Source of the DNA: a virus
IMG/VR virus record: IMGVR_UViG_3300006071_000045
Coordinates: 1 to 34,375 of that record
Length of the DNA: 34,375 nt
Reading direction: 5' to 3' (one strand)
The position numbers and the translations under genes are program-made. Position 1 is the first letter of the stretch; each line of letters begins with the position of its first letter. Below are positions 1-34,375 of the stretch, in pieces. Under the pieces are notes generated by a model, which was not told the DNA's origin, did not search any database, and worked only from the letters and a program-made list of their open reading frames with translations.

Positions 1-3000
1 ATTAACACCTGCGGTATTAATACCACTTAACACACCACTTACTACCTGAACATTATCAACTGTAGCAGCACTTAAGAAAATTTCATTAGGCTGACACAAA
101 ATTTCATATAGATTACCAAAACTAGTTCCAGTATCTACAGGAACTAACACGACACTACTAATAAAACCACTTAATTGATTGTGCAAATATGCACTTAATT
201 CACTGAAATAAAACGTATCACCAAAGTCCCAATTATCAAGTGAAAAATAACTGTTAATAGCATCGATAACACGACTCTTAATTTCAGTATCACTTAGTGT
301 AGTATTTGGTGTTTTGATAACTTGGAAATTAGCACGTAAGCTAGCTATGGCTTTATTGCCAAATAATAGCTTATAAACGCCAGCATTTAGTATCATTTCG
401 TCACTTAACATTTTATAATTAAACAATCCACTGTAACTACTATTAAGTGTAACACTATCTAAATCTGCTGGTTTTGACACGATACCTGTATTATCAACAA
501 CATAATTACGATATGCTTCATCATATGAGCGAGTTAATATATAAGTGTCAATTAAATTTGTTGCGGCTGGGTCTATTCTACGAGTATTTTCAGCATTATG
601 TTGATACTCAAATACTAAGTTTTGTCTGCCAGTGGCAACAAAATACATATCGCTTACATCTACTACTGTTGCAACGCCATTGATATTTTGTATCTGATAA
701 AAAGCTGCATCACTTGTAGCATAAAATAATGTATTAATAGGAAAATTGTTTCGCACATAATTTATAGAAGATTTTGTAGGATAAACTGTACTGATAACAC
801 CAGTTGATACACTTGAATAGCGAATAAGGTTATCAATATCAATGTACTTTTTATAAAATACATAATTTGTTCCGCTTACTACTTCTCTAAAAATATAAGG
901 ATCAGTTGGCAAGCCAGTAGTTGAACTTGTAGGATATGTCACATATGTACGAGTAGTATCTGTATAACCATCATTCATAACATAATTTTTATAAACGTTT
1001 AAATTTACGTCATTGCTTACGCCACTATTCACTGCCAACACACGCACATTATCTTGGACAACACTGTTAGTTGCTGCATCATAAATTTTTATTGGATTAG
1101 TATCAATGAAATTTACTTGTGCCGCACTGCCAAAAATATAGTCTAATTGACGATAAGTCACTGTATATTTTAAACCATCAGTATTAAAACGAATCAACCA
1201 ACTACTATCACTAGCTGTTCCTTGAGTAGTTAAATCAAAAGGTGCAGTAGTATTAACATTGTTTGCTAGAATAATCTGCCAAGGATCGTTTAATGATGGC
1301 GTTTTTTTATAATTAAATTGAATAGCAAACTCAGTTTTGTTCAATATGTAACTGACCATAGTGTTGATCGTAGTATATTGTAGCGTTGATGAAAATGGTA
1401 CATAAACATCAGTTACTAGTGCGCCAGTTGGAATACTTTCGCTAATAGTAACGGCACCAATTTGACGACCAGCAACTAATACAGTAGTTGAACCTGTTCC
1501 AGTAATAGTTTGGATACTTGCCCAGATATAAGTTCTATCGCTGCTAAGCTGTGGAGTTCCAGTAATTAATACATTATTTGCATCAAAGTATGTGCCAACG
1601 GGCGCAGCAAAACGAATAAGACTACCAATTTGTAGATATTGAAGGTTATTAGTCGTACCACTAGCAATAGATTGTGGTTTTTTAGCAGTATCACCTACAG
1701 TAATAAAAAATCCTGTGCTGCTCACTGTATCATCGGTACTACGTGACCAATAAACAGGCGCAAGTGTAGTGAAATCTAATGCCTTCCAATTTTCAAAGTA
1801 GAAATGGCGCATAGGATAACCTTGAATAATAGGCAATATCTTATCGTTGATTTCTGTTAAAATATCATTGCGACTATTAAATGTAAAGTCAAAGCTGCTT
1901 GTATAACTTGTATTATAAAAAATACCATCACGTGCATAAAGATCAGTTGAAGTATATTTTCCAGTTGGATCAGTAATATCTAAACCACGACTAACGCCGC
2001 TGGCAAAACGATTTACACTTTTTACTTTAACAATATCGCTGTAACTAGTGTATGGAAATGTATTATAATCTTCGCCATTAACCATACGATTTTGTGTATA
2101 ATAAGCCTGTGGTGCTTTTTGTTTAATTTCACTTGTCAAATCACGACGTGATGAATTTGAAACTGTATATTGTAGCGCAGCATTAATAGTTAAAGTTTCT
2201 GTACGACCATTTCCACTGATATATGGCACACTAATAGTAATATTGCTCATGTCACTTGGTGAAATACGATAAGTTAAACCATTTGAAACACGATAGTATG
2301 CACGATAATTGCCTAATGGAATTTCACTGAAACTTCCGTCACCAAAAATTAAATCAATTTGGTCATTAATACGAGTGCTTACACTGTACAGTGTGCGAAT
2401 ACCACGAGCAACACTATTATAGATAGCATTGCTACCAGCAGTGCTTGCTACTTGAGTCCATTCTGTACCAATAGTGCCATTGGTAATTTCATACATCCAT
2501 ATGTCACTATTATTAATATTGGCAGTGTTAATACTGAAAACACGGTTGGCAACTTTTTCAGTAATACTAAAATCAGTTGAGTTTAGCACTCCTTGCTTAA
2601 AGTAGATAAAGAATCCTGTATTATGTGATGCATTGCCACGGCTATCGTTTTGATAAACTATACCAAATTGACCACGGTTACCGGGATTGTACTCAGTAAT
2701 AGTATTACTTGTTAAAATATTAGCACTAATTGCTTCAAATGGTGTTGATGTACCAGCAACAGTACTATTGAAAGTAAAGATAGGTAGAATAGTATTTGGA
2801 ATAGCTAAGTTATATTGTTCTGTGCGAATATTGTTAATAACTTTGCTGGCATAAGGTTTGCCAATTTTCTGACTGCTGCTTATTGCTGCATTCATAATTT
2901 GTGTAAATTGGCTTGCCCAACTGGCATTATTTGCATCATTCCAATTTACAGTAAGACGGCTCAAGCTAGTGCCATTAACATCTTGAATGTTTTCTGTGGT

Positions 3001-3372
3001 TGCTACACTCTTAATTTTTAAAAATCCACTAGCTGGACGATTACGATTAGGAACATAGTTTAATTGTTTTACTAGTTTCAGGACGCTATCACGGCGTTCT
3101 GCAGTTTCCAAGAAGTTTTCACGAGCATTTAAGTCTGTGCGGAATGCTACACTTTGTGCAGCAAATGCAATAACATCAAGTAACGCAACATATTCACTGC
3201 TTTCAATAAAGTCATTAAAATCTTCAGCATAATAGGTTTTGATATAATCAACCATAACCTTGCGTAGTGTTTCAAAGTCGTAGCTTTGAAAATCTGCATT
3301 AGAAAAAGTTGTATAAATCTTTTTCCAATCTTCTGCAGCAAAGATATTGGTTTGACGAGTTCCCACAGCCAT
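1..3372 (-). CDS. 6: Baseplate wedge protein gp6, 3' end beyond the window
   Basis: The minus strand is open from the ATG at 3372 to the window edge (1124 codons, no stop), so the C-terminus is missing. In T4-like phages gp6 forms the inner iris of the baseplate wedge and holds neighbouring wedges together. The N-terminus (MAVGTRQTNIFAAEDW), followed by a segment like ALLDVIAFAAQSVAFRTDLN and then RRDSVLKLVKQLNYVP at about residues 97-112, is characteristic of the gp6 / phage baseplate J-like family. The start follows a good ribosome binding site (AAGAGG, about 8 bases upstream). It is the most downstream visible gene of the minus-strand baseplate operon, 45 bases after gp25, as in other T4-like phages. 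An AATAAATA octamer 17 bases before the start may give extra late transcription. At more than 1124 residues it is much longer than T4 gp6 (about 660 aa). Confidence 0.88.
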   Translation of the reverse strand, partial: MAVGTRQTNIFAAEDWKKIYTTFSNADFQSYDFETLRKVMVDYIKTYYAEDFNDFIESSEYVALLDVIAFAAQSVAFRTDLNARENFLETAERRDSVLKLVKQLNYVPNRNRPASGFLKIKSVATTENIQDVNGTSLSRLTVNWNDANNASWASQFTQIMNAAISSSQKIGKPYASKVINNIRTEQYNLAIPNTILPIFTFNSTVAGTSTPFEAISANILTSNTITEYNPGNRGQFGIVYQNDSRGNASHNTGFFIYFKQGVLNSTDFSITEKVANRVFSINTANINNSDIWMYEITNGTIGTEWTQVASTAGSNAIYNSVARGIRTLYSVSTRINDQIDLIFGDGSFSEIPLGNYRAYYRVSNGLTYRISPSDMSNITISVPYISGNGRTETLTINAALQYTVSNSSRRDLTSEIKQKAPQAYYTQNRMVNGEDYNTFPYTSYSDIVKVKSVNRFASGVSRGLDITDPTGKYTSTDLYARDGIFYNTSYTSSFDFTFNSRNDILTEINDKILPIIQGYPMRHFYFENWKALDFTTLAPVYWSRSTDDTVSSTGFFITVGDTAKKPQSIASGTTNNLQYLQIGSLIRFAAPVGTYFDANNVLITGTPQLSSDRTYIWASIQTITGTGSTTVLVAGRQIGAVTISESIPTGALVTDVYVPFSSTLQYTTINTMVSYILNKTEFAIQFNYKKTPSLNDPWQIILANNVNTTAPFDLTTQGTASDSSWLIRFNTDGLKYTVTYRQLDYIFGSAAQVNFIDTNPIKIYDAATNSVVQDNVRVLAVNSGVSNDVNLNVYKNYVMNDGYTDTTRTYVTYPTSSTTGLPTDPYIFREVVSGTNYVFYKKYIDIDNLIRYSSVSTGVISTVYPTKSSINYVRNNFPINTLFYATSDAAFYQIQNINGVATVVDVSDMYFVATGRQNLVFEYQHNAENTRRIDPAATNLIDTYILTRSYDEAYRNYVVDNTGIVSKPADLDSVTLNSSYSGLFNYKMLSDEMILNAGVYKLLFGNKAIASLRANFQVIKTPNTTLSDTEIKSRVIDAINSYFSLDNWDFGDTFYFSELSAYLHNQLSGFISSVVLVPVDTGTSFGNLYEILCQPNEIFLSAATVDNVQVVSGVLSGINTAGVN

Positions 3373-3389
3373 TAAAAATTACCTCTTAT

Positions 3390-3397
3390 TATTTATT
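3390..3397 (-). promoter_or_regulatory. Possible late promoter octamer upstream of gp6
   Basis: Read on the minus strand this is AATAAATA, one mismatch from the T4 late consensus TATAAATA. It ends 17 bases before the gp6 ATG, the same distance as the identical octamer in front of gp48. The region is AT-rich, so a chance match is possible. Confidence 0.4.
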
Positions 3398-3417
3398 TTG
3401 TAAATTAACTGCGACTA

Positions 3418-3804
3418 TTAAAGCACATGCAATTTATTAGTTTGGCTGTTAAACAATACGTTAAGCTGTGCAATTTTACTATCTGTTGCAAATTGTAATT
3501 GAAAATTAAGAATCAATCCTAATCCATCAGGTGATTCCTGAACAAGTGTTTGGCTAACAACATTAAATCGTGGATCATATTTTATAATTCTGTCAATATC
3601 TTGTTTAATCTCATTTTTTAATGCTGGTGTAAGTGGATCAAACAATCTATTCCAAATAATTGAACCAATATTCGGATTCATTAACTTTTCACCTTTTCGT
3701 ATTGAAAGATGATTTAACAAATCTTGAACAATGAGATCATTATCACTGATCCCATATGGTCCAAAATCACGATTAACTGAACTATAACCTTTATATAATG
3801 CCAT
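3418..3804 (-). CDS. 25: Baseplate wedge protein gp25
   Basis: This 128-aa protein matches the small gp25 / GPW-type baseplate protein that sits in the wedge core near the sheath-initiation site. Diagnostic stretches are MNPNIGSIIWNRLFDPLT (residues 42-59), the helix around ALKNEIKQDIDRII, and YDPRFNVV, which contains the short D-P-R turn conserved in the family. Its length is close to T4 gp25 (132 aa). It lies 12 bases after the gp5 stop and 45 bases before gp6, all on the minus strand, so it is part of the baseplate operon. Identification is firm; the protein is structural and no enzymatic role is expected. Confidence 0.93.
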   Translation of the reverse strand: MALYKGYSSVNRDFGPYGISDNDLIVQDLLNHLSIRKGEKLMNPNIGSIIWNRLFDPLTPALKNEIKQDIDRIIKYDPRFNVVSQTLVQESPDGLGLILNFQLQFATDSKIAQLNVLFNSQTNKLHVL

Positions 3805-3816
3805 TACGTATTTACC

Positions 3817-6800
3817 TTAACAACTCTTGCCTGCTCCGTTGGTTGCCGCTGTGCCTTGTGGAGTATTTTGTGCGCCACCAGGTGCTGCTGAACCACTACC
3901 TGCACTTGGTGCTGGTTTTTCTATTGGCAGATACGAGTTATCCGTTGGTGTTGCTGCAGTATTGTTTGGCTGAGAAGTTACGCTAACTGCTGGATCAGCA
4001 TAACCACCGCTGAGCGTTCCTTCACCTTGTCTTGGATCAGCAGTAATTTGATTATATGCTGTTGAAGTTTGGTTTAAACCAGGCGATGCGTATGGATGAT
4101 CTGGATTTAAATATCCTGTTGCTCCATCTGGACTTGTTATATTATTTGTAGGCTGTGGCATTTGATTTTGATAATCAGAAGCAGTTGGCGTGTAATTAAT
4201 ATCACGGCTACTATTGTAATCACTATTAAATGCAGCATCACGCTGATCACCAGTAATACTATTATCTACTGGTGCTTTATAGTCAGTTACATTGCTCAAG
4301 TAACTTCCACTGCCACCTTCGGTCTGCGCAAGTGATGCTTGTATAGTTCCACTATCTTCAATTGATTTTATACCACTTGGTGAAAGCGTGTTAAGTGAAT
4401 CTGTAGTTTGACCTTGAGCATATAGTCCTTTAATAGTACTATCCTGCACACTAATTGAAGCGCCAGTATCATCTTTTCCTACCCAACTATAAGTTCCGCT
4501 TGAAGCGTCGTATGTTCGAGTTAATCCACCAACTTGTGCTGGAATATAAGGATTAGATGATATTAATCCACTTGTATTATCGTTTGGTTGCGGATTTGAT
4601 GGATAGTTTGTTGCATAATATGCATTATTTGCAGCATCTATCTGTGCAGTAGCTGTTCCTGTCGCATCGCCTGGCAATCTATCGCCTGCACTTCCAACAG
4701 TTATACTAGTATCTTGTGCTTGCGAACCACTGCCATAGTTGTATTGCGAACGGTCAGTTGGGTTTGAAACAGTTGCAACGTTTGTAGTACTTGTATTATC
4801 AGTACCACCGCCTGCAATATCACCTGGATTTGAAGCTGTAGGAATGATATTGCTATTGGATTTTGCAACATCACGAGCAGAAGTACTATCAGCATCGGTT
4901 GCATTAAGATCAGTAGGTCTGTTTGGTGGAAGTGGAACATTTTCTTCTGGTATAGTTGTTGGCGAACCTGGTAGCTGAACACCGTTTGCATCATAACCAT
5001 TTGCAGCACTCTTTGCTACATAGAACTTACTAGCAGCTTCATTACCATTGCCATCATATATGACACGAGGTCCGCATGATTTGCCACTATACTGATCTTG
5101 TACGACAATACCATCACGGTTTCCATTAGCATCATAGTGATAATCAAGAAACGCTGCAGTATGACTTGAGCCGCTTACGCCACCACTGCCTGGCGGTGCA
5201 TAAGCTGGATTACCATTCGCATCAGTATAATTAAACGTAGTAATGATGGTGCCTGGTGCTGGTTTGCTACTAAAAACGTTTGAACCTTGTTGAACACTGC
5301 TCATAGTTCCAAAGTTTGGAATATTAGTTTGCGCAAGAGCAGCACATTGACCATTACCAAATACCTGACCATTTAACTGGCTAAACACGCCTGTATTTTG
5401 TGAAATAGCAGCGCCGCTTGTACTACTGCTGCCATTAACAACATTATTAACAGCATTGCCTACTGCGCTACCAACATTATAGCTAACAGTTCCAACAACA
5501 TTGTTAATAACACTGTTTAGAATAGTTGTTCCAATTGTTTGCAACGGACTGCTACCGCCATGTGATATACTAGTATTGGTTGCTGGATTAACAAATCCAC
5601 TGTATTGATTTGCTCCATTACTATTTTGCCATGGTTGTTTTACAGGCTGTGCTTTTGCAGCAAATGTAGCTGCATCAATTCCAAGGCTAAGCGCACATCC
5701 GCCTACTACTTGGTCGTAAGTATAACTGATTCTCTTTTGAATAAAGTTAATCATGGCACTTGCCCAACCTATTCTTGTCGTTGGGTCTTTTAAATTTACA
5801 AAATCTGTTGGGTTAATGCCAATATTATTTTGAATGAATCGTGCAAGTGATATAACATTATTATCAGTTTTAAGTTTAGCTTGTAGGTATTTTGAACACA
5901 AATCTAAGCTTGTTAAACTTACTGATGGTGTGCTATAATAACTGTCAAACAATGTCATTAGTGCAGCAATGCCATTTTCAGGTTTGGTATATACTGCAAG
6001 ATGATTAGCAAAACCAATAGCAAATTTATCAGTTGGGTCATATTGTAAATTACCAGGGTTGTTTTGTGATTCACCTACACTGTATTGAGTATTAGTATTA
6101 CTCGGACTGCCTGCATTGTTTGGTTCAAAACTTGCACCAGTGCCATAAGTTATATTTTGTATAATATTTTGAACAGCATAACTGAGTCCAGTTGAAATAT
6201 ACCCAGCAGGTGAATAGCTACCATACATTGAACTTTGTCCGCCAAAGCTTCCTTGCGGACCATTATTATAAACAGTTGGCGGAATATTATTAGTCATTGG
6301 ACCATAAGATTGTTGAACTTTTCCACTACCATAATTTGATGTTGCGCCATACTTGCCAGCAGCGCCAGCAGGTTGATTTTGTTTTGCTCCATAGGTTGGC
6401 TGTGCCTGTGGATTAGCAACGCTCTGGTGACCTGTCCATGCTTCTTTAGTTGGCATGCTGCTGGGTGCTTGTGCGCCGCTTGCTTCTGTTGCTTTTGTAG
6501 CATCAGCAGTATTAATAGTATGACATGCGCCCTTAAGGTCAATGTGACCATCTGCTTTTATTTGAATACAACTGTCGCCTGTAAGATAAGTGTTCATGCC
6601 TTTTAAATGTAAAGACATTTTACCTGTCATCTTAGTGCTTCCGCTACCAAGAATATTAATATCTTTTGCTTCAATGTTTAAACCAGCATCACTTTTGATA
6701 TCTACTGTGCCGCCATGAAGTTTAAGCGAACCTTTTGTTTCAAGATTTATTTCACTTTGCGCAAATACATTTACTTTACTACCGCTATAAACATTAATAT

Positions 6801-7692
6801 CACCTTGAGAGTTAATTTCAACCCAAGATGTGCCTTTACTATTAATAAGATAGATAAAATCTTTGGTGTCATTCATCATAATCATATGACCGCCAGCACT
6901 ACGCAAGCGCACCATTTGATTTTTGCCTTTACTATCACCATCGTCCATTATGAACGTATGCCCACCTTTACGTCCTTTTACACCAAAACTATCGTATGGA
7001 GCATTTAATGGGTCACTGAAAACTTGTGGATCGTTTGGATCAATTGGCTGACCTGGCGTACTAATACCAAACACTGCACTTGGCGTTTCACGAAATGCAC
7101 TGCTAGTACCAGGACCACGGTCAGGGTCTTGAAGCAATCCTTGCGTTTCCCATATCTTTTCTTGAATACTATGTGATTTCTTCTGTAGCGTAGTAAATTG
7201 TGCCAACTGATTGCCTGGCGTTTCATCAGCATAATAATCGACAACAGGATTAGGTGAAGAACCATCTACTGGCGCACTTATGCCAGGTACCATATGCATA
7301 TTAGGCCATTCAGGAATACAAGCAAACCAATAACCACGAGCAGGATCGCCATTAACAAATGTACATAGTACTTTAATACCAATGTCAGGTGGAACAAACC
7401 ACATTCCATAAGAATGCGGAGCGCCTTCGTATCCACTGCTATCTTGATGATTTGTTACGCCATAGAAAGGTGTGCTATAATTTACAGTACGCCATGCATT
7501 ATCATCATTTGGATTGCCACCTAGTTCAGGAATCCAAACTTGTAATCGCCCACTGCGTAGTGGATCAGTGTTTGCTTTTACGATACCAACAAATGGACCG
7601 CCGTTGATGCGAACGCCGTCTGCTTGTTCATGCGCACTCCATTTAGGAGTTTTTCTAAATTGTGTTGATCCTAAATCATTAATACTTGGCAT
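3817..7692 (-). CDS. 5: Baseplate hub spike gp5 with embedded murein-hydrolase-like domains
   Basis: A 1291-aa central spike protein. Residues 33-130 form a gp5/VgrG-type OB-fold (FVGIVKANTDPLRSGRLQVW). Residues 237-390 are glycine-punctuated beta-strands of the triple-stranded beta-helix kind (INLETKGSLKLHGGTVDIKS). A lysozyme/transglycosylase-like segment follows at about 541-650 (ESQNNPGNLQYD, then PENGIAALMTLFDSYY). A Cys-His peptidase-like (CHAP-type) segment lies at about 775-895, with Cys783 in GQCAALAQ, His844 in SSHTAAFLDY and Asp866 in VVQDQYSG. The last 380 residues are low-complexity and rich in Ser, Thr, Asn, Gly and Pro. T4 gp5 has a T4-type lysozyme inserted between OB-fold and helix; here the presumed enzymes sit after the helix instead. 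The start follows AGAGGAATAACA, 14 bases after the preceding gene. The gp5 assignment is strong; the two hydrolase domains are motif-based inference. Confidence 0.87.
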   Translation of the reverse strand: MPSINDLGSTQFRKTPKWSAHEQADGVRINGGPFVGIVKANTDPLRSGRLQVWIPELGGNPNDDNAWRTVNYSTPFYGVTNHQDSSGYEGAPHSYGMWFVPPDIGIKVLCTFVNGDPARGYWFACIPEWPNMHMVPGISAPVDGSSPNPVVDYYADETPGNQLAQFTTLQKKSHSIQEKIWETQGLLQDPDRGPGTSSAFRETPSAVFGISTPGQPIDPNDPQVFSDPLNAPYDSFGVKGRKGGHTFIMDDGDSKGKNQMVRLRSAGGHMIMMNDTKDFIYLINSKGTSWVEINSQGDINVYSGSKVNVFAQSEINLETKGSLKLHGGTVDIKSDAGLNIEAKDINILGSGSTKMTGKMSLHLKGMNTYLTGDSCIQIKADGHIDLKGACHTINTADATKATEASGAQAPSSMPTKEAWTGHQSVANPQAQPTYGAKQNQPAGAAGKYGATSNYGSGKVQQSYGPMTNNIPPTVYNNGPQGSFGGQSSMYGSYSPAGYISTGLSYAVQNIIQNITYGTGASFEPNNAGSPSNTNTQYSVGESQNNPGNLQYDPTDKFAIGFANHLAVYTKPENGIAALMTLFDSYYSTPSVSLTSLDLCSKYLQAKLKTDNNVISLARFIQNNIGINPTDFVNLKDPTTRIGWASAMINFIQKRISYTYDQVVGGCALSLGIDAATFAAKAQPVKQPWQNSNGANQYSGFVNPATNTSISHGGSSPLQTIGTTILNSVINNVVGTVSYNVGSAVGNAVNNVVNGSSSTSGAAISQNTGVFSQLNGQVFGNGQCAALAQTNIPNFGTMSSVQQGSNVFSSKPAPGTIITTFNYTDANGNPAYAPPGSGGVSGSSHTAAFLDYHYDANGNRDGIVVQDQYSGKSCGPRVIYDGNGNEAASKFYVAKSAANGYDANGVQLPGSPTTIPEENVPLPPNRPTDLNATDADSTSARDVAKSNSNIIPTASNPGDIAGGGTDNTSTTNVATVSNPTDRSQYNYGSGSQAQDTSITVGSAGDRLPGDATGTATAQIDAANNAYYATNYPSNPQPNDNTSGLISSNPYIPAQVGGLTRTYDASSGTYSWVGKDDTGASISVQDSTIKGLYAQGQTTDSLNTLSPSGIKSIEDSGTIQASLAQTEGGSGSYLSNVTDYKAPVDNSITGDQRDAAFNSDYNSSRDINYTPTASDYQNQMPQPTNNITSPDGATGYLNPDHPYASPGLNQTSTAYNQITADPRQGEGTLSGGYADPAVSVTSQPNNTAATPTDNSYLPIEKPAPSAGSGSAAPGGAQNTPQGTAATNGAGKSC

Positions 7693-7706
7693 TGTTATTC
7701 CTCTTT

Positions 7707-10700
7707 TTATGCACCGAATGCATATCCCGTGCCTACTATTCCAGAATCTTCCTCTGATGGCGAACCAAATGGTGCAGTTGAACCACCCACAGGCGGTGGC
7801 GGCGGATTAACAGCAATTGTTTTATTTTTTGCTGCTTCTGCTGGCGGGTTTTCACTTACGCCTCTCGTGGCTGAATTAACTGTTTGGTTGCCTACTGTTT
7901 CACTTCTACTTGCACCAGCAGTCGGCGGCTCTTGTGTTGGCACACGAACATTATCTAATTTCTGTGTAAATTTACCACCACTAAAATTACTAATTACTCG
8001 CACTACTTGATATGTGCCACTGAATTGACTGTATGCACCATCTATTTGAAATAAACCTGTTGTATCATTATAATCATTAGTTGGTGTTTGAAAGAAGAAA
8101 TTAAAGTATGCAGGTTTTAAAAAATTAACACTGCCACTACTTAAAATTGGATCAAAACCTCCAATAAGCGGACCATACAGCATAGTGTCTTGCGCAAGCC
8201 AATCAGGATCGCCAACTATTTCAATATTAAGTCTAATCATATCACCGCTAGTATCAAAGTTACGTTCCATAACATTTTGAATAGCAATTGTTGCTTCATC
8301 TAATCCCGTTGGCGCACTGTTTTGACGGTTAGCAATGCCATTTACATAATGCTTGCGACGTTTGAAAAAACGTTGATCTTGCGAACTGTCATATTGTGCC
8401 GACTGCCCAGAAGAAGCTGTTATTTGCTGGGAACCAGGCGTGTCTTTGGTAAGTTGAGCATGAGAGGATAAACCATTAATAATTTCATAAAATGCCATTT
8501 GAAAATCAATATCGACACTTAACACATCTTTGTTATTACCACTGTAAAGATAATCATAACTTTTTACTATTTCACTTGGACTTACTGCAGCTTGACCAAA
8601 GTTTTGACTATCTTGTCCTTTAAGATCATACGGTGTTACATAATATGCTATATCCATTGCCCAAAAATTGCGACTTGTATCCCATTCTCTATATTTTACA
8701 ACAGGATTTGTTTTCCATAAACTTAACGGTGTATTGCTTTTATCACCTGGTTTATATTGGTCTAGCATATAACTACTGACTGTAATCACACTACTAATAA
8801 AATCAGTAATTTTTGTGCCTGCTTGTGCATTAAATTTACCATTCTTCAATTCAAGTGGAAGCGCACCAGTTTTTCCATCAAGTGCATTTTGTAAATTTTT
8901 TGGATCAGTCGAACCTGTTGATTGAGTTGAAAATTTGTTAGGGTCAAAAATTTTAGCATTGTTTATTTTATCGTCAAATACAAATTTATAATTATTAGGC
9001 AATAGCTGTCCTGAATTATCTTTAAGACATTTGTCCGCTTCGTTTTTATTCAATGCATCAGCCAAACCTTTAATAACCGTTGTATTTGTGCCTATTGGTC
9101 CGTTTTCTGTTATTGTTGTTCTAATTTCTTGGTCTGCACTGTTTGGTCGTAATTTATTGGTAGTGGTATTATAACTTGCAGATTCACTTTGAAATAACTC
9201 AGTAATTGTTGCGCCTTGAATTTCAACATGAAAAGGTATTTGATTATCTAGTACTGTACTTGCCATACTATTAGTTGGAATAACGTCACAACTATAAATT
9301 GCGCCGCTACTTGTTATTTTAAATTTCATATTTAAAAAAGTAAATGGAATATATTTGGTAGTATTATCAATTGATTTAGGCTGTCCTAAATCATCATACC
9401 CTAAAAATTCAATCTTCATTACATAAAAACTAGCATCCCAACTTGCACCAGGATTTAATTGAAGTGCTAATTGCTGTAACTGTCCTAAAAATTTAACAGT
9501 ATATGGTTCAATAATATCAAATTTAATACGAATAACATCTGTTCCACGAGTTTTTTGATCGTTGCTAACAATTGTTTCTATTTCAACATTATCAATCGTT
9601 AGGTCATTTGGAAAGAAATTACGACTTGCCGTATTACCACCATAACCACCATCACTGAGCACAAAATAACTGCCCGCAAGTATTGCTTCTTCATTACCAG
9701 GAGCGATAGTGCCATCATACATTTGGTTAATAGTTGTATAAGGAACGCCGTAAATTGAAATTTTATATGTCCAATTTACATAACTGTGTAATTTATTATC
9801 TGGCGCATTAATTATATTTGTTGTACCATTATTGCCAGCACTGCTTGCTGAATCGCTTCCACCACTCGCAATTCCGCTTGACAAAGTAGCCGCAGTACTT
9901 GACATCACGTCTTCACCAGGTTTTATCTTGCTTCCTGTGCCAATATTTGAATTAGTTTGGTCACTAAATTTTATTGTATTGGTTACACTTGGTGTTGCAG
10001 CGGATGTGCTATCTTCAGTAACGCCATTGGTTGCTGCATTAATAGTTTGATTAGGAACAAGAGTTACGCCATTTGTTTGATTTACAGTTGCAGTTTGTGC
10101 TGCTTGAACTGCGTTGGCATTATCTACTATCTGTTGTTGTGTAAGTGGTAATGGTGTGCCGTTGCCGCTGCTAGTAGCAGTATTTGTTGTATTGCCTGCA
10201 ACTATTGCTTGTTGTTGTGCAATAACATTTGCTTGTTCGATTGCTTGTTGCTGTGAAGCTGCAGCGGCGGTTGCAGCGGTTACTGACGTTGTTGCTTGTT
10301 CATTGGCAACTTGTGCGCCATATGATTGAGCAAGTGCTGAATCAAAAGCAGTACCTTGATTTGTGTTTGGTGAAGCATTTAGTGCATCTGCATATTGCTG
10401 TGCGGTTATATTTGTGCGAGGAATGCTTGATTGTTGTCCTGTACCAAAACCAGTATTATTGCTTACAACGGTGTATGGACCAAGGTCTTCGGGTAGGGCA
10501 AATGTAATATCAAAAGAATCAGGTGGCTGACCATTTGGAACCGCTAATTCAAGAGCAGGATAGTTTCCACTATTAAGAATATCATATGCTTTTTGTGAGT
10601 ATTGCGTACCAAGTAATGGATTACCTGTTGCAAGTTGTTGCTTATACCATGTTTGTAATTGGTTGCTAGCCGCACTAAGTTGCTCGGTTTTTGATAAGGT

Positions 10701-10709
10701 AGTTGGCAT
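7707..10709 (-). CDS. Large baseplate hub-like structural protein (gp27 position)
   Basis: A 1000-aa protein encoded between gp53 and gp5, with its ATG starting one base after the gp53 stop (TAATATG) and its stop 14 bases before gp5. I do not recognise a named family with certainty. Residues about 130-240 are Gln/Ala/Thr/Asn-rich low complexity. A folded region starts near residue 300 (HSYVNWTYKISIYGVPYTTI), with beta-rich segments and aromatic residues typical of virion proteins. The C-terminus (about residue 915 on) again is Pro/Gly/Ser-rich. Its position and size suggest the hub component that in T4 is supplied by gp27 (391 aa), which carries the gp5 spike. That role is inferred from gene order, not from a visible motif. 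Confidence 0.6.
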   Translation of the reverse strand: MPTTLSKTEQLSAASNQLQTWYKQQLATGNPLLGTQYSQKAYDILNSGNYPALELAVPNGQPPDSFDITFALPEDLGPYTVVSNNTGFGTGQQSSIPRTNITAQQYADALNASPNTNQGTAFDSALAQSYGAQVANEQATTSVTAATAAAASQQQAIEQANVIAQQQAIVAGNTTNTATSSGNGTPLPLTQQQIVDNANAVQAAQTATVNQTNGVTLVPNQTINAATNGVTEDSTSAATPSVTNTIKFSDQTNSNIGTGSKIKPGEDVMSSTAATLSSGIASGGSDSASSAGNNGTTNIINAPDNKLHSYVNWTYKISIYGVPYTTINQMYDGTIAPGNEEAILAGSYFVLSDGGYGGNTASRNFFPNDLTIDNVEIETIVSNDQKTRGTDVIRIKFDIIEPYTVKFLGQLQQLALQLNPGASWDASFYVMKIEFLGYDDLGQPKSIDNTTKYIPFTFLNMKFKITSSGAIYSCDVIPTNSMASTVLDNQIPFHVEIQGATITELFQSESASYNTTTNKLRPNSADQEIRTTITENGPIGTNTTVIKGLADALNKNEADKCLKDNSGQLLPNNYKFVFDDKINNAKIFDPNKFSTQSTGSTDPKNLQNALDGKTGALPLELKNGKFNAQAGTKITDFISSVITVSSYMLDQYKPGDKSNTPLSLWKTNPVVKYREWDTSRNFWAMDIAYYVTPYDLKGQDSQNFGQAAVSPSEIVKSYDYLYSGNNKDVLSVDIDFQMAFYEIINGLSSHAQLTKDTPGSQQITASSGQSAQYDSSQDQRFFKRRKHYVNGIANRQNSAPTGLDEATIAIQNVMERNFDTSGDMIRLNIEIVGDPDWLAQDTMLYGPLIGGFDPILSSGSVNFLKPAYFNFFFQTPTNDYNDTTGLFQIDGAYSQFSGTYQVVRVISNFSGGKFTQKLDNVRVPTQEPPTAGASRSETVGNQTVNSATRGVSENPPAEAAKNKTIAVNPPPPPVGGSTAPFGSPSEEDSGIVGTGYAFGA

Positions 10710-10710
10710 A

Positions 10711-11037
10711 TTACGTTCCTAACGCAGTCTGCAGCGTACCTTTTTTAGGCAAATAAATTAGTGTGCCAGTTGTAAAATCCCATAGTGGATCAATTAATGT
10801 ATTTGGATTTCGAGCAGCAAACACCCACCAAAGACGGCTATCGCCATATAAATCATTAGCAAATAAATCTGGTCTCAAATCATAATTAGCAGGAATTGGT
10901 GTTAAAATATCATCTACTAACTTAGGAATTACACGATAATTAAGCAAATCAAGAAATTTGCCATTTTCAAAAAATGGTGTATTATAATATGGACTAGCTT
11001 GACCATAGGAAGTTGGAGTCGTTACCATTAAATCCAT
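10711..11037 (-). CDS. 53: Baseplate wedge protein gp53
   Basis: This 108-aa protein has the core of gp53, the wedge component that joins wedges around the hub. Recognisable segments are YRVIPKLVDDILTPIPANYD, then DLYGDSRLWWVFAARNPN, and the end DFTTGTLIYLPKKGTLQ, the usual gp53 / LysM-like pattern (T4 gp53 is longer, 196 aa). The start codon overlaps the end of gp48 by 10 bases and the next gene begins one base after its stop, so translation is probably coupled. It is a structural protein of the baseplate operon. Confidence 0.85.
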   Translation of the reverse strand: MDLMVTTPTSYGQASPYYNTPFFENGKFLDLLNYRVIPKLVDDILTPIPANYDLRPDLFANDLYGDSRLWWVFAARNPNTLIDPLWDFTTGTLIYLPKKGTLQTALGT

Positions 11038-12080
11038 CCTCCGCTTCCGCCACTACCGCTAGATGTGCTGGTTAATAACGAACCTTGACTAAAATCAACA
11101 ACGCTAAATTCATTACTAATCTTATTACGACTGTATGTAGGCAACATACTAAGATTTACAGTTAAAGTAGTGGGAACCTTTTGCTTTTCACCCAATACGG
11201 TACAACTGATATAATCAACATCGTTAGGCAGACTATAATCAAAACCAGTAATTACAACAGGAATATGATCGAATGTCCATTTACCGTATCCATCAAGATA
11301 CAAAACAGGCGGTGGTGTGCCAGCTAATTGATCGTTGCCATAAAACATCTTTGTTACGCTGCGGAAAAAATGCAACATAGCAACCATGTATTCTGCTTCT
11401 GCAGGATAATTTGCAGTGAACATTCCTACAATAGAGATATTATCAACACTGCTATGTTGATATTGTGGCGTTACATAGTTAGTATGTACAAGAGTTTGTG
11501 CATCATAGCTTGCTTTATGTCCTACAGAAATAGTAGGCGTATATGGAAACAATACACCACCAAAATCAGATAAAGGTCCAAATACATCACTTTGTCCAAT
11601 AAAAATACCGCTTTGGTCTGTAATAATAACACGATCTTCACTATCATCTTGAAATGCTACATTGCTGCCAGCAGAACTTGGTTGTAGTAACTGTGCGCTA
11701 GTAGCCCCATAAGCAATTCCACTGCCATATAAACGACCATTACTTGGATTATTACCATTACCAGTTAATCCACTGATTAATCCACTAACACCGGCAGTAA
11801 TCGCAGTATTGACAAGCTGTGTTTTTAAACTTTGTGTGCCATAGTTTGATAGGTTATTAATTCCATAATTTGCATAGGCTTGAGCAGGCAAACTATAACC
11901 AATTGTACCAGGCACAGGATTATTTGGGTTATATCCACTATATCTTGCATCATTGGATATATTGTTATATCCATAACCAATTGGCGTACCCTGACCTGGG
12001 TTATAAAAATTTGTAGTTACTTGATTAGTAACTGGAGTTCTAGCATAATACTGACTCGGCTGATAAGTAAAATTAACCAT
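11028..12080 (-). CDS. 48: Baseplate tail tube cap protein gp48
   Basis: First gene of the minus-strand baseplate operon, 350 aa (T4 gp48 is 364 aa). In T4, gp48 caps the hub and, with gp54, starts tail-tube polymerisation. The first 130 residues are Tyr/Asn/Gly-rich and probably extended. The folded part contains LFPYTPTISVGHKASYDAQ and AEYMVAMLHFFRSVTKMFYG, and the Gly/Ser-rich end is SGSGGSGGWI. These segments look like the gp48 proteins of aquatic T4-like phages; gp54 is the main alternative because the two are related. The start is preceded by TTAGGGTAATT and, 17 bases further up, by a late-type AATAAATA octamer. It diverges from gp55 across a 54-base AT-rich intergenic region. Confidence 0.72.
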   Translation of the reverse strand: MVNFTYQPSQYYARTPVTNQVTTNFYNPGQGTPIGYGYNNISNDARYSGYNPNNPVPGTIGYSLPAQAYANYGINNLSNYGTQSLKTQLVNTAITAGVSGLISGLTGNGNNPSNGRLYGSGIAYGATSAQLLQPSSAGSNVAFQDDSEDRVIITDQSGIFIGQSDVFGPLSDFGGVLFPYTPTISVGHKASYDAQTLVHTNYVTPQYQHSSVDNISIVGMFTANYPAEAEYMVAMLHFFRSVTKMFYGNDQLAGTPPPVLYLDGYGKWTFDHIPVVITGFDYSLPNDVDYISCTVLGEKQKVPTTLTVNLSMLPTYSRNKISNEFSVVDFSQGSLLTSTSSGSGGSGGWI

Positions 12081-12097
12081 AATTACCCTAATAAAAA

Positions 12098-12105
12098 TAT
12101 TTATT
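12098..12105 (-). promoter_or_regulatory. Possible late promoter octamer of the baseplate operon
   Basis: AATAAATA on the minus strand, one mismatch from the T4 late consensus TATAAATA, ending 17 bases before the gp48 ATG. It lies in the divergent intergenic region shared with gp55, so it would drive the whole baseplate operon leftwards. Confidence 0.5.
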
Positions 12106-12122
12106 AAATAATAATATTAGTA

Positions 12123-12128
12123 TATAAT
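12123..12128 (+). promoter_or_regulatory. Sigma70-like -10 box of gp55, leaderless arrangement
   Basis: TATAAT lies exactly six bases upstream of the gp55 ATG. Transcription would start at or next to the ATG itself. There is no Shine-Dalgarno. The -35 region at 17-base spacing (TTTATT) is poor, so an activator or a short extended element may be needed. Confidence 0.5.
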
Positions 12129-12134
12129 ACATTC

Positions 12135-12968
12135 ATGACAACAGCAAAACGCACACCATACCTTACAAACAAAGAACTACTAAAAGAAATTCATCGCAGT
12201 AAAAACAATTATTGCAGTTACTTAACCGCGGAAGATCATGTCTATGATATTATCCTCCCAAGTTTAAGTAAAATTAACCAACGGACCATTGCAGAAGCAA
12301 AACGTGCAAGGGCAGATAGGTTAGCTAAAGCAGCATGGGAAGCAATGACTGCAAGCGGTGTAAAATCTAAATTAGATGATCACGCCGTAGATTGGCATAA
12401 GATTTCAAAAACCGAAGTAGTTTTTAGAATTACTACATGGGATCATATTCCACTTGCGCCAGGTCGTAAAAAATCACCAAAAAGTAGCGCAGACCATCAT
12501 GTTAAAGTAAATTTTCCACCATTCCAACATTATCGCTATGATGAGGATGATAATCTTATCTGTTGCGGCAAGTCACATTGGGAAGGCGGCATCGCCAATG
12601 GATGGTTTAACAAAGACCATGGCAAGATGACTCCTATGTTGGCTCGTATGTTTATTAAACTATGCGAACGCTATGGCTCTAAGGGTAACTGGCGTGGTTA
12701 TACATACAATGATGAGATGCGTTCTCAGGCATTGCTACAGTTATCACAGGTAGGGCTACAATTTGATGAAAGCAAATCTAATAATCCTTTTGCTTATTAC
12801 ACTGCTACTATCACCAATAGTTTTACTAGAGTTCTTAACGTTGAGAAGAGGAACCAACACCTTCGTGACGACATTCTCGAAGCAAATGGATTAAATCCTT
12901 CTTACACTCGCCAAACAGACAATGCTCTTAAAGGCGGAGACTTTAGTGGTGGCGGTGGTTCAGAATAA
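12135..12968 (+). CDS. 55: Late transcription sigma factor gp55
   Basis: A 277-aa protein related to T4 gp55 (185 aa), the divergent sigma factor that directs host RNA polymerase to TATAAATA late promoters with the sliding clamp. The sigma region-2 core is at about residues 198-240: YNDEMRSQALLQLSQVGLQF, then FDESKSNNPFAYYTATITNS and the basic VEKRNQ, closely matching the F-D-x-x-K-S-x-N-P-F-A-Y pattern of gp55. The N-terminal 165 residues are an extension with basic and acidic stretches, and the end is Gly-rich. The ATG has no ribosome binding site but a -10 box six bases upstream, so a leaderless mRNA is likely. It diverges from the gp48 operon, which carries a late-type octamer that gp55 would recognise. 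Confidence 0.88.
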   Translation: MTTAKRTPYLTNKELLKEIHRSKNNYCSYLTAEDHVYDIILPSLSKINQRTIAEAKRARADRLAKAAWEAMTASGVKSKLDDHAVDWHKISKTEVVFRITTWDHIPLAPGRKKSPKSSADHHVKVNFPPFQHYRYDEDDNLICCGKSHWEGGIANGWFNKDHGKMTPMLARMFIKLCERYGSKGNWRGYTYNDEMRSQALLQLSQVGLQFDESKSNNPFAYYTATITNSFTRVLNVEKRNQHLRDDILEANGLNPSYTRQTDNALKGGDFSGGGGSE

Positions 12969-12971
12969 TAC

Positions 12972-13000
12972 TTGACAATTATTTTTTATTATAGTATAGT
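12972..13000 (+). promoter_or_regulatory. Sigma70 promoter of gp47 (TTGACA-17-TATAGT)
   Basis: A consensus -35 TTGACA (12972-12977), a 17-base spacer and a -10 TATAGT (12995-13000) end six bases before the gp47 ATG. This is the best host-type promoter I see in the window. The expected start site coincides with the start codon, and no Shine-Dalgarno fits. Confidence 0.8.
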
Positions 13001-13006
13001 AAGAAC

Positions 13007-14020
13007 ATGTCCAACTTATTCAGCAAAGCAGCTATATTCACCGACCTTCATTTAGGTTATAAGAGCAACTCCGCACAGTTTCTCGCAGACTGCGAGAACT
13101 ATATGACATGGTTTATTGACCTTGTTAAGAAAGAAGAATGCGATACAGTTCTCTTTCTTGGTGATTTTCATGATACCCGCAACTCCCTCAACATCAATAC
13201 TATGGAAGTGAGCCTACGGTCACTTGAGCGGTTAAATGACCTTGGGTTGCGTGTTATCTTTATTCCAGGTAACCATGACCTATACCACAAAGATCGTCGC
13301 ACCATTACCTCTGTGCGTTATATTCAGAAGTTTAAGAACATTGAACTGATTGAGAATCAACACACCGAAGGCGATGTAACCTTTGTTCCTTGGCTTATTG
13401 GTGAAGAATACAAGAGTATGCGCAAAATCAAGTCAAAGTATGTCATGGGACACTTTGAATTGCCTAGTTTTCTTATGAACGCTAAGGTAGAAATGCCAGA
13501 TCATGGCGGTCTTAAGGCAGATGATCTTGGCGGTGTAGATACTGTATTCACTGGACATTTTCATAAAAGACAAATAAAAAACAATGTCCATTATATCGGA
13601 AACGCCTTTCCGCACAATTATGCGGATGCGTGGGATGACGAGCGTGGCGCAGTGATATTAAAATGGGGCGAAGAACCTCAATATCACAATTGGACAGCGG
13701 CACCTCGTTATCGCACGTTGAATCTGATTCAAATGTTAGAAGCGCCTGAACAACACTTGGATGACCGTACCTATGCTCGTGTGCAGTTAGATGTTTCTAT
13801 TTCATACGAAGAAGCAACTTTTCTTAAAGAAGAAATGCAAAAAACATATGGTGTTCGTGAATTAAGTCTTATTCAACATCGTGGCGAAGTGCTAACTGAA
13901 AATGCCATTGGTGATACTGCTTTTGAAAGCGTAGATCAAATTGTGTTAAGTCAAATCAGCAACCTTGATACACAACATTATGATACAAGTTTGCTTATGG
14001 AAATTTACAATTCACTATGA
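13007..14020 (+). CDS. 47: Recombination endonuclease subunit gp47 (Mre11-like)
   Basis: This 337-aa protein has the length of T4 gp47 (339 aa), the SbcD/Mre11-type nuclease that with gp46 resects DNA ends for recombination-dependent replication and degrades host DNA. The metallophosphoesterase motifs are all visible: D-L-H at residues 13-15, GDFHD at 52-56, GNHD at 88-91, GHFE near 148 and GHFH at 183-186. Its partner gp46 lies downstream but is separated by an inserted methyltransferase-like gene, whose ATG overlaps the gp47 stop (ATGA). Transcription starts at a strong sigma70-type promoter directly in front of the ATG, fitting early expression by host polymerase. Confidence 0.95.
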   Translation: MSNLFSKAAIFTDLHLGYKSNSAQFLADCENYMTWFIDLVKKEECDTVLFLGDFHDTRNSLNINTMEVSLRSLERLNDLGLRVIFIPGNHDLYHKDRRTITSVRYIQKFKNIELIENQHTEGDVTFVPWLIGEEYKSMRKIKSKYVMGHFELPSFLMNAKVEMPDHGGLKADDLGGVDTVFTGHFHKRQIKNNVHYIGNAFPHNYADAWDDERGAVILKWGEEPQYHNWTAAPRYRTLNLIQMLEAPEQHLDDRTYARVQLDVSISYEEATFLKEEMQKTYGVRELSLIQHRGEVLTENAIGDTAFESVDQIVLSQISNLDTQHYDTSLLMEIYNSL

Positions 14021-14620
14021 TATATGATGAAAATCATGATTTAACATTTTTATCTAAAGAATATATTAAAATTTTTCACACGAGTGAAAATTTTAAAAAA
14101 ATAATTAATGATAAAATTGTCGTAGATATGGGTAGTGGATATGGCGAACTTGTTCCATTTATTTCGTTTTTTTCTCCAAAAAATATTATAAGTGTTGAAC
14201 CATCTACCACGATGTTAGATATTCAAAAAGATTTCTTATCAAATAAATTTACATACTTAAAGAAAAAACAAATAGAAAACATTACATTTCATAACGAAAC
14301 TGTAGAAGAATTTCGCAAAAACAATATTAATTTTGACACGATTGGATTTTTTGATTCATTATATTTAATAAATGAATTTTTTACGGAAGAAGAACAACGA
14401 AGTACAGTAGAATACAATAAACAATTGTTAAATTATATGGGACGGAAAAAATATTATAATTGAACATAGTATTCATTATGGAAAGATTGAAGGTATTCGT
14501 GACCCTAGTCATCACGATTATATTGACTTCTTGAAGCAGATGGGTTATAAAAATATAGTGATTGAATTTTTTAATTTTTCAAACAACAACAGATTTGTAA
14601 TTTTTGCTTCTCCAACATAA
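14017..14620 (+). pseudogene. SAM-dependent methyltransferase-like gene interrupted by a frameshift
   Basis: The reading frame from ATG 14017 stops after 148 codons at 14463. The +1 frame then continues as clear coding sequence (EHSIHYGKIEGIRDPSHHDY) to a stop at 14618-14620. A stop in that frame at 14429-14431 confines the shift to 14432-14460, and the run of six A at 14446-14451 is the obvious site: one A fewer would join the parts as MGRKNIIIEHSIHYG, a protein of about 200 aa. Residues 35-44 (VVDMGSGYGE) are class I methyltransferase motif I, and VEPS at 60-63 fits the acidic end of strand 2. The substrate is unknown. It overlaps gp47 by ATGA, is more AT-rich than its neighbours and splits the usual gp47-gp46 pair, so it looks like a late arrival. 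A sequencing error, polymerase slippage or true decay could each explain the shift. Confidence 0.7.
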
Positions 14621-14630
14621 GACGGAAAAT

Positions 14631-16742
14631 ATGCTAAAGATCAATAATTTAACAGTAAAGAATTTCATGAGCGTGGGCAATGCGACCCAAGCCGTGAATT
14701 TTGACCGTAGTGACCTAACTTTGGTGTTAGGTGAAAATTTAGATTTAGGAGGTGATGACACTGGTGCTAGAAATGGCACGGGTAAAACCACAATCATCAA
14801 CGCCCTAAGTTATGGTCTCTACGGTCAAGCCCTTACAAACATCAAGAAAGATAACCTAATCAACAAGACCAATGGCAAGAACATGGTCGTGACTGTTGAT
14901 TTTGAAGTTAGTGGTCGGCATTACCGCATTGAACGTGGTCGTAAGCCAAATATCACCAAGTTATATATTGATGGTACTGAACAAAACGATTATACCGATG
15001 ATAGTCAAGGCGATAGTCGTGAGACCCAAGGTGATATTGAACGCCTGTTAGGTATGAGTATTGACATGTTCCGTCATGTTGTTGCACTCAATACCTATAC
15101 AGAACCATTCTTGAGCATGAGAGCCAATGACCAGCGTCAGATTATTGAACAGTTGCTAGGTATTACTATCTTAAGTGAAAAAGCTGATGGGCTTAAGAAT
15201 CAAATCAAAACAACTAAAGATATGATTGGCGAAGAAAAAATTCGTATCAAGGCAGTTCAAGATGCAAATGTTCGTATTGCTGAGCAAATTGAAAACTTAA
15301 AGAAGCGTCAGCATCTTTGGCGATCAAAGCATGAAGAAGATATTAATAAGATTGAAAAAAATCTTATCTCTCTAAGTAAAATTGATATTGATGCGGAAAT
15401 TGATAATCATCGTCTTCGTGAAAGATTTCTTGCTAATAAACGGCTTGAAGATCAGTTAAAGAGTATTCAAGTTCGTCAAAGTTTGTGGGAGCAAAAGCAA
15501 CTTGATGATTGTGATGCAATTAAACTCAACATTGCAAATCTTTCAAGCATTAATATTGATGCAGAAATTGCCATTCATCGTGATATTGCGGATTATGATG
15601 CCAAAGTAAAGCGCCGTGATGAGGCAAAACGATGGATTGCATCTATCGATGCTGCCAATGTTAAAGAAGAAAAAACGCAAGCTAAGTTAAAGAAAGAGAT
15701 TGAAGACCTTAAAAACCATAAGTGTTATGCTTGTGGGTCAGAACTTCATGATGATAATCAGGCAGATATTCTTGCAGCAAAAGAAAGTGCATTGCGCGAA
15801 AGCGTAATACAATTGCTTGCTAACCATACACAGAAAAGTGAGCATCTTGAAACTATTGAGTTAATTGGTGAATTAACGCCACCACCAAAACCATATTACA
15901 AAACGCTTGAAGAAGCACTAAACCATCGCAATACTCTTGAAAATATGAATATTGCTCTTGAAAGCCGTATGCTTGAAAAGAGTCCGTTTAGTGAGCAAAT
16001 ACTTGAACTTGCTACTGAATTGGGTGATAGAGAATATATTTTTGAAAATCAGATTGGTTCTCTGCACTATGACACCATTGAAGATGCGTTAAACCATCGC
16101 AATAGCCTTGAGCAATTAGCAACCGCATTACAAAACAAAACAGAAGAAAATGATCCATATGCTGAACAAATTATAGAAATGGAACAAAATGCGCTACAGG
16201 AAGTAACATGGGACACTATTAATGATCTCACATCGATGCAAGAACATCAAGAGTTCTTGTTAAAGATGCTAACAAGCAAGGATAGTTTTGTACGTAAGCG
16301 CATTATTGACCAAAATCTAGCGTATCTTAATAGTCGCCTTGGTTCTTATCTTGGTGCCATTGGTTTGCCGCATGAGGTTAAGTTTCAAAATGATCTTAGC
16401 GTAGAGATTACTGAACTTGGTCGTGACCTTGACTTTGATAATCTTTCACGTGGTGAGCGTAATCGTCTTATTCTTTCCCTATCATGGGCTTTCCGTGATG
16501 TGTGGGAGAACCTATATCAACATATCAATCTGCTCTTTATTGATGAATTGATTGATAGCGGCATGGATACAAGTGGTGTCGAGAATGCACTTGGTATTCT
16601 TAAGCGTATGGGACGTGAGCGTGGCAAAAGTATCTTCCTTGTATCTCACAAGGATGAATTGAGTAGTCGTGTAAATAATATCCTTACCGTAACTAAAGAA
16701 AATGGTTTTACAAGTTACGGTGATGATGTGGAAACCGTATGA
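14631..16742 (+). CDS. 46: Recombination endonuclease subunit gp46 (Rad50-like)
   Basis: The SMC-type ATPase partner of gp47. I use the ATG at 14631 (703 aa), because upstream in this frame only a TTG nine codons earlier is available and the family normally begins with MLKINNLTVKNF. Walker A GARNGTGKT is at residues 45-53, the ABC signature LSRGER at 605-610 and Walker B LLFIDE at 634-639. The zinc-hook CYAC (Cys365, Cys368) sits at the coiled-coil apex. T4 gp46 has 560 residues; the extra length lies in the coiled-coil arms, which contain two internal duplications, one on each side of the hook. The stop overlaps the next gene by ATGA. Confidence 0.94.
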   Translation: MLKINNLTVKNFMSVGNATQAVNFDRSDLTLVLGENLDLGGDDTGARNGTGKTTIINALSYGLYGQALTNIKKDNLINKTNGKNMVVTVDFEVSGRHYRIERGRKPNITKLYIDGTEQNDYTDDSQGDSRETQGDIERLLGMSIDMFRHVVALNTYTEPFLSMRANDQRQIIEQLLGITILSEKADGLKNQIKTTKDMIGEEKIRIKAVQDANVRIAEQIENLKKRQHLWRSKHEEDINKIEKNLISLSKIDIDAEIDNHRLRERFLANKRLEDQLKSIQVRQSLWEQKQLDDCDAIKLNIANLSSINIDAEIAIHRDIADYDAKVKRRDEAKRWIASIDAANVKEEKTQAKLKKEIEDLKNHKCYACGSELHDDNQADILAAKESALRESVIQLLANHTQKSEHLETIELIGELTPPPKPYYKTLEEALNHRNTLENMNIALESRMLEKSPFSEQILELATELGDREYIFENQIGSLHYDTIEDALNHRNSLEQLATALQNKTEENDPYAEQIIEMEQNALQEVTWDTINDLTSMQEHQEFLLKMLTSKDSFVRKRIIDQNLAYLNSRLGSYLGAIGLPHEVKFQNDLSVEITELGRDLDFDNLSRGERNRLILSLSWAFRDVWENLYQHINLLFIDELIDSGMDTSGVENALGILKRMGRERGKSIFLVSHKDELSSRVNNILTVTKENGFTSYGDDVETV

Positions 16743-17608
16743 ACTTTGATATATCATCGGTAAAAATATTGCATTTAGAACCAACAAGCCGCTGCAATGC
16801 GGCTTGTCCTATGTGTGCGAGGTTTTTAGATGATGGTATAACACTCAATCCAAAATTACAATTAAGTGATTTAACTTTAGAAAAATTAACATCTGTATTA
16901 GATCAAACGTTTATTAAACAATTAGATAAAATGTTTATGTGCGGCGTATATGGCGATCCAGCAGCTAGTACGCATGCTTTACAAATATATGATTGGTTTC
17001 GTTATGTAAATCCACAAATTACACTGGGAATGAATACCAATGGAAGTTTGCGCAATCCAAATTGGTGGGCAATCCTTGGTAGCAGATTAAACAAAATTAC
17101 TGACTACTGTGTTTTTAGTATAGATGGACTGCAAGATACTAATCATATCTACCGACGCAATACTAATTGGGACAAAATTATTAAAAATGTAGAAAGTTTC
17201 ATTGCTGCTGGCGGACGTGCGCATTGGGATATGTTGGTTTTTAAACACAATGAACACCAAGTTGATGAATGTATGCAACTAGCAAAAGATATGGGATTTG
17301 TAGCATTTAGAGCAAAGGTTAGCAAAAGATTTATAAACAGACCTATTACAGGATTAGAACCACCAGAAATTTATTCTCCTAAGCCATCATATGGTAATGT
17401 TAGCTGCCAAGCACTTAATGAACACAGTGTATATATGAATTATCTTGGTAATTTACAACCATGTTGTTTTCTTGGCAACCAATCATATGGCATAGAAAAT
17501 TTTAATAATATTATTAATAATTGGACAGATACGTGCATTGAAACATGCAGTGTTGTAAAAAATGTAAGCAATTTTGGTGCGCAATGGTATCGTGAGATTT
17601 ATTTTTAA
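16739..17608 (+). CDS. Radical SAM protein with SPASM-like C-terminus
   Basis: A 289-aa radical S-adenosylmethionine enzyme. The [4Fe-4S] site is C19-x3-C23-x2-C26 (SRCNAACPMCARF). MCGVYGDP (about 67-74) fits the SAM-binding GGE-like position, and FSIDGLQDTNHIYRR matches the SIDG motif of the family. More cysteines cluster near the end (VSCQALN, QPCCFLG, CIETC), as in SPASM/twitch domains that hold auxiliary clusters and often act on peptides. The start overlaps the gp46 stop (ATGA) and the stop overlaps the next start (TAATG), so it is co-translated with both. The substrate is unknown; the downstream 326-aa protein is a candidate partner. It is an accessory gene, not part of the T4 core. Confidence 0.85.
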   Translation: MNFDISSVKILHLEPTSRCNAACPMCARFLDDGITLNPKLQLSDLTLEKLTSVLDQTFIKQLDKMFMCGVYGDPAASTHALQIYDWFRYVNPQITLGMNTNGSLRNPNWWAILGSRLNKITDYCVFSIDGLQDTNHIYRRNTNWDKIIKNVESFIAAGGRAHWDMLVFKHNEHQVDECMQLAKDMGFVAFRAKVSKRFINRPITGLEPPEIYSPKPSYGNVSCQALNEHSVYMNYLGNLQPCCFLGNQSYGIENFNNIINNWTDTCIETCSVVKNVSNFGAQWYREIYF

Positions 17609-18588
17609 TGTTAAATCGAAACCTATGGATGATATGGCCAACTGGTTATTATGGCAGTTATATTCACTGGTTGATAAGTCGTGCTGAACAAGATTTAAGC
17701 AAAAATACGATTGATAATCCATTTTTTAACAATGGTAGCGCACACGCTCACATAAAAAACCCACCGCACCAAACTATTGAATTTCAAATTCAAGCAATGT
17801 TACGCAATCGTTATCCTACGGGAACAATATATCCTATAGGCATACGCAGCAATGTCAGTTATAATTCTGATAACCATAATTGGATGAAAAGTTTTGAAAA
17901 TACGTTTTTTTGGATTATGCGTATTGAAAATGAACCCGTTATTATTAATTTATACAATGGCGGCAATGATTATCATACTAAACTAGCAGCAATAAATGTA
18001 TATCATAAAGAACATTGGATTATAGAAACTGTTCCAGATAGCAATGGGTATTATCCATTTAAAGATAATGATAAGCTATTTGCAAGAAATTACTTGGTTG
18101 AAAATTGGAAACACATATATCCATGGCATAATGAACAGCTTTCGACAAATACTGTAGATTTATATCGTGAAGCAATGAACAAAAGTTTGCAATTGCGACA
18201 TGAAAAAGAAGGTTGGGAATATAATAAAGAAGATAATTGGATACATGCAAGTGGAAAATATCTTTATAATATAGAGATTTCTACAGTTTTGCAACCAAAT
18301 TTTATTGATATACTTGCAGACATAATGTCTCATTGTGCTATTGGTAACTTTGATTGGGATGCAGTTCGGCATATTCATAGTGAATTTATTAATAAACAAC
18401 AGCCATTTGTTAGTATTGCAAATAATTTATATACACAATGTAAAAATTTAGTGTATAATCCAATATTAGATAATAATATATTATATGCAGCACTTGCCAT
18501 CGACACACTCAAAGAAGAATATGAGTTACCTGAATCATGGCACTTGCTTACTTTAAAAGAAATAATTGAGAGTTTGAATGACAAGTAA
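17608..18588 (+). CDS. Unknown 326-aa protein coupled to the radical SAM gene
   Basis: I do not recognise this protein. It starts on the last base of the radical SAM stop codon (TAATG) and overlaps the nuclease gene by 11 bases. It is rich in Trp, Tyr, His and Asn. The N-terminus, LWMIWPTGYYGSYIHWLI, faintly resembles the phosphate-binding loop of PAPS sulfotransferases (strand, P-x-G-x-x-x-S, helix), with no other support. No signal peptide or transmembrane segment is evident, so it is probably cytoplasmic. Its codons are AT-rich like the radical SAM gene. A role as substrate, carrier or second enzyme of the radical SAM protein is possible but unproven. Confidence 0.75.
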   Translation: MLNRNLWMIWPTGYYGSYIHWLISRAEQDLSKNTIDNPFFNNGSAHAHIKNPPHQTIEFQIQAMLRNRYPTGTIYPIGIRSNVSYNSDNHNWMKSFENTFFWIMRIENEPVIINLYNGGNDYHTKLAAINVYHKEHWIIETVPDSNGYYPFKDNDKLFARNYLVENWKHIYPWHNEQLSTNTVDLYREAMNKSLQLRHEKEGWEYNKEDNWIHASGKYLYNIEISTVLQPNFIDILADIMSHCAIGNFDWDAVRHIHSEFINKQQPFVSIANNLYTQCKNLVYNPILDNNILYAALAIDTLKEEYELPESWHLLTLKEIIESLNDK

Positions 18589-19093
18589 AAGTAAGAATAA
18601 AGGCAATAGTTGGGAGCGAGATGTTGCTAAACACCTAACAACGTTATATGGTGAAACATTTATTCGTGCGCCAGGTTCGGGTGCCTATGTAGGTGGAACC
18701 AACAATAAACGCAAGCAATTCTTACATGAAGGACAGATTCGCTCGTTTAAAGGTGATATTATACCTGGTCAAAGTTTCCCTAAGTTTAACTGTGAATGTA
18801 AAAGTTATGCAGATTTTCCCTTTCATCAACTGTTTAGTGGTAGTTGTAAGCAACTCGATGTATGGTTAGACCAGTTAATGGATGCCAGTGATGATGGTGA
18901 TTTTAATATCTTAATCATGAAATTTAACCGAAAAGGCAAGTTTGTAGCAGTACAATTTGACCAATACTATGATCATCCGCTTTTTGTAGAATATCATATG
19001 CTATACCAATATCGTGATATTCGTTGGGCTATTATGGATTATGATCGTTTTTGGACGATGAATAAAGATTTTGTGAGTATTGCCTGTGCGTAA
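18578..19093 (+). CDS. PD-(D/E)XK nuclease, Holliday-junction-resolvase-like
   Basis: A 171-aa protein with the layout of small PD-(D/E)XK endonucleases: an N-terminal helix with Glu13 (KGNSWERDVAKHL), the Arg/Pro/Gly turn FIRAPGSGAY (about 28-37), Asp60 in SFKGDII, and E73-C-K75 in NCECKSYADF. This matches archaeal-type Hjc resolvases and related phage nucleases. T4 itself uses an unrelated enzyme (gp49) for branched DNA, so this could serve as a resolvase or as another DNA-processing enzyme beside gp46/gp47. The ATG lies inside the end of the preceding gene (11-base overlap), and the SDR start lies inside this gene's end, so it is part of one translational chain. Confidence 0.75.
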   Translation: MTSKSKNKGNSWERDVAKHLTTLYGETFIRAPGSGAYVGGTNNKRKQFLHEGQIRSFKGDIIPGQSFPKFNCECKSYADFPFHQLFSGSCKQLDVWLDQLMDASDDGDFNILIMKFNRKGKFVAVQFDQYYDHPLFVEYHMLYQYRDIRWAIMDYDRFWTMNKDFVSIACA

Positions 19094-19727
19094 AGCATTA
19101 ATTATTGGTGGAACGACTGGTATTGGGGCAGCAATTGGTGAGTTGTTGCATGATAATAATATACTTGTAACCACTGTTGGTAGGCAAGAATTTGATGTTT
19201 GTAGTATAGATTATTATACACAGTTGCATGATTATGATTATCTTGTTTTAAGTTGTGGCATTGACCCACGTGGTAATGTGCCACATTTACAGCAAAATTG
19301 GTCAGATATTGAAATTACACTACAAACTAATTTGATTGGTCAAATGAAATTTACTCACAGCTATCTTAATCAACGCAAAAATAAGTGGAGTAAGGTTGTT
19401 TTTATTGGCAGTGCGCATAATGGCGACCACATTTTGCACAATCGTCTTGCCTATGGACTATCACGATTTGCACAACGTGCTTATATAAATGCTCTTCGGC
19501 ATGAAATAAATGATACAAATCATGGCATATTGCTTGTGCGAGTAGGCAAATCACGAACAAATATATTAAAAAACAGATTACTTGATAGTTGGACACAAGA
19601 AAAAGATGATGAATATTATAGTGATTTGCATCTATCAATGGATGATATCAAACAAAGACTTTCACTTGCATTATTTGATGAACAACATTATACACAAGAA
19701 ATTATATTAGCTACAAAACCAATATAA
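19086..19727 (+). CDS. Short-chain dehydrogenase/reductase-like protein with altered active site
   Basis: About 213 aa with a Rossmann fold of the SDR type: LIIGGTTGIGAAIGELL is the TGxxxGxG nucleotide-binding loop, LVLSCG stands at the NNAG position, and VVFIGSA supplies the catalytic Ser. The active-site Tyr is in AYGLSRFAQRAY, where the canonical YxxxK reads YxxxR. SDRs normally need that Lys, so the protein may be altered in specificity, inactive, or only a nucleotide binder. The GTG at 19086 overlaps the nuclease stop by 8 bases; a TTG at 19080 is the alternative. The last codons overlap the TATAAATA of the next transcription unit. The substrate is unknown. Confidence 0.72.
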   Translation: MRKALIIGGTTGIGAAIGELLHDNNILVTTVGRQEFDVCSIDYYTQLHDYDYLVLSCGIDPRGNVPHLQQNWSDIEITLQTNLIGQMKFTHSYLNQRKNKWSKVVFIGSAHNGDHILHNRLAYGLSRFAQRAYINALRHEINDTNHGILLVRVGKSRTNILKNRLLDSWTQEKDDEYYSDLHLSMDDIKQRLSLALFDEQHYTQEIILATKPI

Positions 19728-19730
19728 ATA
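19723..19730 (+). promoter_or_regulatory. Late promoter TATAAATA before the transporter leader
   Basis: An exact match to the T4 late promoter octamer. It overlaps the SDR stop codon and ends 173 bases before the binding-protein ATG. The transcript would start near 19737, at the beginning of the structured leader. This suggests gp55-dependent late expression of the importer. Confidence 0.6.
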
Positions 19731-19733
19731 CCC

Positions 19734-19898
19734 ACGGAGTAAGGCCGCAAGACCTCGGAATCCCACCTGACGCCTAGAGTATTGTACTCTTTTACTAGCG
19801 TGACACGCCTAGAACGCCAGCCGTAGCATTAAAAATGCAAACTCCTTCTTAATAAAATTGCTATTTTAGTTTAACTCTGTTATGTTAAAGAGAAGGAG
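19734..19898 (+). ncRNA. Structured 5' leader, possible translational riboswitch
   Basis: The leader of the ABC importer contains many inverted repeats. ACGG (19734-19737) can close against CCGT (19821-19824). Inside are a GCAA-capped hairpin (AGGCC/GACCT, about 19742-19755), AGAGTA-TTG-TACTCT (19776-19790), and the segment CTAGCGT (19795-19801), which can pair with either of two copies of ACGCCTAG, at 19770-19777 or 19805-19812; these pairings exclude each other. Then come GCATT-AAA-AATGC (19826-19838) and CTCCTTC (19842-19848), which is complementary to GAAGGAG (19892-19898), the Shine-Dalgarno of the first gene. TTTAAC/GTTAAA (19870-19875/19884-19889) brings these together. I could not match it to TPP, SAM, cobalamin, THF or other classes I know by motif, so the ligand is unassigned. 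Confidence 0.6.
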
Positions 19899-19903
19899 AA
19901 AAC

Positions 19904-20887
19904 ATGTTTAACAGAACCATTACCACTATTGCACTAATTGCTGCTCTCGTTACTGCAGCACATGCTGAAACTGAAGTTCGTGTAAATCGTATGCTGAAAT
20001 ATGCCAGCAGCGAACCACTTCTATATAAAATTGCTGAACTACTTCCGCAATATGCTGCTAAAGAAGGCATCAAAGATGTCAAGATATCATATGTAGATAT
20101 CTTAGAAAGTACTAAAGCAAACGAAGCCTTGTTATTGGGGCAAATTGATATTATCTTTGGCGGTGTCAATAGTTTCGGCATCCTATTTGATAAAGACCCA
20201 TCTAAAGTTAAGTTACTTGCTGGCGCAGAAGAATATGATCAGTGGTTAGTATGTGGCAATCCTAAGATTAAATCATTAAAGGATATCACACCATCTACTA
20301 AGATTGCCATGAAAGGTATGAATAGTGGCGAACAAATGCAACTACGTCAATATACTGCCGATAAGTTTGGCGATAAAGAATATGGCAAATTTGATAGTAA
20401 TATTGTTGTAATGCCTCGTGATATAGCAGTTGCACAGATTACTAAGCAAAATCCTGAGATTGATTGTGGCATCGTAGGCGTTCCGTGGCAAAACATTGCT
20501 GTTAGCAAAGGCGCACATATCGTAGCACATAATGACAATCCTACAAAAACTGTTGGCGTATTGAATGTTGTATATGCTACATCAAAATGGTTGGATAACA
20601 ATCCTAAACTTGCTCGTGCTTGGGTAGCTGCTCAAAAGGCTGCTATTGAAGAATTTGAAAAGAATCCACGTCCAATGCTTATTAACTATATGACAAAGGA
20701 TGAAGTAAATGATCCTACGTTAAGTGAATTAATTGAACAGAAAAAACAAAATGTTGATGTTTATCAATATAAGCCAACCAGCGGCTTAAAGTATATGGAT
20801 TTCATGTATCGTGTCGGCATTTTAAATGGTGCTGGCAAAGATAAGAAGCATAGTGACATGGTTTGGGACGAAAAGTTAGTCAAGTGA
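19904..20887 (+). CDS. ABC importer periplasmic substrate-binding protein (NitT/TauT, NMT1-like)
   Basis: A 327-aa periplasmic binding protein. Residues 1-21 are a signal peptide (basic start, hydrophobic core, cleavage after AHA before Glu22); the lipobox Cys is absent. The mature part has the type-II binding-protein pattern of the nitrate/sulfonate/taurine/thiamine-precursor family: ANEALLLGQIDIIFGGVNSF, then LLAGAEEYDQWLVCG, PSTKIAMKGMNSGEQMQLR at the domain crossover, and VGVLNVVYATSKWLDNNPKL. Length is typical. The SD GAAGGAG, six bases before the ATG, can be masked by the leader. Its stop overlaps the ATPase start (GTGA). The ligand cannot be read from sequence; aliphatic sulfonates, taurine, pyrimidines or purine-related compounds are all within the family's range. 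Confidence 0.88.
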   Translation: MFNRTITTIALIAALVTAAHAETEVRVNRMLKYASSEPLLYKIAELLPQYAAKEGIKDVKISYVDILESTKANEALLLGQIDIIFGGVNSFGILFDKDPSKVKLLAGAEEYDQWLVCGNPKIKSLKDITPSTKIAMKGMNSGEQMQLRQYTADKFGDKEYGKFDSNIVVMPRDIAVAQITKQNPEIDCGIVGVPWQNIAVSKGAHIVAHNDNPTKTVGVLNVVYATSKWLDNNPKLARAWVAAQKAAIEEFEKNPRPMLINYMTKDEVNDPTLSELIEQKKQNVDVYQYKPTSGLKYMDFMYRVGILNGAGKDKKHSDMVWDEKLVK

Positions 20888-21489
20888 TTAACCTTAGTAA
20901 CCATACAGTTACAGTTTGTGATACCATTTCACTGTTTGCACCGATAGATTTGTCGGTGCAGACAGGGGAAATTGCTGTTATTATGGGAGCAAGTGGAGTA
21001 GGCAAGACTAGCTTGCTTGCTTCCATTGCAACCCGAACGGATGTTATATTCAAGAATCAATTTCGTGTTTTTCAAGAAAGTCATCAATTGTTTCCATGGA
21101 TGACTGTTCGAAAAAATTTAGAATTAGTTTGCCAAAAACCATATATTGATTTGGTAAAGCGATGGAATCTAGAACAATATCTAGATCATAGCCCAACAAA
21201 TTTAAGTGGCGGTCAGCGCCAACGATTCACGTTAATTCGTGGTTTATGCAGTGGATTGCGCACATTGTTATGCGACGAGCCTCTAAGCGCCTTAGATGGT
21301 CTTACAGGGGCAACTGTTGCAAAAGATTTCCGTGAGATTGTTCATGAAGAAAATTTAACCGTAGTATGGGTTACACACAATGTAACCGAAGCAAGAATTG
21401 TCGGTGACAGCATATATTTGCTCAGTAAAAATGGTCTCAAAAATATAACCGAAGAGGATGATTTAATTGTTTCGATCCTTTCTTTATAA
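20884..21489 (+). CDS. ABC importer ATP-binding protein (SsuB/TauB/ThiZ-like)
   Basis: A 201-aa nucleotide-binding subunit with every catalytic motif: Walker A GASGVGKTS (residues 35-43), Q-loop Gln64 in VFQESHQLFPWMTVRKNL, signature LSGGQ (107-111), Walker B LLCDEP (128-133), D-loop SALD and switch His165 (VTHNV). The FPWMTVRKN stretch is typical of SsuB/TauB/NrtD-type ATPases, which match the NitT/TauT binding protein upstream. I place the start at the GTG overlapping the binding-protein stop (GTGA); a TTG at 20863 is also possible. At about 200 aa it is shorter than usual (240-260), lacking most of the C-terminal extension. It would act at the inner face of the membrane with the permease, whose start lies inside its 3' end. 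Confidence 0.9.
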   Translation: MINLSNHTVTVCDTISLFAPIDLSVQTGEIAVIMGASGVGKTSLLASIATRTDVIFKNQFRVFQESHQLFPWMTVRKNLELVCQKPYIDLVKRWNLEQYLDHSPTNLSGGQRQRFTLIRGLCSGLRTLLCDEPLSALDGLTGATVAKDFREIVHEENLTVVWVTHNVTEARIVGDSIYLLSKNGLKNITEEDDLIVSILSL

Positions 21490-22213
21490 TATTTTAGCCC
21501 TTTCACTTATATTAGTAGGATGGCATATTTTATATCTTGTTGTTCAAGAACCACTTATATTTCCAGATAGCACAAGTATATTATCTGCACTGTATGATCT
21601 TATATGGACAGCTAAATTTTGGTTTAGTTTCTATTATACTATGCGAACACTGTTGTTAAGTTATATTATTGGCATGTTTATAACCATTGTTATTATATTA
21701 CTTTGTATAAAATATAGTTGGTTAAAAGCGTTATTTGAACGTTATTGTGCATATTTCAATCCACTGCCAAGTTTCGTGCTGGTACCCTTTATGAGCCTGT
21801 TTATGGGGCTAGGTGCGGCGGTTGTGTATAGTATCATCATATGGAATATAGTATGGCAAAGTGGGTTACAGGTACTCAGAGCCATTGAAACGGTAAATGA
21901 ACAATGGGGCAAGCATGTGCAAAATCTGCAATGGAGCGGCACAAAGGCACTTACTAAAGTTTATATACCTGCTGCTATTAGTAATCTAATAGGTATTGCA
22001 AGTACAAGTTGGGCAAATAGTTGGCGAATATTGATTAGTTTAGAAGTAGTATTTGGTAGCATTGGCGGTTATTTTGGATTAGGTTCATATATTATTGATG
22101 TTAAAAGTAAATTGGACATTGACCAAATGTATGCTATTCTATTTGTTATTGCATTAACAGGCGTTATTATTAATGGTTTATTGAATAATTTAAAGAAGAA
22201 ATATAGTTATTAA
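21467..22213 (+). CDS. ABC importer permease (SsuC/TauC/ThiX-like)
   Basis: A 248-aa inner-membrane protein with about six hydrophobic segments: near residues 5-26, 55-80 (SYIIGMFITIVIILLCIKY), 100-118, 118-135, 168-185 and 220-240. The cytoplasmic EAA loop that docks on the ATPase lies at about 137-170 (LRAIETVNEQWGKHVQNLQW followed by KVYIPAAIS). This is the BPD_transp_1 permease architecture of nitrate/sulfonate/taurine importers. It starts at a TTG with GAGG nine bases upstream, overlapping the ATPase gene by 23 bases; the next in-frame ATG (residue 59) would remove the first membrane segment. One permease gene suggests a homodimer in the complex. Confidence 0.88.
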   Translation: MFRSFLYNILALSLILVGWHILYLVVQEPLIFPDSTSILSALYDLIWTAKFWFSFYYTMRTLLLSYIIGMFITIVIILLCIKYSWLKALFERYCAYFNPLPSFVLVPFMSLFMGLGAAVVYSIIIWNIVWQSGLQVLRAIETVNEQWGKHVQNLQWSGTKALTKVYIPAAISNLIGIASTSWANSWRILISLEVVFGSIGGYFGLGSYIIDVKSKLDIDQMYAILFVIALTGVIINGLLNNLKKKYSY

Positions 22214-22223
22214 AGGAATTACT

Positions 22224-22823
22224 ATGACTTGGTTTTATAAAATTTTAGAAGATTTGCCGCATGTTCCGCAACATTTGATTGAACGTGCTTATGAGCAGAT
22301 GGATACAGAATTAGAACAAATGCCGCAAGGCGAACAGCAAATCGATTGGAATAAGATTACCACAGATACTATTATTGTCGATGGCGTCAAGAAAATTAAT
22401 GCTCCAAATCTAGCATATAGTTTAGATGATGAAATGCGTGATTGGGTATATGATAATATTACAGACAAGAGTGTAGTTAATATTCGCATTGCTAAAGCAG
22501 ATACAGGCAAAGATGGTAAGGATACAAATGGCGCTCATTGTGATTTAAGTCGCAATTATAGTTTAATTTACCTTCTCGATGGTGGCGGCGAGGATCATAA
22601 AACAGTGTTTTATCATGAACATGGCAAGCCACTCTTGCGAAATAATGGTGACCGTTGCAATGACCACAGCTTATTGGATGTCGTTGAAAGTTTTCAAATA
22701 CCGTTGCGAACATGGACAGTAATACAAACTCGTATATTACATGGCGTTCGTAACATTCCACGTCCCAGAATCAGTATCCAAGTTGGATTAAACAGCGTTG
22801 AAGGTTTAGGAATTAGTGAATAA
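22224..22823 (+). CDS. 2OG-Fe(II) oxygenase-like protein
   Basis: A 199-aa protein with the double-stranded beta-helix signature of 2-oxoglutarate/iron(II) oxygenases: H105-x-D107 (GAHCDLSRNYSLIYLLDGG), distal His173 (TRILHGVRNI) and Arg182 in PRPRISIQVGL, which would bind the 2OG carboxylate. The spacing of about 66 residues between HxD and the second His is normal for small phage enzymes of this type. It begins 10 bases after the permease behind AAGGAATT, and the following gene overlaps it by 8 bases. It may hydroxylate a small molecule, possibly the imported compound, or a protein or nucleic acid; nothing in the sequence decides which. Such oxygenases are frequent in aquatic T4-like phages. 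Confidence 0.7.
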   Translation: MTWFYKILEDLPHVPQHLIERAYEQMDTELEQMPQGEQQIDWNKITTDTIIVDGVKKINAPNLAYSLDDEMRDWVYDNITDKSVVNIRIAKADTGKDGKDTNGAHCDLSRNYSLIYLLDGGGEDHKTVFYHEHGKPLLRNNGDRCNDHSLLDVVESFQIPLRTWTVIQTRILHGVRNIPRPRISIQVGLNSVEGLGISE

Positions 22824-23958
22824 TTTTCGTGTAGATTACAACAATAACATGTATTATGTTGTAAATGGACAGCGTATCTATAGTAAGATAGCCGCTATCC
22901 ATGCTGCACGTGGCGATATGGATAAAATATCTTTTCATTGGATGGAAGAGATATGGGATAATGTTGATTGGTCAAACGAACCAAATGAGGATTGGTATGA
23001 TTTGCTGCGCACACGATGCCAGCAATTGCGTGACAAATACAAATATTTGGCACTGTGGTATAGCAGCGGTTATGATAGTCACACCATTTTACGCAGTTTT
23101 GTTGATAATAATATCTTACTTGATGAATTATTAATATATGACCGTGGTGATTTCTTTAATGATCCTGAAACAAAATTTGCATTACAACATGCACAATATG
23201 TAAAAGAAACCTATTATCCTAATTTAAAAATTAACCACATCAAGATAAATTTTAAATCATTGGCTAAATTTTATAATGATTTAGGTGAAGATTGGATATT
23301 TCATCCTGGTTGTTCGTTGAAACCTGGCAAAACAAGTCGTTATTTCAGCACTAATATAACTGAAGATTTTTTAAACCACACCACCAAGAAAAGTGATCGT
23401 GGTGATATCATGGGTGTTGATAAGCCTAAGTTAATATTACGGGATGGTAAATGGTATGCTTTTTGTCCTGATGGCAGCACTGCTGATTTTATTGGGTCAA
23501 AACATGAAAATTTCTATATAACAGGCGAACTACCACAACTTCATCTAAAACAAGTACATAAAGCAATCAATTGGTTTGACTCATTGCCTGAGTTTAACGA
23601 TGATATTTTGCATGATGTTCAAGGTCGCAGTAGAGTGATAGATGGGCCACATAAAGAATATTTTGCAGCGTGGAATCATGCCATAGGACGTTATCCTATG
23701 TTTTATAGTCATGGAACTTCAATTAATGGCAATATTAAGACGTTTCATCTAACAAATAGCGAATATTCACCAGACAGCACAAGTTTCTATGAATACATAA
23801 AAAATAGTGACAAACGTACTTTTAAGATATATACTCAAGGCTTAGTAGAAGCAAGAAAATACGACAGCGGCACATCAGGCTCATTGGCAGATAAAACTTT
23901 TATTGGCAAACAATACTTCGTTAAACCACAGGCATATCAGGCATCTCAGGCACCATAG
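22816..23958 (+). CDS. PP-loop (N-type ATP pyrophosphatase) enzyme, asparagine-synthase-like
   Basis: A 380-aa protein with an ATP-pyrophosphatase loop near residues 79-92: ALWYSSGYDSHTIL, equivalent to the SGGxDS motif of asparagine synthetases, GMP synthetases, tRNA thiolases and related adenylating enzymes. The next strand, LLDELLIYDRGD, fits the fold. The C-terminal half is not recognised and contains many aromatic residues and several Gly/Asp turns (RDGKWYAFCPDG). No glutaminase domain is present, so the nitrogen or other nucleophile must come from elsewhere. The GTG start overlaps the oxygenase stop by 8 bases (GTGAATAA). As last gene of the importer chain it may activate a carboxylate of the imported or a host compound; that is a guess. 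Confidence 0.72.
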   Translation: MNNFRVDYNNNMYYVVNGQRIYSKIAAIHAARGDMDKISFHWMEEIWDNVDWSNEPNEDWYDLLRTRCQQLRDKYKYLALWYSSGYDSHTILRSFVDNNILLDELLIYDRGDFFNDPETKFALQHAQYVKETYYPNLKINHIKINFKSLAKFYNDLGEDWIFHPGCSLKPGKTSRYFSTNITEDFLNHTTKKSDRGDIMGVDKPKLILRDGKWYAFCPDGSTADFIGSKHENFYITGELPQLHLKQVHKAINWFDSLPEFNDDILHDVQGRSRVIDGPHKEYFAAWNHAIGRYPMFYSHGTSINGNIKTFHLTNSEYSPDSTSFYEYIKNSDKRTFKIYTQGLVEARKYDSGTSGSLADKTFIGKQYFVKPQAYQASQAP

Positions 23959-24213
23959 TCCTTATTATCAGAAAACTAATTGAAGGTTGTCAGCACCCCG
24001 ACATTGCTGTATGGACAACGTTTGGCTAACGATAGGCTAAACGATGAGGCTCTGAGAAAAAGCAACCTCAACTTACATATGTTCGCTAACAAGGGTATAT
24101 GTAGGGTCCGTTGGTTATAATCTACAGGATGTGAAGGGGTACCGGCTAACCGCCCCACTCAATTATACGAGTTCCGTTTGTTAGTGTCTATTTGATGGCT
24201 CAAATGAAGCGTC

Positions 24214-24252
24214 TTAGACATGGATTTCCTGCTTAAGGAAATCTATGTCTAA
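24214..24252. repeat. 16-bp inverted repeat, 7-base loop
   Basis: TTAGACATGGATTTCC (24214-24229) pairs with GGAAATCTATGTCTAA (24237-24252) over 16 bp with a single G-U wobble on the plus strand; the loop is TGCTTAA. It is too stable to be chance in this context. No U-run follows, so a simple terminator is unlikely. Confidence 0.8.
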
Positions 24253-24286
24253 AATCTGGTCTAAATGAAACTGTAAAGATTAATTA

Positions 24287-24300
24287 TAATAATATTATTA
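24287..24300. repeat. AT palindrome
   Basis: TAATAATATTATTA is a perfect 14-base palindrome between the structured region and the terminator-like block. It may be a protein-binding site or part of the RNA fold; AT-rich sequence makes chance possible. Confidence 0.4.
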
Positions 24301-24393
24301 AGAGCGAAGCGAAAAGGTGAGTGAGCGATAGCGAACGAACTGATGTGCAAAGCACATCATATAACCTTAGAAATAAGGTAATCCGCTCTTTTT
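24300..24393 (+). terminator. Branched terminator-like structure between convergent genes
   Basis: AAGAGCG (24300-24306) closes on CGCTCTT (24384-24390), which runs into TTTTT. Inside are two perfect hairpins: TGATGTGC-AAA-GCACATCA (24341-24359) and ACCTTA-GAAA-TAAGGT (24364-24379). The first arm has iterated GAGCGA/GCGAA units. The end of the closing stem with the U-run would stop transcription from the importer operon. It overlaps the 3' end of the convergent gp51-like gene. Confidence 0.55.
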
Positions 24394-24561
24394 AGTAGTT
24401 TCCATATGATCTTCAACCATCTTAGCAATAATCTGGCGTTCTGTAACACTCATGTTCATGCCTTCGGTATAGGTAAGACCACCACGCATATGCCAACACA
24501 TCTCTAAAATATTCTTTTTAATAGATTTTACTTCTTTTTCATAACCTTCCACCATTGCCAT
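24367..24561 (-). CDS. Small baseplate hub assembly protein, gp51-like
   Basis: A 64-aa protein, helical and charged, starting MAMVEGYEKEVKSIKKNILE and ending in MVEDHMETTKKSGLPYF. It follows the gp26-like gene by 20 bases on the same strand, with GAAGAG upstream of its ATG. In aquatic T4-like phages a small protein at this place is annotated as gp51, the hub assembly catalyst, or as a conserved hypothetical; the EGMNMSVTERQIIAKMVEDH segment fits that group. The assignment rests on position and general similarity. The stop codon lies inside a hairpin of the terminator-like block. Confidence 0.6.
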   Translation of the reverse strand: MAMVEGYEKEVKSIKKNILEMCWHMRGGLTYTEGMNMSVTERQIIAKMVEDHMETTKKSGLPYF

Positions 24562-24581
24562 GATCTCTTCATGTGAGAGAT

Positions 24582-25424
24582 TTAGGATAGTGGAACGAAA
24601 AAATTTGCGTAATCAAAAACCATACTTACGTTATATTCATGATTACATTCTTCACAAACTACACGTGCAGGTTTAATACTGCCCTCGTCGCTAATTTCTT
24701 TTAGTTTAGATTGTACTGCTCTAATTGTTGGATTAGGTGCATTTTTATAAAAATCAATAATATATTCTTGTTCGCTTACAACATCACCACTTTCAGTAGT
24801 AATACTTTCTGTGCTTTGTGCTAATATATTAATGTTATTATCAATTATTTTTTGTAAATGAATATCAAATTGTGCTTTACGAGTATCAGCATCAATATCT
24901 TCGTTATTAATTAATTGAATGATTTTTTGTTCTTCAAACTCATTCATATTATTTTTGTTACTTTGATAGTAATTTTGTGGTTTAAACTTAAATGTTAATC
25001 CATCTTGCACAAGAAATTTATTATAGTCTGGACTGCGTAATGTCAATAGCATGTTAGTTAATGCAATACCATGTGAATTTTCTGCTTCACATGCAGTGCA
25101 TTTACTATCCATTTGCATAGTATCGCCATAGGTTGCTACTCTAATTGCAATAAGAATAGCATCCATATCAATTGTTGGTGCAGCCCATGCATTCTTAATT
25201 TCAGGTATGCAACTTTCTATAACGCTTACTACGCCTTGACCATTCATCAGCGCATCAGGTGTTCGTAGCATGATTTCATCTTTAGTAGTCATTGGCATAA
25301 CCGCTACTTCACCGCTTGCTGGTAAAATTATACTGCCGTTGGGCCAATATTTTCCGCCGCTTGGCAATTTTAAAAAAATTGCTGGTTGGCGAAAATGTCC
25401 TGAAAGTGGATTAGAATTTTGCAT
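24582..25424 (-). CDS. 26: Baseplate hub protein gp26-like
   Basis: A 280-aa protein matching the gp26-type baseplate hub family of T4-like phages. The N-terminal half shows LKLPSGGKYWPNGSIILP, GEVAVMPMTTKDEIMLRTPD and ALMNGQGVVSVIESCIPEIK, the strongly conserved block. Two CxxC pairs, Cys109/Cys112 (SKCTACEAE) and Cys257/Cys260 (VVCEECNHEY), would make a zinc ribbon closing the fold. T4 gp26 is shorter (208 aa). It is transcribed on the minus strand, divergent from the tape-measure gene across 49 bases and ahead of the gp51-like gene. It probably acts in assembly of the central hub. Confidence 0.82.
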   Translation of the reverse strand: MQNSNPLSGHFRQPAIFLKLPSGGKYWPNGSIILPASGEVAVMPMTTKDEIMLRTPDALMNGQGVVSVIESCIPEIKNAWAAPTIDMDAILIAIRVATYGDTMQMDSKCTACEAENSHGIALTNMLLTLRSPDYNKFLVQDGLTFKFKPQNYYQSNKNNMNEFEEQKIIQLINNEDIDADTRKAQFDIHLQKIIDNNINILAQSTESITTESGDVVSEQEYIIDFYKNAPNPTIRAVQSKLKEISDEGSIKPARVVCEECNHEYNVSMVFDYANFFVPLS

Positions 25425-25435
25425 TTTTTAAGTTC

Positions 25436-25443
25436 CATAAATA
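25436..25443 (+). promoter_or_regulatory. Possible late promoter octamer before the tape-measure gene
   Basis: CATAAATA, one mismatch from the T4 late octamer, lies 30 bases upstream of the tape-measure ATG in the short divergent region. It would head the tail/head gene block. Confidence 0.45.
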
Positions 25444-25473
25444 ATTGATAAAGGTATTTAATAAGATAAAAAA

Positions 25474-27825
25474 ATGGCTATAGATAATGCTGATCTAGAA
25501 AAATTACTAGAAACTTTAGTTGATAAATTAACTTCAGCAAATAGCAGATTTGGTGGATTGGATAAATCTATTGAATCTGTTCGTAAATCTATGGAAGCTC
25601 TCCAACGAGGAGAGCAAGGCATAATTGATCAAGATTTGCTTATAAAGAAAGCTGCGATTGATTATACAAAAACAGTTAAAGAAGCAACTAATGCTCAAAA
25701 GCAAAAAAGACTAAGCGATGTTGAAGCAAATATTGCTATACAAGATGCTAAACTTAAAATTGAAACACTTAAAGACCAATTTCCTGAATTAGGCGTAAAA
25801 ATTGAAGAGCAGATTGCTCAACTTGAAAAAAGCGAAGCTGCACAAGAAAAAGAAGTAGCTGTTCGTTTGCGTAATGCAAAAATTATAGACACTTCAAGTA
25901 AAGTTTTAAGTGGGTTAGGAACAGTAGTTAGTGGTATTATAAGTGGATACCGAGGTGCTGGCAGTGAAATTGCACAAGGTGGTGCTTTATTACAAACTAC
26001 GCTTGGTGTAGTTGGCTCTGCATCTTCGCAAGTAGGACAAGGTTTAACTTCTGTTGGTCAAGCAGCATCAAAAACTGCTTCTACTATGACTGGCAGTTAT
26101 GGAACTGCTCTTAAAGTAGCTGGTGGTCTTGCACAAGGTGCGGGCATCGCTCTTGGTATATTTGGTAAAGGTGCAGAAGCATTATCAAAAGTAATGCCAG
26201 TTCTTACCAATGAACTTAATATGGTATATGGTGCATTTGGTAAGATAAACGCAGTTGGCGCTACATTTGCTGGCGGTATTACTGAAATGCAAAGTGCAGC
26301 AAAAGATGTAAATTTAACACTGCCTGAGTTTGCTGACGTGTTACAATCAAGTGCTGAACAACTTACAGCAAGCGGCGGCGGTATTATCCAAGCTGCAAAG
26401 CAAATGGGTCAAGTTGGCATGGTAATGCGTCAAACTGGCATTGCTCAAGGATTGCGTAACTTAGGCATTGAATATAAAGACCAAGCAGGTTTAATCGCAG
26501 ATACTATGGCTAACTTTGCTGCTACAAATCGTTTGCGTGGCGCAAGTGAAGAAGAATTAGCAAAATCCACAGGCGATTATGCAAGCAATTTAAAAGTATT
26601 AAGTGGTATTACTGGCGAAGATGCAAGAAAAGCACAGGAACGAAATCGTCGTGCTGCATTTGATGCTGACGTTTATGCAAAGCTACAAAAGATGGGACCA
26701 GATGCTGTTGCTAAATTCCAAGCACAATTGGAAATTTTTCAAAAAGCTGATCCAAGTGGTAAGCTAGCTGAAGCATTTAAGCAACAATTTGCTGGTGTTA
26801 CTAATAGCACTGATCCTGCAATTCGTTCGCTAATGCAATTGCCTGGCGCTGCCGATGCTTTTAAAGGCGCAATCGATGCTATTAATAATCCTGCAAACGA
26901 TTTAGCAACTACAACACGTGGCGCAGTTGGTTCTGTTGAAAACTTGCGTAAGGTTTTCAGTGATAATGTTGATAAACTTGTACCATTAAGTGCGGCTGCT
27001 CGTGCTGGTGTAGGCGGAATTGTGGGTGATATTAACACTGTGTTTGGCAATGTAGTGTCGCAAACAGGATTGACAGTTGAAGCATTTGATAAACAAACTG
27101 ATGCATTGACAAAAGCAAAAGCTGGCACAGACCCTGTAACTGCTTCAATGAATCAAGCAGCAGATAGTGTTCGACAAATGAACTTGGCTATCCAAACTGA
27201 ATTTTTACAAAGCGGTGTATTAACAAAATTTGCAGATGGTATTAAAACAGCAACAAGTGATATAGCAAGTGCAATATCTGCAATTTCTGGAAAAAAACCT
27301 AATAGTCAAGATTCTGATACATTATTTGGTAAAATTACAAATTGGTTAGGCACACCGGGTAACTTAAGTGGAGCATTAACTGGAGCAGGCATGGTAACTC
27401 AAGGAGTAGGTATTGCTGCTGATGTAACAGGAGTTGGTGCTACTGCTGGTATTCCATTAAACATAATTGGTGGTGTCTTAGAAGGTTTAGGTGGTCTTGC
27501 TGGTATGTTGGGATTTGCTAGTGGTGGTATTTCAAGCGGACCAAGCAGCGGTTATCTTGCAAAACTACATGGCACAGAAGCAGTGTTACCTGAAAATTTA
27601 ACATCTATGCTGACCGAAATGGCAGATAGTTATGCTAATAATCCACAATCTGCAGCAGTAGATGCTACACTTTTAAACAACACTGCTATGAGCAGTGATA
27701 ACACAAAATATGCAGAAGCATCCGCAAATTTCTTAGAAACACTTAATCGTAAGATGGATTTATTAATTTCTGCAACCAATGAAGTTGTGCGTCATACAAA
27801 AGATACAAGTGTAAGAATTGCATAA
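25474..27825 (+). CDS. Tail tape-measure protein (gp29-like)
   Basis: A 783-aa protein of the tape-measure type, which sets tail length and is ejected with the DNA. Residues 1-130 are charged helices suited to coiled coil. Residues 135-250 alternate Gly/Ala/Ser-rich hydrophobic stretches (VLSGLGTVVSGIISGYRGAG) typical of membrane-active tape-measure segments. The C-terminus has the hallmark FASGGISSGPSSGYLAKLHG-TEAVLP near residues 685-710, found at the end of many phage tape measures. T4 gp29 has 590 aa, so the tail may be longer than that of T4, if length scales as in other phages. The gene is alone between the gp26-like gene and gp20, with a probable late promoter of its own. Confidence 0.82.
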   Translation: MAIDNADLEKLLETLVDKLTSANSRFGGLDKSIESVRKSMEALQRGEQGIIDQDLLIKKAAIDYTKTVKEATNAQKQKRLSDVEANIAIQDAKLKIETLKDQFPELGVKIEEQIAQLEKSEAAQEKEVAVRLRNAKIIDTSSKVLSGLGTVVSGIISGYRGAGSEIAQGGALLQTTLGVVGSASSQVGQGLTSVGQAASKTASTMTGSYGTALKVAGGLAQGAGIALGIFGKGAEALSKVMPVLTNELNMVYGAFGKINAVGATFAGGITEMQSAAKDVNLTLPEFADVLQSSAEQLTASGGGIIQAAKQMGQVGMVMRQTGIAQGLRNLGIEYKDQAGLIADTMANFAATNRLRGASEEELAKSTGDYASNLKVLSGITGEDARKAQERNRRAAFDADVYAKLQKMGPDAVAKFQAQLEIFQKADPSGKLAEAFKQQFAGVTNSTDPAIRSLMQLPGAADAFKGAIDAINNPANDLATTTRGAVGSVENLRKVFSDNVDKLVPLSAAARAGVGGIVGDINTVFGNVVSQTGLTVEAFDKQTDALTKAKAGTDPVTASMNQAADSVRQMNLAIQTEFLQSGVLTKFADGIKTATSDIASAISAISGKKPNSQDSDTLFGKITNWLGTPGNLSGALTGAGMVTQGVGIAADVTGVGATAGIPLNIIGGVLEGLGGLAGMLGFASGGISSGPSSGYLAKLHGTEAVLPENLTSMLTEMADSYANNPQSAAVDATLLNNTAMSSDNTKYAEASANFLETLNRKMDLLISATNEVVRHTKDTSVRIA

Positions 27826-27839
27826 CCCCCCATCATATC

Positions 27840-27847
27840 TATAAATA
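27840..27847 (+). promoter_or_regulatory. Late promoter TATAAATA before gp20
   Basis: An exact match to the T4 late promoter octamer, ending 19 bases before the gp20 ATG; start of transcription would be near 27854. It probably drives the head operon gp20-gp23. Confidence 0.7.
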
Positions 27848-27866
27848 TCTCTACAAGGATTTACAA

Positions 27867-29654
27867 ATGGGTTGGAAAAAGCATTGGCGTATTGTAAATG
27901 ATGGGGCATATAGTCCTGTTAATGGCAGCGTAACAGATTATAGCAGTTATAATTATCTTGGCTCACAGGCTAATGCTGCATATCGCAATTACCAATCTAT
28001 GTTGCCAGATGTTTATAGCGGACATCCTAATCGTATTGATCGTTATACTCAATATGAAAATATGGATTTAGATAGTGAAGCTAATAGCGCACTTGACATT
28101 ATAAGTGAGTTCTGCACACAAATTAGTGACGATACCAAGACTGCATTTGATTTGCATTTTCACGAGGATGCAACTCAGAATGAAATTATGATCCTAAAGG
28201 ATCAATTAAAATCTTGGTATAATCTAAACGAATTTGATCAGCGTATGTTTAAAATTTTCCGCAATACTCTTAAGTATGGCGACCAAGTATTTGTTCGTGA
28301 TCCAGAAACCTATAAATGGTTTTGGACTGAAATGAATCGTGTATCTAAAGTTATTGTCAATGAAAGTCAGGGTAAAGTTCCAGAAATTTACTATATCCGT
28401 GATTTGAATCCTAATCTACAAAACAATACTATTACAAGACCACCTGGTCCAAATGATTCTTATGCATTTGCACCATATATGGGTGGTAGTCGTAGTTATA
28501 CTGCAGGTGGTGAAGTATTTTCACCGAACACACGTTTTGGTGCAGGAAATAATGAGTTTCCTGTTGCTGCAGAACATGTCGTTCATCTTAGTTTGACAGA
28601 AGGTTTAGATGTTAACTGGCCGTTTGGCGTTAGTTTGTTTGAAGCTATCTTTAAAGTATTCAAGCAAAAAGAACTATTAGAAGACGCCATTCTAATCTAT
28701 CGTATCTCTCGTGCGCCTGAACGTAGAATGTTCAAGATTGACGTAGGCAACATGCCAGCACATCTTGCAATGCAATTTGTTGAGCGTGTTAAGAATGAAA
28801 TCAATCAGCGTCGTATTCCAACACAAAGTGGTGGTGGGCAAAATTTAATGGATGCTTCATATAATCCAATGAGCATGAATGAAGATTTCTTCTTTCCACA
28901 AACTGCAGAAGGTCGTGGTAGTAGTGTAGAAGTACTACCAGGTGGTCAAAATCTTGGTGAAATTGACGATCTACGATTCTTTACTAATAAGATGTTTCGT
29001 GCGTTACGTATTCCAAGTTCATATTTGCCAACAGGTCCAGAAGATAGTGATCGTTCATTTACAGATGGCAAAGTAACAACTGCACTTATTCAAGAATATC
29101 GTTTTAATGAATATTGCAAACGCTTACAGAAATATATTTCACCTAAATTTGATGATGAATTCAAGTTGTTTTTAAAACATCGTGGATTTAATCTTGATAA
29201 TAGTATCTTTGAATTACGTTTCAACGAGCCACAAAACTTTGCAGCATATCGTGAAATTGAACTAAATGCTAGTCGTATTGCTGGTTTTACTCAAATTAAT
29301 CAAACAGATTATTTGAGTAAGCGTTTTATGCTTAAGAAATATTTGGGTCTAAGTGAAGTTGAACTTGCTGAAAATGATAAAATGTGGCATGAAGAACGTA
29401 GTGAAGGACAACCAGAATCACAAATGCAAGGCGCAGATTTGCGTAACGTTGGTGTAACACCTGGTGGCATCAATACAGATATTGAAACTATTGGCGATAT
29501 CGAAGGAGCAGGCGCAGAAGCTACGCCAGCAGGCGGACCACCGCCAGAACCAGGTGGTGAAATTGGTGCAGGCGGCGTACCAAGTCCAACTGGTGGAGCA
29601 GGCGGTGCGCAAGGTGGCGCTACTGCAGGTGCGGCATTGGGTGGCGGCGCATAA
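27867..29654 (+). CDS. 20: Portal vertex protein gp20
   Basis: A 595-aa portal protein (T4 gp20 has 524 aa), the dodecameric ring through which DNA enters and leaves the head. Highly conserved stretches include RYTQYENMDLDSEANSALDI, KYGDQVFVRDPETYKWFW, EDAILIYRISRAPERRMFKI and DDLRFFTNKMFRALRIPSSY, standard gp20 sequences. The last 60 residues are a Gly/Ala/Pro-rich tail without obvious structure, an addition relative to T4. It begins behind AAGGATTTACAA and an exact late promoter octamer. The head genes follow in T4 order. Confidence 0.96.
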   Translation: MGWKKHWRIVNDGAYSPVNGSVTDYSSYNYLGSQANAAYRNYQSMLPDVYSGHPNRIDRYTQYENMDLDSEANSALDIISEFCTQISDDTKTAFDLHFHEDATQNEIMILKDQLKSWYNLNEFDQRMFKIFRNTLKYGDQVFVRDPETYKWFWTEMNRVSKVIVNESQGKVPEIYYIRDLNPNLQNNTITRPPGPNDSYAFAPYMGGSRSYTAGGEVFSPNTRFGAGNNEFPVAAEHVVHLSLTEGLDVNWPFGVSLFEAIFKVFKQKELLEDAILIYRISRAPERRMFKIDVGNMPAHLAMQFVERVKNEINQRRIPTQSGGGQNLMDASYNPMSMNEDFFFPQTAEGRGSSVEVLPGGQNLGEIDDLRFFTNKMFRALRIPSSYLPTGPEDSDRSFTDGKVTTALIQEYRFNEYCKRLQKYISPKFDDEFKLFLKHRGFNLDNSIFELRFNEPQNFAAYREIELNASRIAGFTQINQTDYLSKRFMLKKYLGLSEVELAENDKMWHEERSEGQPESQMQGADLRNVGVTPGGINTDIETIGDIEGAGAEATPAGGPPPEPGGEIGAGGVPSPTGGAGGAQGGATAGAALGGGA

Positions 29655-29658
29655 CTAC

Positions 29659-29666
29659 ACTAAATA
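29659..29666 (+). promoter_or_regulatory. Weak late-promoter-like octamer before gp67
   Basis: ACTAAATA matches six of eight positions of the T4 octamer and ends 21 bases before the next ATG. Support is weak in AT-rich sequence. Confidence 0.25.
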
Positions 29667-29687
29667 AATTCACTAGGAAATTTTAAT

Positions 29688-29912
29688 ATGCTGTTAAATG
29701 AGATGTTTAATGATAACAATGGTGAATATCAAGACTTAAGCCATGATAATAGTGTATCTAAAATGACTGACTTGCGCAAAACTAAATTAACACTTGCACA
29801 AATTAATCAATTGCGTAAAATGAATGACCAACGGAATGTTGAGTATGCAGAAGAAATTGGACGAGTAAGAAAGCAGTATGGCACAACAGCCGCACCTCAA
29901 CCAGGTTTATAA
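29688..29912 (+). CDS. Small prohead protein at the gp67 position
   Basis: A 74-aa hydrophilic protein between gp20 and the gp68-like gene, where T4 encodes the prohead core protein gp67 (80 aa). The central segment MTDLRKTKLTLAQINQLRKM followed by NDQRNVEYAEEIGRV is helical and resembles the small protein found right after gp20 in cyanophages and relatives. The end is a short Pro/Ala tail. Function is assigned by size and position; it may instead be a conserved virion protein of unknown role. The 94 bases downstream hold an AT-rich stretch with TTAAATATAA and the next ribosome binding site. Confidence 0.6.
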   Translation: MLLNEMFNDNNGEYQDLSHDNSVSKMTDLRKTKLTLAQINQLRKMNDQRNVEYAEEIGRVRKQYGTTAAPQPGL

Positions 29913-30006
29913 TTCACAAATTCGTCAAAATCAACCTATTTGAAGATATATTTAATAATAGTTATTAAATATAAACATAGGACAAAATCCCACAGGAGTT
30001 TAACAT

Positions 30007-30858
30007 ATGCGTAATAGTTACGAACAACTTATTGAATACATCATCAATGACGATGTAGAAAAGGCTAAAGAACTATTCCACAACATTGTTGTTGGAAAGA
30101 GCCGTGAACTTTATAATGATCTAATTGCTGAAGAAATGTCAGATGAAATGGATGAAAACTATGACCATGACATGGACGAAGCAGGCAGCATGGATCAAAC
30201 TGATGACATGATGCATGACATTGAAGCTGACCATGAAGGTATGGGTCATGATGATGATGGCATGGATATGGATATGGGCGACAATGACGACATGGACATG
30301 GACACCGATGGTGATATGGACATGGGTCATGAAGAAGGCGAAGGTGGCATGGAAGACCGTGTTATGGACCTTGAAGATGCACTTGACGAACTCAAGGCTG
30401 AGTTTGAAAAGCTAATGGCTGATGAAAAAGATGAGCCAGAACATCATGATGGCTCACACGATCCAGATTTTGCAGAAGAAGGTGTTGTTCGTGAATACGT
30501 AGAAAAGGTTGCAAACCCAGGCAATAGCGAAGGCATGCCAGTTGGTGCAGTTAATAGCTACAAGTCTTCAACTCAGAAGAAGAGCGTAGTTGCTAGCAAG
30601 AACGACATGGGCGGCACTGCAAAGAACATCGCACAGAAATCTTCAAACGAAGACCCAGATGGCAAGGCTTATAAAGGTCCAAGCAATGAATATAGCAAGG
30701 GCGAAGGCAAGCTAAAAGGCGCAGGCAATTTTGAAAACGTACCAGGTGCAAACGCTGGTAAGGCTTTCTCAAATGCTAAGAAGCCACAAAGCGCAGAAGG
30801 CAAGTTCGCTACAGGCGGCGGTCCAAACGTTAATAAGAAAGACGTTTTACCTCGCTAA
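30007..30858 (+). CDS. Acidic Met/His-rich prohead core protein (gp68-like)
   Basis: A 283-aa protein in the gp68 position. The N-terminal helix EYIINDDVEKAKELFHNIVV and the following KSRELYNDLIAEEM resemble scaffold proteins of T4-like phages. Residues about 45-120 are an exceptional run of Asp, Met, His and Gly (for example GMDMDMGDNDDMDMDTDGDM), followed by a helical acidic segment. The C-terminal 130 residues are Lys/Gly/Asn/Ser-rich and basic, giving a split charge distribution. T4 gp68 has 141 aa. The start has a good SD (CAGGAG). The core role is inferred; the Met/His/Asp block could bind metal ions. Confidence 0.6.
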   Translation: MRNSYEQLIEYIINDDVEKAKELFHNIVVGKSRELYNDLIAEEMSDEMDENYDHDMDEAGSMDQTDDMMHDIEADHEGMGHDDDGMDMDMGDNDDMDMDTDGDMDMGHEEGEGGMEDRVMDLEDALDELKAEFEKLMADEKDEPEHHDGSHDPDFAEEGVVREYVEKVANPGNSEGMPVGAVNSYKSSTQKKSVVASKNDMGGTAKNIAQKSSNEDPDGKAYKGPSNEYSKGEGKLKGAGNFENVPGANAGKAFSNAKKPQSAEGKFATGGGPNVNKKDVLPR

Positions 30859-30870
30859 TAAGGAAAGAAA

Positions 30871-31497
30871 ATGAATAATTTGCTAGTAGAGCATCTCAGT
30901 TACGATCAGGCTATGATGGAAATGACTCATTCAGATGAAGGTAAAAACCTTTATCTGAAGGGTATTTGTATCCAAGGTGGCGTTAAGAACGCTAACCAAC
31001 GTGTATATCCTATCAATGAAATCAATCGTGCTATTGAAACGTTAAACAAGCAAATTAAAACAGGTTATAGTGTGTTGGGTGAAGTAGATCACCCAACCAA
31101 CCTACGTATCAATCTTGACCGTGTAAGTCACATGATTACAGAAATGTGGTTAGATGGACCAAATGGTTTTGGAAAGATGAAGATTTTGCCCACCCCAATG
31201 GGTAATTTAGTTCGCACCATGTTAGAAAGTGGTGTTAAACTAGGAGTAAGCAGTCGTGGATCAGGTAATGTTAATGAACATGACGGCGCAGTAAGCGATT
31301 TTGATATCGTTACTGTCGATATTGTAGCACAACCCAGCGCACCTAATGCCTACCCAACTGCAGTCTATGAAGGACTGATGAATATGAATGGTGGGCAACG
31401 TATTCTGGATATGGCTAAAGATTTAAATAAAGATCAACGAGTTCAGAAATACTTACAGGAATCAGTCCGTAAGTTTATTGCTGAATTAAAGATATAA
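30871..31497 (+). CDS. 21: Prohead core protease gp21
   Basis: A 208-aa serine protease (T4 gp21 has 212 aa) that cleaves the scaffold and the capsid proteins during head maturation. The herpesvirus-protease-like active site is visible as His74 in VLGEVDHPTN and Ser127/Ser128 in GVKLGVSSRGSG, with the downstream VTVDIVAQPSAPNAYPT block conserved in the family. The start lies 12 bases after the gp68-like gene behind AAGGAAAG. It lies immediately upstream of the scaffold gp22, as in T4. Confidence 0.94.
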   Translation: MNNLLVEHLSYDQAMMEMTHSDEGKNLYLKGICIQGGVKNANQRVYPINEINRAIETLNKQIKTGYSVLGEVDHPTNLRINLDRVSHMITEMWLDGPNGFGKMKILPTPMGNLVRTMLESGVKLGVSSRGSGNVNEHDGAVSDFDIVTVDIVAQPSAPNAYPTAVYEGLMNMNGGQRILDMAKDLNKDQRVQKYLQESVRKFIAELKI

Positions 31498-31512
31498 GTT
31501 CAGGAGAAATTA

Positions 31513-32610
31513 ATGTTCGAAGCTCTAAAACCATTACTAGAAAGCGGACTTCTGAATGAAGACACTCGTAAGACTCTAGAAGAAGCATGGAATGCTAAGC
31601 TAGATGAAGCACGTGGTGAAATTCGTGCAGAAATTCGTGAAGAAATGGCAGGTCGCTATGCACATGACCGTGCTGTTATGGTAGAGGCTCTGGACAAGAT
31701 GGTTAATGAATCACTAACTGCTGAAGTTCGCAAGATTGCAGCAGAACGTGAATTAGTTAGCGAAGATCGTGTAAAATTTACACAGCAAATGATCAACAAG
31801 GCTAAGAATTTCGATTCTTATTTAAGTGAATCACTAGCTAGTGAAGTTAGCGAACTACGCAATGACCGTATCAATATGCAAAAGAATATTGCAAAGTTAG
31901 AAGCATTTGTTGCTGAAAACCTGCAAGCTGAAATTTCAGAATTTGCACAAGACAAGGCTGATCTCGCACGTACTAAGGTTGCAGTAGTAACTGAAGGTCG
32001 TAAGAAGTTAGAAACTCTTCGTGATAGTTTTGTTAAGAAAGCAAGTGCTCTTGTAGAAAATACAGTTACAACCCATCTGCGTTCAGAATTAACTCAACTT
32101 AAAACTGATATTCAAGAAGCAAAAGAAAACAACTTCGGTCGCAAGATTTTCGAAGCTTTTGCAACTGAATTCGGTGCAAGCTATCTTAACGAACGTGCTG
32201 ATATTAACAAGCTAACTAAGAAGATGAATGAAATGATGAATCAACTTAGCGAAGCGCGTGAGCAATCAGAACGTGCAATGACTGAAGTTAAGAAGAAAAA
32301 TGATGAAATACGCCGCATCAACGAAAGTATCGAAAGAAAAGGCAAAATCAACGATTTGCTTGGTCCGCTAAGCAAAGAAAAAGCCGCTGTGATGTCAACA
32401 CTGCTGGAATCAGTCCCAACAGATAAATTAGACGCAGCATTTAAAAAGTATCTCAATCCAGTTATGGAAGGTACTGTATCAAGTCCTGTTAAAAAGGAAA
32501 TGATTGCAGAAAACCGTAAAGAAGTAACTGGTGATCGTACTGTTAAAGCAGATCAGAGTTCAAACAACATTGTTGAAATGAAGCGTCTGGCTGGACTAAT
32601 AAGAAACTAA
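31513..32610 (+). CDS. 22: Prohead scaffold protein gp22
   Basis: A 365-aa, almost wholly helical and charged protein (T4 gp22 has 269 aa), the main component of the internal core around which gp23 assembles. Long stretches of heptad-like Glu/Lys/Ala/Leu (for example residues 95-130 and 235-275) predict coiled coil. It starts MFEALKPLLESGLLNEDTRK and contains FATEFGASYLNERADINKL, typical of gp22. It is expected to be cut to small peptides by gp21. SD AGGAGAAATTA precedes the ATG, and gp23 follows 18 bases later. Confidence 0.9.
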   Translation: MFEALKPLLESGLLNEDTRKTLEEAWNAKLDEARGEIRAEIREEMAGRYAHDRAVMVEALDKMVNESLTAEVRKIAAERELVSEDRVKFTQQMINKAKNFDSYLSESLASEVSELRNDRINMQKNIAKLEAFVAENLQAEISEFAQDKADLARTKVAVVTEGRKKLETLRDSFVKKASALVENTVTTHLRSELTQLKTDIQEAKENNFGRKIFEAFATEFGASYLNERADINKLTKKMNEMMNQLSEAREQSERAMTEVKKKNDEIRRINESIERKGKINDLLGPLSKEKAAVMSTLLESVPTDKLDAAFKKYLNPVMEGTVSSPVKKEMIAENRKEVTGDRTVKADQSSNNIVEMKRLAGLIRN

Positions 32611-32628
32611 TTAATTGGAGAAGACCCT

Positions 32629-33828
32629 ATGACACAAGAACTAATTGAAGGACGTTGGGACGAAACCAAAGCAGCCCTATTGGAAGGCTTAAGCGGTAAT
32701 CGTCGTACTACAATGTCAATGGTATTGGAAAATACCAAGAAGTACCTAGCAGAAAATGCAACTGCTGGTGGTACTGCAAGCGGTAACGTAGCAACACTTA
32801 ATCGTGTTATTCTACCTGTTATCCGTCGTGTTATGCCCACTGTTATTGCCAACGAAATCGTTGGTGTTCAGCCTATGACTGGACCAGTTGCGCAGATTCA
32901 CACTCTACGTGTTCGCTATGCAGATAGCTTCACAAGCAATGGTACTGGACAGTTTGGTACCAATGCAAACATCAATGACGAAGCACTTTCACCATTCAAG
33001 ATTGCATCTGGTTATTCAGGCGCTCCATCAGGCGTTAATAGCGCAGACGGTCGTGCTGGTTTCACTGCTGCACTTGAAGGCACACCAGGTCGTCGTTTGA
33101 ACGTTCAGATTCTAAAGCAACCTGTTGAAGCTAAGACTCGTAAGTTATCAGCACGTTGGACTTTTGAAGCTGCTCAAGACGCTCAAGCAATGCATGGTCT
33201 AGATATCGAAGCTGAAATTATGGCAGCTTTGGCACAAGAAATCACTGCTGAAATCGATCAAGAAATCCTTTACAGCCTACGTGCTCTTGCTGCAAGTGAA
33301 TTTACTTTCAACCAAGCTACTGTAAGTGGTACTGCAACATTCGTTGGTGACGAACACGCTGCTCTAGCAGTTCTAATTAACCGTGCTGCTAACCTAATTG
33401 CACAACGTACTCGTCGTGGTGCAGGTAACTGGGCTGTTGTTTCAAGTGCTGCATTGACTGTTCTACAGTCTGCAACTACTTCAGCATTCGCTCGTACTAC
33501 TGAAGGTGCTTTTGAAGCCCCAACAAACACTAAGTTCGTTGGTACTCTAAACGGCGCAATGCGTATCTATGTAGATAGCTATGCAACTGATACCATCCCA
33601 GTACTAGTTGGTTATAAGGGTACAAGCGAAGCAGATGCTGCTGCGTTCTATTGCCCATACATCCCTCTAATGTCAAGTGGTGTTATCCTTGATCCATCAA
33701 CATTCGAACCAGTTGTTGGCTTCATGACTCGTTATGGTTACATTGAATTGACTAACGTAGCATCCAGCTTCGGTAACGCTGCTGACTACCTAAGTGAAAT
33801 CGCAGTAAGCAACCTTTCATTCCAATAA
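32629..33828 (+). CDS. 23: Major capsid protein gp23
   Basis: A 399-aa HK97-fold capsid protein of the T4 type. Diagnostic stretches are NEIVGVQPMTGPVAQIHTLR, LKQPVEAKTRKLSARWTFEA, AQDAQAMHGLDIEAEIMAAL and PYIPLMSSGVILDPSTFEPV. It is clearly shorter than T4 gp23 (521 aa), lacking much of the insertion domain. An N-terminal propeptide ending at about LAE42, before NATAGG, fits the gp21 cleavage preference for a hydrophobic residue, any residue, then Glu. The codons are the most GC-rich and regular of the window, as expected for a very highly expressed gene. SD TTGGAGAAGA precedes the ATG; a strong terminator follows. Confidence 0.97.
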   Translation: MTQELIEGRWDETKAALLEGLSGNRRTTMSMVLENTKKYLAENATAGGTASGNVATLNRVILPVIRRVMPTVIANEIVGVQPMTGPVAQIHTLRVRYADSFTSNGTGQFGTNANINDEALSPFKIASGYSGAPSGVNSADGRAGFTAALEGTPGRRLNVQILKQPVEAKTRKLSARWTFEAAQDAQAMHGLDIEAEIMAALAQEITAEIDQEILYSLRALAASEFTFNQATVSGTATFVGDEHAALAVLINRAANLIAQRTRRGAGNWAVVSSAALTVLQSATTSAFARTTEGAFEAPTNTKFVGTLNGAMRIYVDSYATDTIPVLVGYKGTSEADAAAFYCPYIPLMSSGVILDPSTFEPVVGFMTRYGYIELTNVASSFGNAADYLSEIAVSNLSFQ

Positions 33829-33851
33829 TATTGGTTTTGATTACAAAAAAG

Positions 33852-33878
33852 AAAAAGCCCCTAAAAAGGGGCTTTTTT
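33852..33878. terminator. Bidirectional rho-independent terminator after gp23
   Basis: AAAAAGCCCC (33852-33861), loop TAAAAA, GGGGCTTTTTT (33868-33878). The stem is followed by a T-run on the plus strand, ending the head operon, and by TTTTTC on the minus strand, which can also end the convergent DUF1127 transcript. Confidence 0.92.
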
Positions 33879-33903
33879 ATTGTCTTAATTTTTTATTAAA
33901 AAA

Positions 33904-34065
33904 TTAACGACGAATATATCCAGCAGCAATATTAGGAATGTCGCAACGTGAAACACCAATATCTGCAAGATCACGATTAGTTAGGTTACTTAATTCGATT
34001 ACTGTGCGACGGTAACGATTGCGTTCAGCCAGTTTTTTTGATATGTAATTTAATAGGTTCTGCAT
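33904..34065 (-). CDS. Small DUF1127 (YjiS-like) protein
   Basis: A 53-aa basic protein. I choose the ATG at 34065, behind GGAG at seven bases' distance; longer upstream ATGs in frame lack this. Residues about 18-47 match DUF1127: RRTVIELSNLTNRDLADIGV then SRCDIPNIAAGYIRR, including the L-x-D-I-G-(V/L)-S-R core. In alphaproteobacteria such proteins bind RNA or affect RNA turnover, phosphate and carbon metabolism; in many bacteria the role is unknown. It stands alone, convergent to gp23 across a bidirectional terminator. A late-type octamer lies 34 bases upstream and a TATAAT about 66 bases upstream. A phage copy suggests a tool to adjust host physiology. Confidence 0.8.
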   Translation of the reverse strand: MQNLLNYISKKLAERNRYRRTVIELSNLTNRDLADIGVSRCDIPNIAAGYIRR

Positions 34066-34099
34066 ATTTTTTCTCCACTTGTTATGCATTTTACGCACA

Positions 34100-34107
34100 T
34101 ATTTATT
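34100..34107 (-). promoter_or_regulatory. Possible late promoter octamer of the DUF1127 gene
   Basis: AATAAATA on the minus strand, ending 34 bases before the DUF1127 ATG; the same variant stands before gp6 and gp48. A TATAAT (34132-34137, minus) further upstream could give earlier, host-type transcription. Confidence 0.35.
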
Positions 34108-34214
34108 GCAGTGCAATATAAATTTAACTGCATTATATACTTCTCTGGTATGCGTTAAAACATAGGTATGCAATCATTCAAATTATGGTAAATATAAGAT
34201 ATTAGGATATAAGC

Positions 34215-34375
34215 ATGGTTCTGCGTCGTTATTTTGGTAAGATAAGCCCTCTTCAAATTGGTAATCTTGTTGGTCATGAAGGTGAATTTGTCATCGATGA
34301 ATCAACAAATTACGTATATGTTATGGATGGTGTAACGCCTGGTGGGCAAAGAATACTTTATACCAATGTTAATGC
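34215..34375 (+). CDS. Start of a probable fibre or other virion protein (cut by window end)
   Basis: An open frame from the ATG at 34215 to the end of the window (53 codons). The protein begins MVLRRYFGKISPLQIGNLVG and continues with GEFVIDESTNYVYVMDGVTP. The latter resembles the G-E-(x)n-D-x-x-(x)-x-x-Y-(V/I)-x-D-G-T turn found near the N-terminus of many phage tail-fibre and structural proteins, where it marks a beta-structured adaptor. The ribosome binding site (AGGATATAAGC) is moderate. Family and function are uncertain because most of the gene lies outside the window. Confidence 0.55.
   Translation, partial: MVLRRYFGKISPLQIGNLVGHEGEFVIDESTNYVYVMDGVTPGGQRILYTNVN

Follow-up and report, generated by a model that had tools for sequence, protein, structure and literature searches.

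The window analysed here, a 34,375-nucleotide stretch that is an IMG/VR fragment of a T4-like phage, probably a jumbo phage, encodes all the subunits of a NitT/TauT-type ABC importer at 19904-22213; the next two genes encode a 2OG-oxygenase-like and a PP-loop protein. On balance, we favor the view that this block is a phage auxiliary cassette through which an organic anion would be taken up and converted, and that it is controlled by a shared cis-regulatory RNA that may be a riboswitch. The binding protein would capture the anion in the periplasm of the host and the ABC pair would import it, a task presumably left in other phages to importers of the TTT or TRAP type, to which a phage porin is sometimes added; the PP-loop enzyme would then act on the imported compound, with many phages apparently adding 2OG oxygenase-like or radical SAM proteins. 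The RNA, lying close to the 5' end of a predicted late transcript, would serve as the cis-regulatory element. We infer that the cassette proteins serve one kind of compound, presumably an organic anion (a carboxylate or sulfonate), on which the PP-loop and 2OG chemistry would be carried out, and the whole suggests shared, regulated viral uptake of one kind of compound during infection.

A broader reading, put forward tentatively, is that the RNA is a new riboswitch class, seen so far in phages alone. It would sense the imported compound or what is made from it, and would regulate both the importers, from three unrelated superfamilies, and a new PP-loop/2OG/radical SAM pathway. Were this true, there would be a virus-specific system of nutrient acquisition and conversion with its own RNA sensor. 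The cassette offers a testable case for nutrient uptake that phages run and regulate themselves; should the RNA prove to bind a small molecule, knowing that ligand would reveal what is imported by several groups of phages and offer a first way into the PP-loop chemistry. As a sequence tag, the RNA can moreover serve to find such cassettes in viral metagenomes.

The leader RNA and its control elements

As the initial annotation had observed, the importer genes, which like the other genes and the leader elements described here lie on the plus strand, are preceded by a T4-type late promoter octamer (TATAAATA, 19723-19730), which overlaps the SDR gene upstream at its stop codon; ATAAATA is found at this site in 8 of 8 aligned rows. 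The structured leader RNA that follows (19736-19850), defined by pair counts and covariance-model matches, is composed of helices P1 (19736-19740 with 19841-19845), P2 (19742-19755), P3 (19756-19823), P4 (19776-19790), P5 (19795-19812) and P6 (19826-19838). That the block has its own leader RNA had been proposed earlier and is well borne out by covariation: across 12 lineages, 12 of 33 pairs show compensatory double changes, a count equalled in none of 500 shuffles, the cells with double changes number 41 vs. 11.6 (sd 2.7) in shuffles, and 93.1% of the cells in the alignment are paired, vs. 28-48% in slid versions. No Rfam 15 family came up at its gathering score in a scan of the window, and when the leaders of the window, L361 and L263 were compared with Rfam at relaxed thresholds, the matches listed were far below the gathering score; a known riboswitch class, TPP, Moco and others having been considered, was set aside for want of a credible Rfam match. 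A GCC/GAC motif with a C-A mismatch appears, as read by eye, to occur twice in the leader, in P2 and in P3.

An anti-Shine-Dalgarno strand (CTCCTTCTT, 19842-19850) overlaps the 3' strand of P1 and can pair with the Shine-Dalgarno (SD) region by 8-11 bp in all 12 lineages. Computed SD access is 0.00-0.08 in 9 of 11 free leaders and 0.49-0.99 in all 11 once P1 is forced; the computed fold favors the SD-paired form in 9 of the 11, the SD of L255 and L240 being partly open regardless. According to these models the leader of the window's clade can switch SD access: formation of P1 would leave the SD free, and with its loss CTCCTT would pair with the SD, in the manner of an ON riboswitch.

Translational riboswitches with SD-sequestering platforms are a known class, and the leader resembles them in being conserved and junctioned, in lying in the 5' leader and in having a P1 strand that doubles as the anti-SD; it differs from them in having no Rfam family at the gathering score and in that the SD switch is not general. 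Among 20 distinct copies from outside the window's clade, forcing P1 raises SD access in 9 and lowers it in 5, while 3 have no recognisable SD and 3 have too few P1 pairs.

Between the RNA and the first gene lies a second, sigma70-like promoter that is absent from the initial annotation (TTGCTA-N17-TATGTT, 19858-19886). The pattern TTGnnn-N17-TAnnnT, ending 6-8 nt before GGAG, is found in 12 of 12 lineages, and in 0.65-1.75% of mononucleotide shuffles per lineage. Transcription starting at this predicted promoter, 3' of the RNA, would yield a short mRNA exempt from RNA control.

The leader RNA in other phages

The leader belongs to a wider class of phage RNA than had been noticed earlier. Covariance model R1 has matches beside PP-loop genes in L263/L264 (41.6 bits) and L272 (32.8 bits), where no ABC importer was found; model R2 matches L361, which lies outside its training set (35.6 bits), and recovers in a genome search the L263/L264 RNA that R1 missed there. 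R2 also matches 29 of 29 contigs from an RNA-derived pattern scan, the pattern having been built from L272 and L361, both of which lie beside PP-loop genes. One further R2 match (L262, 12418-12544, 20.9 bits) lacks most of the inner helices and was left uncounted.

Of 16 representative loci from the scan, 13 have an importer protein encoded within 6 kb and 13 have a PP-loop gene within that distance, and at 79 control loci neither was found (0 and 0), counts to be read with the fact that the neighbour profiles were partly seeded from the same loci. Two of the 16 (L375 and L381) have the RNA by radical SAM genes with no importer or PP-loop gene, and L392 has a PP-loop gene with no importer found nearby. 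The neighbours supported by Pfam include TctA, TctC, DctM, DctP, NMT1_2, ABC_tran, BPD_transp_1 and porins, so that the importers beside the RNA come from three unrelated superfamilies (ABC, TTT and TRAP), with a porin sometimes added. The RNA and the PP-loop enzyme are thus the commonest constant parts, and the transporter is exchanged. The earlier suggestion of uptake and conversion gains weight from this, since the PP-loop family is retained across changes of importer class.

The alternative that survives best, possible if rather doubtful, is that the RNA acts in phage late transcripts through a bound protein or through stability, for instance as an autoregulatory or host-factor site, and does not sense a metabolite. 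The late promoter core [ACG]TAAATA does lie within 25 nt upstream of the RNA in 20 of 20 distinct copies from other phages, the apparent double GCC/GAC motif would suit a protein, and the limited spread of the SD switch points the same way. However, what lies no more than 6 kb from the RNA at 29 of 31 representative loci is an importer or PP-loop gene, rather than late genes generally, the RNA is mostly present in a single copy per record, and the SD switch is conserved within the window's clade, all of which speak against this alternative.

Two loose leader patterns, among whose listed matches chance matches dominate, supplied 100 control loci, none with an RNA model match at E<=1; a stricter pattern gave 40 contigs, of which 24 had no R1 match and none of those 24 exceeded 12.5 bits with R2. 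The RNA models gave no match in the PP-loop phages L265-L271 and L356-L359, several of which have TctC proteins, and blastn with two query leaders gave none in named phages. The RNA was found in 0 of 299 cellular genomes, a weak negative given the strict filters and lack of a positive control. As to phage hallmarks, the Gp23 profile matched 0 of 30 records and is uninformative in this role; Portal_T4 matched 2 of 28, the window and the contig of L250, both included as positive controls, and 0 of 26 non-ABC contigs, giving no support for T4 kinship of the latter, whose viral status rests on IMG/VR; Terminase_6N matched 3 of 28, of which one (L380) bears the RNA.

The importer and its associated enzymes

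The substrate-binding protein (19904-20887) has an N-terminus that looks signal-like by eye and, from sequence profiles and its predicted structure, a fold of the NMT1/SsuA/TauA type. Its matches to NMT1_2, NMT1 and the SsuA family all lie under the cut-offs (21.1 bits vs. 24.7 for PF13379), and it does not reach the SsuA sulfonate-binding subfamily (NCBIfam TIGR01728; 25.9 of 163.5 bits). The model is closest to SsuA (Z 23.5, rmsd 3.2, 273 aligned), with TauA close to it (Z 21.4) and CmpA, NrtA and Thi5 nearly so. The ABC ATPase (20884-21489; Pfam ABC_tran, 3.8e-18) has, as had been claimed, every motif: Walker A (GASGVGKT), signature (LSGGQ), Walker B (LLCDEP), D (SALD) and H (THN). The start listed for it, TTG 20863, is probably incorrect; GTG 20884, with a GTGA overlap with the preceding stop, is the likelier start and fits better because the longer frame is interrupted by a stop codon in relative L007. 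The permease (21467-22213) belongs to BPD_transp_1 (Pfam 5.4e-12, 46.2 bits, cut-off 26.4); it had been described as having an EAA loop, and here the family assignment held while a motif search found the letters EAA absent from the loop. A three-subunit importer was correctly recognised. It resembles NitT/TauT-type ABC importers (relatives of SsuA, TauA, NrtA and ThiY) in its three subunits, binding-protein fold, ATPase motifs and permease family, but differs in being phage-borne, with a short ATPase and with a late promoter and structured leader ahead of it, and in that its binding protein is under the cut-off of the sole named subfamily matched.

The 2OG-Fe(II) oxygenase-like protein (22224-22823) was so named in the initial annotation, a putative assignment to which a phrog_81 match (2.7e-4) and the invariant HxD...H and Arg lend support: H105, D107 and H173 (the metal triad) and R182 are invariant across 13 rows. 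The protein has no Pfam oxygenase match and none to TauD up to E 1. The PP-loop protein (22816-23958), a putative ATP pyrophosphatase, carries SSGYDS, and S[SG]GYDS is present in 12 of 12 rows; it has zero matches in Pfam, PHROGs, NCBIfam and PDB sequences at the thresholds used. In structure its model is similar to asparagine synthetase, beta-lactam synthetase and LarE, the highest Z being 10.7 (rmsd 5.4 over 250); the top nine rows, each an asparagine or beta-lactam synthetase, have rmsd 5.4-6.7 A over 248-293 residues. The likeness to such enzymes (AsnB, beta-lactam synthetase, LarE) thus consists of an SGGxDS-like motif and model similarity, and it differs from them in having no sequence-level match.

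These proteins could also be taken for a TauABCD-like system of sulfonate scavenging, with import, 2OG-dependent desulfonation and a PP-loop enzyme that uses the sulfur. The order binding protein-ATPase-permease-2OG is that of tauABCD, SsuA is the best fold match with TauA close behind, and LarE, which the PP-loop model resembles, is a sulfur transferase. We nonetheless regard it as unlikely: no TauD match was found for the 2OG protein, the fold is almost as near to CmpA, NrtA and Thi5, the SsuA cut-off is far above the score of the binding protein, and other phages have TTT and TRAP proteins in place of the ABC system.

Conservation of the block and precedents

The importer is present on the window and on 17 further viral contigs, with 41-100% identity in the binding protein. 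The whole block and the next baseplate gene are present on 16 of the 17, the remaining contig stopping within the permease; the importer genes are thus kept as a unit with the oxygenase-like and PP-loop genes, a linkage the initial annotation had proposed while allowing that related phages might lack it. That independent cargo genes were collected at one permissive spot, with no shared pathway, is improbable: the neighbours (SDR, MTase, u17608 and rSAM) do vary between lineages, but the genes for binding protein, ATPase, permease, 2OG and PP-loop proteins are still together at about 41% identity, and RNA, PP-loop and importer genes also co-occur on contigs that lack the ABC block. An assembly join with a bacterial contig, also raised at the outset, has a negligible chance of being correct because the same order with flanking phage genes recurs on the 16 other contigs, down to 41% identity.

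The binding and PP-loop proteins each have 0 matches in 50,697 named phage records, among which the permease has 5, each <23% identical, TctA has 6 and DctP 14. A cellular relative of the binding protein was found at one genome-contig locus (30% identity), with relatives in 17 of 249 genomes of that locus's phylum (E<=1e-20); the ORFs read at four of these cellular loci indicate no ligand. The earlier statement that a whole phage importer is unusual has to be qualified, complete phage ABC importers having precedent in the complete Pst systems described, in the text available, from four soil vOTUs and one public phage genome (PMC10987575). The available text of another report already notes tctA and 2OG genes on SUP05 viral contigs (PMC4164917). 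Like PstS and these systems, the cassette consists of phage genes that would raise host uptake; the available portions of the two reports mention no RNA element, PP-loop gene or exchange of importer class.

The window also encodes a radical SAM protein (16739-17608; Pfam Radical_SAM 4.1e-7) with 39% identity to a protein of L375, the phage in which this family directly follows the same leader RNA. Downstream of the PP-loop gene lies a second conserved, structured noncoding stretch (23980-24262, plus strand assumed), for which an Rfam search gave no credible match and RNAalifold predicts 71 pairs, 23 of them with double changes in 10 lineages.

The importer block and the phage that carries it

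The window, an IMG/VR virus record of 34375 bases, has T4-like genes, among them those for portal, protease and capsid. Its gp23 is 63.5-68.1% identical to gp23 of the best-listed 15 of 2494 matching phage records, all from genomes of at least 280 kb (e.g. PA5oct, GAP32 and Sinorhizobium phage Phosso); because the closest listed gp23s all come from phages this large, the window is probably, as judged from sequence, a fragment of a much larger genome.

A sequence match to the T4-type late promoter octamer, TATAAATA, lies at 19723-19730, and a leader of about 170 nt separates it from the binding-protein gene. There follow the genes for the ABC ATPase, the permease, a 2OG oxygenase-like protein and a PP-loop protein, joined by overlaps or gaps of a few bases; the ATPase gene probably starts at GTG 20884 rather than the listed TTG. 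The initial annotation of a complete ABC importer with oxygenase-like and PP-loop genes behind a leader (19723-23958) is borne out.

The same gene order, which had been proposed as something to look for in viral metagenomes, is indeed present there. The ATPase scan yielded 8 loci, each on its own contig, and in every one the importer's three genes lie side by side, ahead of the 2OG-like and PP-loop genes and then the same minus-strand baseplate gene. The PP-loop scan gave 25 loci, with the ABC importer and baseplate gene in 15 (one with its binding protein cut by the contig end) and absent from 10; the permease scan gave 17. Pooled, the three scans place the ABC importer on 17 contigs besides the window, with the full block on 16. 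Of the two contigs beyond the 15 of the PP-loop scan, that of locus L287 has the entire block and the baseplate gene, and the L289 contig stops within the permease. Binding-protein identity runs from 100% down to 41%. An assembly artefact is ruled out by the recurrence of this gene order and baseplate gene on other contigs.

Downstream of the PP-loop gene, before the convergent baseplate gene, lies a second conserved, structured noncoding stretch of about 280 nt (23980-24262), with 71 predicted pairs and double changes in 23 of them (10 lineages). Rfam holds no credible match for this stretch or for the leader RNA. A small minus-strand ORF beside the baseplate gene (24367-24561) also looks conserved in alignment.

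Structure of the leader RNA

The leader was aligned across 12 lineages of the window's clade, near-identical copies being omitted, and its structure was assigned by us from the sequences and then tested against shuffles. Paired cells make up 93.1%, falling to 28-48% when pairing partners are slid, and double changes occur at 12 of 33 pairs, against 7.3 such pairs in shuffles; in double-change count, share of paired cells and covariation score alike, none of 500 shuffles equals the leader. In further pair types the leader does not exceed the shuffles (412 of 500). By eye, a GCC/GAC motif with a C-A mismatch apparently occurs twice, in helices P2 and P3 (19742-19823), and seems retained while adjacent pairs change.

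The CTCCTT strand of helix P1 can alternatively pair with the Shine-Dalgarno (SD) region over 8-11 bp in all 12 lineages; 114 of 20000 cross-lineage permutations reach as high. Computed SD access of the free leader, for 11 of the 12 leaders (L289 being left out), is 0.00-0.08 in nine, 0.52 in L255 and 0.76 in L240, and forcing P1 gives 0.49-0.99 in all 11. Outside the clade (20 copies), forcing P1 raises access in 9 and lowers it in 5 of the 14 that are computable. Between the RNA and the SD, all 12 lineages have TTGnnn-N17-TAnnnT, ending 6-8 nt before GGAG, at a frequency in mononucleotide shuffles of 0.65-1.75%; since the lineages are related, they do not count as 12 independent cases. A transcript from this predicted promoter would begin near the SD, without the leader RNA.

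The RNA in other phages and the genes beside it

R1, a covariance model built from the 12 lineages, matches beyond the ABC clade at L263/L264 (41.6 bits) and L272 (32.8 bits), none of which shows an ABC importer by tblastn. At L263 the RNA is followed by a porin, a 2OG-like protein, a TctC protein and a PP-loop gene; at L272 it lies ahead of a PP-loop gene, a weakly TctC-like protein (E 0.1) and TctA (6.8e-52). R2, retrained with these loci, matches L361 at 35.6 bits. There the RNA has DctP on one side and a PP-loop gene on the other; TctA and a TctC-like protein (25.4 bits against a cut-off of 27) come after the PP-loop gene, and the 228 kb contig also has DctM. Desaturase-like genes and a likely DctQ also surround the PP-loop gene and RNA on this virus-classed contig (L361 449-9253).

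A sequence pattern based on L272 and L361 picked out 29 contigs, including the three already known (L272, L360 and L361), and R2 matches all 29 at 35.6-80.4 bits, scores inflated by the pattern letters themselves. P1, P4, P5 and P6, which fall outside those letters, hold 20 of the 21 double-change pairs. Among 20 distinct copies 92.2% of cells are paired, vs. 27-46% in slid versions, in an alignment fitted to the covariance model and hence biased toward it. There was no RNA match at E<=1 in 100 control loci (946 kb), and none in 24 of 40 contigs from an earlier pattern or at PP-loop loci L265-L271 and L356-L359. Two of the last (annotated partly by eye) carry several PP-loop genes, with carbamoyltransferase-like, hydroxylase-like and radical SAM proteins at L359 (535-7110) and with TctC and 2OG-like proteins at L357 (5989-11603). 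L400 has two RNA copies (4767-4883 and 7762-7880), which flank TctC and a PP-loop gene. On the L375 contig, too, the RNA occurs a second time, as a weak match (28.7 bits).

Within 6 kb of the 31 representative RNA loci, by profiles partly seeded from the same loci, a PP-loop gene is found at 27, an importer protein at 28 and either at 29, with a 2OG-like protein at 13 and a radical SAM protein at 9. The 16 pattern-scan loci (the 29 contigs less the 3 known and 10 near-copies, with L379 and L382 closely related) give 13, 13 and 14 for PP-loop, importer and either; 79 control loci have no PP-loop and no importer. Pfam identifies DctP beside the RNA at L394 (9.4e-52) and L400 (1.6e-42), TctA at L391 (3.8e-67) and L374 (8.7e-31), porins at L400 and L386, and at L379 a second full ABC importer (NMT1_2 1.5e-6, ABC_tran 4.4e-22, BPD_transp_1 5.4e-9). 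TctC assignments at L377, L374 and L401 fall under the Pfam cut-off, and a 301-aa protein at L391 has no Pfam match. L392 has a PP-loop gene near the RNA and no importer; at L375 and L381 both are absent and radical SAM genes are present, and the protein behind the L375 RNA is 39% identical to the window's radical SAM protein.

Complete Pst systems in phages (PMC10987575) and tctA with 2OG on SUP05 viral contigs (PMC4164917, PMC6359870) are already on record. A literature search made mostly through listings did not meet this RNA class, its link to importers of three superfamilies, or the PP-loop family. Among named phage records nothing matched the binding protein, the PP-loop protein or two leader queries; DctP, TctA and permease queries each met a few distant matches.

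Proposed function

The structure model of the binding protein shows the SsuA/TauA/NrtA/Thi5 fold, which is too broad to name a ligand because it serves many small ions and vitamins. Organic acids are the usual ligands of the binding proteins of TTT (TctA, TctC) and TRAP (DctM, DctP, DctQ) importers, and an organic anion is therefore the ligand type that best fits all the importers. The model of the PP-loop protein is similar to enzymes whose chemistry is adenylation of a carboxylate or handling of sulfur. We infer that one class of organic anion is imported and converted, under RNA control on a predicted late transcript; the leader RNA as a candidate riboswitch is attractive but unproven.

By eye, the DctP proteins at L394 (8695-9639), L400 (3803-4753, minus strand) and L388 (1629-2612 and 2628-3287, apparently in tandem) seem to be without signal peptides, and their sequences may point to a cytoplasmic solute-binding protein in phages.
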